Positions 1 through 55,733 of a stretch of DNA of 55,733 nucleotides are shown here, piece by piece (position 1 is the stretch's first letter; every line of letters begins with the position of its first letter). Below the pieces are notes generated by a model, which did not search any database, was not told where the DNA came from, and saw nothing but the letters and a program-made list of their open reading frames with translations. Origin of the DNA: Flavobacteriaceae bacterium (GTDB lineage Bacteria > Bacteroidota > Bacteroidia > Flavobacteriales > Flavobacteriaceae); NCBI GenBank assembly GCA_023954685.1, contig JAGSHF010000002.1:1-55733 (forward strand), read 5' to 3'. Both the position numbers and the translations under genes were made by a program.

Positions 1-659
1 CAGATTTTGGTCAACGTTATGATGAAAAAACAAACATTGGAAATTCCGGTATTGGAATAGGCATTATACATTATATAAATTTTGCATACCGTGCAGATTG
101 TAGTTGCTATACTACAGATACTTATTTTAATGATCATTTTAAATTACGAAATGAAATTTCATGGAATAAAACTATTTTGGATCATCACGGAAAATGGGTT
201 AACCAATCTGGGACCGAAGCAGATAAGTTAAAAGCTCATCATGGTGTGGCACAGAATTTTGATATAGGAACGCAATTGGAATACTTTCCATTAAGTATTC
301 GGTCTTTTCAAGCATTTTCTTATAGATTTGCCCCCTTTGTTAGTCTTGGTGTCCATTATACTTATTATAGTCCCGAAGCGAGCACAGATTATGGTGATAG
401 AAGTATTTTGAATGCTAATAATTTTTGGAGCTCTTGGGAGCCAGGATCCATAAATCCTCAGTCTGGAAGTATATGGTCAATAGTAAGTAGTGTAGGTGTT
501 CGATATAAAGTGGGTGTTTTATCTGATTTAATGCTAGATTTAAGATGGCAATATTTTGGAAAAGATTGGATTGATGGCTTAAACCATCAATTAAATTCTA
601 ATAAATTTAATGATTGGTTACTTTGGTTGAATTTTGGATACATTTATTATCTAAATTAA
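1..659 (+). CDS. THC0290_0291-type outer-membrane barrel protein, 3' part
   Basis: The frame is open from the window edge (first whole codon at base 3) to a TAA at 657-659, giving 218 codons of the C-terminal part; the true start lies outside the window. A TTG at 177 is in frame, but the protein-like sequence clearly continues upstream of it. The chain has alternating hydrophobic and aromatic stretches and ends in aromatic-rich strands (WLNFGYIYYL), as expected for a small beta-barrel of the outer membrane. I recognise the pattern of a Flavobacteriaceae family named THC0290_0291, members of which are sometimes mislabelled glutamate dehydrogenase; nothing here resembles that enzyme. Function is unknown. 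It converges on the PLP enzyme to its right and shares a hairpin terminator with it. Confidence 0.75.
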   Translation, partial: DFGQRYDEKTNIGNSGIGIGIIHYINFAYRADCSCYTTDTYFNDHFKLRNEISWNKTILDHHGKWVNQSGTEADKLKAHHGVAQNFDIGTQLEYFPLSIRSFQAFSYRFAPFVSLGVHYTYYSPEASTDYGDRSILNANNFWSSWEPGSINPQSGSIWSIVSSVGVRYKVGVLSDLMLDLRWQYFGKDWIDGLNHQLNSNKFNDWLLWLNFGYIYYLN

Positions 660-675
660 ATTCTATGGCTATCAT

Positions 676-731
676 ACGATTATAATAAAAAGCACAAAAG
701 AATTAACTTGAGCGTTTTTTGTTATAATCGT
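676..731. terminator. Bidirectional hairpin terminator between convergent genes
   Basis: The arms ACGATTATAA (676-685) and TTATAATCGT (722-731) are perfect complements. Pairing continues inward through an A-run (687-691) against a T-run (716-720), giving about 18 pairs with two G-T wobbles around a 20-base loop. It lies between the ends of the barrel protein (+) and the PLP enzyme (-) and probably stops both. Confidence 0.6.
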
Positions 732-741
732 TAAAATGATT

Positions 742-1881
742 CTAACCTAGGGCTTGTTTTAAATCATCAATTAAATCATTGATATCTTCAATACCAACGC
801 TTAATCTTATGAGAGAATCAACAACACCTGTTTTTTCGCGTTCTATCTTAGGAATACTTGCATGTGTCATACTTGCTGGATGACCAGAGAGTGATTCAAC
901 GCCACCAAGTGATTCAGCTAAGGTGAATATTTTTAAATGCTCTACGGTTTTAATAGCTTCTTCATAATTATTACCCTTCGTTGTAAAAGATAACATGCCT
1001 CCAAAATCGTCCATTTGTGATTTGGCAATTTCATGATTTGGATGATTCTCAAAACCTGGCCAATATACTTTTTCAATTTTTGGGTGTGATGCTAAGTATT
1101 CAGCAATGGCTTTTCCATTTTCACAATGACGCTGCATTCTTACATGCAATGTTTTTATACCTCTAAGGACTAAAAAACTATCTTGCGGTCCACAAATAGC
1201 CCCACTAGCATTTTGAATAAAATAGAGTTGATCGGCTAATTCTTTGTCTTTTACAATAAGAGCTCCCATGACCACATCACTATGTCCTCCCATATATTTA
1301 GTAGCTGAATGCATTACAATATCGGCACCTAAATCTAATGGACGTTGTAAGTAAGGCGTGGCAAAGGTGTTATCAACAGCCAAACGTACATTGTGTTTTT
1401 TTGCAATAGCAGCAGTGGCCTTTATGTCAATAATATTTAACATAGGATTCGTTGGTGTTTCAACCCATATTAGTTTTGTATTAGCATTGATGTAAGCTTC
1501 AATGTTTGAAGCGTTTTCCATTCCAATAAAATGAAACTTGATCCCAAAATCTTCAAATATTTTAGTAAAAAGACGATAAGTTCCTCCATATAAATCATTA
1601 GTTGAAATGACTTCATCTCCTGGTTTTAAGATCTTAATTACGGCATCAATAGCTGCAAGACCAGAACCAAAAGCCAAGCCATAAGCACCATTTTCTATAC
1701 TTGCAAAAGCATTTTCAAGGGCTTGTCTCGTTGGATTATGTGTTCTAGAATATTCAAAGCCTTTGTGACCACCAGGCGTGCTTTGGGCATAAGTTGATGT
1801 TTGATAAATAGGAGGCATTACTGCACCATAAGCCGGATCATGTTCCTGTCCGCCATGTATCGTTTTAGTGTTAAATTTCAT
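742..1881 (-). CDS. Cystathionine gamma-synthase/lyase family PLP enzyme
   Basis: A 379-residue Cys/Met-metabolism PLP-dependent enzyme, the usual length for the family. Family marks are YSRTHNPT (45-52), the cofactor-binding segment FGSGLAA (71-77), ETPTNP (141-146), and the Schiff-base lysine K195 in SATKYMGGHSD. The family either condenses an activated homoserine with cysteine to cystathionine (MetB, methionine synthesis) or splits cystathionine (gamma-lyase); flavobacterial proteins of this type are usually called cystathionine gamma-synthase, but sequence alone does not settle the reaction. It is a cytoplasmic tetramer in studied relatives. It is transcribed alone from a divergent region shared with the lipoprotein at 1973, with a strong flavobacterial promoter match just upstream. 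Confidence 0.9.
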   Translation of the reverse strand: MKFNTKTIHGGQEHDPAYGAVMPPIYQTSTYAQSTPGGHKGFEYSRTHNPTRQALENAFASIENGAYGLAFGSGLAAIDAVIKILKPGDEVISTNDLYGGTYRLFTKIFEDFGIKFHFIGMENASNIEAYINANTKLIWVETPTNPMLNIIDIKATAAIAKKHNVRLAVDNTFATPYLQRPLDLGADIVMHSATKYMGGHSDVVMGALIVKDKELADQLYFIQNASGAICGPQDSFLVLRGIKTLHVRMQRHCENGKAIAEYLASHPKIEKVYWPGFENHPNHEIAKSQMDDFGGMLSFTTKGNNYEEAIKTVEHLKIFTLAESLGGVESLSGHPASMTHASIPKIEREKTGVVDSLIRLSVGIEDINDLIDDLKQALG

Positions 1882-1898
1882 TTGATAATTATTTGCAA

Positions 1899-1928
1899 CA
1901 AATTTAGGTTTTAATTCGTTGTATTCAA
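1899..1928 (-). promoter_or_regulatory. Predicted promoter of the cystathionine-family enzyme
   Basis: On the minus strand TTG (1928-1926) and TAAATTTG (1906-1899) are separated by 19 bases, an exact match to the known Flavobacteria/Bacteroidetes consensus TTG-N17-23-TAnnTTTG. The -7 box ends 17 bases before the ATG at 1881, leaving a very short leader and no room for a riboswitch. Confidence 0.6.
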
Positions 1929-1948
1929 ACCTAATAATCTTATCTTTA
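1919..1948 (+). promoter_or_regulatory. Predicted promoter of the DUF3298 lipoprotein
   Basis: TTG (1919-1921), 19 bases, then TATCTTTA (1941-1948), one base off the TAnnTTTG consensus, 24 bases before the ATG at 1973. It physically overlaps the divergent promoter at 1899-1928, so the two genes probably compete for polymerase. Confidence 0.4.
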
Positions 1949-1972
1949 TTTTAGCTATAAATTTCCTTATTA

Positions 1973-2692
1973 ATGAAACGTTTTGGTTTACTATTTGTCT
2001 TGATTTTTGTAATTTTTGGATGCGTTGAAGAACACACCATTGAGTTTGCGGAATCTAATATTCTTGAAGATAATAATGCTGTTGTAGAAATAAATATCCC
2101 CGTAGCTCAAGGGAATTCCTCGGTTAACACCTCTATTAATAACAGTATTAATAATGAAATTATTGAGATTTTAGATTTTAGTGAAAATGAGCCGACACCC
2201 GTTACAATTGACGAAGCGATTAGAAATTTTGATAATGAATACGCAAAAATAAAATCAGACTTTCCAGAAAGCCCAATGGTTTGGGAAGCTACTTTTGACG
2301 GCGAAGAGACCTATCAATCATCTGAATTTATTACAATTGCATTGAGTAGTTACTTAAATACTGGTGGTGCTCATGGTACTGCTATGGTAACGATGTTAAA
2401 TTTTGATGCTAAAAGTGGTTCTGTTATTGAGTTTAGTAGTCTTATTGAAGACCATGAAGGCTTTGAAAAATTGGTAGAACGTCATTTTCAAGAAGCCATC
2501 AATCGGAAAAAGAATTCTGAGTTTCAGAATTATTTTTGGGATAAGGGGTTTTCATTACCAGAAAGCATTGGGTTTAGTGAAGATGGCCTTATCCTATTTT
2601 ATAATGTATATGAAATTGCACCATACTCTGAGGGTGCCACAGAATTTGTCATTCCATTTGAGGAAGTTCAAAATTATTTATCCCGCTACTAA
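1973..2692 (+). CDS. DUF4163/DUF3298 (RsiV-like) lipoprotein
   Basis: A 239-residue exported lipoprotein. The N-terminus is a hydrophobic signal ending in a lipobox with Cys17 (VIFGC). The body matches the arrangement of DUF4163 (about 35-130) followed by DUF3298 (about 130-235, with [16 protein letters not shown] and a C-terminal FVIPFEEV). These domains occur in PdaC and in the anti-sigma factor RsiV, where they act outside the membrane; here there is no cytoplasmic anti-sigma part, so it is more likely a cell-envelope protein of unknown role. The stop overlaps the stop of the convergent antiporter by four bases, so no terminator separates the two. Confidence 0.75.
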
Positions 2693-3936
2693 TCTAAATT
2701 AGAAGTAAATTTTTTAACTACAGATTCTACTGTAAGCCCTTGTCCTATTATAGAGAAAACAACAATAACATAAGTAACAACTAGAAATAGCTCACGATGC
2801 ATTTCAGGTGAAAGACTTAATGCAAGTGCAATTGAAATACCACCACGAAGTCCTCCCCAAGTCATTATTAGATTAGTGTAGGGCACAAAATCAAGGCGTT
2901 TTGCAAAGATTTTAATGGGAATCCAAAGTGACAAATATCTTGATATTAACACAACAGGAATAGCAATTAAACCAGCGATAATATAATTATCCTCAAATAC
3001 TAAGATTAATAATTCCATTCCTATAAGTACAAATAGGATGGCGTTGAGTAATACATCAACTAATTCCCAAAATTTATCCACATAAGTCTCTGTAATTTTT
3101 GACATGGCCATATTTCTAACCGTGTCATTGCCAACAACGAGTCCGGAGGTTACCATTGCTAGAGGTGCTGATAAATGTAATTTTTGAGCAATTAGGGTGC
3201 CTCCCATCACTGAGGCAAGTGTTATAATAACTTCAATTTCGTAATTATCAATAGAGCGCATTAATCTAAAAGTAATCCAACCTAGAATTAAGCCTAAAAT
3301 AATTCCGCCAAAAACTTCTAAGCCAAATAATTCTAGGATAGAAATCGCATCTGTATTACCAATTCCATTTGACGCTATTGAGTAAATGGTTAGAAAAACA
3401 ACCACGCCAACACCATCATTAAACAAAGATTCCCCAACAATTTTAGTCTCCAAAATTTTGGGTGCTCCAGCTTGTTTTAATATCCCTAAAACAGCAATAG
3501 GATCAGTAGGAGAAATTAGTGCTCCAAATAATAAGCAATAAATAAAATCTACAGGCAACCCAATGAGATTTAGAACATAGAACATAATAATACCAACGAG
3601 AAATGTTGAAACAAGTACTCCGGCAGTAGCAAATACTAAAACGGGCCAACGTTGTACTTTTAATTGTGCAAAATTGGTATGTAAAGCTCCTGCAAAAAGT
3701 AAGAAACTTAACATCACATCCAATAATACTGTTTTAAAATCGATGGAAGTGATAATTTCTTTTTCTTGCTGTAATAAGGTGTCATCAAATTGTCCAATTA
3801 TTACGAGAATGAGCGTAAATACGATAGTAATTAGCATCATTCCAATGGTGTTTGGAAGTTTTAAAAACCGGACGTTCAAATACCCAAATAGGGCAGAACA
3901 AACGGTTAAAATAGTGACTATTGTAAAAGAATCCAT
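2689..3936 (-). CDS. CPA1-family Na+/H+ antiporter
   Basis: A 415-residue inner-membrane protein with about twelve hydrophobic segments, the normal size for a cation:proton antiporter-1 transporter without a large cytoplasmic tail. Key family marks are [13 protein letters not shown] (unwound helix with TDP) and [12 protein letters not shown], whose Asn-Asp pair is the ion-binding site of CPA1 proteins; the C-terminal [15 protein letters not shown] is also typical. It would exchange cytoplasmic Na+ (or K+) for H+ in pH and salt control. Its ATG lies three bases after the end of the upstream DinB gene, so the two are probably cotranscribed. Confidence 0.88.
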
Positions 3937-3939
3937 ATG

Positions 3940-4395
3940 TTATAATGCTCGTTTTAATGCTAAGATATATCCCAAATGTATGCCTTCATGAAAATTATTA
4001 AAATCAATGGCTTCTTCAACATTGGTTAATGTACTTTTTGTTGTTACGGTATAAGTTTCAAATTCGGTAAATCTATTATTCAGAAAATCTTCTTTAGTTT
4101 TTTCTATTGTTGAGAATAGCAAACCTTTGATCTCATCTACTTCAGCTTGAGTTAATAGCTTTACTGGTCTTGTTCCTTTTTTATAGGCTTCAGCCATTTC
4201 TTTAGAGATTATAGTTGGCATTCCTGATAGACGATACACCAAGATTTGTTGGGTTACAATAGTGTGGGCAATATTCCATACTATATTATTATTGTAACCA
4301 TCAGGAATTTTGTTCAATTCTTCTAATGATAAATTTTCCAAAAAAGATTTAAGAATTTTTCGATTCTTTATACTAATATCAAATGCCCAATTCAT
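3940..4395 (-). CDS. DinB-family four-helix protein
   Basis: A 151-residue protein of the DinB/YfiT-like metal-binding four-helix superfamily. The likely metal ligands are the His in NIAHTIV (about 43) and the pair in FHEGIHLGY near the C-terminus (HxxxH), the spacing usual in the family. Some relatives are thiol-dependent transferases and many are stress-induced with no known reaction, so no specific activity is claimed. It is cytoplasmic (no signal or membrane segment) and sits directly upstream of the antiporter gene. Confidence 0.8.
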   Translation of the reverse strand: MNWAFDISIKNRKILKSFLENLSLEELNKIPDGYNNNIVWNIAHTIVTQQILVYRLSGMPTIISKEMAEAYKKGTRPVKLLTQAEVDEIKGLLFSTIEKTKEDFLNNRFTEFETYTVTTKSTLTNVEEAIDFNNFHEGIHLGYILALKRAL

Positions 4396-4478
4396 TATAA
4401 TTTATTTTCAGAAAGTCTGTTGAAATGATTTTCTTTGTAAAATTAACAGATTTAATTGCCAATTCAAGTATAAACATT

Positions 4479-4826
4479 ATGAAAAAAATTTACTATTTAA
4501 AAACCTGTAATACTTGTCTGCGTATTTTAAAAGCAATTAATCCTTCATCTGATGTGATTTTACAAGATATAAAATCAGAGCCAATCACTGTAGCTCAAGT
4601 TGAAGCAATGCGAGAGCTTTCCGGAAGTTACGAAAGCCTGTTTAGTAAGCGCGCAAAACTGTATAAAGAAATGGGTTTGAAAGATCAAAACTTAACAGAA
4701 CGTGATTTTAAGAATTATATTTTGCAGCATTATACCTTCTTAAAACGCCCTGTCATTATTGTGAATGACGTTATTTTTATTGGTAATAGTAAAAATGTTA
4801 TTGCAAAAGCCGAAGAGGCGATATAA
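4479..4826 (+). CDS. ArsC/Spx-family thioredoxin-fold protein
   Basis: A 115-residue protein starting at the ATG at 4479 (MKKIYYLKTCNTC); an in-frame TTG further up would add an 18-residue leader unlike the family. The N-terminal beta strand followed by CNTC is the redox site of the arsenate reductase/Spx family. The middle has a helical insert (LFSKRAKLYKEMGL) and the end carries the KRPVIIVND strand with the cis-Pro typical of thioredoxin folds. It could be a glutaredoxin-dependent arsenate reductase or a Spx-like redox protein; no ars operon genes are nearby, so a detoxification role is not supported by context. Confidence 0.8.
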   Translation: MKKIYYLKTCNTCLRILKAINPSSDVILQDIKSEPITVAQVEAMRELSGSYESLFSKRAKLYKEMGLKDQNLTERDFKNYILQHYTFLKRPVIIVNDVIFIGNSKNVIAKAEEAI

Positions 4827-4914
4827 ATATTATTTGTTATAAATTGTGCTTAGGCTGGATTTGTTTTGACTAAGTTTAGATAGACTATTTATCGCATCAT
4901 GATAATTTAATTTA

Positions 4915-6069
4915 ATGAATCACTTAAAAGCACGTATTTTAAATTCGGTTAATGCCATTAGTATAGCAGAATGGGAGTCATTAAATTGTCAAGATTCGTT
5001 TTATTTTAGTCCGGAATTTTTAGGCGCTTTTGAAGTATCAAACCCAAACATTGAGTTTAAGTATATTCTCATTTATCAAGACGATAGGGCGGTTGGGTTA
5101 GCAAATATTCAAATTATTGAATTGGGCATTGATGCCATTATAAAAAACATAAAACTAACGGGGTTTTTAAAGCGAAGCATTCATTTTTTAATGTGTAGAA
5201 GTGGGTTGAAAATATTGTTTTGTGGTAATGTGTTTTTAAGTGGGGAATATGGCATTTACCTCAATCAATATGTCAATAAAGAGGAAGCATTTTTGAGTAT
5301 TTCAAAAGCCATTCGGAGCATTTCAAAAAACACTAAAATGCATGCTATTTTTGTAAAAGATTTTTATCATGCATCACGAAAAATCACGGATCATCTATTA
5401 AATTTCGGATACAGTTTGACACCAGTTGAACCCAATATGATTTTGAAAATAGACCAAAATTGGAAAAGTTATGATGATTATAAAGCTGCTTTAAAATCGA
5501 AGTATCGTGTTAAAGTCAAAAAAGCGGATAAAACAAGCGCTGTTCTTGAATCTATTTTGTTTAATGAAGATGATTTTGTGAAACACAAAAAAGACCTGCA
5601 GCGGCTTTATGAAAACACGATTGCTAACGCCAATTTTAATGCACAGGTCCTTAATTTGAATACGTATATAAAGTTGCGAAAAGTTTATCATGAAAACTTT
5701 GTAGTAAAAGCTTATTTTTTTGAAGGGAAACTGGTTGGATTTCTTTCTGCTTTAGTCAACAATCATCATCTTGACGCCCATTTCATTGGTTTAAATTATG
5801 AGCTCAATAAGGAATGTGCCATTTATCCGAGAATACTAAATGACTATGTTCGACTTGGTATTAGGCTTGGCGCATCTCAAATAAATTTTGGACGAACGGC
5901 ATCGGAAATTAAGAGTACTATAGGGGCAATTCCAGAGGATTTGGTTTGTTATACAAGGCATAAACGTGATTTTATTAATACCATTTTCAAACCTTTATTA
6001 AGTCAAATACACATAAAGGAATTTAAACAGCATTTCCCATTTAAAGGCACAAAAAAAGAGGCGATATAG
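4915..6069 (+). CDS. FemAB/BioF2-like GNAT acyltransferase
   Basis: A 384-residue cytoplasmic protein with the layout of a double GNAT fold. The C-terminal half (about 165-330) matches the BioF2-like acetyltransferase domain (PF13480): a YRVKVKKADK segment, VVKAYFFEGKLVGFLSAL and an INFGRTASEIKS segment. Such proteins transfer acyl or aminoacyl groups to cell-wall or lipid precursors, or are of unknown function; the donor and acceptor cannot be read from the sequence. The gene stands alone, and its last codons form the left arm of a terminator hairpin. Confidence 0.7.
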   Translation: MNHLKARILNSVNAISIAEWESLNCQDSFYFSPEFLGAFEVSNPNIEFKYILIYQDDRAVGLANIQIIELGIDAIIKNIKLTGFLKRSIHFLMCRSGLKILFCGNVFLSGEYGIYLNQYVNKEEAFLSISKAIRSISKNTKMHAIFVKDFYHASRKITDHLLNFGYSLTPVEPNMILKIDQNWKSYDDYKAALKSKYRVKVKKADKTSAVLESILFNEDDFVKHKKDLQRLYENTIANANFNAQVLNLNTYIKLRKVYHENFVVKAYFFEGKLVGFLSALVNNHHLDAHFIGLNYELNKECAIYPRILNDYVRLGIRLGASQINFGRTASEIKSTIGAIPEDLVCYTRHKRDFINTIFKPLLSQIHIKEFKQHFPFKGTKKEAI

Positions 6070-6080
6070 CCTCTTTTTTT
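6051..6080. terminator. Bidirectional terminator overlapping the end of the GNAT gene
   Basis: A perfect 12-bp stem: arm 6051-6062 (A7 followed by GAGGC), loop GATATA, arm 6069-6080 (GCCTC followed by T7). The stop codon 6067-6069 lies in the loop and right arm, so the last codons double as the terminator. Read leftward the stem is also followed by T7, so it can serve the convergent DUF1761 gene. Confidence 0.85.
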
Positions 6081-6098
6081 GTGAAATATACGTTCTAA

Positions 6099-6542
6099 TT
6101 AAACCCAAGCATTTATAAGACCTCCCATTAAGGCCATAGTTACAATCCAATATCCCGCATTAATCATTACATATTTAAATGATTTTTGTTCAAATAATGC
6201 ATTTGTTGCTAAAACGGGCATGGCCACTAAAAAGCCCATCAGTGCTCCGTGTAATGCACCATGCTTAAATGTCATAAAATCACCTCCCGCACCATGAGCT
6301 TCGCCCGGTGCGCCACCTAACATAACCTCAGGCCATAGAGCAAATGCAATTAAAAAAGCCATTACCAAGGCCAAACCATAGGTTTTTGCGGGATTCATTT
6401 GCTGAGCTTTTTCCATAGTCATGCCAGACTCTTTCATCCAAACAGTACCAAAAACTTTAGGATTATACCAAATAAAACCGGTAATCAGCGGTAGAATTGA
6501 AGCCACTACAATTGCTAGATAATTGATGTCTAAATTTTCCAT
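6099..6542 (-). CDS. DUF1761 membrane protein
   Basis: A 147-residue integral membrane protein with four predicted hydrophobic segments and the DUF1761 signature: an early GFIWYNPKVFGTVWMKESG motif, a central cluster of helices and an HGALHGALMGFLVAMPVLATN segment. No activity is known for the family. It lies 47 bases downstream of the thioesterase gene on the same strand, with a small hairpin between them. Confidence 0.8.
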   Translation of the reverse strand: MENLDINYLAIVVASILPLITGFIWYNPKVFGTVWMKESGMTMEKAQQMNPAKTYGLALVMAFLIAFALWPEVMLGGAPGEAHGAGGDFMTFKHGALHGALMGFLVAMPVLATNALFEQKSFKYVMINAGYWIVTMALMGGLINAWV

Positions 6543-6556
6543 AATTTTAATTTAAA

Positions 6557-6575
6557 GTTAGTTTTTGTAACTAAC
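6557..6575. repeat. Small hairpin between thioesterase and DUF1761 genes
   Basis: GTTAGTT (6557-6563) and AACTAAC (6569-6575) pair perfectly around a five-base loop. On the minus strand it follows the thioesterase stop and is trailed by an AT-rich but broken T-tract, so it may be a weak terminator or nothing functional. Confidence 0.3.
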
Positions 6576-6589
6576 AATTTAAGAAAAAA

Positions 6590-7084
6590 TTATTTTGTCA
6601 ATGATTCGGGTGATATATCTGTTGGTTTTCGACCGTACTTTCGAGTATCTTCTTTTGATAAAAACTGAAAATTTGCTGAACGCGGGAAAGCTTCAATTTG
6701 TCTTAGTAATTCATTAGGAACAACACCCAACGTTCGAGTTTTGCTATCAATCCATGAAAACAACATTTCACTAAAAGCCATGTTTTGACCTTTACTATTG
6801 TAGAAATTGTGCTCAATCTTTATAAATCGCCCGTCTTTACTGTGACCTGAAATTTCTAAGCTTACGGTTATATGGTCGTCTAATCGTACTTCTTTGAAAA
6901 AATGAATATGCTCATAAAATACAACAGGCCCCAAGCCGTAAGAAATCATTTTATCTAATCCCAGATCTTGATCTGTAAAAAAAGACATTCGCGTATGACT
7001 CATAAAATCAATATAAGAGGAATTGCCTAAATGCATATTGGCATCAATATCACTCCATCTGATTTCAAATTGTTTTGTATACAT
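6590..7084 (-). CDS. 4-hydroxybenzoyl-CoA thioesterase-fold acyl-CoA thioesterase
   Basis: A 164-residue single hot-dog-fold protein of the YbgC/4HBT group. The start (FEIRWSDIDANMHLGNSSY) carries the conserved RWSDxDxxxHxxN motif, in which the Asp and the following His/Asn line the thioester site. The later strands (HITVSLEISGHSKDGRFIKIEH) also match. It would hydrolyse acyl-CoA or acyl-carrier-protein thioesters in the cytoplasm; the substrate is not predictable. The C-terminal tail of about 25 residues is polar and unlike the fold. Confidence 0.85.
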   Translation of the reverse strand: MYTKQFEIRWSDIDANMHLGNSSYIDFMSHTRMSFFTDQDLGLDKMISYGLGPVVFYEHIHFFKEVRLDDHITVSLEISGHSKDGRFIKIEHNFYNSKGQNMAFSEMLFSWIDSKTRTLGVVPNELLRQIEAFPRSANFQFLSKEDTRKYGRKPTDISPESLTK

Positions 7085-7128
7085 ATGATAATAATTTGAA
7101 CGGTAAAGCTACATTTTTTGTTTGGTAT

Positions 7129-7165
7129 TTGATTAAGGCTTAGTGAAGTCTTTTATTTATCTTTG
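7129..7165 (+). promoter_or_regulatory. Candidate promoter of the yicC-gmk-nadD operon
   Basis: TATCTTTG (7158-7165) is an exact TAnnTTTG -7 box 21 bases before the ATG at 7187. The nearest upstream TTG (7129-7131) is 26 bases away, a little beyond the usual 17-23, so the -33 assignment is weak. Confidence 0.4.
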
Positions 7166-7186
7166 TGCAACTTTTAAAATTCAAGC

Positions 7187-8044
7187 ATGATACAATCAAT
7201 GACAGGTTATGGGAAGACCATTTTACAGCTTCCTACAAAGAAGATTTCAATAGAATTAAAATCGTTAAATAGTAAGAACCTGGATTTAAATGCTCGTATG
7301 CCATCGGTATATAGAGAGAAAGAATTACACATGCGTAAACTAATTGCGGCTGCAATGGAGCGCGGTAAAATTGACTTTTCCTTATATGTTGAGGTTACTG
7401 GAGAAGAAACGACATCCGTTATTAATAAAACGGTTGTACAACAATACATGAAGCAATTAAAAGAATTGGTTGATGGGAATGATACTGAAATTTTAAAAAT
7501 GGCTGTTCGCATGCCTGATACACTTTCCACGAATCGTGAAGATTTGGATGAAGGTGAATGGCAAGCTATTGAGGATGGATTAAAGGAGACGATTGGTAAG
7601 ATTGAAAATTATAGGATTGAAGAAGGGAAAGCATTAGAGTCTGAATTCGACTTGAGAATAAAAAACATAGATGGATTACTCAAGCAAGTAATTGATATGG
7701 ACCCAGATCGTATTTCTGGTGTAAGGGAACGTTTAAACAAAGGCGTTTCAGAAATAAAAGAGCGTGTTGATGAAAACCGGTTTGAGCAAGAATTAGTGTA
7801 TTATATTGAAAAGTTTGATATTACAGAAGAAAAAGTAAGATTGCAAAATCATTTAGAATACTTTATAACAACATTAAATTCTGATGATTCTAACGGAAAG
7901 AAATTAGGGTTCATTGCCCAAGAAATAGGCCGTGAAATTAATACAGTTGGTTCAAAAGCTAATTATGCCCCTATGCAAAAATTGGTAGTACAAATGAAAG
8001 ATGAGTTGGAAAAAATTAAGGAGCAACTTTTAAATGTTTTATAA
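7187..8044 (+). CDS. YicC/YloC-family endoribonuclease
   Basis: A 285-residue protein opening with the family signature MIQSMTGYGK and closing with the DUF1732-type C-terminus (GKKLGFIAQEIGREINTVGS). Members from E. coli and Bacillus have been described as endoribonucleases acting on small RNAs or mRNA; the central coiled region is typical. It is cytoplasmic. Its TAA overlaps the next ATG by one base, so it is translationally coupled to guanylate kinase, a pairing widespread in bacteria. Confidence 0.9.
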   Translation: MIQSMTGYGKTILQLPTKKISIELKSLNSKNLDLNARMPSVYREKELHMRKLIAAAMERGKIDFSLYVEVTGEETTSVINKTVVQQYMKQLKELVDGNDTEILKMAVRMPDTLSTNREDLDEGEWQAIEDGLKETIGKIENYRIEEGKALESEFDLRIKNIDGLLKQVIDMDPDRISGVRERLNKGVSEIKERVDENRFEQELVYYIEKFDITEEKVRLQNHLEYFITTLNSDDSNGKKLGFIAQEIGREINTVGSKANYAPMQKLVVQMKDELEKIKEQLLNVL

Positions 8045-8628
8045 TGAATAAAGGTAAACTTATCGTGTTTTCTGCACCTTCAGGATCTGGAAAAACGACT
8101 ATTGTAAGGCATTTACTTAAACAATTAGAGCTCAACTTAGAGTTTTCTATATCTGCAACATCGCGTGAAAGACGTGGTGATGAAGTTCAAGCAAAAGATT
8201 ATTATTACCTCTCTGCCGACGAATTCAAATCTAAAATAAAGGGCAATGAATTTTTAGAATGGGAAGAAGTCTATCGCGATAATTTCTACGGCACTCTAAA
8301 AACTGAAGTAGAACGTATTTGGTCTAAAGGGAAGCACGTTATTTTTGATATTGATGTTTCCGGCGGATTGAGAATTAAAAGGAAATTCCCAGATCAAACT
8401 TTAGCTGTTTTTGTAAAACCTCCAAGTATTGATGAACTAAAAATCCGACTTAAAAAACGAAAGACTGAAAATGAGGATAAAATTAATATGAGGGTAGCAA
8501 AAGCATCTGCGGAATTAGCTACAGCACCCTTGTTTGATGTAATTATTGAAAATGATAATTTAGATAAAGCACTTAATGAAGCTTATCATTTGGTGAGTGA
8601 TTTTATTAATGATAAAACAGAGAAATAA
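8044..8628 (+). CDS. gmk: Guanylate kinase
   Basis: A 194-residue P-loop kinase that makes GDP from GMP and ATP. The Walker A loop is SAPSGSGKTT (about 10-19), followed by the GMP-binding segment SATSRERRGDE and the E-Y region EWEEVYRDNFYGT. Length is normal. It sits between yicC (one-base overlap) and nadD (two-base gap), so the three form one operon for nucleotide and cofactor metabolism. Confidence 0.96.
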   Translation: MNKGKLIVFSAPSGSGKTTIVRHLLKQLELNLEFSISATSRERRGDEVQAKDYYYLSADEFKSKIKGNEFLEWEEVYRDNFYGTLKTEVERIWSKGKHVIFDIDVSGGLRIKRKFPDQTLAVFVKPPSIDELKIRLKKRKTENEDKINMRVAKASAELATAPLFDVIIENDNLDKALNEAYHLVSDFINDKTEK

Positions 8629-8630
8629 CA

Positions 8631-9206
8631 ATGAAGGTAGGGTTGTATTTTGGAACGTTTAATCCAATTCATGTAGGACATCTTACAATTGCCAACCATC
8701 TGGCTGAGTATAGTGATTTAGATCAAGTTTGGTTTGTTGTAACACCACACAGTCCATTTAAAAAGAAAAGCACCTTATTGGATAATCATCATCGTTATCA
8801 AATGGTAGATCGCGCCGTAGAGTTGTACCCAAAATTGAAGGCAAGTGATATTGAATTTAATTTACCTCAACCCAATTACACAATAAATACGTTAGTCTAT
8901 CTTGAAGAAAAGTATCCGGATAATGAATATGCTTTAATCATGGGAGAGGATAATTTGAACAGTTTTCATAAATGGAAAAACTATGAACAAATTTTGGAAC
9001 GGCATCACATTTACGTTTATCCTCGAATCTCTAATGTCAAGAAAAATATATTTAAGGATCATAAAAAAATTCATCATATAAATGCGCCAATTATGGAGTT
9101 GTCTTCAACTTTCATAAGGACGGGGATTAAGGAGAAGAAAAATATAAGACCAATGTTGCCCGAAAATGTTTGGCAATATTTGGATGAAATGAATTTTTAT
9201 AAATAA
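8631..9206 (+). CDS. nadD: Nicotinate-nucleotide adenylyltransferase
   Basis: A 191-residue nucleotidyltransferase of the NAD pathway, forming deamido-NAD from nicotinate mononucleotide and ATP. The N-terminus GLYFGTFNPIHVGH carries the GTFNPxHxGH nucleotide-binding motif, VTPHSPFKKK is the usual substrate loop, and the C-terminal MELSSTFIRTGIKE is the ISSTxIR motif. It is the last gene of the yicC-gmk-nadD operon and is followed at once by a strong terminator. Confidence 0.95.
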   Translation: MKVGLYFGTFNPIHVGHLTIANHLAEYSDLDQVWFVVTPHSPFKKKSTLLDNHHRYQMVDRAVELYPKLKASDIEFNLPQPNYTINTLVYLEEKYPDNEYALIMGEDNLNSFHKWKNYEQILERHHIYVYPRISNVKKNIFKDHKKIHHINAPIMELSSTFIRTGIKEKKNIRPMLPENVWQYLDEMNFYK

Positions 9207-9235
9207 AAAACCAACGCTATGTGCGTTGGTTTTTT
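9205..9235. terminator. Bidirectional terminator after nadD
   Basis: CCAACGC (9211-9217), loop TATGT, GCGTTGG (9223-9229), flanked by A6 on the left and T6 on the right so the stem extends by six A-T pairs. It overlaps the nadD stop codon and also lies at the end of the leftward LysM gene, serving both. Confidence 0.9.
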
Positions 9236-9260
9236 AATCTTTCTTTTTCAGTCATGTTTT

Positions 9261-9746
9261 TTATGCCTCTAAGTGAGGAATACGTAATACTTGTCCTGGA
9301 TAAATTAAATCTGCACTTTTCAGCATTGGCTTGTTGGCTTCAAAAATCTCTGGATATTTCATAGCATTGCCATAATAGCTTTTTGCAATTTTACCTAATG
9401 TATCTCCACTAACAACCGTATAAAATTGTGCTTCTGGTTCTGTGCATTCTACTTCCATTTGATCATCAACAGTAGCAATCCCATTTGAATTTCCGGCAAC
9501 CAATACTACTTTTTCTTTCGTAGCTTGATCCTTTGCGGTTCCTCTTATTGTAACGCGATCATCGTTGATATGAATGCTTAAATTGGCAACTTCTAATTGT
9601 AAATCTCTGACAGTTTCTTCTAATTTAGCTGCTGCTGCTAATTCTGAATTGAGTTCAGTAGTTGCTGCTTCTGCCGCTTTTTCGGCAGATGTTTTTCCGC
9701 CAAATATTTTTGCCCCAGCGTTTTTAATAAATGAAAATAATCCCAT
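9261..9746 (-). CDS. kbp: BON-LysM protein, Kbp/YgaU type
   Basis: A 161-residue protein without a signal peptide. After a short N-terminal helix with an Ala/Glu-rich stretch (about 20-50) comes a BON domain (about 50-100, LSIHINDDRVTIRGTA) and a LysM domain (about 107-157, FYTVVSGDTLGKIAKSYYG and ending VLRIP). The order and size match E. coli Kbp (YgaU), a cytoplasmic potassium-binding protein induced by osmotic stress. The K+-binding role is inferred from family; the symbol is by similarity only. It is monocistronic. Confidence 0.85.
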   Translation of the reverse strand: MGLFSFIKNAGAKIFGGKTSAEKAAEAATTELNSELAAAAKLEETVRDLQLEVANLSIHINDDRVTIRGTAKDQATKEKVVLVAGNSNGIATVDDQMEVECTEPEAQFYTVVSGDTLGKIAKSYYGNAMKYPEIFEANKPMLKSADLIYPGQVLRIPHLEA

Positions 9747-9840
9747 GTTGCTATCGTTTTTTATGGTTAATGTTTGATTAATATAATCTTTGAAATAGTT
9801 TTACAATAATTTGACACAGTATTTTGACATAAGTCACATG

Positions 9841-9882
9841 ATTAAAAATAGAAACAGCTTTAAGCAAGTGCTTAAAGCTGTT
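9841..9882 (-). terminator. Terminator of the leftward lipoprotein gene
   Basis: A perfect 13-bp stem, AACAGCTTTAAGC (9853-9865) with GCTTAAAGCTGTT (9870-9882), around a four-base loop. Read on the minus strand it lies 34 bases after the stop of the lipoprotein at 9917 and is followed by a T-rich run (TTTCTATTTTTAATC). Nothing T-rich follows on the plus strand. Confidence 0.75.
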
Positions 9883-9916
9883 ATAACACTAAAATAACCA
9901 ACCAAATTCTAGTGTT

Positions 9917-10876
9917 TTATTTTGTTCTTTTATTGATCCTTGGATTATCTTTTTGTTTTGTTTTCTGAGTTCTTAATTTAACGTTTTTACCATTTCTCAA
10001 GGCTTTACTTTGTACATTAAATGCGCTTTCAGAAGTGTCATATTGTATGTATCCTCTACCTTCAAACTGGTAGGTTGTTCCAGATTGCGGGTTAAATAAG
10101 GCTATAAGCCCGTCATTAATAACGTGAAGTTCAAAAGTTTCATTGCCATACAAATCATAATCTAGTGTTAAAATTTTAAGATACGCATTACCACTTACAT
10201 CTAGAATATTGTAAATACCTGTGTAATCCCAATAAATGTTATTTAGGTATAACCCATTTTCATCTTGTGAACTTCTAAATTCACCAGCGTTACCACTAGA
10301 TAAAAATTGAAGGTAATTTTCATAATCAAAATCATTAATAGCGCCTGTTGCACTGGTATAACGTTTTTCCCAAGCTTCATATTCTTGCAAGAAATAATGA
10401 ATATTGTCATAAAAAACGAAATCATAATCAAAGCTGTTACGTTGGTGTCCACTTAAAAAATAGGACGTATCATTGAAAGGGTTATATAATTCAATAGTAT
10501 TATTATCAATTTGGAAAACATCAAAAGAATAAAAACCGTCATAGTCATGTGAAACATCAAGAACCATATCATAAGTATCAAAATATCCAATGGAAATTCC
10601 ATAACCATTACCTTGACTACCAATGCCCACTAGATTATTATTAGCAAGAACTTCACCGTTTATAAATGACATAGTAAAAGCTTTTTGAAGAAAAGGAGTT
10701 TGCCCGTAGCCCAAGGTTTGATTGATTTCAACATACCATAAATCGTACGAATTAAGTAATGTATTTAATGAAATGTTAGCAGGTGGATATTCCTCAATGA
10801 AAGCATCCTCTGCAAAACAAGAAGTAAATAATAGCGTTACCAATGCAAATTTTGAAAATAAGATGAGCGTTTTCAT
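9917..10876 (-). CDS. Conserved flavobacterial lipoprotein, sometimes mislabelled as NMN adenylyltransferase
   Basis: A 319-residue lipoprotein. I chose the ATG at 10876 because it starts a clean signal peptide (MKTLILFSKFALVTLLFTSC) with lipobox Cys20; an upstream ATG at 10924 would add a basic leader. The mature chain is rich in Tyr, Asp and Asn with repeated aromatic motifs (NSFDYDFVFYDNIHYF) and ends in a very basic tail. It belongs to a family conserved in Flavobacteriaceae that databases sometimes call nicotinic acid mononucleotide adenyltransferase, apparently because it neighbours nadD; no nucleotidyltransferase motif is present. Probably a periplasmic or outer-membrane-anchored protein; function unknown. 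Confidence 0.75.
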   Translation of the reverse strand: MKTLILFSKFALVTLLFTSCFAEDAFIEEYPPANISLNTLLNSYDLWYVEINQTLGYGQTPFLQKAFTMSFINGEVLANNNLVGIGSQGNGYGISIGYFDTYDMVLDVSHDYDGFYSFDVFQIDNNTIELYNPFNDTSYFLSGHQRNSFDYDFVFYDNIHYFLQEYEAWEKRYTSATGAINDFDYENYLQFLSSGNAGEFRSSQDENGLYLNNIYWDYTGIYNILDVSGNAYLKILTLDYDLYGNETFELHVINDGLIALFNPQSGTTYQFEGRGYIQYDTSESAFNVQSKALRNGKNVKLRTQKTKQKDNPRINKRTK

Positions 10877-11007
10877 AAGTCGTCTTTTTTTGTAATATGG
10901 AGCTAATTTCAAATTGCGTGCCAAAATTCAAAACACATAATTCAAGAGAATACTTAAAACCTTGATATTTTGCGTATTTTTGAATATCTAAAAAAGGGAG
11001 TATTTAT

Positions 11008-12009
11008 ATGTCTTCAAATTTAAAATATGCGGTGTTTGGGAGTGGTAGTTGGGCTACCGCAATTGTAAAAATGCTGTGCGAAAATGAATCTAAAATTGGT
11101 TGGTATATGCGTTCTGTTTATACTAAAGAACATTTGCTAAAACATCAGCATAATCCAAGCTATTTAAGTTCTGTCGAGTTTCATATGGAACAACTGAATT
11201 TGAGTAATGATATTAATGAAATTGCAGACGCCGCAGATGTTTTAATTTTTGTGATACCGTCAGCTTTTATTCATAGTGAACTTGAAAAACTCAATATTGA
11301 TATCTCAAATAAAATAGTGGTTTCTGCTGTAAAAGGGATTATTCCTGAAACGGGGCTTTTGGTTGGTGAACATTTACATGATCATTATAATATTCAATTT
11401 GAAAACATTGGCGTAATTGCAGGACCTTGTCATGCGGAAGAAGTGGCTCTTGAACGCCTCTCTTATTTAACCATTTCTTGTGCAGATGCAGAAAAGGCAA
11501 AAGCAATCGCTAACGCATTGTCTAGTGATTATATCAAGACTAAAATTAGTGATGATATCATAGGAACTGAATATGCCGTGATGCTTAAAAACATTTACGC
11601 TATAGCGGCTGGAATTGCCCATGGCTTAGGGTATGGTGATAATTTTCAAAGTGTTTTGATGAGTAATGCTATTCGTGAAATGAAACGTTTTATTAAGAAA
11701 ATGCATAAGATGAAACGTAACATTAATAATTCTGCTTATTTAGGTGATTTATTGGTGACAGGCTACTCTGTTTTTTCTAGAAATAGGATGTTTGGAAATA
11801 TGATTGGTAAAGGGTATACTGTTAAATCAGCGCAAATGGAAATGAGCATGGTGGCTGAAGGTTACTATGCGACAAAAAGCGCCTTTTTGTTAAATGAAAA
11901 AAACATCAAAAAAACTAAATTGCCAATTATTAATGCCGTTTATGCCGTTTTATATGAAGGGAAAGATGCTAAAAAAGTCTTTGAAAAACTCACTGATAAA
12001 TTAGATTAG
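11008..12009 (+). CDS. gpsA: NAD(P)H-dependent glycerol-3-phosphate dehydrogenase
   Basis: A 333-residue cytoplasmic enzyme reducing dihydroxyacetone phosphate to sn-glycerol-3-phosphate for phospholipid synthesis. The Rossmann motif is GSGSWATA (about 11-18); GPCHAEEVALERLSY corresponds to the conserved G-P-(S/C)-x-A-x-E motif; the catalytic-lysine region is EYAVMLKNIYAIAAGIAHGLGYGDN. Length is normal. It stands between divergent and same-strand single genes, with no partner for an operon. A TAnnTTTG-like box (TATTTTTG, 10975-10982) precedes it, but without a well-spaced TTG. Confidence 0.93.
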   Translation: MSSNLKYAVFGSGSWATAIVKMLCENESKIGWYMRSVYTKEHLLKHQHNPSYLSSVEFHMEQLNLSNDINEIADAADVLIFVIPSAFIHSELEKLNIDISNKIVVSAVKGIIPETGLLVGEHLHDHYNIQFENIGVIAGPCHAEEVALERLSYLTISCADAEKAKAIANALSSDYIKTKISDDIIGTEYAVMLKNIYAIAAGIAHGLGYGDNFQSVLMSNAIREMKRFIKKMHKMKRNINNSAYLGDLLVTGYSVFSRNRMFGNMIGKGYTVKSAQMEMSMVAEGYYATKSAFLLNEKNIKKTKLPIINAVYAVLYEGKDAKKVFEKLTDKLD

Positions 12010-12112
12010 GAGCTCCTGAAAATTTCTAACCCAATTAGAGATTGATTATTGTTTAAATTGGATCATTTTAGAATAAAAATTATTAAATTTAAAGCTTCTC
12101 ATAAATCACCTT

Positions 12113-15100
12113 ATGCGCTTTAATTATATAAGCTTTTTAGCTTTTTTGTCACTTCTTTTTAATTGTTCAAATCGTCAAAACACAAGTCCTTTTGTTGATG
12201 GTAAAAACACTGCTTTTACAACAATTCCATTTAGTCATTCTAATGTAGATTTTCAGAATAATGTAAAGGAAACACTTCAATTTAATTTTATTAATTACTC
12301 CTATATCTATAATGGCGGCGGTGTTGCAATTGGTGACATAAATAACGATGGTTTAGATGACATATATTTTACTTCTAATCAAGAATCAAACAAGTTATAT
12401 TTAAATCAAGGAAATTTCATTTTTGATGACATCACTGAATCGGCGAATGTGCAGGATGATAATGGATGGTCTACAGGAGTGACTATGGTTGATATAAATA
12501 ATGATGGGTGGTTGGATATTTATGTTTGTAAATCAGCGGCTTTGAACAACCCTAATTTAAGACAAAACAAATTGTTTATAAACCAAAAGGACGCTACTTT
12601 TAAAGAGGAAGCCGCTAAATATGGGTTAAATCAGTATGGGTTTTCTACTCAGGCTTATTTTTTAGATTTTGATAAAGATGGCGATTTGGATATGTATTTG
12701 GTGAATCATCGTGCAGATTTTGAAAATAATATTGTGATTAATCCGCAACTACAACGTGAATTAACCCAGGAAGATTCCGATCATTTATTCAGAAATGATG
12801 ATGGTCAATTTGTAGATATTACACAGCAAGCAGGCGTCGCCAACAAGGCATGGGGATTAAGTGCTTCAATTGGAGATTTTAATAATGATAATTGGCCCGA
12901 CATTTATGTCGCTAATGATTTTTTGGAACCCGATTTCCTATACATCAATAATCAAGATGGTACTTTCTCTGATGCCATTCAAACTCATTTTAAGCATATT
13001 TCAACCAATAGTATGGGCTCGGATTTTGCCGATATTAATAACGATATGCTTCCTGATTTATTGGTGCTTGATATGATGGCTGCAGACAGAATCCGAGGGA
13101 AAGAAAATATGGCCACGATGAGTACAGAGAACTTTAACCTTATGGTAGAATCTGGATATCATCATCAATACATGTCTAATATGCTGCAATTAAACAATGG
13201 TCAAGCTCCATATAGTGAAATTGGGCAATTGGCTGGAATTGCCAAAACCGATTGGAGTTGGGCACCATTAATTGCCGATTTTAACAATGATGGCTATAAG
13301 GATATTTTTATAACCAATGGTATTGAAAATGATTTGTCTAATCAGGATTTTAGACAACAAATGCGAAGGAATATAATGGCTCGCAAAAAAGTAAGTTTGG
13401 AAGAAGCCATCGCAATGATGCCGTCAACGAAACTGGCCAATTATATGTTTACCAATTCTGTCGACTTTACCTTTAAAGATATGTCCATGCCTTTTGGATT
13501 TGAGGCAGAAATTAATTCTAATGGTGCAGCCTATTCTGATTTAGATAATGATGGAGATTTAGATTTGGTACTTAATAATCAATCTGATTTGGCATCAATA
13601 TATAGAAATAATACAACTTCAAATTTTTTAAAAGTAAAGTTGGAAGGCCCTAAATTAAATACAGGCGGTTTGGGAGCAGTGGTAGAGGTCTATACTGGAG
13701 AGATTAATCAAAAACAAGAATTATATGCGAGTAGAGGTTATCAATCATCGATAGGCTATCATTTAAATTTTGGTCTTGGACAAAACAATAACATAGATAG
13801 TATCAATGTGATTTGGCCGGATGGGAAGACACAGCATATTGGAAACCCCGAAATAAATTCAACATTATATATTGATTATATAGATGCTACTCAAGCTCAA
13901 CTTAGGAATGATTTTACTTCAACATTAGAGGTTGTTGAAAGCGTGAATTTTGGCATAAATTACAAGCATCAAGCAGTAAAATTTGATGATTATGAAGTGC
14001 AATTGTTGTTACCACAAAAACAATCAACCATAGACAATGCACTTGCAGTTGCTGACGTAAATAATGATGGTTTAGAGGATTTTTTTGTTGGTAATACCAT
14101 GGGATATACTGGTAGTTTATATTTACAAAGTGTCACAGGATCTTTTATAAAAACCAGTGTTTCTGTTTTTGAAAAGGATAAAGATTACAACGATAATAAC
14201 GCTATATTCTTTGATGCAGATAATGACAATGATTTGGATTTATATGTGGCCTCCGGGAATTACAGTCAACTGGAAAATGACAAATTACTACAAGATAGAA
14301 TTTACATAAATGATGGTAATGGGAGTTTTAAGAGAGGTCAACTTCCAAAAATGCTAAGTGTTACAAAAGCCGTTGCGGCAAATGATTTTGATGGCGATGG
14401 CGATGTCGATCTTTTTGTTGGAGGACGAGTGGTCCCGGGAAAATACCCTAATGCACCAACATCATACCTGTTAGAGAATAGAAATGGTGTTTTTAAGAAT
14501 AGCATTTCAAAATATGCCTCAGAGCTAAAGCAGATAGGAATGATTAATGCCGCCCTATTTTCGGATTATGATTCTGATGGTGATGCCGATTTGATTGTTA
14601 CTGGGGAATGGATGCCTGTTAGTGTTTTTAACAACGATAAAGGAATCTTAAGTAAAGTGGATTTAGATACAGATGAAATAATAGGTTGGTTTCAAACAAT
14701 AAAAGCAATAGATCTTGATGCCGATGGAGATGAAGATTATTTAGTTGGGAATTTTGGAAAGAACAATAAATTCCAACCTTCTATTGAGAAACCATTACAC
14801 ATCTACGCCAATCATTTTGATAGTAATGATAGCTACGATTTTGCATTAAGTAAAGATTCTAATGGTGAGTTGTTTCCCGTTCGTGGCAAAGAATGTTCAT
14901 CGCAGCAAACGCCTTTTTTAAGTGAAAAACTCCCAACATTTAAGGCCTTTGCTAACGCTAGTTTAGTAGACATTTATGGCGCTGAAAACATAGAGAACGC
15001 CCTACATTTAAAAGCTTCGAGTTTTGAATCTTTTTATGTAGAAAATATTGGGGATGGCAAATTAAAATTTATGGCCTTGCCATTAAAGGCTCAGTTTGGA

Positions 15101-15388
15101 CCTAGTTTGAGTTTTGAAACATTAGATATTGATGGTGATGAAAATCTTGAAGTTATTGGTATGGGATCAGTTTATGATGCTGAGGTGGAAACCATTCGTT
15201 ATGATGCCTCTAGAGGTTATGTGTTAAATCTTAGTGATGAAGGCGATCTAAAAAGCAATACCAAAGCTATAATTCATACCACTAGCGATGTAAAAAAATC
15301 AGCTCAAATAACCATTAGTGGTCAAACTTACATAATGGTTTTGAGTGCTAACGAAGGTTTAGAGTTTATTAGGCTAGAACACAATTAG
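12113..15388 (+). CDS. VCBS/FG-GAP repeat lipoprotein with ASPIC/UnbV domain
   Basis: A 1091-residue exported lipoprotein: signal peptide with lipobox Cys18 (LLFNC). It carries many FG-GAP/VCBS-type calcium-binding loops of the form D-x-N-x-D-G-x-x-D (for instance DINNDGLDDIYF, DFDKDGDLDMYLV, DFDGDGDVDLFVG), which fold as beta-propeller blades, in two groups (about 60-500 and 640-1050). Between them is an ASPIC/UnbV domain (about 515-590: ELYASRGYQSSIGYHLNFG and INVIWPDGK). Proteins like this are common beside SusCD loci in Bacteroidetes and are thought to bind glycans or proteins at the surface; no enzymatic site is visible. It ends 11 bases from the convergent GH20 gene with no terminator between. 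Confidence 0.85.
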   Translation: MRFNYISFLAFLSLLFNCSNRQNTSPFVDGKNTAFTTIPFSHSNVDFQNNVKETLQFNFINYSYIYNGGGVAIGDINNDGLDDIYFTSNQESNKLYLNQGNFIFDDITESANVQDDNGWSTGVTMVDINNDGWLDIYVCKSAALNNPNLRQNKLFINQKDATFKEEAAKYGLNQYGFSTQAYFLDFDKDGDLDMYLVNHRADFENNIVINPQLQRELTQEDSDHLFRNDDGQFVDITQQAGVANKAWGLSASIGDFNNDNWPDIYVANDFLEPDFLYINNQDGTFSDAIQTHFKHISTNSMGSDFADINNDMLPDLLVLDMMAADRIRGKENMATMSTENFNLMVESGYHHQYMSNMLQLNNGQAPYSEIGQLAGIAKTDWSWAPLIADFNNDGYKDIFITNGIENDLSNQDFRQQMRRNIMARKKVSLEEAIAMMPSTKLANYMFTNSVDFTFKDMSMPFGFEAEINSNGAAYSDLDNDGDLDLVLNNQSDLASIYRNNTTSNFLKVKLEGPKLNTGGLGAVVEVYTGEINQKQELYASRGYQSSIGYHLNFGLGQNNNIDSINVIWPDGKTQHIGNPEINSTLYIDYIDATQAQLRNDFTSTLEVVESVNFGINYKHQAVKFDDYEVQLLLPQKQSTIDNALAVADVNNDGLEDFFVGNTMGYTGSLYLQSVTGSFIKTSVSVFEKDKDYNDNNAIFFDADNDNDLDLYVASGNYSQLENDKLLQDRIYINDGNGSFKRGQLPKMLSVTKAVAANDFDGDGDVDLFVGGRVVPGKYPNAPTSYLLENRNGVFKNSISKYASELKQIGMINAALFSDYDSDGDADLIVTGEWMPVSVFNNDKGILSKVDLDTDEIIGWFQTIKAIDLDADGDEDYLVGNFGKNNKFQPSIEKPLHIYANHFDSNDSYDFALSKDSNGELFPVRGKECSSQQTPFLSEKLPTFKAFANASLVDIYGAENIENALHLKASSFESFYVENIGDGKLKFMALPLKAQFGPSLSFETLDIDGDENLEVIGMGSVYDAEVETIRYDASRGYVLNLSDEGDLKSNTKAIIHTTSDVKKSAQITISGQTYIMVLSANEGLEFIRLEHN

Positions 15389-15399
15389 TCCGAATTTTG

Positions 15400-17454
15400 C
15401 TAATTTACCAAATAATGATCTGTACAATAGTCTAATAATATTTTTAAATCTGCTGTGATCATGACTTCGACGTCAGCATAAGGTTGATTGAGTGCTATAA
15501 GTTGTGTTGTTAAAGCGTCATGTTTAGCTTTTGTCAAGCGCTTTTGTATAATACTATTCATCAATACCTTTGAAAAATCTGAAATATGTTTTGATAGTGC
15601 GGCTAAAGGTTCAATTTTAGGGTTGCTTTTAATATTCGAAAAACGCTCATAATTTGTAGCCCATTTACTTAAATATACTAAAATTTTAGCTCTCTTCGTA
15701 TCGCTTGGCGCATATATGAAATTATCAATTAACGTATTGAAAGCAATAGCATCTTCAGCGTCAACAACACAAGCATCTGCAAATAGATTAAATGGGGAAA
15801 AAGATTTGTACTCGGTGCCTCCTTGGTTTCTAGAATATACTTTTAGGGGTTCGCATATTTTTGATAAATCTAATAATGCAGATATGTCTTGGTTGTCAGT
15901 CATTCCTCTTAATATGACATTTCTATTTTTTATATGTGTTAGACCTAATTCTTCTAATTTAAAATTAACATCCTTTAGTCTAAGTTGCATATTATTGAGA
16001 TTGCTAACCTCTTGTTGTGACCAAAAGCGTTCGGCAATAGCAGCAGTTCTCGGCCAAATTCTTGAATCTATAGTTGTAGGCGTAACGAGTTCACTCCACA
16101 TTGTTGCTTCACCACCTAATACAAGTGAATGCTCTTCATCGGTAAGTTTTACATTCCCAATAGGGTCAACGTTATAATGATGTTTTACCGATAGCATACG
16201 ATCAATGTAGTATCCATTTGAGAGAACAGTTTGATAGCCCGTTTTTGCAGCACTAATAAGTGATCCACCTTTTGGGAGGCCTTCATTTTCTCCTCGCCAT
16301 GAATGAATTACAGCCGTAGTAGGCATGGTTGGTGTCATGATTTCGTCCCATCCCATTAGTTTCTTCCCTAGTTTATTAAGGATTTTTTCTAATTTAATGT
16401 TGAAGTATGTTTGTAAATCATGATTAGTAGTTAAGCCATTTTCTTTTTTAAAATTTTGAATTTTTGTATTTGCATCCCAATGTTTACCTTCGTTTTCATC
16501 GCCGCCAATATGAAAATAGTCATCTGGAAATAACGGTGCTATTTCGGTAAATAAACCTTCAAGAAAATTATAAGTTTCAGGATTAGTTGGGTCTAAAGTG
16601 GGGTCAAAAACTCCAGCAAAACGTTCAATTTCATAGGTGTATTCTCCTTGGTGGCTGCCATATTCTGGATATGCCGTTAAAATGGCAGAAGCATGGCCAG
16701 GGACATCAATTTCTGGAATAACACGTATTCCTAGTTTTGATGCATAGGCAACAACATCTTTAATTTGGTTTTGGGTATAATATAGCCCGTCAGAAGCCAA
16801 TTCTTGTAATTTTGGATAGGTTTTAGACTCAATTCTAAAGCCTTGATCATCAGTTAAATGCCAATGAAAAACATTCATTTTAACAGATGCCATAGCATCT
16901 AAATTTCGTTTGATGACACCTATGGGTTGAAAATGTCTAGAGACATCAATCATAAGTCCACGCCATACAAAACGAGGTGCATCATTAATAGTTACACCCT
17001 TAAAATAATAGCTAGATGTATTGTGATTTATTAGTTGTAATAAGGTTTCTAAACCTCTAATAGCACCGACATCTGTGGCAGCATCAATTGTAATATGATC
17101 TGATTTAATTTGAAGTATATAAGATTCGTCGGTTTCAATATTTAATGCGGTTCGTTTTTGAAACGTAATGATAATAGTGCCCTTTTTATCTGTAATAGGA
17201 AATCCTTGATCAATAAAAACACCCGTGCGCTTAGTTAATCGTCTTATAAAATTAACCGCAGCCAATTGGATGCGATCTTGCCCTTGCCCATGTATAGATA
17301 CGGTAAGATTTTTATCTATAGTTAATTGATGATCATTAGCCTTTATTTCTTTTGGCCATGGCATCAAATTAAGTGTTGTTGTTAAATCATCCTGTGCAAA
17401 TGAATAAGTGTTAATTATGCAAAGTATAAAAAAGAATAATGCTGTTTTCTTCAT
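15400..17454 (-). CDS. GH20 beta-N-acetylhexosaminidase
   Basis: A 684-residue secreted glycosidase with a signal peptide (cleavage near SFA-QD, residue 20). The GH20 small N-terminal domain (about 25-150) is followed by the catalytic barrel (about 160-510): RGLMIDVSRHF, FHWHLTDDQGFR, PEIDVPGH, and the catalytic pair D319-E320 in HIGGDENEG. By the family's substrate-assisted mechanism it removes terminal beta-GlcNAc (or GalNAc) from oligosaccharides. The extra C-terminal 170 residues are helical. It is the last gene of the leftward SusC-SusD-NagB operon, so it most likely supplies GlcNAc in the periplasm. Confidence 0.92.
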   Translation of the reverse strand: MKKTALFFFILCIINTYSFAQDDLTTTLNLMPWPKEIKANDHQLTIDKNLTVSIHGQGQDRIQLAAVNFIRRLTKRTGVFIDQGFPITDKKGTIIITFQKRTALNIETDESYILQIKSDHITIDAATDVGAIRGLETLLQLINHNTSSYYFKGVTINDAPRFVWRGLMIDVSRHFQPIGVIKRNLDAMASVKMNVFHWHLTDDQGFRIESKTYPKLQELASDGLYYTQNQIKDVVAYASKLGIRVIPEIDVPGHASAILTAYPEYGSHQGEYTYEIERFAGVFDPTLDPTNPETYNFLEGLFTEIAPLFPDDYFHIGGDENEGKHWDANTKIQNFKKENGLTTNHDLQTYFNIKLEKILNKLGKKLMGWDEIMTPTMPTTAVIHSWRGENEGLPKGGSLISAAKTGYQTVLSNGYYIDRMLSVKHHYNVDPIGNVKLTDEEHSLVLGGEATMWSELVTPTTIDSRIWPRTAAIAERFWSQQEVSNLNNMQLRLKDVNFKLEELGLTHIKNRNVILRGMTDNQDISALLDLSKICEPLKVYSRNQGGTEYKSFSPFNLFADACVVDAEDAIAFNTLIDNFIYAPSDTKRAKILVYLSKWATNYERFSNIKSNPKIEPLAALSKHISDFSKVLMNSIIQKRLTKAKHDALTTQLIALNQPYADVEVMITADLKILLDYCTDHYLVN

Positions 17455-17480
17455 GGTTTTGAGTCAGTTTAGAATCGGTA

Positions 17481-17936
17481 TTAGTTTAATCTAATATACT
17501 TTTCAATAATTTTTCTGTCTATTCCAGCAGCTTTTACTACTTCGGTTCCAGATTGTATTAATGTATCACCGATAATGGCTATTGTAAATGGGAATTCATG
17601 GTTTCTTATTGAATTTACAGTTGTAAATTTTAAAGTTTCAGTGTATTGATCCCCGTTTAGTGTGTATGTTCCTGAGCCACTATAATATTCTTCTGCGTTT
17701 GTTATATTTTGATTGAAAAATCCAAAATGCGACTCGTTTATTATTTTAATGAACTCAGTTTTTGTTAATTCTTTGACTTGGAGACTATCATTTTCAACCG
17801 TTTCGGCATAAATCATTTTCCAAGTACCTTCAATACTGCTTGAGGGTGTTGACGTAGTTTGATCTTTATTAGAAGTACAGTTTATTAAGCAAAGTGTCGC
17901 CAAGACAAGAAAAATATTTTTAGTAATGTTGAACAT
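17481..17936 (-). CDS. Small lipocalin-like lipoprotein
   Basis: A 151-residue lipoprotein. The ATG at 17936 gives a standard signal (MFNITKNIFLVLATLCLINC, lipobox Cys20); an upstream ATG at 17999 would overlap nagB and prepend a polar leader. The mature part begins with a Ser/Thr linker and then IEGTWKMIYAE, the G-x-W pattern of lipocalin-like small barrels, with further strands up to residue 150. No ligand can be named. It lies 16 bases after the NagB fusion and 26 before GH20, so it is part of the amino-sugar operon, possibly as a surface or periplasmic accessory protein. Confidence 0.65.
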   Translation of the reverse strand: MFNITKNIFLVLATLCLINCTSNKDQTTSTPSSSIEGTWKMIYAETVENDSLQVKELTKTEFIKIINESHFGFFNQNITNAEEYYSGSGTYTLNGDQYTETLKFTTVNSIRNHEFPFTIAIIGDTLIQSGTEVVKAAGIDRKIIEKYIRLN

Positions 17937-17952
17937 CTTAATAAAGGGACAA

Positions 17953-19884
17953 TTAAAAGTGATAGCGTTTAAAGGCCTCAATTGCTGCATAATTTGCAAG
18001 ACCTAAATCGTTGTATTTTTCAGCTGTTAATCTATTTCTATCTTCTACTCTCACCCAAAATTCCCTAGAATCTCCGCCTTGAAACATGACCCCGTCTTTT
18101 TGAGATTGATGATAAAATATGGCGTGACGTTTTTTGAGCACTTGATCTGGACTCATTGGTACAGCCATTTCTATTTCAGAAGATTCCCATTCGTGCCATG
18201 CGCCACGATATAACCAAACCCAGCAATCACTCATGAAAGCTTCAGTTTTTAATTGATCTAAGGATGCAAAAATAGCATCTAGGCATACTTTGTGTGTGCC
18301 GTGTGGATCGGCTAAGTCACCAGCGGCATAAATTTGATGTGGTTTAATATCAGCGATAAGATTTGAAACAATGCTAATATCGTCTTGAGATAGATTGTTT
18401 TTCTTTATGGTTCCTGTTTCGTAGAATGGTAAATCTAAAAAATGAACCTGCGTATCTGGAAGTCCTAAATAACGCGTTGCTGCATGTGATTCTCCACGTC
18501 TGATTAAACCTTTAAGCTGACGGGTTTCTATGGAATCAATTTCATTATCTGTTTTCTGATTTAAGAAATCAATCACGGCATTAGCTGTTCTTGAATTTGA
18601 GCCGCTTAGTGCTTTTGTTATTTCAGCAAACTTAAGTGCTTCTTCATCTGAAACAGCAATATTACCAGAAGTTTGATAAGCAATATGAACTTCATGACCT
18701 TGTTCTACTAATCTATCAAAAGTACCACCCATTGAGATGACATCATCATCGGGATGTGGACTAAAAATAATCGCACGCTTTTTATCTGGCATTGCGCGTT
18801 CAGGACGATTACTATCATCCGCATTAGGTTTGCCACCTGGCCATCCAGTAATGGTGTGCTGTAATTTATTAAACATTTTGATGTTTAAGTCATACGCAGT
18901 GCCTTCTTCCGTAAGTAAGCCGGACATACCATTATTATTATAATCTTTATCTGTAAGTTTTAAAATTGGTTTTTTAGTTAATTCACTTAACCAAACCACA
19001 GCTTTTAATTTTAATTGACTAGTCCAAATACATGAGGTTACCAACCAAGGTGTTTTAACACGAGTAAGTTCTGCTGATGCACCTTCATCCATAATGAATG
19101 TGGTGTTATTGTGTTCCTGTAAATACGTAGCTGGAACATGTGAACTTATGTTTCCTTCAATGGTTTCTTTAATAATTTCAGCTTTATTAAGACCCCAAGC
19201 TAATAATACAATGCGTTTAGCTGCTCTAACAGTACCAATACCCATCGTAATCGCTTTTCGTGGTACATTATCAATGCCTAAAAATGCTGGTGCGGCATCA
19301 ACTCTAGTAATGTGGTCTAAAGTAATACTTCTAGTGCCAGAATTAAAATGTGAGCCAGGCTCATTAAAGCCAATATGTCCAGTTCTACCAATGCCTAATA
19401 GTTGAAAATCCAAACCACCAAGCGCTTTAATCTTAAGCTCATAATCAATGCAATATTGATAGAGATCATCACTCGAAATTTTACCGTTTGGAATATGAAT
19501 ATGCTCTGATAGAATATCTATATGGTCAAAGAGATGCTCATGCATAAAATAGAAATAACTTTGAAGATTACTCTTATCCATTGGATAATATTCATCAAGG
19601 TTAAAGGTGTGTACATTTGCAAAACTTAAGCCTTCTTCTTTGTGCATTCGTACTAATTCTTCGTAAACTTTAATGGGAGAAGAACCAGTAGCTAAACCAA
19701 GAACACAAGGTTCGTTGCGCTTATTTTTTTCTTTAATAAGGGCTGCTATTTCTTGTGCTACAAGAATGGATGCCTCTAAAGAGGATTTGAAAATGACATT
19801 ATGAATTTTTTCGAAACGTGTTTCTTCAAAAGTTCCTGCCTTTTTATATGTTATGCTTTGATTATTGATTAAGTCAGCTGTCAT
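17953..19884 (-). CDS. nagB: NagB-PIG-L fusion: glucosamine-6-P deaminase with deacetylase-like domain
   Basis: A 643-residue two-domain protein. Residues about 30-285 are glucosamine-6-phosphate deaminase (NagB): sugar-phosphate loop GLATGSSP (63-70), catalytic Asp97 in NLDEYYP, and GRTGHIGFNEP with His170 and Glu175; the Asp that precedes this His in E. coli NagB is Thr169 here. A linker (about 290-368) leads to a PIG-L/LmbE-type deacetylase domain (about 370-570) with intact metal motifs HPDD (377-380) and HGTH (528-531). NagB alone turns GlcN-6-P into Fru-6-P and ammonia. PIG-L proteins remove N-acetyl groups from GlcNAc compounds, so the fusion could do both steps of GlcNAc-6-P breakdown. 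No nagA is seen nearby. Similar fusions exist in Bacteroidetes. It is cytoplasmic and lies downstream of susD after a hairpin. Confidence 0.9.
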   Translation of the reverse strand: MTADLINNQSITYKKAGTFEETRFEKIHNVIFKSSLEASILVAQEIAALIKEKNKRNEPCVLGLATGSSPIKVYEELVRMHKEEGLSFANVHTFNLDEYYPMDKSNLQSYFYFMHEHLFDHIDILSEHIHIPNGKISSDDLYQYCIDYELKIKALGGLDFQLLGIGRTGHIGFNEPGSHFNSGTRSITLDHITRVDAAPAFLGIDNVPRKAITMGIGTVRAAKRIVLLAWGLNKAEIIKETIEGNISSHVPATYLQEHNNTTFIMDEGASAELTRVKTPWLVTSCIWTSQLKLKAVVWLSELTKKPILKLTDKDYNNNGMSGLLTEEGTAYDLNIKMFNKLQHTITGWPGGKPNADDSNRPERAMPDKKRAIIFSPHPDDDVISMGGTFDRLVEQGHEVHIAYQTSGNIAVSDEEALKFAEITKALSGSNSRTANAVIDFLNQKTDNEIDSIETRQLKGLIRRGESHAATRYLGLPDTQVHFLDLPFYETGTIKKNNLSQDDISIVSNLIADIKPHQIYAAGDLADPHGTHKVCLDAIFASLDQLKTEAFMSDCWVWLYRGAWHEWESSEIEMAVPMSPDQVLKKRHAIFYHQSQKDGVMFQGGDSREFWVRVEDRNRLTAEKYNDLGLANYAAIEAFKRYHF

Positions 19885-19913
19885 TATTGAGTGCTTTAGT
19901 ATTTTTTAGATAA

Positions 19914-19943
19914 GACAAACGGGAAAAAATAATCCCGTTTGTC
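19914..19943. repeat. Hairpin between susD and nagB
   Basis: Perfect 11-bp arms GACAAACGGGA (19914-19924) and TCCCGTTTGTC (19933-19943) with an eight-base AT loop, between SusD and NagB on the minus strand. It is not followed by a T-run in the direction of transcription, so it is more likely a partial terminator or an mRNA-processing/stabilising stem that gives different levels of susCD and the cytoplasmic enzymes. Confidence 0.6.
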
Positions 19944-19986
19944 AATTAACTAATCAAAAATTACTATTAAAATAAAACCAATTCAA

Positions 19987-21567
19987 TTAAAAGTTAGATC
20001 CACCAGTATCCCACCATAAACGTGTTGCACCATTGTCAGGACCGTTAAGTAATGAGATGGCATCTGCAACACCTGCAGCATTTGTTGATAATTCACTATC
20101 AACAAAAGGGATTCTTCTTATTTGAATGTCAGTGTCAATTACACCACCACTTTGATTGCTAACTACAGGAAAAATTTTAGGGTATCCTGTACGTCTAAAT
20201 TCACTCCAAGCTTCTTGCCCTTCAGGGAACATTGCAATCCATTTTTGAGTAATGATTTTTTCCAACTTCATTTCATTATTATCTCCCGCATTCCAAGCAA
20301 CAGTTGCTGTACTTAATGCTAAAGCATTGTTAGCAGCATTTACTGGATCAACATAATCTGAAGGTACAGAAGTATTATCCATAATGTATGCTGAAGCGCC
20401 ACTTGCTCCACGTTGATCGAAAGATGTTGTAATACCCATTTCGTAATTAGATTGAGCATCACCAGCACCAGCCCAACCTCTTAGAGCGGCTTCGGCCTTT
20501 AAAAAGTATACTTCAGAAGCTGTCATAAGTTGTACGGAAGAAGTTTTTACACCATCATTCATACCCGAAAAGCCAATATAATCTGCTTTTTGAGCAAGTT
20601 CATCAGCGTATCCAGCTTGTAATGGTAAGCCATTTCTTATCCCTTTGTAACTACCAGGATAATCTACAGCTTCATCAAAATAACTTTGCATTCTAGAATC
20701 ACCATAACCAGAAAGAATAGACTCCATAGAGGCATTCATTCTAATATCGCCCCATGAATTATCAATTACTGATAAAGGATGGCTAAGGACACTATTGACG
20801 AAGAAACTGTCTCCGTTGCTTGTCATTACACCTTGACTTAGTGCTTTTTCACCTTCTGCTTTAGCTTTTGCAGGATCCACTTTAGAAATTCTAATGGCAA
20901 GTCTTAATCGCAAAGAATTTGCCAAGGTTACCCAACTTTGAAGATTTCCGCCGTAAGATAAATCAAAAGCAGCAAAAGCGGGACTATCAATGTCAGACAT
21001 TAACCCTTCCACTGCGGTGTCCAAATCTGTAAAGAAGGCATTATAAGCTTCTTGTTGAGAGTCATAAACACCTGCCTTTTCAATAGAACCAAAATTAGTA
21101 TAAACAATTGGTCCAAAAACATCTGCCACACGGTGCATTGCTGCAACCTTTAATATTAAAGCGACACCGTTTAAAGTTGGTAATTCAGTTTCTGTTAAAT
21201 CTGTAATTGATTTAACATTATTCATGACATTATTATAAGGTACTGTCCAAATGAAATCATTCCAACCTGTTACCAAATTATAAGTGGTATTGTTTGCACC
21301 TGCCACAAATGGTCTTGGAGGTGTCATATATCCTGAATACGTATCTGCATTCAAATTTTGTTGCAGCTGGTATGACCATGCTGGAGTGTATTGATAGATA
21401 CTTTCAAAAATAGGTTTGTATTTAGACCCTACATGTTGAAAATCTACTTCTAGCTGCTCTTGCGTAATATCGCGCGGGTTATTGTTGTAATCTTCAAGAT
21501 TACTACAAGAACTACTGACTAATCCTACAATGGCTAAGCACGCTAATAATTTATTTGTATTTTTCAT
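19987..21567 (-). CDS. SusD/RagB-type nutrient-binding lipoprotein
   Basis: A 526-residue outer-membrane lipoprotein with signal peptide and lipobox Cys21 (GLVSSSC). The start of the mature chain (NLEDYNNNPRDI) and the helical TPR-like body with motifs such as VYFLKAEAALRGW and the late QKWIAMFPEGQEAWSEFRRTG segment match the SusD-like_2 family. These proteins cap the SusC channel and bind the oligosaccharide. It follows SusC with a 13-base gap. The neighbouring GH20 and NagB suggest an N-acetylglucosamine-containing ligand; that is inference from context. Confidence 0.92.
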   Translation of the reverse strand: MKNTNKLLACLAIVGLVSSSCSNLEDYNNNPRDITQEQLEVDFQHVGSKYKPIFESIYQYTPAWSYQLQQNLNADTYSGYMTPPRPFVAGANNTTYNLVTGWNDFIWTVPYNNVMNNVKSITDLTETELPTLNGVALILKVAAMHRVADVFGPIVYTNFGSIEKAGVYDSQQEAYNAFFTDLDTAVEGLMSDIDSPAFAAFDLSYGGNLQSWVTLANSLRLRLAIRISKVDPAKAKAEGEKALSQGVMTSNGDSFFVNSVLSHPLSVIDNSWGDIRMNASMESILSGYGDSRMQSYFDEAVDYPGSYKGIRNGLPLQAGYADELAQKADYIGFSGMNDGVKTSSVQLMTASEVYFLKAEAALRGWAGAGDAQSNYEMGITTSFDQRGASGASAYIMDNTSVPSDYVDPVNAANNALALSTATVAWNAGDNNEMKLEKIITQKWIAMFPEGQEAWSEFRRTGYPKIFPVVSNQSGGVIDTDIQIRRIPFVDSELSTNAAGVADAISLLNGPDNGATRLWWDTGGSNF

Positions 21568-21580
21568 GACTTAATCTTTT

Positions 21581-24500
21581 TTAGAATGTTAAATTTAAAT
21601 TTAGACCAACACTTCTTGTAGAAGGAAGACCTAAAACATCAACGCCTTGTAACGCGTTACCAGTACTTAAGGATACGTTTGGATCGTGTGGAGCATCTTT
21701 GTAAAAGAAGAATAAATTATTACCTACTAAAGAGGCTCTAATGTTATTAAAAAATGAATTTTCACCCATTGTAAAATTATAGCCTAAAGCAAATTCAGCC
21801 AATCTTACATTTGTAGCACTGTATACATATTCTCCTGTAAATCCATTTCTTCCACCAGTCTTTCCATAATAATCTTGCGCAGAAACTGTTGCTTGATTTC
21901 CATCTAAGTCTACAACTTCTACCGTACCGTTAGATGTTTTTCTTTGAGAATTGTTACTTAATCCTTCAACAATACCTTCAGTCATACTAACAGTTTCTCC
22001 TCCAAATTTTCCATCAATTAAGAAATCAAGTGAAAAACTCTTATAAGTAAATGAGTTATTCCAACCTAAAGAAAAATCCGGGTTAGCGTTTCCTACTTTG
22101 TCCAATGTTGGTACAGAATCATCATCTCTTGCTTGAATACTGCTAATAGTGCCATCAGGATTTAAATCCACAATTGGTCTTCCATTAGCATCTCTATCCA
22201 CTACTAAAGCGTAAATGTCTCCAAAAGAACCACCTTCAACTAAATAAGATCCAAAGGTATTAACCCCTGGTGCAGAAAGCGCAAAATTATCTAAAGAATT
22301 AACACCTTCAATATCGGTGTCAACTAACTTAATAACTTTATTTTTATTTGAAGCAAAGTTAATAGCAGTTCTCCATTTAAAGTTATCGTTTTCAATTGGT
22401 GTTCCAAAAATAGTAGCTTCAAATCCTTTATTAGAAATATCACCAGAGTTGATATTAGCTAAGGGACCTACACCAACCGTTGAAGAAACGGGTACAGTAA
22501 AAAACTGATCTGTAGTATTAGTTGAATAGTATCCTATTTCTATACCATAACGGTTATTGGCGAAGCGCCATTCTGTTCCAATTTCAAAAGATTTTTGTCT
22601 TTCCGGCTTCGGCGTCGTTCCAGGGAACGGATTGATAGGTTCTGCAGAACTCACACCCCCACCACCAAAAATGATAGAGCGGTTACGTGCAATTTGATCA
22701 GCGCCAAAAGCGTTACCTACTTCCGCATAAGATGCGCGCACTTTTGCAAAAGATACATTAGTTCCTAAATCGAACATTTCAGATAAAATTCCTGTAAGTC
22801 CAAAAGAAGGATAAAAGAATGAATTGTCTGATGCTGGTAATGTTGAAGACCAATCGTTTCTTGCCGTCACATCAAGAAAAAGTTTCTCTTGGTAACCTAA
22901 AGTTGCACTTGTAAAAATAGAACTGGTTCTTGTTTCATATGAGTTTTGAGTAAAACTTACTTGTGGATTTCCTTCAAAATTTTGGAAAGAGAAAACATTT
23001 GCATATTGTAAGCCTCCATTTGTACCAGAATCTGCAGTAAAACGTTCAGTTGTGTTTCTTGTAGTACTCATACCAACAACAGCAGATAATGATAAATCAT
23101 CACTAATTTTTGGCGTAATGGTAGCAATTAAATCTCCATAAAGCTGAGTGAAATCATTATTGTTTACAATATATCTACCGTTTGCAGGAGCTAATGTAAG
23201 CTCAGTGGTAGCATAAATTTTTCTTTCAAAATTCAATAAAGATTGATCGTAAGTCCCTCTTGATTGTACTGTTAACCAATCGTTGAATGTATACGCAAGA
23301 TTAACATTGGCAAGAAGTTTTTTATTAGAGTCCTCACTAGCATTTCTGTTTAAAATCCAATAAGGATTTTGCTCGATGTCTGATGTACCTCTAAACCAAC
23401 GTTGTGCCATAATATTTCTATTAGGATCATATTCTTCAAAGGTTTTGTAATCAGACAATTTTTCGGTGTCAGATTGAAAAGCATAAGCACCAACTAAAGG
23501 GTTAAAGTATAATCCTGAAACTGGTCTGTTATTTATTTTTTGCGTAGACGCATTAAAACTTGCGCTAACACTTAATTTATCGTCAAATAATTGAGCAGTT
23601 TCTCTAATGTTAAAAGTGTGCTGTGTTAAATCATTTGTAGGCAAAATCCCTGAAGCATTGGTGTTGCTATAAGAAAAGTAAGTTTGCGCATTTTTTGTGC
23701 CTCCAGAAATATTTAATGAGTTAATATTAGTCACCCCATTATCGTAAAAATCATCTACGTTACTTTGAGTCTCATCGTTAAAGTCCATCATATAAGCTGC
23801 ACTTTCAACGGTTAGATTTGTTGAAAAGTTAACAGCGAATCCGCCTTCACGTCCTTTTTTTGTTGTAATTAAAATTACACCATTTAATCCAGCACTACCA
23901 TATAATGCCGAAGCGGAAGCTCCTTTTAACACGGTCATACTTTCAATATTATCTGGATTAATCATAGACATGGCATCACCACCATCTCTGTTTCCACCAT
24001 TAATATCTCCAAAAGTATCTGAAGGTTGTCCAGCCGTTGGGTTAAGTAAAGGAATACCATCCACAACATAGAGTGGCTGGTTGTTACCAATAGAAGCATT
24101 TCCCCTTAAAGTCACTTTTACAGATCCTCCAACACCAGATGCACTTCTTGTCACTACAAGTCCAGATACTTTACCTGACAAACTGTTGATTGGGTTTGTT
24201 TGTTTTACTTTGTTCAGCTCTTTTGCATTAATATCTTGAGCCGCATAAGTTAACGAGCTTCTAGATTTTTTAATACCTAATGCTGTAACTACCACTGCAG
24301 ATAATTGTTCTGCATCTTCTTCTAATTGAACGTCAATTACATTTGAGTTATCAACTGTAATTGTAACTGTAGTCATTCCTAAGTAGGAAAAACTTAATTG
24401 GTCACCTTGAGAAGCCGTAATGGAATAATTTCCATTGAAATCTGTTTGCGTGCCACTTGTAGTACCTACTACTAAAACATTAACCCCAGGAAGAGGCATA

Positions 24501-24613
24501 TTGTCCGCTTTAGAAGTCACTGTTCCTGTTATTTCTCTCTCTTGTGCAAATGTGGATTGCAGTGAAGAAAAAAGAAGCATAACAAAGAGTGTCAATCTTA
24601 AATTTTGTTTCAT
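21581..24613 (-). CDS. SusC/RagA-type TonB-linked outer-membrane transporter
   Basis: A 1010-residue outer-membrane protein. After a signal peptide (cleavage near TFA-QE, residue 24) comes a carboxypeptidase-regulatory-like domain (about 27-105, ITGTVTSKADNMPLPGVNV), a TonB-box-like segment (VVVTALGIKK), the plug domain (about 120-255, with LYVVDGIPL and LKGASASALYGSAG) and a large barrel ending in the aromatic LNLNLTF. It imports oligosaccharide with its SusD partner, powered by TonB. It is the first gene of the leftward operon; the upstream region is shared with the LytS-type regulator gene and contains TAGTCT direct repeats. Confidence 0.94.
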   Translation of the reverse strand: MKQNLRLTLFVMLLFSSLQSTFAQEREITGTVTSKADNMPLPGVNVLVVGTTSGTQTDFNGNYSITASQGDQLSFSYLGMTTVTITVDNSNVIDVQLEEDAEQLSAVVVTALGIKKSRSSLTYAAQDINAKELNKVKQTNPINSLSGKVSGLVVTRSASGVGGSVKVTLRGNASIGNNQPLYVVDGIPLLNPTAGQPSDTFGDINGGNRDGGDAMSMINPDNIESMTVLKGASASALYGSAGLNGVILITTKKGREGGFAVNFSTNLTVESAAYMMDFNDETQSNVDDFYDNGVTNINSLNISGGTKNAQTYFSYSNTNASGILPTNDLTQHTFNIRETAQLFDDKLSVSASFNASTQKINNRPVSGLYFNPLVGAYAFQSDTEKLSDYKTFEEYDPNRNIMAQRWFRGTSDIEQNPYWILNRNASEDSNKKLLANVNLAYTFNDWLTVQSRGTYDQSLLNFERKIYATTELTLAPANGRYIVNNNDFTQLYGDLIATITPKISDDLSLSAVVGMSTTRNTTERFTADSGTNGGLQYANVFSFQNFEGNPQVSFTQNSYETRTSSIFTSATLGYQEKLFLDVTARNDWSSTLPASDNSFFYPSFGLTGILSEMFDLGTNVSFAKVRASYAEVGNAFGADQIARNRSIIFGGGGVSSAEPINPFPGTTPKPERQKSFEIGTEWRFANNRYGIEIGYYSTNTTDQFFTVPVSSTVGVGPLANINSGDISNKGFEATIFGTPIENDNFKWRTAINFASNKNKVIKLVDTDIEGVNSLDNFALSAPGVNTFGSYLVEGGSFGDIYALVVDRDANGRPIVDLNPDGTISSIQARDDDSVPTLDKVGNANPDFSLGWNNSFTYKSFSLDFLIDGKFGGETVSMTEGIVEGLSNNSQRKTSNGTVEVVDLDGNQATVSAQDYYGKTGGRNGFTGEYVYSATNVRLAEFALGYNFTMGENSFFNNIRASLVGNNLFFFYKDAPHDPNVSLSTGNALQGVDVLGLPSTRSVGLNLNLTF

Positions 24614-24624
24614 AATTGTTTGTT

Positions 24625-24644
24625 TAGTCTATTTAATATAGTCT
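24625..24644. repeat. TAGTCT direct repeat upstream of susC
   Basis: TAGTCT occurs at 24625-24630 and again at 24639-24644, 14 bases start to start, 12 bases upstream of the susC ATG. LytTR regulators bind pairs of short direct repeats, and a LytTR gene is in the divergent operon, so this is a candidate operator. The match to any known LytTR site is loose. Confidence 0.3.
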
Positions 24645-24792
24645 CAATAGTATTTATTATTAAATAAATGATGAAAAAAAATATATAAACAACAGCAATC
24701 AACTCATAGACAGCATAAATTTGTCGATAAGTGATTTTGGGAGAATAAAGAATTGATAATTTTATTGGTATTTAATTATTATATTATTAAAA

Positions 24793-25884
24793 TTGTTAGT
24801 CTTTATAAGACTTTTTCTTAATAAAACCCATAGAATTATTTCAATATTTAATAATAATATTAAGCTCACAATTCCTCTAAAATACCACATTGTATTTTGG
24901 TTAGGCTACTTTACATTTAATGTCATTAGATGGGGCAGTTATTTTGATGATTATGGGTATTCAATTAAATCTAATATTGTAGAGTTTTCAATTCATATCA
25001 TTATTGTTTATGGTAATATATTTTATTTAATTCCCAAACTCATATTAAGAAAACGCTATAAAATGTATGTCGCCTCGGTTATTTTAATCATGGCTTTAGT
25101 ATATATTGTAAGGACAGCCTTAAATTACCATTTTGTTACAACAGAAATTTATCCGGAAGCATTTTATCCTGGAAAATTCTTTAAATTCAACTATGTTCTT
25201 GAGGTCATTATTGGAGAAATCTATGTTATTACTTTTGTAACTTCAATTAAACTTATGGTAGATTGGTTTATTGAGAAAAAGCGAAATGAAAATTTGGCTA
25301 AATTACAACTCAGTACCGAGCTTAAGTTTTTAAGATCTCAAATACAGCCTCATTTCTTTTTTAATACATTAAACAATTTATACGCATTGACGTTAACGAA
25401 ATCTGATAACGCCCCGCAATTGGTAATAAAACTCTCGGAATTGATGCAATATGTTTTGTATGAGATTAACGAATCTAAAGCGAATTTGTTAGATGAAATA
25501 AATCATATTAATAACTACATAGATATTGAAAGATTGCGGTTTGCCGATAGGGTTGAATCTGAATTGAATATTACGGGTAATATTGAAGATGTAAAAGTTC
25601 CGCCTTTATTATTTCTTTCTTTTATTGAGAACTGCTTTAAACATGGGCTCAAAGAAAATGATAAGTTAAAAATTGACATGAATTTTCAACTTATAAATAA
25701 GGATTATTTAGTATTTCGATTATCTAATAATTTTAACCCAGATGTAAATCAAGATAATAATCAAGGTATTGGTATTACTAATTCCAAAAGACGCCTTAAA
25801 TTGTTATTTTTTAATGATTTTGAATTAAAAACCACCATAAAAGAAACAACGTATAATCTATTTTTAAAAATCCCCATAAGATGA
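24793..25884 (+). CDS. LytS/YehU-type sensor histidine kinase
   Basis: Up to 363 residues. Several hydrophobic segments (about 30-50, 65-82, 92-110 and 133-158) form a membrane part without an obvious periplasmic sensor domain, followed by a His_kinase domain (PF06580): LRSQIQPHFFFNTLNNL with the phosphorylated His at about 187, and a HATPase region (PPLLFLSFIENCFKHGL and NNQGIGITNSKRRL). The start is uncertain: the first in-frame candidate is TTG at 24793, there is no ATG before codon 91 (25063), and the family-like sequence begins near LTIPLKYH. It overlaps the response-regulator gene by four bases. It probably senses the state of amino-sugar uptake and controls the divergent operons. Confidence 0.85.
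   Translation: MLVFIRLFLNKTHRIISIFNNNIKLTIPLKYHIVFWLGYFTFNVIRWGSYFDDYGYSIKSNIVEFSIHIIIVYGNIFYLIPKLILRKRYKMYVASVILIMALVYIVRTALNYHFVTTEIYPEAFYPGKFFKFNYVLEVIIGEIYVITFVTSIKLMVDWFIEKKRNENLAKLQLSTELKFLRSQIQPHFFFNTLNNLYALTLTKSDNAPQLVIKLSELMQYVLYEINESKANLLDEINHINNYIDIERLRFADRVESELNITGNIEDVKVPPLLFLSFIENCFKHGLKENDKLKIDMNFQLINKDYLVFRLSNNFNPDVNQDNNQGIGITNSKRRLKLLFFNDFELKTTIKETTYNLFLKIPIR
24798..24812. promoter_or_regulatory. Palindrome at the kinase gene start
   Basis: AGTCTT-TAT-AAGACT is a perfect inverted repeat that shares AGTCT with the repeats near susC. It lies just after the only plausible (TTG) start codon of the kinase and is followed by TTTTTCTT, so it could be an operator, a small attenuator, or chance. 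Confidence 0.3.
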
Positions 25885-26603
25885 AGATTAAATGTGTTAT
25901 AATAGACGACGAGCCATTAGCAATTCAAGTGATAGAAGATCACTTGAAGAACTTTGATAATATAGATGTTTTCGGGACATTTATTAATCCTTTGAAAGCC
26001 TATGGTATTTTGGAACAAGAAAAAATTGATGTTATATTTCTAGATATCAATATGCCCCAAATGAGTGGATTTACTTTTATTGAAAACCTAAATTATAAGC
26101 CTCTTATTGTGATCACAACTGCTTATAGAGAGTATGCTGTGAAAAGTTATGAAATGAACGTGCTAGATTATTTAGTAAAGCCAATCCCTTTCAATAGGTT
26201 TTTAAAGACAATAAACAAAGTATACCAGTACATCTATAGTAATATTTCTAGTGCAGAACAAAGCTTGAATCAAGAACCTCATATTTTTTTAAAGGTAAAT
26301 AAGAAATTACTTAAGGTGAACTTAAATGACATCCTTTATATTGAAAGCCTTAAAGATTACATAAAAGTAATAACGACCATTGGAGATCTTGTGGTACATA
26401 AATCCCTATCGGCCATATCTGAAGAATTACCACAATCTAATTTTATTCGTATTCACAGATCGTATACCATATCAATCAATAAAATTGTGGCCATAGAAGG
26501 TAATACGGTGGAAATAACGGGGAGAAAAATACCAATTGGACGAAATTATTTAAAACAAACCAAAGAACGCATTCTTAACATCAGTGACGAAAACGACAAC
26601 TAA
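25881..26603 (+). CDS. LytTR-family response regulator
   Basis: A 240-residue response regulator. The receiver domain (1-about 120) has the acidic pocket IIDDEP (Asp9-Asp10), phospho-acceptor Asp55 in VIFLDINMP, and Lys in YLVKPIPF. The C-terminal LytTR DNA-binding domain (about 140-238) shows DILYIESLKDYIKVIT, the FIRIHRSYTISINKI core and the closing IPIGRNYLK. It overlaps the kinase gene by four bases (ATGA) and precedes the symporter by five, so it is cotranscribed. It most likely binds direct repeats near susC and/or its own promoter. Confidence 0.93.
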   Translation: MKIKCVIIDDEPLAIQVIEDHLKNFDNIDVFGTFINPLKAYGILEQEKIDVIFLDINMPQMSGFTFIENLNYKPLIVITTAYREYAVKSYEMNVLDYLVKPIPFNRFLKTINKVYQYIYSNISSAEQSLNQEPHIFLKVNKKLLKVNLNDILYIESLKDYIKVITTIGDLVVHKSLSAISEELPQSNFIRIHRSYTISINKIVAIEGNTVEITGRKIPIGRNYLKQTKERILNISDENDN

Positions 26604-26608
26604 CTATT

Positions 26609-28423
26609 ATGATAGAATTATCTAATCTTGACTATACCCTAATAATTACATTTTTTTCAATAACTCTTTTCATTGGAATTTGGGTTTCAAAAAAATCAGG
26701 AAAAAATTCTGGAGAATTTTTCTTATCAGGAAGAAATATGCCTTGGTGGCTTTTAGGCCTTTCAATGGTGGCCACAACGTTTTCTACAGACACACCAAAT
26801 TTGGTCACAGATATTGTGAGAACCAATGGTGTATCAGGAAACTGGGTTTGGTGGGCTTTTTTAATAACGGGGATGCTTACCGTTTTTGTATATGCAAAGC
26901 TTTGGCGTAAATCTAATGTAAAAACGGATTTGGAGTTTTATGAATTACGTTATGGGGGTAAACCAGCTAGTTTTTTAAGAAAATTCAGAGCGGTGTATTT
27001 GGGTGTTATTTTTAATGTGATTACCATGTCTGCGGTAACATTGGCCGCTATTAAAATAGGTGGTATCATGCTAGGTCTCGAACCGTGGCAAACCGTTGTG
27101 AGTGCGGGATTAATCACTGTAATTTTTAGTGCCTTGGGAGGTTTTAAAGGCGTTGTATATACAGATTTTGTTTTATTCTTTGTCGCTATGGGTGGTGCGA
27201 TAGGGGCTGCATATTATTTGGTGAATTTACCAGAAGTAGGAGGTATTGAGGCTGTAATGAATAATGAAAATGTTATTGATAAACTTTCTATATTACCAGA
27301 TTTTAGCAATACTGAAGCTGTAATAACATTAATGATTATTCCTTTGGCGGTTCAGTGGTGGAGCTCTTGGTATCCTGGTGCAGAACCAGGTGGTGGTGGT
27401 TATATCGCACAAAGAATGTTGGCGGCAAAAGATGAAAATCATGCCATTGGAGCAACGTTTTTCTTTAATATCATGCATTATGCTATTCGTCCTTGGCCAT
27501 GGATTCTAGTGGCTTTAGCATCACTTGTTGTATTCCCAGATTTGGCGAGTATTCAAGAAGCATTTCCTAATATTGCCGAAGATAAATTGGGGCATGATTT
27601 GGCGTATTCAGCCATGTTAACCAAACTGCCATCTGGTTTATTGGGCTTAGTTCTAGCCTCATTAATTGCGGCTTATATGTCCACAATTTCAACCCAACTT
27701 AACTGGGGGTCTTCATATATTGTTTTCGATTTTTACAAACAACAAATTAATCCGCAAGCATCTGAAAAACGTTTGGTTGCTGTAGGACGAATTTCAACCG
27801 TTGTATTAATGGTATTGAGTGCTATTTTAGCTTTGGCCATGCAAAATGCTATGGAGGTTTTTGAAATGATGTTGCTCTTTGGAGCAGGTACAGGTTTAAT
27901 CTTTATTTTAAGATGGTTTTGGTGGCGTATCAATTCATGGACAGAAATTTCAGCTATGTTTGCCTCTGGAATTTTATCGATATCCATAAAGGCAACACCT
28001 CTTGGCGATTATCTTTTTGCTGCCGATACTGGTGTATTTCCAAGTTGGTATGAAATTCCCTTTGTTGTTGTGGTGACCACAACCATTTGGCTTATCGCTA
28101 CATTTATTACGCAGCCAGAATCAAAAGACGTATTAAACAGGTTTTATAAAAAAACACAACCAGGAGGTCCAGGTTGGTCTAAAGTGATTTCAGAAGCCAA
28201 AGCTGATGGGATAGAACTTGTAAAAACCAATGAAGGCTGGAGTGTGCCTTCAGGAATTGCTGCTATGTTATTAGGTTGTGCGTTAATTTACAGCTGTTTG
28301 TTTGCCACAGGGTTTTACATTTATGGCGATTATAATAATGCATTTATATTAACAGGAATAGCAGTAGTTTCAGGATATTTCTTGGTTAAAATGTGGAAAA
28401 AAGTAAGAGCCACTATTTTGTAG
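26609..28423 (+). CDS. Sodium:solute symporter (SSS family)
   Basis: A 604-residue inner-membrane transporter with about 13-14 hydrophobic segments. Family marks include the N-terminal SGRNMPWWLLGLSMVATTFS segment (SSS helix 1, sodium site) and TWIATF-type late helices. Some SSS members carry sugars, so in this locus the likely cargo is GlcNAc or a related amino sugar released by GH20; glucose, sialic acid or a sugar acid cannot be excluded. It follows the LytTR gene with a five-base gap, and only two bases separate its stop from the next gene, making one operon. Confidence 0.9.
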   Translation: MIELSNLDYTLIITFFSITLFIGIWVSKKSGKNSGEFFLSGRNMPWWLLGLSMVATTFSTDTPNLVTDIVRTNGVSGNWVWWAFLITGMLTVFVYAKLWRKSNVKTDLEFYELRYGGKPASFLRKFRAVYLGVIFNVITMSAVTLAAIKIGGIMLGLEPWQTVVSAGLITVIFSALGGFKGVVYTDFVLFFVAMGGAIGAAYYLVNLPEVGGIEAVMNNENVIDKLSILPDFSNTEAVITLMIIPLAVQWWSSWYPGAEPGGGGYIAQRMLAAKDENHAIGATFFFNIMHYAIRPWPWILVALASLVVFPDLASIQEAFPNIAEDKLGHDLAYSAMLTKLPSGLLGLVLASLIAAYMSTISTQLNWGSSYIVFDFYKQQINPQASEKRLVAVGRISTVVLMVLSAILALAMQNAMEVFEMMLLFGAGTGLIFILRWFWWRINSWTEISAMFASGILSISIKATPLGDYLFAADTGVFPSWYEIPFVVVVTTTIWLIATFITQPESKDVLNRFYKKTQPGGPGWSKVISEAKADGIELVKTNEGWSVPSGIAAMLLGCALIYSCLFATGFYIYGDYNNAFILTGIAVVSGYFLVKMWKKVRATIL

Positions 28424-28425
28424 TT

Positions 28426-29508
28426 ATGGCACAACGCATAGAATCGGTTGATATATTAAGAGGCATTACTATTGTGGCTATGATTTTGGTGAATAACCCA
28501 GGGACCTGGGGTGAAGTATACCAACCATTATTACATGCCGATTGGCACGGTCTAACCCCTACAGATTTAATATTTCCGTTTTTTCTATTCATTGTAGGGA
28601 TTTCTATTTTTTTCGCTTATAAGAATAAACCAAACAATATAGAAACCTATAAAAAAATCTCGATTAGAAGTTTAAAGTTAATCGGACTTGGTTTATTTCT
28701 AAATATATTCCTACCCTATGTCCCTTTCCTTAAGGATCTGGAATCGCTGCGTATTCCCGGAGTTTTACAACGTATTGGAGTTGTATTCTTTTTTGCATCG
28801 ATCATATATTTAAATGTAAGCAGGAAAGTTGTTTTTAGAATCGCCATATTTATTTTAATAGGGTATTGGTTGTTTATGGGGTATGTTCCGTTCCCAGATG
28901 GGACTTTACCAACTTTTGACAGGGCACCAAATAATTGGGCGAATTATATAGACTTAAATTTGTTGGGAGAGCATATGTGGAAAGCAGATTATGACCCAGA
29001 AGGTTTATTTAGCACCCTTCCAGCTATTGCAACGAGCTTGTTTGGAATATTGATAGGAGGAACATTGTCTAGTATGAAACACTTAAACACACTTTTTTTA
29101 TGGGCGATTGGGTTTTTAGTAACAGGTTATGTTATGCATTTGGTTTTTCCAATCAACAAGGCCATATGGAGTAGTAGTTTTGTATTAACGACTTGCGGCT
29201 GGGGAACGCTAATTTTAGGATTGATATATTATATTACTGATGTCAAACACATAAAATTTGGTTCAGTTTTTAAATATGCTGGAATGAACGCCATTACAAT
29301 TTTTTTCTTATCAGGATTTGTGGCAAAATTGTTTTACCTTACTAAGGTAGGGAATACGAATATACATGCTTGGCTCTATGATAATTTATTTCGTTATTCA
29401 TTTATTGACGATAAGTTATCATCATTATTATATGCGTTAATGGTAGTGGCGTTTTATCTTATTTTGAGTTATTTGATGTACAGGAAGAAAATTTTTATAA
29501 AAGTTTAA
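28426..29508 (+). CDS. nagX: NagX/HGSNAT-like membrane acyltransferase
   Basis: A 360-residue membrane protein with about ten hydrophobic segments. The ATG at 28426, two bases after the symporter stop, gives the family start RIESVDILRGITIVAMILVN; an in-frame start inside the symporter gene is less likely. The DILRG motif, the His in the HADWHGLTPTDLIFPFFLF segment and the FLFIVG helix match COG4299/DUF5009, which includes human heparan-alpha-glucosaminide N-acetyltransferase and bacterial NagX, a recurrent gene of GlcNAc catabolic clusters. It may transfer acetyl groups across the inner membrane to an amino sugar; the reaction has not been shown here and the symbol is by family only. Confidence 0.82.
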   Translation: MAQRIESVDILRGITIVAMILVNNPGTWGEVYQPLLHADWHGLTPTDLIFPFFLFIVGISIFFAYKNKPNNIETYKKISIRSLKLIGLGLFLNIFLPYVPFLKDLESLRIPGVLQRIGVVFFFASIIYLNVSRKVVFRIAIFILIGYWLFMGYVPFPDGTLPTFDRAPNNWANYIDLNLLGEHMWKADYDPEGLFSTLPAIATSLFGILIGGTLSSMKHLNTLFLWAIGFLVTGYVMHLVFPINKAIWSSSFVLTTCGWGTLILGLIYYITDVKHIKFGSVFKYAGMNAITIFFLSGFVAKLFYLTKVGNTNIHAWLYDNLFRYSFIDDKLSSLLYALMVVAFYLILSYLMYRKKIFIKV

Positions 29509-29512
29509 GCAT

Positions 29513-30235
29513 ATGATTTCAAATGCACAAATACAATTTTTCAAAGAAGAAGGATATTTGGTTGTTAAGGATTTGTTGTCACCGCTAGACGTGTCTTATT
29601 ATAGTGATTTGTATGATGCCTTTCTTGATAATAGTATAAATGCTTCAAAATATAGATCAGATTTATCAGGTGGAACTAATGATACTAAAGAAAAAATCAC
29701 TCAAATTATGGTGCCTAATAAATTGGTGCCTGAGTTAATAGTGAAACCATATCACCAAAAGGCAGAACAAATTGCTAAACAGCTCTTGGGTGATGATATG
29801 GCTTTTGATTTTGATATGCTCATTAACAAAGCGCCAAATACCAACACCATAACACCTTGGCATCAAGATGCTGCATATTGGATAGATATGCCAGATAAAA
29901 GAGCAACAAGTTGTTGGATGGCTATAGATAAGGCATTTAAGGATAATGGCTGTATGTGGTATACACCAAAATCACACTTAGAACCTTTGATGGCCCATGA
30001 ACAAAAAGGTCATAAAGGCGCATTGCAATGCCATGGCTCTGAGTTTGATGCTATATGTGTTGAACTAGAACCAGGATCTTGTGTATTTCATGATGGGCAT
30101 TTATTGCATTATAGTAGAGGTAATGCTACAAACCGACAACGACGCGCGTTTATAACTAATTTTAGACCTCAAGAAATGATAGCTTTAGAGCGGTTAAAAG
30201 GATATGATCATACTGGTGAACGAAAAGTGAAATAA
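29513..30235 (+). CDS. Phytanoyl-CoA dioxygenase (PhyH) family oxygenase
   Basis: A 240-residue Fe(II)/2-oxoglutarate oxygenase-like protein. The metal-binding HxD is in PWHQDAAYWID (about 117-119), with the distal His in CVFHDGHLLHYSRGNA and the 2-oxoglutarate Arg in NRQRRAFI. All three metal ligands and the Arg seem intact, so it is probably active, but PhyH enzymes act on very varied substrates. It overlaps the Gfo/Idh gene by one base and follows nagX by four bases, which suggests a shared step on a sugar-derived compound; this is inference. Confidence 0.85.
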   Translation: MISNAQIQFFKEEGYLVVKDLLSPLDVSYYSDLYDAFLDNSINASKYRSDLSGGTNDTKEKITQIMVPNKLVPELIVKPYHQKAEQIAKQLLGDDMAFDFDMLINKAPNTNTITPWHQDAAYWIDMPDKRATSCWMAIDKAFKDNGCMWYTPKSHLEPLMAHEQKGHKGALQCHGSEFDAICVELEPGSCVFHDGHLLHYSRGNATNRQRRAFITNFRPQEMIALERLKGYDHTGERKVK

Positions 30236-31215
30236 TGCAAGAAACTACAATTCGTTGGGGTGTTATTGGATGTGGTAAGGTGACCGAAGTTAAGAGTGTG
30301 CCTGCATACAAAAACATTGATGGTTTTGAAATACCCGTGGTGATGAGGAGAAATCTAAGCCTCGCAAAGGACTTTGCAAGACGCCATAATATTGAAGATT
30401 ACACCAATGATTCTGATGAACTCATTAACCACCCTAATGTTGATGCCATTTACATTGCAACACCGCCAGATAGTCATCATTATTATGCCATGAAAGTTGC
30501 TAAGGCTGGAAAAATATGCTGTATTGAAAAACCTATGGCACGTAGTTATCAAGAGTGCAAGGAAATAGTAAACGCTTTTAAAAGCAAAGAATTGCCCTTG
30601 TTTGTAGCGTATTACCGAAGGTCTTTGCCACGATTTGAAAAGCTAAAAGTTTTAATTGATTCCGAAGAAATTGGCACTATAAGACATGTTAATTGGAGTT
30701 TTCATAAGCCTAGCAATACTATAGACTTGAGCGGTCAATACAATTGGAGAACTGATATTAAAGTGGCTTATGGTGGATATTTTGATGACTTAGCAAGTCA
30801 TGGTATCGATTTGTTTACACATTTCTTTGGAACGATTAAAGAAGCGTCAGGCATATGTACAAATCAGCAAGGGTTATATACTGCCATGGATACTGTGTCG
30901 GGGAGTTGGTTGCACACCTCTGGAATTTCGGGTTCTGGATATTGGAATTTTGGGGCTTCGGAAAGAAAAGATGACGTTGAACTTATTGGAAATAAAGGTA
31001 AAATCACGTTTTCTATTTTTGATGAACAGCCTATAAGAATAAGTGATAATAATCAACATAGAGAAATTGTAATAAACCATCCAAAACACATTCAATATTA
31101 TCATGTCTTAAATATGAAATCGGCTCTTTTTAATAAAAAGGAACACCCATCTACAGGAAAGACTGCAGCGCACACTAGCTGGGTAATGGACAAAATACTT
31201 GGTAAAATAAAATAA
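30235..31215 (+). CDS. Gfo/Idh/MocA-family oxidoreductase
   Basis: A 326-residue NAD(P)-dependent sugar oxidoreductase. The N-terminal Rossmann fold has GVIGCGKVTEVKSVPAY (about 7-24), the ATPPDSH loop (about 79-85) and the catalytic-lysine motif CCIEKPMA (about 97-104). The C-terminal half carries the mixed-sheet domain with GGYFDDLASHGIDLF. Members oxidise or reduce sugar rings or inositols, or cut glycosides by a redox mechanism; the substrate is unknown. It is the last gene of the operon begun by the kinase and is closed by a strong terminator. Confidence 0.92.
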   Translation: MQETTIRWGVIGCGKVTEVKSVPAYKNIDGFEIPVVMRRNLSLAKDFARRHNIEDYTNDSDELINHPNVDAIYIATPPDSHHYYAMKVAKAGKICCIEKPMARSYQECKEIVNAFKSKELPLFVAYYRRSLPRFEKLKVLIDSEEIGTIRHVNWSFHKPSNTIDLSGQYNWRTDIKVAYGGYFDDLASHGIDLFTHFFGTIKEASGICTNQQGLYTAMDTVSGSWLHTSGISGSGYWNFGASERKDDVELIGNKGKITFSIFDEQPIRISDNNQHREIVINHPKHIQYYHVLNMKSALFNKKEHPSTGKTAAHTSWVMDKILGKIK

Positions 31216-31216
31216 A

Positions 31217-31246
31217 AAAAACGCGAAGCATCAGCTTCGCGTTTTT
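31217..31246. terminator. Strong bidirectional terminator after the GlcNAc-type operon
   Basis: A 13-bp stem: AAAA then ACGCGAAGC (31217-31229), loop ATCA, GCTTCGCGT then TTTT (31234-31246). It lies just after the Gfo/Idh stop codon and just before the end of the leftward atpC gene, so both converge on it. Confidence 0.9.
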
Positions 31247-31266
31247 AAAATATATTGAATAAAATC

Positions 31267-31542
31267 TTAATCTGCTAAGACAATAACTTTATTATCTTTC
31301 ATTTCGATTGTTCCAGAATTAATTGCCAACCATACACCTTTATCAGCTTTAGTAAACTTGGCCTCAACGTCTTCATTAAGTTGAATGTTACCAAAAATTT
31401 TAACGTGACCTGCTTTTAATATAGAAACAATAGGCGCGTGATTCGCTAGCATTTCAAATTCACCATTAACACCTGGAACCGATATTGATTCTACATCTCC
31501 ACTAAATAATGTGGCTTCTGGTGATACAATTTCTAAATACAT
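31267..31542 (-). CDS. atpC: ATP synthase epsilon subunit, short form
   Basis: A 91-residue protein that is only the N-terminal beta-sandwich of F1 epsilon (LEIVSPEATLFSGDVESISVPG, then GEFEMLANHAPIVSILKAG). The helical C-terminal domain, which inhibits ATP hydrolysis in E. coli epsilon (139 residues), is absent; short forms are usual in this group. It joins the central stalk at the cytoplasmic face. It follows atpD after 99 bases that contain two tandem hairpins. No other ATP synthase genes are in this window. Confidence 0.93.
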   Translation of the reverse strand: MYLEIVSPEATLFSGDVESISVPGVNGEFEMLANHAPIVSILKAGHVKIFGNIQLNEDVEAKFTKADKGVWLAINSGTIEMKDNKVIVLAD

Positions 31543-31581
31543 AGTTAAACTTGTTTAACTACCCTGAATTTTGACCAGGGT
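31543..31581 (-). promoter_or_regulatory. Tandem hairpins abutting the atpC start codon
   Basis: Two adjacent inverted repeats: AGTTAAAC (31543-31550) / GTTTAACT (31553-31560) with a two-base loop, and ACCCTG (31561-31566) / CAGGGT (31576-31581) with a nine-base loop. In the atpD-atpC mRNA the first stem ends exactly at the atpC AUG, so it could limit or tune epsilon translation. There is no T-run after them on the minus strand. Confidence 0.5.
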
Positions 31582-31641
31582 CTTTTTATTTATTGTTTTA
31601 ACTTTTTTGAGATACTGAAACTATTACAGCATTAGCTTATG

Positions 31642-33248
<1,607 letters not shown>

Positions 33249-33271
33249 TTTTTTTAGCTTTTTTGAGCATT

Positions 33272-33302
33272 AAAAAACACCTTCAAAATGAAGGTGTTTT
33301 TT
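33272..33302. terminator. Terminator after the SGNH hydrolase gene
   Basis: A perfect 13-bp stem, 33272-33284 (A6 then CACCTTC) with 33290-33302 (GAAGGTG then T6), loop AAAAT. It lies 20 bases beyond the stop of the leftward SGNH hydrolase and separates it from atpD. Confidence 0.85.
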
Positions 33303-33322
33303 AAATAAATATTTTTCAATAA

Positions 33323-34822
33323 TTACTGTAATAAAGGTGAATAATTTGTTGGGTATTCGCCTATATCCAATAAATTACCTGAAGCTTCAAAATTAGAACC
33401 ATAGGTTACATCAATAGCTTTCATAAATTCATTAGCAACCTCTGCATAACCTCGTGTAGTTAAATGTACACCATCAGTAGAAAACATACCACCACTTACT
33501 AAAGCAGAAGTTAGAATAAAATTACCTGATACAATACCTGTATCATTTAATTCATTTAATAATGCATTAGCATCAACAAAAGCTAAGCCTGCTTGTGCAG
33601 TAGCAGCTTCTATGGTTGCATTAAAATTATCTACCGCAGTTTTAATCTCATCTTGTTCAGAAGGCACTAATACCCATTTGTCAGCCAAAGGTATGGCAAC
33701 ACCATTTACTGTTAAAGGATTTCCAGGCACAGCTTCAGTGCCAATAAATGACCCGGCTGTAAGCACCAATAAATCATCCGCTGTAGCTTGTCTGTAATTT
33801 GGTAAGCCTAAAGCTGATAAATCTGTAAGGCTTTCGTCTTCTATAACTACTGAATTTGTTTTAGATTCTTCAAACATAACAGTTCTTGCAGCAGCTTCAT
33901 CAGCAGTTATTAATCCGCCAGCTAGAGCCAATTGCAATCCTCCGTTATATTGTGCATAGGCCCCATTAACTACTGCAGCCGTTGCAGCATCAAGTGGAAC
34001 AACATCATGAGTTACTGCAGTAAAAAAAGCGATATCTGTAACATAAGGAATGTTAGCCACTACGCCTTTCGCACCACCTGTAGTCAATGTATTAATCAAG
34101 GTCGTAATTGCAAAATCAAAGGTTGGTTGATCCGTAATTGCACTAATCGTACCATCACCTCCGTTTGTTGCATAGTTTAGCACATCGTTATTACCAATCC
34201 ATAATGAAAAGAAAGAAGGCGCTTGTGCCATTGCTAGTTCTAAAATACTGGCATTTGGCGTTGCGCCGGTCATGCGCACAAAATAGGGGTTAGCATTGGG
34301 TAAGTTCGTAATATTTCCATACCCAGGCGCTAATAAATGAAAGCTTCTGGCACCGGGAACACCCATATTATTGAATGGACCAGTAGGATTGTTTAACACA
34401 ATATCAGTTGTTACTGTTACAGGCCCTATAACACTTTCAAGAGGAACTGGGCTTGATAGGCCAGTAACCACAAATCTTGGATTAAAGCCAGGTATTCTAT
34501 TTCCTGCTAATGCCAACCCACCAAAATTATCATTGACTAACGGCTGTGTAAAACTACCACCCCCAATCAATGCAAATTTATCTGATAAAAGTTTTGGAAA
34601 TGAACTTTGTTGGGCAGCTAAAAACAAGGTAGCATCTGAAAAACCAGAAGTTAACGAATTACCTAATGCTACATAATTTGAAAAATCTGCGGATCCAGCT
34701 GAAAGCTCTGGAAGTGTTTCAGGGGTTGATGATGAGGAATCATCATCACTACTACATGCTGTAAACCCTAAAAGGATAGCTAACAACAGTAAATATTTTG
34801 TATTTATAAGATTCTTTTTCAT
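33323..34822 (-). CDS. SGNH/GDSL hydrolase lipoprotein
   Basis: A 499-residue lipoprotein: signal peptide with lipobox Cys23 (LLGFTAC), then a Ser/Asp-rich linker. The catalytic Ser57 lies in block I (YVALGNSLTSG), the GND-type block III in LWIGNNDVLNY, and Asp450/His453 in DGVHLTTRGYA, so the active site looks complete. There is an insert of about 150 residues relative to minimal SGNH enzymes. It would cut an ester (lipid, acetyl group or carbohydrate ester) at the outer membrane. It follows the TonB receptor gene with a four-base gap, so both are one operon and probably share a substrate. Confidence 0.9.
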   Translation of the reverse strand: MKKNLINTKYLLLLAILLGFTACSSDDDSSSSTPETLPELSAGSADFSNYVALGNSLTSGFSDATLFLAAQQSSFPKLLSDKFALIGGGSFTQPLVNDNFGGLALAGNRIPGFNPRFVVTGLSSPVPLESVIGPVTVTTDIVLNNPTGPFNNMGVPGARSFHLLAPGYGNITNLPNANPYFVRMTGATPNASILELAMAQAPSFFSLWIGNNDVLNYATNGGDGTISAITDQPTFDFAITTLINTLTTGGAKGVVANIPYVTDIAFFTAVTHDVVPLDAATAAVVNGAYAQYNGGLQLALAGGLITADEAAARTVMFEESKTNSVVIEDESLTDLSALGLPNYRQATADDLLVLTAGSFIGTEAVPGNPLTVNGVAIPLADKWVLVPSEQDEIKTAVDNFNATIEAATAQAGLAFVDANALLNELNDTGIVSGNFILTSALVSGGMFSTDGVHLTTRGYAEVANEFMKAIDVTYGSNFEASGNLLDIGEYPTNYSPLLQ

Positions 34823-34826
34823 GATA

Positions 34827-37553
34827 TTATAAGTTGTTAATGATTATAGATGCGTAATACATTGAACCAATGTACCCTGTACCAATTGCTGTGAAATACT
34901 CATCACCAAGCATATTGGTAGCACCTATTTTAAACATTGATTTAAGTTTAGGAACTCTGTAATTTATTTGCATATCTAAGGTATGATAAGCTGGTATGGT
35001 GCCATCACCAAATGTTGCTTGCCATTCATAAGTGTCACTCCATCTCCACGCCACATTAAATCCGAAGTTTTCAAAAACATTGACATTTCCAAGGGATAAT
35101 TTTACCTTGTGTTCTGGCGTGTTAAAACTTGTTCTAAAATCTGGATTGGCCTCTTGGTCGAAATCTTCTTTGGCATAAGTATAATTTGCCCCTAAATCAT
35201 AATTCCCGAGAACTTTTGTTGATAATCCAATGGCAGCACCATATGAATTGACATTTACGCTCGAGTTGGTATACGTTTGCCATACGGCTACATCGCCATT
35301 CTGTAATGCCGCTAATGACAAACCACCATCACCTGCTACACCATATAAAGGTGCAATAACACGTTCGTTTGAAATGAAATCTTTATAAGAATTGTAATAC
35401 ACACTTGCATCTACAATTAACTTGTTCAACTTACCACGATACCCTACTTCAAAAGAACTTACTTGTTCTGGTTTCACCAATTCAATATTTGAAACTGTAG
35501 GCGCTCCAGCTTGCGCAGAAGCAAATGAATACGTAGGCCCATAGGCAGTTGCACCCGTTATTGTTGTACTTGAAGGCTGCCCTAGTAATTGTCCAGCAGC
35601 AGAAATCGGGTAGGTCTGAGAATAACGACTTGGATTAGATTCTGCAGATCCAATAAGTGTATAAGGGCCTGCATTTAATCCAATAAATAAATCTTGAGTT
35701 GTTGGGTTTCTAAAACCTGTTTGGTAGGAACCACGTATGTTATGATTTTCATTAACGGTAAATCCAGCAGACAATCTCGGCGATAAGAAGCCGTCAAATA
35801 ATTCAGATTTATCGTAACGAATAGAACCTGTAAGTTTTAAATCTATAGACTCACTTAATTCTAAACTTTTTTGGATTTGTGTGTACACGCCCATTTCAGA
35901 ATAGGTAATAGGACCACTAGCATCTGTATAAATGGTTCCAAATGAGTTGAGGTCATATTGTCTAAACGAACCACCCACTTGAATTTCAGCCCAGTCAATC
36001 ACATGGCTTAAGTTGTAGTTGGCATCGGCGTGATAGTATTTAGATTCATCTTGAAATTTAGATCCTGTAGCTAGATTAGGATCGTTAATGCTTTTTTCAA
36101 ATGCCGCTTTAAATTCAGGAGACCCTGGCAAAAAACGCCCACTTTCAGCCTGCGCTCTTGCGGCGGCATGCGCTTGTGCTTCATTAGCACCGCCAAGCGT
36201 TGCGCCAACATAAGTCCCAATATACTCCTGAAACCACTGCGTGTCGCCTTTCCATTCTCTATTGATTTGAATACCTGTTACCGTCATATCATAAGAATCA
36301 CCCGCATTATCCGCAACGACATACCCGCGAACAAAGAAATTATCGTTTTTAACTTCTAATTTGTGTTGTGATTGAAAAAAGTTGTCAATATTATATCTGT
36401 TAGATCCTTGATAGATGGTCGATCCTGTTCCAACTTTACCAACATAGGAAACTTCAAAATCATTTTCCCACGGCCTGTAATACAGTCCCCAATCCGCTTT
36501 AACGCTTTCAGCATTATAATCGGTCAAATCACTTTCATTATAACCAGTTCTACTCACTACAACGTCTGGTACTATACCAACACCTCCCGCTGAAGCTCTA
36601 ATATTTGCAGATACTTCATCACCATAAACATTATAACCATCGTAGCCTACACTAGCTCTGGTATCTCCAGTTCCTGGCTTTCCAGCATAATTAGTAGCTG
36701 CCCAATCCGTTCCTTTAAGCCATCCAAAGTTAACTTTACCCGCAAATTTCTCACTGAATTTATGTGCTGCTCTAAAGCCTACATCTGTATAATTATTATC
36801 ACCAGCAGCTTCTTGAGAGGTAAGTCCTATTTTAAATGAAGCACTAATACCTTGGTGGTCAAATGGGCTTTTACTGGTCATGAATAAGATCCCATTAAAT
36901 GCGTTTGCCCCATATAGTGCAGAAGATGCACCTGGAAGTAATTCTACACTTTGAACATCTGTTTCAACCATACCAACTAAATTCCCGATAGGAAAGTTTA
37001 AAGCAGGTGTCGAATTGTCCATACCGTCAACCAACTGCATGAATCTCGTGTTTGAAAACGTAGCAAAACCTCTAGTATTTATAGATTTAAACGTTAAACT
37101 GTTGGTATTAACATCTACACCTTTAAGGTTCTCTAATCCACCATAGAAATCCGCCGATGCAGTATTCTTAATTTCTTTTAAACCAAAACGTTCTACAGTA
37201 ACCGGAGATTCAAAAATACGCTCAGGCGTTCTGGAAGCCGAAATTACGATCTCATCTAATTCGGTACCCTCTTTTAATGTGAAATTTATGGTTTGAGGGT
37301 TTGTGGTTACTTCTTGAGTTACAGTTTCAAATCCAACACTACTAGCTTGGATAGAAAAAGGAGGGTTTTGGTCTACAGTTAGTGTGTAGTTTCCATCAAA
37401 ATCGGTTATTGTACCTGTAGTTGTTCCAATAACTATCACATTGGCACCTGGTAAAGGTAGCCCTGTGTTATCGGTCACAATACCCTTAACTGTTGTTTGG
37501 GCAAAAGAAAAAGCTCCGAAACACAGTAGTAAAATCTTTACAATCGTTCTCAT
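34827..37553 (-). CDS. TonB-dependent receptor with N-terminal CarboxypepD-like domain
   Basis: A 908-residue outer-membrane receptor. Signal peptide (cleavage near SFA-QT, residue 18), carboxypeptidase-regulatory-like domain (about 20-97, VKGIVTDNTGLPLPGANV), a TonB-box-like DEIVISASRTPE, plug domain (about 115-230, with LLPGASSALYGANAFNGIL) and a barrel. There is no SusD partner; instead the following gene is an SGNH hydrolase lipoprotein. The imported substrate is unknown and the fatty-acid or ester type is a guess. It is preceded by a long perfect inverted repeat that separates it from glmS. Confidence 0.92.
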   Translation of the reverse strand: MRTIVKILLLCFGAFSFAQTTVKGIVTDNTGLPLPGANVIVIGTTTGTITDFDGNYTLTVDQNPPFSIQASSVGFETVTQEVTTNPQTINFTLKEGTELDEIVISASRTPERIFESPVTVERFGLKEIKNTASADFYGGLENLKGVDVNTNSLTFKSINTRGFATFSNTRFMQLVDGMDNSTPALNFPIGNLVGMVETDVQSVELLPGASSALYGANAFNGILFMTSKSPFDHQGISASFKIGLTSQEAAGDNNYTDVGFRAAHKFSEKFAGKVNFGWLKGTDWAATNYAGKPGTGDTRASVGYDGYNVYGDEVSANIRASAGGVGIVPDVVVSRTGYNESDLTDYNAESVKADWGLYYRPWENDFEVSYVGKVGTGSTIYQGSNRYNIDNFFQSQHKLEVKNDNFFVRGYVVADNAGDSYDMTVTGIQINREWKGDTQWFQEYIGTYVGATLGGANEAQAHAAARAQAESGRFLPGSPEFKAAFEKSINDPNLATGSKFQDESKYYHADANYNLSHVIDWAEIQVGGSFRQYDLNSFGTIYTDASGPITYSEMGVYTQIQKSLELSESIDLKLTGSIRYDKSELFDGFLSPRLSAGFTVNENHNIRGSYQTGFRNPTTQDLFIGLNAGPYTLIGSAESNPSRYSQTYPISAAGQLLGQPSSTTITGATAYGPTYSFASAQAGAPTVSNIELVKPEQVSSFEVGYRGKLNKLIVDASVYYNSYKDFISNERVIAPLYGVAGDGGLSLAALQNGDVAVWQTYTNSSVNVNSYGAAIGLSTKVLGNYDLGANYTYAKEDFDQEANPDFRTSFNTPEHKVKLSLGNVNVFENFGFNVAWRWSDTYEWQATFGDGTIPAYHTLDMQINYRVPKLKSMFKIGATNMLGDEYFTAIGTGYIGSMYYASIIINNL

Positions 37554-37648
37554 TTTTGGGATTTAAATTATTTTTATGCGCCCAATATATAGATATATAA
37601 TGTGATTGCAATAGAAAAACACAAAAACTTATGCGTGCATAGTAAATT

Positions 37649-37711
37649 ATTCTCATTTTTAACATCATAGAATTATGGAATATGCAATTCTATGATGTTA
37701 AAAATGAGAAT
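37649..37711. repeat. Perfect 26-bp inverted repeat downstream of glmS
   Basis: Arm 37649-37674 (beginning ATTCTCATTTTTAACATC) and arm 37686-37711 are exact complements over 26 bases, with an 11-base loop (37675-37685). It lies 38 bases after the glmS stop and about 96 bases before the TonB receptor start, both on the minus strand. The stem is longer than usual for a terminator and has no clean T-run after it, only AATTTACTATG on the minus strand. Confidence 0.85.
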
Positions 37712-37749
37712 GTATACGATATTTGGTAAAATTGATTGTAAAAACTAAT

Positions 37750-39597
37750 TTACTCTACAGTAACTGATTTTGCTAAGTTTCGAGGCTGATCTACATTTTT
37801 TTCTAGCATTACCGCAATATGGTAGGACAGTAATTGTAAAGGAATGGTAGTCACTAATGGCGATAAAGATTCTAAAGTTTCAGGAACTTCAATGGTATGA
37901 TCGGCTAAATTAGTTACGCTTGTATCTCCTTTAGTTACGACGGCGATAATTTTACCTTGCCTTGCTTTAATTTCTTCAATGTTACTTACAACTTTTTCAT
38001 AATGCCCTTTTTTGGGAGCAATTACAATAATAGGCATGTTTTCATCGATAAGTGCAATAGGGCCATGTTTCATTTCGGCAGCAGGATATCCCTCAGCATG
38101 AATATAGGAAATCTCTTTGAGTTTAAGAGCACCTTCTAAGGCTACTGGAAAATTAAAACCACGTCCTAAGTACAAACAGTTTTTAGCATCCTTGTAAATA
38201 CTGGCGATATGCTTTATATGCTCGTCATGTTTCAAAGCCTCTAATACTTTTTCCGGTATGAGTGCTAACTCATTTAAATGCAAACGGTAATCTTCATTTG
38301 AAATGGTACCTTTAGCTTTAGCCAACTTTAATGCAATGAGCGTTAAAACTGTAATTTGAGTCGTAAAAGCTTTCGTAGATGCAACTCCAATTTCTGGACC
38401 AGCATGCGTGTATGCTCCTGCATGTGTTTCTCTAGCAATTGTACTTCCCACAACGTTACAAACCCCAAAAACAAAGGCGCCTTTAGATTTTGCTAACTTT
38501 ATTGCCGCAAGCGTATCTGCAGTTTCACCAGATTGAGAAATGGCAATAACCACATCATTTTCATGGATTACGGGGTTTCTATATCTAAATTCTGAAGCGT
38601 ATTCTACTTCAACAGGAATTCTCGCTAAATCTTCAAAAATATATTCAGCAACTAAACCTGCATGCCATGAAGTACCGCATGCTACTACAATAATACGGCT
38701 GGCATTTTGGAATTTTTCAATATTGTCATCAATTCCAGCCATTTTAATAATGCCTTTATTGGCGAGTAAACGTCCTCGATATGTGTCTTTTATGGCATGA
38801 GGTTGCTCATATATTTCTTTGAGCATAAAATGATCATAACCTCCTTTTTCAATTTCTTCTAAGTTCATTTGAAGTTCTTGAACATAGGGGTTAACTAATG
38901 AATCATCTTGTATTTTTCGTATTTTAATATCTTTATGCCTGCGAATAACAGCAATTTCTTCATCTTCTAAATAGATGGCATTTTTAGTGTATTCAATAAA
39001 TGGTGAAGCATCACTAGCGATAAAAAATTCATCCTCGCCAACACCAATGGCTAAAGGACTTCCTAATTTGGCAACAACAATTTCATTAGGCTTGTTTTTA
39101 TCAAATACCGCAATTGCATAAGCACCAATAACTTGGTTAAGTGCTATTTGTACAGCCTTACCTAGTTTGATATTTTCATTTTTCTTAATGTCTTCAATAA
39201 GGTTAATTAAGACTTCTGTATCTGTATCTGATTTAAAAGAGTAACCACGTTGAATGAGTTCTTTTTTAAGCGCTTCGTAATTTTCAATGATGCCATTATG
39301 AATGATTACTAAATCACCTGAATTAGAATAATGTGGATGTGAATTAATGTCATTAGGGATACCGTGTGTTGCCCAACGTGTATGTCCAATACCTAAACTT
39401 CCTGTGGTGCTAATTTCGGATGCTATCCTTTTTTCTAAATCATCAACCTTACCTTTTGTTTTTGATAATTTTATATCAGCGCCATCGTAAAGAGCAATTC
39501 CAGCACTATCATAGCCTCTATATTCAAGACGTTTAAGGCCTTTAATTATAATTGGGTAAGCTTCTCTATGTCCAATATATCCAACAATTCCACACAT
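37750..39597 (-). CDS. glmS: Glutamine-fructose-6-phosphate transaminase (isomerising)
   Basis: A 615-residue enzyme making glucosamine-6-phosphate from fructose-6-phosphate and glutamine, the first step to UDP-GlcNAc and the cell wall. The N-terminal glutaminase has nucleophile Cys2 (MCGIVGYIG) and GIGHTRWATHG; two SIS domains follow (SQSGETADT, ASTKAFTTQ), and the C-terminal LAKSVTVE is the conserved tail. It lies six bases after a DUF4270 gene, in one operon. It runs opposite in direction to the NagB reaction of the amino-sugar locus earlier in the window. Confidence 0.97.
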   Translation of the reverse strand: MCGIVGYIGHREAYPIIIKGLKRLEYRGYDSAGIALYDGADIKLSKTKGKVDDLEKRIASEISTTGSLGIGHTRWATHGIPNDINSHPHYSNSGDLVIIHNGIIENYEALKKELIQRGYSFKSDTDTEVLINLIEDIKKNENIKLGKAVQIALNQVIGAYAIAVFDKNKPNEIVVAKLGSPLAIGVGEDEFFIASDASPFIEYTKNAIYLEDEEIAVIRRHKDIKIRKIQDDSLVNPYVQELQMNLEEIEKGGYDHFMLKEIYEQPHAIKDTYRGRLLANKGIIKMAGIDDNIEKFQNASRIIVVACGTSWHAGLVAEYIFEDLARIPVEVEYASEFRYRNPVIHENDVVIAISQSGETADTLAAIKLAKSKGAFVFGVCNVVGSTIARETHAGAYTHAGPEIGVASTKAFTTQITVLTLIALKLAKAKGTISNEDYRLHLNELALIPEKVLEALKHDEHIKHIASIYKDAKNCLYLGRGFNFPVALEGALKLKEISYIHAEGYPAAEMKHGPIALIDENMPIIVIAPKKGHYEKVVSNIEEIKARQGKIIAVVTKGDTSVTNLADHTIEVPETLESLSPLVTTIPLQLLSYHIAVMLEKNVDQPRNLAKSVTVE

Positions 39598-39603
39598 AAA
39601 TTT

Positions 39604-41202
39604 TTAGTTTTCGTCAGGTTCTGTATAATAGATTTCAAAAGTAACTCTTTTTTCAATATTGGGTGAATTACTCCCATGTAATACCGTTCCTCTCGGTGTA
39701 AGGACAGAACCCGTAGGAATAAAAATATCGTCTTGATCTAAAACTTTCATGGCGCCAAGTGCAATTACATTAGAAGTCACCACGAGGCCTAATTTTACAT
39801 TAGTAGAATCCCGTAATATGATATTATTAAGATGCTCTTTAATTCTAATTTTATATTTAACACCCTTGCTTTTTGGATCATCATCATCTTCTCTAATCAA
39901 TGGTTCTAAATGGTTTGTTTTAGGAAAGATTGTAGCACCGCTAACAGATTGTGATTGATCAAGCGCAAAATCAATTAAGGCAGCATTGTTATTTATATCA
40001 TAAATATAGACTCTATCGGGTTCTTGTTCTTGGATCATATCTTGATCAACATAAAACGTAAGAATAGCTTCATTAATTAGCCAGTTTTTAGCTTTAAACT
40101 CATCTAATTCAGCAGAGTTCCCGTCTTCATCACCGTTAAAAAGGTTAATGACTGCCATAGAGCCAACCCCTCCTTTTAAATACAGTTTTTCGTCCGTTTC
40201 TGGAACGTCAACTAAGTTGTCCTCAAAAAAGGTGATTTGATTTCCATTAAAGCTTAATGTATATTCACCTGCGTCTTGAGGTGTTTCCGAATCGGTATCT
40301 TCCGGATCAACATCGCCATCAACTTTATAATATAGTTTGATATTTGCAGTGGTACTTGAAAAATCTAGCATCATTAAGGTCCCATCAGGCCCTAAAGCTT
40401 CAGTTTTGAAGAATAGTCCTCTAAAATAATTATTAAAATTATTAGAATTACTTAATTCTGATCCACCTTCTTTATTAAAGATTAAATCCTCCCAATATGT
40501 AGGGTCTTCAGGATCATCTAATCGTACTCTTAAACTTGGTGTGATACGTGATTTTTCAACGGGCTCACCTTCTTCATCAAGTTCCGTTAAAATAATAACA
40601 TCAGAGCTTGGTGCGAATTCATCCAATGTGACAATTAATTCGCCCTCTAGATCTGAAGGGTTTATAAATTCTGTTTTAGACACGGCTCCATTTGAATAAT
40701 ACAATTGGGGCTCATTAAAGCCAGCTACTGGATCATAATCTTTTAAGAAGTAATTATTTCGATATATAGAGAGTTTAATGGGCTCACTGCCGTACACAGA
40801 GTCTAATTCATAAATGGGGTTATTATCCTCATCTGATTCATTAGTATAACTAAAATATGGGATGGTTAAAATAACGGAATCTAACTCAACATTGTCTCCA
40901 AAAATTGGATCGAATTGAGAAGGCGTCATTTGTGATACAAAGTTGGCTTTAGAAGACCCATAAACTGCATCATTGTTGTAGCCTAGCATATGCGCTGATA
41001 ATCCATTAGTTTGCATTGGTGTAACATCTCTTGTTGACGCCGTTACGGTAAAAGCCTCAACTCCAGTACTAAAGCTAGTGGCGTTGTCGGGATTAATAAC
41101 ACCAGTTTCTATACTTGAGTAATCTTTCTCACAGGATATGAATATCGCAACCAGCATCGCCAAGAGTGCTGTATTTTGAAGGGCAATTCTATTCTTTTTC
41201 AT
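39604..41202 (-). CDS. DUF4270 lipoprotein
   Basis: A 532-residue lipoprotein with signal and lipobox Cys24 (VAIFISC). The mature chain starts EKDYSSIETGVI and continues with beta-rich repeats of the DUF4270 family (SAHMLGYNNDAVYG, DSVILTIPYFSY, LSIYRNNYFLKDYDP). It is acidic, with many Asp/Glu loops, and probably sits at the outer membrane; no function is known. In many Bacteroidetes it is found beside glmS and the glycogen-synthase-like gene, as here (gaps of six and eight bases), so a role in envelope glycan assembly is possible but not shown. Confidence 0.8.
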   Translation of the reverse strand: MKKNRIALQNTALLAMLVAIFISCEKDYSSIETGVINPDNATSFSTGVEAFTVTASTRDVTPMQTNGLSAHMLGYNNDAVYGSSKANFVSQMTPSQFDPIFGDNVELDSVILTIPYFSYTNESDEDNNPIYELDSVYGSEPIKLSIYRNNYFLKDYDPVAGFNEPQLYYSNGAVSKTEFINPSDLEGELIVTLDEFAPSSDVIILTELDEEGEPVEKSRITPSLRVRLDDPEDPTYWEDLIFNKEGGSELSNSNNFNNYFRGLFFKTEALGPDGTLMMLDFSSTTANIKLYYKVDGDVDPEDTDSETPQDAGEYTLSFNGNQITFFEDNLVDVPETDEKLYLKGGVGSMAVINLFNGDEDGNSAELDEFKAKNWLINEAILTFYVDQDMIQEQEPDRVYIYDINNNAALIDFALDQSQSVSGATIFPKTNHLEPLIREDDDDPKSKGVKYKIRIKEHLNNIILRDSTNVKLGLVVTSNVIALGAMKVLDQDDIFIPTGSVLTPRGTVLHGSNSPNIEKRVTFEIYYTEPDEN

Positions 41203-41210
41203 CGATGTTT

Positions 41211-42020
41211 TTAACTTAAAACTTTTGTATTGTAAAATTCAGTGTAGGCTTCAGCAAAAGTGTCTGGAAATTGATATTCTAAAACGGGTTTATCACAAGC
41301 GTCTAAATGATCGCGTAATGGTTTAGGAATATCTTCTGATCCAACAATTAAAGCATCTGAATGATCTATAGCAACTTTCATGATGTTATTGTAAGTCGGT
41401 TCAATTAGAGAGCTAACTGATTCGCCTTCAATATTATCAAATTTAATTTTGTTAATCATTTCTTTATTCAACGCATCATCAAAACTTTGATTGTACACAG
41501 AGGTCACTATTTTACTTTCAGTAAACAATGGTTCATCTTTGTAATATTGTTTTAGATAAAGCGGTAAAAAGGAAGCTAGCCAACCATGAACATGAATAAT
41601 GTCAGGAGCCCAGTTGAGCTTTTTAACAGTTTCAATTACACCTTTTGCAAAGAAAATTGCACGTTCGTCATTATCTGGAAATAAATTCCCATCTTCATCC
41701 GTTAAGGTTGCTTTACGCTTAAAATATTCTTCATTATCAATAAAATAAACTTGGATGCGTTCTTTTGGAATTGACGCCACTTTTATTATCAAAGGCATGT
41801 CCAAATCATTAATGACCAAATTAATTCCAGAAAGTCTTATTACTTCATGTAATTGATGTCTTCTCTCATTAATATTACCATATCTCGGCATAAATATTCG
41901 AATTTGACCGCCCTGTTTATTTACCATTCGCGGTGCTTCAAACGACATTGAGGAAATTTCAGTTTCCGGTAAATAGGGTACTACTTCAGATGATACGTAT
42001 AATATTCTCTTATCTTTCAT
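41211..42020 (-). CDS. Truncated GT5 glycogen/starch-synthase-like protein
   Basis: A 269-residue protein matching only the N-terminal half of glycogen synthase (GT5): ILYVSSEVVPYLPETEIS, RIFMPRYGNINERRHQ and WAPDIIHVHGW. Full enzymes are about 470 residues, and the K-x-G-G-L loop that binds ADP-glucose is replaced by PETEISS, so sugar transfer is unlikely. I placed the start at 42020 because MKDKRILYVSSEV is the natural beginning; an upstream in-frame start would add 12 residues. It leads the operon with DUF4270 and glmS and is divergent from panC. It may be a regulatory or scaffolding relative. Confidence 0.75.
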   Translation of the reverse strand: MKDKRILYVSSEVVPYLPETEISSMSFEAPRMVNKQGGQIRIFMPRYGNINERRHQLHEVIRLSGINLVINDLDMPLIIKVASIPKERIQVYFIDNEEYFKRKATLTDEDGNLFPDNDERAIFFAKGVIETVKKLNWAPDIIHVHGWLASFLPLYLKQYYKDEPLFTESKIVTSVYNQSFDDALNKEMINKIKFDNIEGESVSSLIEPTYNNIMKVAIDHSDALIVGSEDIPKPLRDHLDACDKPVLEYQFPDTFAEAYTEFYNTKVLS

Positions 42021-42057
42021 AAGGGATTTCGCTTTTAATTTTGGTATAAAAAACACG

Positions 42058-42103
42058 CAAAATTACAAAAATTATGTAGATTAACCTTAATATATTATTT
42101 TTG
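42058..42103. promoter_or_regulatory. Candidate divergent -7 boxes between GT5-like gene and panC
   Basis: TAATTTTG on the minus strand (42065-42058) and TATTTTTG on the plus strand (42096-42103) both match TAnnTTTG and face outward to the two start codons. Neither has a well-spaced TTG upstream, so confidence is low. Confidence 0.35.
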
Positions 42104-42126
42104 CGCGCTGTTAATTTTTTATTAAA

Positions 42127-42978
42127 GTGAAAGTATACAACACAAAAGAAGAATTACAAGGTGCTTTAAGCGTCATAAGAGATCGTCAAGAATCCCTTGG
42201 TTTTGTCCCTACAATGGGTGCTTTACATGAGGGGCATCTTGCGCTGGTTGAGCAGGCTTTGGAAGAAAATAACTGGGTAGTGGTAAGTATTTTTGTTAAC
42301 CCTACACAGTTTGATAACGCTCGAGATTTAGAGCGTTATCCGCGTACATTAGAATCTGATGTGAATTTACTTGAAACAGTATCCAAAAAAAGAATCATTG
42401 CCTATGCACCAACAGTAAATGATATCTATCAAGGTAATGCTAAAGCAGAGCGCTTTGATTTCGATGGCTTGGAGAATGAAATGGAAGGTGCTTTTAGAGA
42501 TGGACATTTTGATGGGGTTGGCACAATCATAAAACGTTTGTTTAACATTGTAAAACCTGAGAAAGCCTATTTTGGAGAAAAAGATTTTCAACAATTGCAA
42601 ATTATAAGAAAGCTTGTTGAAAAACAGAAGTTGAATGTTAAAATTGTTGGCTGTACAATACATCGCGAAACTAATGGTCTGGCTATGAGTTCCAGAAATA
42701 CGAGATTGGATATCGAGCATAAGGATGAAGCCCCATTTATTTATAAAACGTTAATAGAGGCTAAAGAAAAATTTGGCATAGAAAGTGCTAATAAAGTCAC
42801 TAAATGGGTTGTTTCGCAATTTGCTAAAAACAAATTATTAAAACTCGAATATTTCACCATTGCAGAAATTTCAACCCTGAAAGAAGTTAAAAGAAAATCG
42901 AACAAAAAACAATATCGTGCATTTATTGCTGTTTATGCTGGTAGCATAAGATTAATAGATAATATCGCACTTAATTAA
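42127..42978 (+). CDS. panC: Pantothenate synthetase
   Basis: A 283-residue enzyme joining pantoate and beta-alanine with ATP, in coenzyme A synthesis. The start codon is GTG at 42127 ([10 protein letters not shown]); no ATG precedes the conserved part. Motifs: [13 protein letters not shown] (nucleotide-binding HxGH), [16 protein letters not shown], and AMSSRNTRL. Its partner panD follows 13 bases later, so beta-alanine and pantothenate genes form one operon. Confidence 0.96.
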
Positions 42979-42991
42979 TTACCTTTGCCCA

Positions 42992-43342
42992 ATGCAAATC
43001 CAAGTTGTAAAATCTAAAATTCACAGAGTAAAATGTACAGGTGCAGACCTCAATTATATTGGTAGTATAACTATTGATGAAGATTTGATGGACGCGTCCA
43101 ATATTGTTCAAGGTGAAAAAGTTCAAATTGTTAATAATGATAATGGTGAACGTTTAGAAACCTATGTTATACCAGGACCGAGAAAAAGTGGTGAAATTAC
43201 ACTTAATGGTGCCGCCGCCAGAAAAGTTTCTGTTGGAGACACCCTTATTTTGATTACTTATGCGTTTATGGATATTGAAGAAGCCAAAGGATTTAAACCA
43301 TCATTGGTATTTCCAGATGAAGCTACAAATTTGTTAAAATAA
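42992..43342 (+). CDS. panD: Aspartate 1-decarboxylase precursor
   Basis: A 116-residue pyruvoyl enzyme that makes beta-alanine from aspartate. The self-cleavage site is Gly24-Ser25 in NYIGSITID; the Ser becomes the pyruvoyl group. [16 protein letters not shown] and the AFMDIEEA tail match the family. It follows panC and is five bases before the flippase-like gene. A TACCTTTG box (42980-42987) ends only four bases before its ATG, which could give a second, leaderless transcript. Confidence 0.95.
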
Positions 43343-43346
43343 AATA

Positions 43347-44312
43347 TTGAATAATAAAACTAAAAACCTCGTAAAAATAATCTTGCCGTTACTTTTGGGG
43401 GTGGTTTTAGTATGGTATTCTTTGTCTAAAATTTCTATAGAAGAACTATTTGAATATTTTAAAAAAGCCAATTACGGCTGGGTTGTTTTAGGCTTATTTT
43501 TTGGTTTGCTCAGTCATATCTCTAGAGCGTATAGATGGAAATTCATGATTGAACCTTTAGGGTATAAGCTGGGGTTTCCAAATAGTTTAATGGCTGTTTT
43601 CGCAGCATATTTAGTTAATTATACCATACCTAGAGCAGGAGAAATAACCCGAGCTACACTAATTACAAATTATGAAGGTGTGCCTTTTGAAAAAGGCTTT
43701 GGAACAATAGTAGCCGAGCGTGCTGCAGATATGGTAATGTTGCTGTTCATAATTGGAGTTACCTTTTTTTTTCAATTTGAATTCATTTTTAACTTTTTTT
43801 TAAACAAATTTAGCGCCACAAAGATTGCTATGATTTTGGGCGTAATGATCTTGTTTTTAGGATTTGGCTATGTATTTATTAAAAAATCAAATTCTAAAAT
43901 TGCCGTGAAATTTAAATCTTTTATTGAAGGCTTGCTAGAAGGTGTAATGGTAGTTTTTAGAATGAAGAAAAAATGGGCATTCATTTTTCATACTGTATTT
44001 ATATGGGTGATGTATGTGCTTATGTTCTATATTACCACTTTTGCAGTTGCTGAATTGAGTGATATTTCTTTTGGCGCGATTTTGGTAGGCTTTATTGTGG
44101 GAAGTTTTAGTATTGCTGCCACAAATGGAGGTATTGGATCTTATCCAGAAGCGGTTGTGATTGCTTTTTTATTGTTTAACCTTCCAGAAGATCCGAGTAG
44201 GGCATTTGGTTGGATAATGTGGGCATCTCAAACCTTAATGATTATTATTTTGGGAGGAATTTCACTAGTGTACCTGCCAATCTTTAATCGTAATAGTAAG
44301 AAAGCTCTATAA
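43347..44312 (+). CDS. Lysylphosphatidylglycerol-synthase-type flippase-like membrane protein
   Basis: A 321-residue inner-membrane protein with about eight hydrophobic segments, of the UPF0104/LPG_synthase_TM family (flippase-like domain). The motif SHISRAYRWKFMIEPLGY, then NYTIPRAGEITRATL and GGIGSYPEAVVIAF, is typical. The catalytic synthase part of MprF is missing, so it is probably a lipid or isoprenoid-carrier transporter of unknown cargo. The start is TTG at 43347, four bases after the panD stop; the first ATG lies too far into the protein. It is co-transcribed with panCD. Confidence 0.85.
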   Translation: MNNKTKNLVKIILPLLLGVVLVWYSLSKISIEELFEYFKKANYGWVVLGLFFGLLSHISRAYRWKFMIEPLGYKLGFPNSLMAVFAAYLVNYTIPRAGEITRATLITNYEGVPFEKGFGTIVAERAADMVMLLFIIGVTFFFQFEFIFNFFLNKFSATKIAMILGVMILFLGFGYVFIKKSNSKIAVKFKSFIEGLLEGVMVVFRMKKKWAFIFHTVFIWVMYVLMFYITTFAVAELSDISFGAILVGFIVGSFSIAATNGGIGSYPEAVVIAFLLFNLPEDPSRAFGWIMWASQTLMIIILGGISLVYLPIFNRNSKKAL

Positions 44313-44364
44313 AATTTAATTGTAATTGTTTAACTTGCCCAAGCTTAACATTAAGTATGAATTC

Positions 44365-45513
44365 ATGAGGATTAGATTGTTTTTATTAATGATTGTTATT
44401 GGCTGCAATAATTTGTTTTCGCAGGCCATATATGAAGAATTCGATTCGTATAAGCTAGGTGAAAGGAGAGAGATTAAAATTCAATTGCCACGTAATTACA
44501 ATCCGGATGATGATTTAAAGTACCCTGTAGTCATTGTTCTCGATGGAGATTACCTTTTTGAACCAGTAGCTGGCAATATTGATTATCAAGCCTATTGGAA
44601 GGACATGCCAGATTGTATTATTGTAGGTGTTAATCAGGCGGTTTCTCGACTATCTGATTTTGAATTTAATGATGAAACGTATTTGCCATCACAAAATGGG
44701 GCTACCTTTTTTGAGTTTATTAGTATGGAATTGTTGCCTTATGTTATTGGTAAATATAATGCCTCCCCTTTTAGAATTATAGTTGGACATGATTTAGGTG
44801 CTAATTTTGTAAACTATTATTTGTTTAAAGAAGCACCGTTATTTGATGCCTATATAGTATTAAGCCCTGATTTTGCTCCTGAAACTACTAGTAGGTTAGC
44901 TGCGAGGTTTATAGGAATGGATAAAAAAGAAATTTTTTATTACTTGGCAACAAGTGATGCTGATGTTAGTGCTTTAAGGACAACAATATTAGAAGCGAAT
45001 ACAAAATTTGAAAACATCTCAGCAGAAAAATTACACTATAAATTTGATGATTTTACTGATGCAAATCATTATTCGCTAGTTGGGCAAGCTATTCCAAAAG
45101 CTTTAAATGAGATTTTTAGGTTGTATAAACCGATTAATAGAAAAGAATATTTAGATAAAGTTATTCCATATACAGGTTCTGCCTATGAATATCTCGAAAA
45201 GAAATACGATGATATTGAGTATTTTTATGGTTTTAGAAAACCAGTTATTGAAAATGATTTAAGAGCCATTGCAGCGGCATGTGCTAAAAAAGATGATCAC
45301 GAATCACTACAAAAACTAGCAAAGTTAGCTCGGCAGACTTATCCAGACTCTATGATAGGAGCTTATTATTATGGACTTTATTATGAAGCCATTGGGAATT
45401 TGAAAAAAGCTTTGCAACGCTATCAATCAGGGCTTCTGTTAACACCTTCACAGTTCTTAGATAAGGACGTTTTATTGGAAAAAATCTACGAAATTAAAGA
45501 AGAAGGATTTTAA
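44365..45513 (+). CDS. Alpha/beta-hydrolase (esterase D-like) with Asp nucleophile site, copy 1
   Basis: A 382-residue exported protein of the putative-esterase fold (PF00756) with a C-terminal TPR-like helical part (about 320-382). The start at 44365 gives a signal peptide ending in LFSQ; the track of an earlier TTG adds 13 residues. The strand KYPVVIVLDGDYLF is typical, but the nucleophile elbow reads IIVGHDLGAN: residue 143 is Asp instead of Ser. The general-base His (NHYSLV) remains. It is paralogous to the next gene with the same change at the same residue. It could be a pseudo-enzyme or use Asp as nucleophile. Confidence 0.8.
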   Translation: MRIRLFLLMIVIGCNNLFSQAIYEEFDSYKLGERREIKIQLPRNYNPDDDLKYPVVIVLDGDYLFEPVAGNIDYQAYWKDMPDCIIVGVNQAVSRLSDFEFNDETYLPSQNGATFFEFISMELLPYVIGKYNASPFRIIVGHDLGANFVNYYLFKEAPLFDAYIVLSPDFAPETTSRLAARFIGMDKKEIFYYLATSDADVSALRTTILEANTKFENISAEKLHYKFDDFTDANHYSLVGQAIPKALNEIFRLYKPINRKEYLDKVIPYTGSAYEYLEKKYDDIEYFYGFRKPVIENDLRAIAAACAKKDDHESLQKLAKLARQTYPDSMIGAYYYGLYYEAIGNLKKALQRYQSGLLLTPSQFLDKDVLLEKIYEIKEEGF

Positions 45514-45595
45514 ATTTGTGCATTTCATCGAATAAATGTAGCGTTTTGTCTATATTTTATTATCTTTAGCCTCCAAACTTAACCTAACTTATATC

Positions 45596-46750
45596 ATGAA
45601 GAAAAGTATACTCTTTTATTTCATATTGTTTATGTGCGCTCAAATTACAGCACAGCCCGTAATTGAATCCCTGAATTCTAAGGCATTAAACACTAAGCGT
45701 AGTTTTAAAATTAAATTACCTAAAAATTATGACGCCCAAAGCCCTCTAAAGCATCCACTCATTATTGTATTAGATGGCGATTACCTATTTAATCCAGTTG
45801 TTGGACAAACCGAATTTCAAACTTATTTTGACGACATGCCATCATCTATTATAGTAGGTGTAATGCATGAAGATTCAAGATTTAGTGATACTTATCACGA
45901 TGAAGTAACCGGGCTACCAATGGATTTAGGAGCAAAATTTTACGAATTTATTGGGAATGAATTAATACCTCATATTGATGATCAATATAATACAAGTCAC
46001 TTTAGAGTTGTTGTAGGCCATGATTTAACTGCTAACCTTATGAATTCTTTTATGCTAAAGGAAGAGCCGTTGTTTCACGCATATGTTAATATTAGCCCTG
46101 AATTTGTAGGCGATATGGGTCAAAATGTAGTTGATAGAATGACATGGCTTAAAAAAGATGTTGTGTATTATATGGCAACTGCTTCAGATGATGTTAAAAC
46201 TTTGAGATCAGATATATTAATGACTGACAATAGCATTAAAGAAATTGATAACAAACACTTATCTTATTATTTTGATGATTTTGAAGATGCTTCTCATTAT
46301 TCTTTAGTTACTAGAGGAATTGCCCGCGCATTTGAGAAGGTTTTTGATATTTATGGACCAATTACTGATAAAGAAGTCAAAGAAAAGATATTAGGATATG
46401 AAGGAACTCTTGACAAGTATATTGACGAACGTTACAGTAGAATTAAAAACTTATTTGGTATTGAGCAATCGATATCAGAGGAAGATTTAAAAAAAGTTGT
46501 TGATGTTGCACTAGAGCGAGAAGATTTAAAGTCATTAGAAAAACTTGGCAGACTTGCGAAGAGTATGAACCCTGCTAAAAATGATGGGACATACTATCTT
46601 GCTCTTTTGGCAGAAAAAAATGGCAAAAACAAAAAGGCCATGAAACTATATGAAAGTGCGCTGCAACTTGATGAGAGCTTGGTTATAAATAAAGCTCTAA
46701 TTCAAGCTAAAGTGAAAGATTTAAAAGAAGCTGTGGGGAGTAATGATTAA
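45596..46750 (+). CDS. Alpha/beta-hydrolase (esterase D-like) with Asp nucleophile site, copy 2
   Basis: A 384-residue exported protein, a tandem paralogue of the gene just upstream (82-base gap). Signal peptide MKKSILFYFILFMCAQITAQ; strand HPLIIVLDGDYLFNP; elbow VVVGHDLTAN with Asp143 at the place of the catalytic Ser (codon 46022-46024); His234 in SHYSLV; TPR-like C-terminus (YYLALLAEKNGKNKKAMKLYESAL). Both copies keep the aligned positions, so the change is old and not an error in one gene. Probably periplasmic; substrate unknown. Confidence 0.82.
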   Translation: MKKSILFYFILFMCAQITAQPVIESLNSKALNTKRSFKIKLPKNYDAQSPLKHPLIIVLDGDYLFNPVVGQTEFQTYFDDMPSSIIVGVMHEDSRFSDTYHDEVTGLPMDLGAKFYEFIGNELIPHIDDQYNTSHFRVVVGHDLTANLMNSFMLKEEPLFHAYVNISPEFVGDMGQNVVDRMTWLKKDVVYYMATASDDVKTLRSDILMTDNSIKEIDNKHLSYYFDDFEDASHYSLVTRGIARAFEKVFDIYGPITDKEVKEKILGYEGTLDKYIDERYSRIKNLFGIEQSISEEDLKKVVDVALEREDLKSLEKLGRLAKSMNPAKNDGTYYLALLAEKNGKNKKAMKLYESALQLDESLVINKALIQAKVKDLKEAVGSND

Positions 46751-46791
46751 GCACGAAGCTTCTCGCTAGAAAAAATTAATAACATAAAGAA

Positions 46792-46821
46792 TTGTTAAAG
46801 CCCAAATAACTGTTATTTTAG
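46792..46821 (+). promoter_or_regulatory. Candidate promoter of radA
   Basis: TTG (46792-46794), 19 bases, then TATTTTAG (46814-46821), one mismatch from TAnnTTTG, 14 bases before the ATG at 46836. Confidence 0.35.
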
Positions 46822-46835
46822 TCTAAATTTTTGAA

Positions 46836-48197
46836 ATGGCTAAAGTAAAAACAACGTTCTATTGTCAGAATTGCGGTACGCAGTATGCCAAATGGCAGGG
46901 ACAGTGTAATGCTTGTAAAGAGTGGAACACTATTGCAGAGGAGGTAATTCAGAAAGCTGAAAAGAGCGACTGGAAAACGCCTACTTCGGCGACTTCAAAG
47001 CGTGTTTCAAAACCATTATTGATTAATGAAATAGACGCCTCTCAAGATGCGCGTTTAAGCACTGGTGATCAAGAATTTAATCGCGTTTTGGGCGGTGGTA
47101 TTGTTCCAGGATCCTTAACGCTTTTAGGCGGTGAACCTGGTATTGGTAAAAGCACCTTACTGCTTCAAATCGCCTTGGACTTACCTTATAAAACCTTGTA
47201 CGTTTCAGGGGAGGAAAGTCAGAAACAAATAAAAATGCGTGCGGAACGCATTAACCCTAACAGCAATAACTGCTACATTTTAACAGAAACCAAGACACAA
47301 AACATTTTCAAACAAATAGAGGCTTTGGAGCCTGATATTGTCGTAATCGATTCTATTCAAACACTTCATAGCGATTATATTGAATCTTCTTCTGGGAGTA
47401 TTTCACAAATAAAAGAATGCACAACAGAGCTGATAAAATTCGCGAAGGAAACAGCAACACCTGTCGTACTAATTGGTCATATCACTAAAGATGGAAACAT
47501 TGCTGGGCCAAAAATTTTAGAACACATGGTGGATACAGTTTTGCAGTTTGAAGGTGATCGTAATCATGTGTTCCGAATATTAAGAGCTAATAAAAACCGC
47601 TTTGGTTCAACAAATGAGCTCGGCATATATGAAATGCAAGGTTCTGGTTTGCGTGAGGTTTCTAACCCTAGTGAAATTCTAATTTCAAAAAAAGACGAAG
47701 AATTATCGGGTAATGCCATTGCGGCCACACTTGAAGGGATGCGGCCATTAATGGTAGAAGTGCAAGCCTTGGTTAGTACAGCAGTCTATGGCACGCCACA
47801 GCGGTCTGCGACGGGGTTTAATGCCAAACGTCTCAACATGCTATTGGCCGTTTTAGAAAAACGTGCCGGTTTTAGATTGGGTGCAAAGGATGTGTTTTTG
47901 AATATTACTGGAGGTATTTCTGTAGATGATCCTGCTATTGATTTGGCAGTAGTAGCAGCCATTTTATCTTCCAATGAAGATGAGGCCTTACAAAAGGATT
48001 TTTGTTTTGCCGCAGAAGTAGGTTTATCTGGCGAAATAAGACCTGTTCAACGGGTGGAACAACGAATTTTAGAAGCTGAGAAATTAGGGTTCGCTACGAT
48101 TTTTGTTTCGAAATACAATAAGATATCACTAAAGAATACGGTGATTAAAATTCAATTAATTTCAAAGATTGAAGATCTGGTTGAATTTATCGTCTAA
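46836..48197 (+). CDS. radA: DNA repair protein RadA (branch-migration ATPase)
   Basis: A 453-residue RecA-like ATPase acting in homologous recombination. N-terminal zinc finger with CQNCG and CNAC (four Cys, about 9-26), Walker A GGEPGIGKST, the RadA-specific KNRFGS motif (about 250), and a C-terminal Lon-protease-like domain (about 290-453, SVDDPAIDLAVVAAILSS). Length and order are normal. It is monocistronic; 220 bases separate it from ileS. Confidence 0.96.
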   Translation: MAKVKTTFYCQNCGTQYAKWQGQCNACKEWNTIAEEVIQKAEKSDWKTPTSATSKRVSKPLLINEIDASQDARLSTGDQEFNRVLGGGIVPGSLTLLGGEPGIGKSTLLLQIALDLPYKTLYVSGEESQKQIKMRAERINPNSNNCYILTETKTQNIFKQIEALEPDIVVIDSIQTLHSDYIESSSGSISQIKECTTELIKFAKETATPVVLIGHITKDGNIAGPKILEHMVDTVLQFEGDRNHVFRILRANKNRFGSTNELGIYEMQGSGLREVSNPSEILISKKDEELSGNAIAATLEGMRPLMVEVQALVSTAVYGTPQRSATGFNAKRLNMLLAVLEKRAGFRLGAKDVFLNITGGISVDDPAIDLAVVAAILSSNEDEALQKDFCFAAEVGLSGEIRPVQRVEQRILEAEKLGFATIFVSKYNKISLKNTVIKIQLISKIEDLVEFIV

Positions 48198-48417
48198 TAT
48201 CTAGTCTTTTACTGTATCAATTCTTAGGTGGCTTCTCATGATGTGTTCTATTTAATACGTAGAATGAGAAAAGAATTACGGCGTTATGAAAGTATACTTG
48301 TAACGGAATATTCATAGACTTTATATTTACTTTAAGAACACAATCGTTTTTTGTTTAAACACCTTTAAAGTTCCTCAAAATTCCGTAATTTCGCACTCTT
48401 ATTTGAATGACTTAATT
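48198..48417. other. 220-base intergenic region radA-ileS
   Basis: The longest gene-free stretch of the window. I see no tRNA fold, T-box, strong terminator or ORF with protein-like composition. TAATTTCG at about 48387-48394 is a near -7 box for ileS, but no well-placed TTG lies upstream. Confidence 0.5.
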
Positions 48418-51400
48418 ATGAGTGCTAAATTTCCTGAATATAAAGGGCTTGACTTACCAAAAGTAACGGAAGAAATTCTTAACTATTGGCAAGAAAATGA
48501 CATTTTTGAAAAAAGTGTTACTACCAGAGAAGGCAATAAACCTTATGTGTTTTTTGAAGGTCCACCTTCGGCAAATGGATTACCTGGTGTTCACCATGTT
48601 TTAGCACGTGCTATTAAAGATATTTTTCCACGTTATAAAACCATGAAGGGTTACCAAGTGAAGCGAAAAGCAGGCTGGGATACTCATGGATTGCCAATTG
48701 AATTGGGTGTTGAAAAAGAACTCGGCATTACCAAAGAAGATATTGGTAAAACGATTTCTGTAGAAGAATATAATGCAGCTTGTCGTAAGGCTGTTATGCG
48801 TTATACTGATGTATGGAATGACCTGACTCAAAAAATGGGGTATTGGGTTAATATGGATGACCCCTATGTGACTTATGAGCCAAAATACATGGAATCAGTT
48901 TGGTGGCTACTTAAACAGATTTATAATAAAAGTTTATTGTATAAAGGTTATACCATTCAACCTTATTCACCAAAAGCCGGAACAGGATTAAGCTCGCATG
49001 AATTAAATCAACCTGGAACTTATCAAGATGTGACGGACACGACCGTAGTTGCTCAGTTTAGGACCAATGATAATTCATTACCTGAATTTCTAAAAAAATA
49101 CGATCACTTACACTTCTTAGCTTGGACAACGACACCGTGGACTTTACCAAGTAATACAGCTTTAACAGTAGGTTCTAAAATTGATTATGTAGTTGTAGCA
49201 ACTTATAACCAATATACTTTTGAGCCTGTTCATGTAATCTTAGCAAAAAATTTAGTTAGTAAACAATTTGATAAAAAATACGTTCAAACTGAAGACGTCT
49301 CTGAATTATCTGGTTTTTCAAAAGAAGATAAAAAGATTCCTTTTTTAATTTGTACGGAATGTAAAGGATCAGATTTAGTAGGCATAACATACGAGCAGCT
49401 CTTAAAGTATGCTTTACCAAACGATAATCCAGAAAATGCATTTAGGGTCATTTCCGGAGATTTTGTGACTACTGAAGATGGAACAGGAATTGTACATACT
49501 GCACCAACTTTTGGAGCAGATGATGCTCTTGTAGCTAAACAAGCGGTACCAGAAGTACCACCTATGTTAGTGAAAGATGAAAACGAAAATTTGGTACCGC
49601 TGGTAAATTTGCAAGGGAAGTTCAGAATAGAAATGGGAGAATTTGCAGGAAAGTATGTTAAGAATGAGTATTACAAGGATGGTGAAGCGCCAGAACGTTC
49701 TATTGATGTTGAGCTTGCCATTAAGTTAAAAGAAGAAAACAAGGCCTTTAAGGTTGAAAAATATAAGCACAGTTATCCAAATTGCTGGCGCACAGACAAG
49801 CCTATTTTATATTACCCCCTAGATTCTTGGTTTATAAAAGTAACAGACGTCAAGGAAAGGATGTTTGAGCTTAATGAAACCATTAATTGGAAACCAAAAT
49901 CGACTGGAGAAGGTCGTTTTGGAAATTGGTTAGCGAATGCCAATGATTGGAATTTATCACGATCACGATATTGGGGGATTCCATTGCCAATTTGGAGAAC
50001 TGAGGATGGAACGGAAGAAATTTGTATAGGTTCCGTTGAAGAATTAAAGCATGAAATGGCAAAGGCAGTTGAGGCCGGTGTTTTGGCCAAAGATATCTTT
50101 GTAGATTTTGAGGTTGGGAATAACTCTGAAGAAAATTATGCAACCATCGATTTACATAAAAACATCGTTGATACTATTGTATTGGTATCGTCATCAGGTC
50201 AGCCAATGCATCGTGAAAGCGATTTGATTGATGTGTGGTTTGATTCGGGTTCCATGCCCTATGCGCAATGGCACTATCCGTTTGAAAACAAAGAAAAGAT
50301 AGACAAGAACGAATCATTTCCGGCAGATTTTATTGCTGAAGGTGTTGACCAAACTCGAGGTTGGTTTTACACTCTTCACGCTATTGGAACTATGGTGTTT
50401 GATTCTGTAGCGTATAAAAATGTAGTTTCTAATGGATTGGTACTTGACAAAAATGGACAGAAAATGTCCAAACGTTTGGGCAATGCAACAGATCCTTTTG
50501 ACACCTTATCAACCTATGGCGCCGATGCCACACGTTGGTATATGATTGCCAATGCGAACCCTTGGGATAATTTAAAGTTTGATGTTGAAGGTATTGAAGA
50601 GGTAAAGCGTAAGTTCTTTGGAACGCTATATAATACGTATTCGTTTTTTAGTTTGTATACCAATTTAGATAACTTTAGTTATGCTGAAACGGATGTGCCA
50701 TTAGAGGATCGACCAGAAATTGATCGCTGGATATTATCAGAATTGCATACTTTAATTCAGAAGATTGATGAATTCTATGATGAATATGAACCTACAAAAG
50801 CGGCTCGCGCGATTTCAGATTTCACACAAGATTTTGTGAGCAATTGGTTTGTGCGTTTAAGCAGAAGACGATTCTGGAAAGGCGATTATCAAAACGATAA
50901 AATATCAGCGTATCAAACGCTATATACTTGTATGGTGACCATTGCAAAATTAGGGGCTCCAATCGCACCGTTTTTTATGGATAAGTTATATTTAGATCTC
51001 AATGCCGTTACCAAAAAGGAATCTTTTGAGTCCGTTCATTTGGCAGAGTTTCCGAAGTTTGATAAAAATTATATAGACAAACGTTTAGAACGGAAAATGG
51101 AGGCCGCTCAAACAATATCTTCTTTGGTCTTATCGTTAAGAGCTAAGGAGAAAATTAAAGTACGCCAGCCATTACAGAAAATTATGATTCCTGTGGATTC
51201 AGAAGAACAAAAGGAAGAAATTTTAGCAGTTGCAGACTTAATAAAACACGAAGTAAATATTAAAGAAATAGAGCTGTTGGATGATGCTTCAGATATCTTA
51301 GTAAAGCAAATAAAACCAAATTTCAAAGTGCTTGGACCTCGTTTTGGTAAAGACATGAAGGCCATTTCAGGAGCGATAAATACGTTTACATCAGAAGACA

Positions 51401-51822
51401 TTAAAAAAATTGAACAAAGTGGTAATATTGATGTTGAAATTAATGGAAAAAGTATTACTTTAGGGCTTACTGAAGTTGAAATCACCTCCCAAGATATTGA
51501 AGGTTGGTTGGTGGCCAATGAAGGTGCTTTAACAGTAGCATTAGATGTTACTATTTCTGAGGATTTGCGCAAAGAAGGAATTGCTCGTGAGCTCGTAAAC
51601 CGTATTCAAAATTTACGTAAAGATTCAGGATTTGAAGTTACCGATAGAATTGATGTTTGCATTCAAAAAGATGAAAATGTGATGGAAGCAGTAGCCACAA
51701 ATTTAGAATATATTAAGGCAGAGACTTTAACTCAAGAATTAGAAATTATAGATCAAGTAAACAATGGTATAGAAATTGCTTTTGATGATGTAAATACCAA
51801 ACTGTTTATTCAAAAACATTAA
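48418..51822 (+). CDS. ileS: Isoleucyl-tRNA synthetase, type 2 with GVHH signature
   Basis: A 1134-residue class I synthetase. I use the ATG at 48418 (MSAKFPEYKG); a TTG five codons earlier is less likely. PPSANGLPGVHHVLARA aligns with the class I PPYANGxxHIGH segment, but residues 57-60 are GVHH where HxGH is expected. KMSKRLGN is intact. Large editing (CP1) and anticodon-binding domains follow. The size and sequence resemble the eukaryote-like type 2 enzyme, which is less sensitive to pseudomonic acid (mupirocin). It is followed six bases later by the DksA-like gene and they are likely co-transcribed. Confidence 0.96.
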   Translation: MSAKFPEYKGLDLPKVTEEILNYWQENDIFEKSVTTREGNKPYVFFEGPPSANGLPGVHHVLARAIKDIFPRYKTMKGYQVKRKAGWDTHGLPIELGVEKELGITKEDIGKTISVEEYNAACRKAVMRYTDVWNDLTQKMGYWVNMDDPYVTYEPKYMESVWWLLKQIYNKSLLYKGYTIQPYSPKAGTGLSSHELNQPGTYQDVTDTTVVAQFRTNDNSLPEFLKKYDHLHFLAWTTTPWTLPSNTALTVGSKIDYVVVATYNQYTFEPVHVILAKNLVSKQFDKKYVQTEDVSELSGFSKEDKKIPFLICTECKGSDLVGITYEQLLKYALPNDNPENAFRVISGDFVTTEDGTGIVHTAPTFGADDALVAKQAVPEVPPMLVKDENENLVPLVNLQGKFRIEMGEFAGKYVKNEYYKDGEAPERSIDVELAIKLKEENKAFKVEKYKHSYPNCWRTDKPILYYPLDSWFIKVTDVKERMFELNETINWKPKSTGEGRFGNWLANANDWNLSRSRYWGIPLPIWRTEDGTEEICIGSVEELKHEMAKAVEAGVLAKDIFVDFEVGNNSEENYATIDLHKNIVDTIVLVSSSGQPMHRESDLIDVWFDSGSMPYAQWHYPFENKEKIDKNESFPADFIAEGVDQTRGWFYTLHAIGTMVFDSVAYKNVVSNGLVLDKNGQKMSKRLGNATDPFDTLSTYGADATRWYMIANANPWDNLKFDVEGIEEVKRKFFGTLYNTYSFFSLYTNLDNFSYAETDVPLEDRPEIDRWILSELHTLIQKIDEFYDEYEPTKAARAISDFTQDFVSNWFVRLSRRRFWKGDYQNDKISAYQTLYTCMVTIAKLGAPIAPFFMDKLYLDLNAVTKKESFESVHLAEFPKFDKNYIDKRLERKMEAAQTISSLVLSLRAKEKIKVRQPLQKIMIPVDSEEQKEEILAVADLIKHEVNIKEIELLDDASDILVKQIKPNFKVLGPRFGKDMKAISGAINTFTSEDIKKIEQSGNIDVEINGKSITLGLTEVEITSQDIEGWLVANEGALTVALDVTISEDLRKEGIARELVNRIQNLRKDSGFEVTDRIDVCIQKDENVMEAVATNLEYIKAETLTQELEIIDQVNNGIEIAFDDVNTKLFIQKH

Positions 51823-51827
51823 AGATT

Positions 51828-52211
51828 ATGACAGGAGATTTAAAAAACAGATATTCTGATGGAGATTTAGCAGAATTCAAAACGCTAATACTAGAAAAAA
51901 TAAAGAAATCTGAACACGATTTAGAGCTTATTAAAAGCGCTTATATGAATGACCATAATAATGGGACAGAAGATACGGCGCCTACATTCAAGGCTTTTGA
52001 TGAAGGGAGTGCAGTAATGAGTAAAGAGTCTAATTCTCAATTAGCAATACGTCAAGAAAAATTTATTCGTGATTTAAAAAATGCGTTGATTCGTATTGAG
52101 AATAAAACTTATGGCATTTGTCGAGTAACAGGTAAACTCATTAATAAGAAGAGACTGGAACTTGTACCACATGCCACTCTTAGTATAGAGGCTAAAAACA
52201 TGCAAAAATAA
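51828..52211 (+). CDS. TraR/DksA-family protein lacking the zinc ligands
   Basis: A 127-residue protein. The N-terminal coiled coil (about 10-85) with an acidic stretch (NGTEDTAP) and the YGICRVTGKLINKKRLELVPH module match TraR/DksA. The canonical C4 zinc finger (CxxC-17-CxxC) keeps only its first Cys: the others read Thr, Ser and Ala. The fold is therefore probably held without zinc. It may act at the RNA polymerase secondary channel, as DksA does, but this is not shown; some relatives are of unknown function. It is co-transcribed with ileS and closed by a strong terminator. Confidence 0.88.
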   Translation: MTGDLKNRYSDGDLAEFKTLILEKIKKSEHDLELIKSAYMNDHNNGTEDTAPTFKAFDEGSAVMSKESNSQLAIRQEKFIRDLKNALIRIENKTYGICRVTGKLINKKRLELVPHATLSIEAKNMQK

Positions 52212-52230
52212 CACAGATAAAAATAGAATA

Positions 52231-52266
52231 TTAGCGCCTCATTTTTTGAGGCGCTTTTTTGTTTTT
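52231..52266 (+). terminator. Terminator after the TraR/DksA gene
   Basis: Perfect 9-bp GC-rich stem AGCGCCTCA (52233-52241) / TGAGGCGCT (52247-52255), five-T loop, followed by T5GT5 (52256-52266). It closes the ileS-dksA unit; lspA starts 20 bases later and therefore has its own start. Confidence 0.9.
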
Positions 52267-52286
52267 ACAAATTTTAATAGTACTTA

Positions 52287-52907
52287 ATGACTTTAAAAAA
52301 AGCTTTAGGAGTAATAGTCTTAATTTTACTCATTGATCAAATATCAAAAATTTACGTTAAGACACATTTTGTTTTGGGTGAAGATGTGAAAGTTTTTCAA
52401 TGGTTCCAACTATTGTTTGTAGAAAACAACGGCATGGCTTGGGGCGCAAAACTCAGTGATTTTTTCTCCTTTATTTCAGATCGAACAGCGAAACTTGTTC
52501 TAACCTTGTTTAGACTATTTGCGATTACTGGAATAGGCTATTGGCTTTACACGTCTATTAAGAAAAAGGGATCACGCGTCTTAATTGTTGCAACTGCTTT
52601 AATTTTTGCTGGTGCATTAGGTAATATTATTGATTCTGTTTTTTACGGATTAATATTTGATCATAGTCAAGGACAAATTGCCGATTTTTTACCTCAAACA
52701 GGAGGTTATGACACTGTGTTTCATGGTAAAGTTGTAGATATGCTGCATTTCCCAATATGGAAGGGTTATTTGCCAGAATGGTTACCGTTTTATGGGGGTC
52801 AGTATTTCACCTTTTTTGAACCCGTTTTTAACGTGGCCGATGTAGCTATAAGCTCAGGGGTAGGATTACTTTTAGTTTTTAATAAAAGAGCGTTTCCACA
52901 AGATTAA
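52287..52907 (+). CDS. lspA: Lipoprotein signal peptidase
   Basis: A 206-residue aspartyl protease of the inner membrane that cleaves the signal peptide of lipoproteins after lipidation of Cys; the many lipoproteins in this window are its substrates. It has four hydrophobic helices. The two catalytic Asp lie in GNIIDS and FNVADVAIS. ENNGMAWG is the conserved N-A/G motif. It is a little longer than the E. coli enzyme (164) because of an insert after the first Asp, typical of Bacteroidetes. Its stop overlaps the stop of the convergent cyclo-ligase gene by four bases. Confidence 0.95.
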   Translation: MTLKKALGVIVLILLIDQISKIYVKTHFVLGEDVKVFQWFQLLFVENNGMAWGAKLSDFFSFISDRTAKLVLTLFRLFAITGIGYWLYTSIKKKGSRVLIVATALIFAGALGNIIDSVFYGLIFDHSQGQIADFLPQTGGYDTVFHGKVVDMLHFPIWKGYLPEWLPFYGGQYFTFFEPVFNVADVAISSGVGLLLVFNKRAFPQD

Positions 52908-53470
52908 GAGAAATTATAAATGGTGTTGGGTGTAACGCAGTAATTGAGCTTTATATCGTTCTCATGAATATCTGTAATTTTTGATTCTGGTTTAAAAAAA
53001 GAGAGTCCAATTTTCAGGGTTTCTGGTCTACATTCCGCTAAAAAATTATCATAATAGCCCTTGCCGTAACCAACACGATTACCTTCTTTGTCGTAAGCCA
53101 ATAACGGCACAAAAACCACATCAATTTTATCAGAAGGAATTTCAATGCCTTCAATGGGTTCTGGGATTTTCCATTGATTAACTTTCATTTTAGTGCTATC
53201 AGTTAATAGATAATTGGTTAAAGTAATACTGTCAAAATTACTTTTTGATAGTATCGTGTTTTTATCTTTTCCGGCGAGAATATTCAAAATATACTCTGTT
53301 TTTATTTCACGAAAGGCTTCAATACTTAGAAATAAATGATAGAAGCTTAGTCCCCAAATAGGCATTTGAAGTAGTTGATTAGAAATATCTAAACTAAGCT
53401 GTTCAATCTCTTCTTGAGAAAACGCTTTTCTTAATGATTTGTAGTGTTTTCTAAGTTCTGGTTTTGTCAT
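52904..53470 (-). CDS. 5-formyltetrahydrofolate cyclo-ligase
   Basis: A 188-residue enzyme converting 5-formyl-THF to 5,10-methenyl-THF with ATP. The N-terminal basic helix KPELRKHYKSLRKAFS and the C-terminal GNRVGYGKGYYDNFL, which binds the phosphate, are the family marks. It is the third gene of a tight minus-strand operon; its ATG overlaps the upstream aspartoacylase-like stop by four bases. It is cytoplasmic. Confidence 0.93.
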   Translation of the reverse strand: MTKPELRKHYKSLRKAFSQEEIEQLSLDISNQLLQMPIWGLSFYHLFLSIEAFREIKTEYILNILAGKDKNTILSKSNFDSITLTNYLLTDSTKMKVNQWKIPEPIEGIEIPSDKIDVVFVPLLAYDKEGNRVGYGKGYYDNFLAECRPETLKIGLSFFKPESKITDIHENDIKLNYCVTPNTIYNFS

Positions 53471-54441
53471 TCTATAAGTAAAGTTGAAATATGAAACAAA
53501 GCGTCACCTTGATTAACAATGGGAGCTTCGTTGATACTAAAGATATACCCAGAATTTGACGCTTTGATAAAATGATGAAATTTACCATAAGGGTCGGTAA
53601 TATGCCCAATGGTATCCCCTTTTTCTACTAAACTGTTCAAAGTAATTGAGGCTCTAAACATTCCTGAATATTTAGCTCTCACCCATTTACTTTCTGCAAT
53701 AAATGCACATGAGGTTTTTGGTTTAGAGGCATTAAATTTAGAGTTTAACATCCCCAAATGATGCAAAACGCGTTTAATACCATTAACACCGGTATTTGTT
53801 ATGTTTTTATCAAAATAATAAGATTTTCCACCTTCAAAAAGAAGCATAGGAACCCCTAATTTATTAGCTGTTTTTCTGAACGATTTATTAAGGTTTTTAG
53901 AATACAAGACAAAAGGAGCCCCAAAAATTGCCGCAAGTTCATCTAATACAGTCTCCTCTTTAATTATCCGAATTTGAGCCGCATTAAAGCGATCTGATCC
54001 ACCCGTATGGAAATCCATAATCAAATCTACTTGAGGTACAATTTCATGAATGAGTTTATAAGCAACACGACTTGCTAGTGAACCATTTTTAGAGCCAGGA
54101 AACATTCTATTTAAATCACGTCCGTCAGGAAACTCGCGATTCTTATATAAGAATCCAAAAATGTTAATCACTGGGATGCAGATTATGGTGCCTCTTTTTG
54201 GTTTGTTAATGCCTTTAGCAATAATTTGTCTTACAATTTCAACGCCATTAACTTCATCACCATGAATGCCAGCAGTGATTAACACTGTGGGGCCATGTTT
54301 TTTTGAGCGCTCTATTATTACTGGGACTTCAATAGTTGTTCTGGTATGTAATTTGGCAACATTAAAGTTGATTTCACGGCACTCACCTAATTTTATGGCT
54401 TCACCTAGAATGTATAAAATATCAGTTTGTGGTGCCGTCAT
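53467..54441 (-). CDS. Succinylglutamate desuccinylase/aspartoacylase-like M14 protein
   Basis: A 324-residue zinc carboxypeptidase-fold hydrolase. The zinc motif HxxE is in [12 protein letters not shown] (about 58-66), the third ligand in MDFHTGG, and the catalytic Glu is probably that of LLFEGG. The last 80 residues form a barrel-sandwich domain ([19 protein letters not shown]). Family members remove acyl groups from amino acids (succinylglutamate, N-acetylaspartate). It overlaps rimK and the cyclo-ligase by four bases each. Its place beside RimK suggests it may trim or use glutamate-containing products; inference only. Confidence 0.88.
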
Positions 54442-55316
54442 TCTGTTCTGTTTCTTTCAATATAGGTGATAATTGCTCGTGCAATATTTCTATCGGTCGC
54501 ACGCTCAATGCCTTCTAATCCCGGTGTAGAATTCACTTCTAAAAGCAAAGGTCCTCGTGAAGATTGCAGCATATCTACGCCGCACACTGGTAGTTTTAAT
54601 GCGCGAGAGGCATTCATTGCCAGTCGTAATTCTGCTTCACTTAATTTTATGATGCTTGCTGAACCGCCTCTATGTAAATTAGATCTAAACTCACCTTCCT
54701 TGCCTTGTCGTTTCATTGCGCCAACCACTTGCCCATCAACAACAAGTGCTCTAATATCCGCACCATTTGCTTCTTTGATATATTCTTGTACAATAACCCG
54801 CGCCTCTAATCCATTAAAGGCTTCCAAAACAGATTCAGCTGCGTTTTTGGACTCGGCGAGTACAACACCAAGACCTTGCGTGCCTTCAAGTAATTTAATT
54901 ATAACTGGAACCCCGCCTACGTGCTCAATAACTTCCTCAACATCACGAGAATAGTTAGTAAAAACGGTTTTAGGCATACCAATACCAGCTTTGCTCAATC
55001 GTTGTAAACTACGCAGTTTGTCCCGAGATCTTTGTATGGCATCCGAAGTAACGATAGTAAACACGTTCATCATTTCAAATTGTCTCACAACGGCACAACC
55101 AAAAAAGGTAACAGATGCCCCAATCCGAGGAATAATAGCATCAACATAATTCAAATAACGATCTCTGTAATAAATAGTAGGCTTTTCTTGTTCAATAATT
55201 AAATCACAATCTAATGGATCGATTACCTCAATAGCATGACCCCTTTTAAAACCTTCCTCAACCAACCTTCGTGTTGAGTATAAATTTTCATTTCTGGAAA
55301 GAATAACAATGTTCAT
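54438..55316 (-). CDS. rimK: RimK-family alpha-L-glutamate ligase
   Basis: A 292-residue ATP-grasp ligase, the usual size for RimK. The N-terminal domain is [23 protein letters not shown]-grasp elements are [32 protein letters not shown] and the metal-binding [15 protein letters not shown]. RimK adds glutamates to the C-terminus of ribosomal protein S6 and can make poly-glutamate. It heads a minus-strand operon with an aspartoacylase-like protein and 5-formyl-THF cyclo-ligase. In some bacteria rimK is paired with the protease RimB; none is seen here. Confidence 0.92.
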
Positions 55317-55321
55317 TCGGG

Positions 55322-55354
55322 CAAACTTATAGATGCAATATACTAAAAAAGCAA
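55322..55354 (-). promoter_or_regulatory. Predicted promoter of the rimK operon
   Basis: On the minus strand TTG (55354-55352), 22 bases, then TAAGTTTG (55329-55322), an exact TAnnTTTG. It ends only five bases before the rimK ATG at 55316, so transcription would begin at or very near the start codon. Confidence 0.5.
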
Positions 55355-55385
55355 AGCTAATGTTTACATTATCTAGGATTTAATA

Positions 55386-55393
55386 TACCTTTG
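55386..55393 (+). promoter_or_regulatory. Candidate -7 box of uvrC
   Basis: TACCTTTG matches TAnnTTTG and ends five bases before the uvrC ATG at 55399; no TTG is found at the right distance upstream. Confidence 0.35.
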
Positions 55394-55398
55394 AAGTA

Positions 55399-55733
55399 AT
55401 GGTTCAATCTCCTTTAGACATACAAGTTAAAACGCTTCCAAATGCGCCCGGTGTGTATCAATATTTTGATGCCAATGATACCATTATTTACGTTGGTAAA
55501 GCGAAAAACTTAAAGAAACGTGTGAGTTCTTATTTTACCAAAACACATGATGATGGTAAGACTAGAATTTTGGTTCGTAAAATCAACAGTATCAAACATA
55601 TTGTAGTAGAAACAGAAACTGATGCCTTATTATTGGAGAATAATCTAATAAAAAAATACAAGCCACGATATAATGTTTTGCTTAAGGATGATAAGTCATA
55701 CCCTTGGATTTGTATCAAAAATGAGCGTTTCCC
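55399..55733 (+). CDS. uvrC: Excinuclease ABC subunit C, N-terminal part
   Basis: The ATG at 55399 opens a frame that runs off the window after 111 codons. Residues 1-111 are the GIY-YIG nuclease domain of Uvr[13 protein letters not shown] and [18 protein letters not shown], then [21 protein letters not shown] and [11 protein letters not shown]. UvrC makes the two cuts around damaged DNA in nucleotide excision repair. The rest of the gene is outside the window. It is divergent from rimK. Confidence 0.94.

Follow-up and report, generated by a model that had tools for sequence, protein, structure and literature searches.

How does a bacterium that is equipped to degrade a GlcNAc-type polysaccharide feed the released sugar into its metabolism when the respective locus has no gene for NagA, the deacetylase that is treated as the step opening GlcNAc to central metabolism? 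The question is raised by the window analyzed here, a stretch of 55,733 nucleotides from a Flavobacteriaceae MAG (80% complete, 242 contigs). The genes for SusC, SusD, a fusion protein, a lipoprotein and GH20, together with a divergent arm, make up a GlcNAc-type polysaccharide locus that contains neither nagA nor a recognized sugar kinase:

15400..17454, (-) strand: GH20 beta-hexosaminidase, 684 aa
17481..17936, (-) strand: small predicted lipoprotein with the lipobox LINC, between the fusion and GH20
17953..19884, (-) strand: NagB-PIG-L fusion, 643 aa, NF002557/PRK02122 family, signal peptide not evident
19987..21567, (-) strand: SusD-like lipoprotein
21581..24613, (-) strand: SusC-like TonB-dependent transporter
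24793..25884, (+) strand: sensor histidine kinase (His_kinase, PF06580)
25881..26603, (+) strand: LytTR response regulator
26609..28423, (+) strand: SSF sodium:solute symporter, candidate amino-sugar importer
28393..29508, (+) strand: HGSNAT/NagX-like membrane acetyltransferase (scores 172.6 bits against NagX, under the cut-off of 480)
29513..30235, (+) strand: PhyH family dioxygenase
30235..31215, (+) strand: Gfo/Idh/MocA oxidoreductase

The small lipoprotein gene, which is easily overlooked because it is short, is listed as an open reading frame at 17481-17999 that starts from TTG and has an internal ATG near 17936, upstream of the lipobox; a gene of this kind occupies the same place in more than 20 loci of relatives. 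The PhyH and Gfo/Idh genes (29513-31215, (+) strand) close the divergent amino-sugar arm, and their role in GlcNAc use is not obvious. About 18 kb from the fusion, at 37750-39597 on the (-) strand, lies glmS, the product of which makes GlcN-6-P, that is, works in the opposite direction.

The ORF of the fusion is intact, begins with ATG and encodes three recognizable parts:

19099..19761, (-) strand: NagB (Glucosamine_iso) domain, aa 42-262, Pfam E 6e-21
18787..19062, (-) strand: conserved, family-specific middle segment between the two domains, aa 275-366, with the motif GWPGGKP
18271..18768, (-) strand: PIG-L/LmbE-like domain, aa 373-538, Pfam E 1.5e-17

The protein scores above the gathering score of the PIG-L Pfam profile (64.7 bits; 28.2 required), the cut-off of the NagB equivalog TIGR00502 (260.1 bits; 236.9) and that of NF002557/PRK02122 (1057 bits over aa 8-642; 384). 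Given this match to a curated family, the architecture is neither new nor unusual but known and common in Bacteroidetes. The family is annotated as 'glucosamine-6-phosphate deaminase-like protein' and has the same two domains as the fusion, without any structural difference. A literature search (LmbE with NagB, and PRK02122) yielded no paper that assigns NF002557 a deacetylase role.

In the N-terminal half, D97, H170, E175 and K234 align with D72, H143, E148 and K208 of Escherichia coli NagB (1dea/1cd5), residues that are thus kept in the fusion. In contrast, E. coli D141 is replaced by T168, and R172, which we take to be a phosphate ligand, by P199; the fusion further differs from the E. coli enzyme in being joined to PIG-L. 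The D141 position is occupied by Asn in Bacillus subtilis NagB and by Asp in Borrelia, so this residue is not strictly required, and T168 alone is no argument against activity. The AlphaFold2 model of the fusion (pLDDT 90.9, pTM 0.84) has as its best Foldseek match the B. subtilis NagB structure 2bkv (TM 0.96 by target length), whereas its C-terminal half matches the diacetylchitobiose deacetylase 8bgo.

The C-terminal half carries the motifs HPDD (377-380) and HGTH (528-531), with H377, D380 and H531 as the predicted metal ligands and D379 as the predicted general base. This site conforms to the rule for the LmbE-like/PIG-L superfamily, an HXDD plus H metal motif with an Asp as the general base; the substrates of the known LmbE-like enzymes are varied GlcNAc conjugates (PMC4101496). 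The C-terminal half also has conserved basic residues, such as R462, R607 and R612, which might bind a phosphate. The solved structures that are nearest to this half, by both sequence and fold, are those of diacetylchitobiose deacetylases (Dac; PDB 8bgo, 3we7, 3wl4), which share with it the PIG-L/LmbE-like fold, the HPDD motif and a sugar-catabolic role. Unlike the fusion, Dac is a stand-alone protein, and the likeness, at about 20% identity, is one of fold and weak sequence similarity only. Archaeal Dac works on unphosphorylated sugars, and we know of no characterized PIG-L enzyme that acts on GlcNAc-6-P.

The original prediction for this locus described an intact NagB domain followed by an intact PIG-L metal site, in an operon with SusCD and GH20 but without nagA or a GlcNAc kinase, and noted similar fusions in other Bacteroidetes with a second activity that is not settled. 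The metal site and the operon, with SusC, SusD and GH20 on the strand of the fusion, are as described, neither a nagA nor a kinase is recognized in the locus, the family was indeed already curated, and our search turned up no activity ascribed to the PIG-L half. The description of the NagB half holds for D97, H170 and E175 but not for the positions of D141 and R172.

We propose that the fusion is probably a bifunctional cytoplasmic enzyme, the PIG-L half of which deacetylates GlcNAc-6-P to feed the NagB half. Under this scenario, the PIG-L/LmbE-like C-terminal domain would be a metal-dependent deacetylase non-homologous to NagA, and the GlcN-6-P that it makes would pass to the N-terminal NagB domain, to be converted to Fru-6-P and ammonia. 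The GlcNAc-6-P could come from GH20 release, import and phosphorylation by a BadF-family GlcNAc kinase, or else from MurQ in the recycling of N-acetylmuramic acid. What the genomes show directly is the domain pair with its residues, the gene neighborhoods and the absence of nagA; the reaction, its substrate, the sequence of the steps and a direct hand-over between the domains are inferred from these. The PIG-L half would share with NagA (TIGR00221) the reaction and the position in the pathway, whereas the fold and metal site of NagA, a member of the amidohydrolase superfamily, are unrelated to it; unlike NagA, the fusion joins the deacetylase to the next enzyme of the pathway. TIGR00221 is absent among the families matched by the fusion protein, so the comparison with NagA is one of analogous function only. 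With slightly less assurance, we favor a wider reading, in which the PIG-L-fold GlcNAc-6-P deacetylase fused to NagB would be a major one in much of the class Bacteroidia; in which it would take the place of NagA by non-orthologous replacement, in chitin/GlcNAc catabolism as well as in MurNAc recycling; and in which a Bacteroidales-like lineage would keep a dead NagB domain beside an active deacetylase. What is new here is the comparative case for such an enzyme standing in for NagA in much of Bacteroidia.

The original prediction also suggested a search of the genome for nagA and a GlcNAc kinase. In the 80%-complete MAG, all 40 nagA candidates were scored, and none reaches E 1e-10; a ROK-type GlcNAc kinase was not found either, and, instead, a BadF-type kinase (C146) is encoded along with murQ, on other contigs. 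The genome encodes a second PIG-L protein (C101), which is unlikely to be a cytoplasmic deacetylase, being a long, multidomain protein with a signal-peptide-like start. Because this genome is only 80% complete, we surveyed 396 Bacteroidia genomes, 82 of which encode the fusion above the cut-off. The class-wide nagA search scored four candidates per genome and was repeated for the nagA-negative set with all candidates scored; full-length NagA matches stand well apart from the background. Among the 82 fusion genomes, 34 lack a NagA homologue even with all candidates scored (threshold E<=1e-10). These genomes are spread over 11 families and include the single-contig assemblies G271, G305 and G339. 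In 8 of the 11 families, there are nagA-positive fusion genomes as well, which implies that the nagA-negative pattern arose repeatedly. We further examined 50 Flavobacteriaceae, most of them named, that encode a close orthologue of the fusion; nagA is missing in 34 of these, for example, in Mangrovimonas xylaniphaga, Tamlana haliotis, Algibacter onchidii, Flavobacterium flevense and F. saccharophilum. The literature yielded nothing decisive on whether the named species that lack nagA grow on GlcNAc.

The nagA-negative fusion genomes retain the genes for the supply of the precursor. A homologue of the BadF-type sugar kinase (with the C146 protein as the query) is present in 33 of the 34 and MurQ in 32, so GlcNAc-6-P should still be made in these bacteria. 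The kinase shows only a remote relationship to NagK_SO3507, a named GlcNAc kinase (E 3e-8 for the copy in genome G014 and 5e-6 for that in G024), and its substrate is accordingly a prediction. In G014 and G191, two of the nagA-negative genomes, the kinase, MurQ, a small protein and the fusion are encoded on one strand, and the reading frames of the kinase, MurQ and the small protein overlap; this is an apparent MurNAc recycling operon. This small protein (L115:7979-8572 (-) and L116:7982-8584 (-)), about 200 aa in length, has no Pfam/NCBIfam match. MurQ adjoins the fusion also in G186, G313, G279, G322 and G339, and, given that the product of MurQ is GlcNAc-6-P, this arrangement speaks for a phosphorylated substrate rather than free GlcNAc. 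In 15 loci of marine Flavobacteriaceae, the operon consists of SusC, SusD, the fusion, GH20 and the kinase, and all 11 genomes with this arrangement that were tested are nagA-negative.

Comparison of 99 fusions indicates which half is kept. None of the 99 proteins departs from H377, D379, D380, D381, D523, D526 and H531 in the PIG-L half. The NagB triad, in contrast, is preserved in 87 of them, and the other 12 have lost it, with Tyr in place of D97 and Asn, Thr or Ile in place of H170 (loci L113, L120, L070, L068, L079, L081, L084, L088, L089, L094, L097 and L107). A stand-alone NagB scoring above 400 bits is encoded in 11 of the 12 genomes with a dead NagB half, compared to none of the 70 with an intact one (Fisher p about 1e-12, a figure that overstates the evidence because the species are related). 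The mean conservation of the NagB half is 0.66 in the 12 dead-NagB fusions vs 0.72 in the others, and that of the PIG-L half is 0.77 vs 0.71; the 12 are likewise more conserved in the middle segment and at the C-terminus. In this Bacteroidales-like subset, the NagB half would thus be catalytically dead, with a separate NagB taking over and the PIG-L activity alone being kept.

The reduced genomes bear on the same issue. The symbiont G024 (490 kb) encodes a 558-aa PIG-L protein with a dead NagB half (L141:3288-4961 (-)), a stand-alone NagB with intact motifs (L142:2939-3694 (-)) and the BadF kinase (L229:1400-2281 (+)), and shows no NagA match, with four candidates scored, and no MurQ. In G179 and G202, NagB is present, and the fusion, NagA and the kinase are all missing. 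What stays constant is the predicted PIG-L activity, accompanied by the predicted GlcNAc kinase. The exception is G241 (chromosome of 1,114,206 bp), in which a dead-NagB fusion is kept (L148:13746-15734 (-)) and no stand-alone NagB, MurQ or match to the kinase query was found; the BcrAD_BadFG match in this genome is only partial and weak (E 5.5e-4).

These observations also bear on other roles that the PIG-L half might have. A rather unlikely one is that it deacetylates free GlcNAc, or chitobiose, in the manner of Dac, after which the kinase would phosphorylate GlcN and the NagB half would act last; NagA would be dispensable in this case, given that the sugar would lose its acetyl group ahead of the kinase step. 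Pointing in this direction are Dac, whose structures are the closest solved ones in both sequence and fold, and the location of the fusion beside GH20 in many loci; the BadF family, moreover, includes glucosamine kinases. However, the GlcNAc-6-P made by MurQ, which is present in 32 of the 34 nagA-negative genomes and adjoins the fusion in seven survey genomes, would then be stranded, and a fusion of two consecutive steps would be more natural than one of the first and third steps with a separate kinase acting in between. It is less probable still that the substrate of the PIG-L half is some other GlcNAc conjugate, such as a thiol precursor, a lipid or a cell-wall fragment, with an unrecognized GlcNAc-6-P deacetylase encoded elsewhere. 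Such a role would account for the fusion being carried by 48 of the about 53 nagA-positive genomes and for its persistence in G241, which lacks a recognizable GlcNAc catabolic set, and it agrees with the varied GlcNAc conjugates taken by known LmbE-like enzymes (PMC4101496). It would require, however, an additional deacetylase in 11 families; none of the 34 genomes encodes a nagA-like protein at E 1e-10, and the gene neighborhoods indicate GlcNAc/MurNAc catabolism. That only the NagB half matters, with the PIG-L half inert or structural, is highly improbable: the NagB half does closely resemble solved NagB enzymes, but it is the PIG-L catalytic residues that are invariant, the NagB triad having disappeared from 12 fusions and from the G024 protein, and we reject this option on conservation.

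The replacement of NagA by the fusion is the reading best supported by the loss of nagA with retention of the kinase and murQ, the operons and the invariant PIG-L site. The conversion of GlcNAc-6-P to Fru-6-P on one chain in place of NagA, as originally predicted, is partly supported, considerably more strongly than when it was proposed, yet it is unproven. The nagA-negative genomes, the operons and the conserved site speak for it; against it stand the retention of NagA in 48 of the 82 fusion genomes, the case of G241, the missing equivalent of R172 and the status of Dac as the nearest solved structures, which makes free GlcNAc a possible substrate given that Dac acts on unphosphorylated sugars. 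Replacement of NagA thus fits a large subset of the family rather than the whole of it. In the fusion genomes that keep NagA and in G241, the enzyme may have a second substrate or take part in salvage of amino sugars into cell-wall synthesis. In G291, and also in G099, two tandem nagA genes lie directly beside a dead-NagB fusion (L231:10277-14733 (-)), which hints at different substrates for NagA and the PIG-L enzyme in these bacteria.

If the proposed activity is real, nagA-based pathway reconstructions miss GlcNAc and MurNAc use that is present in Bacteroidetes, a family annotated merely as 'deaminase-like' acquires a further activity that can be tested, and the LmbE-like superfamily gains a phosphosugar substrate. 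The dead-NagB subset would represent a natural separation of the two predicted activities.

The locus in the window resembles the chitin utilization locus of Flavobacterium johnsoniae, which comprises SusC/D-type transporters, GH20, a two-component system and an annotated nagB, Fjoh_4557 (PMC5127042), which may correspond to the fusion. The authors of that study did not achieve expression of Fjoh_4557, its deletion had no effect, and a separate NagA is predicted to be Fjoh_3974 (PMC5127042). NagX, in turn, has been proposed to acetylate periplasmic glucosamine, and nagA is reported to be involved in four of the five NagX bacteria, with Echinicola vietnamensis as the subject of the fifth panel (Fig. 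3E) (PMC9007349). Acetylation in the periplasm would call for an internal deacetylase, which fits the argument but is no proof of it, and the protein in the window is far below the NagX cut-off.

We also observed a second, divergent fusion of NagB with a PIG-L-like part, of about 790 aa, that Pfam does not recognize (L143:5607-7976 (-) and L144:5117-7498 (-)). In this protein, GPHHDD and DTHYK replace HPDD and HGTH, and similar frames are present in five genomes of family f16.
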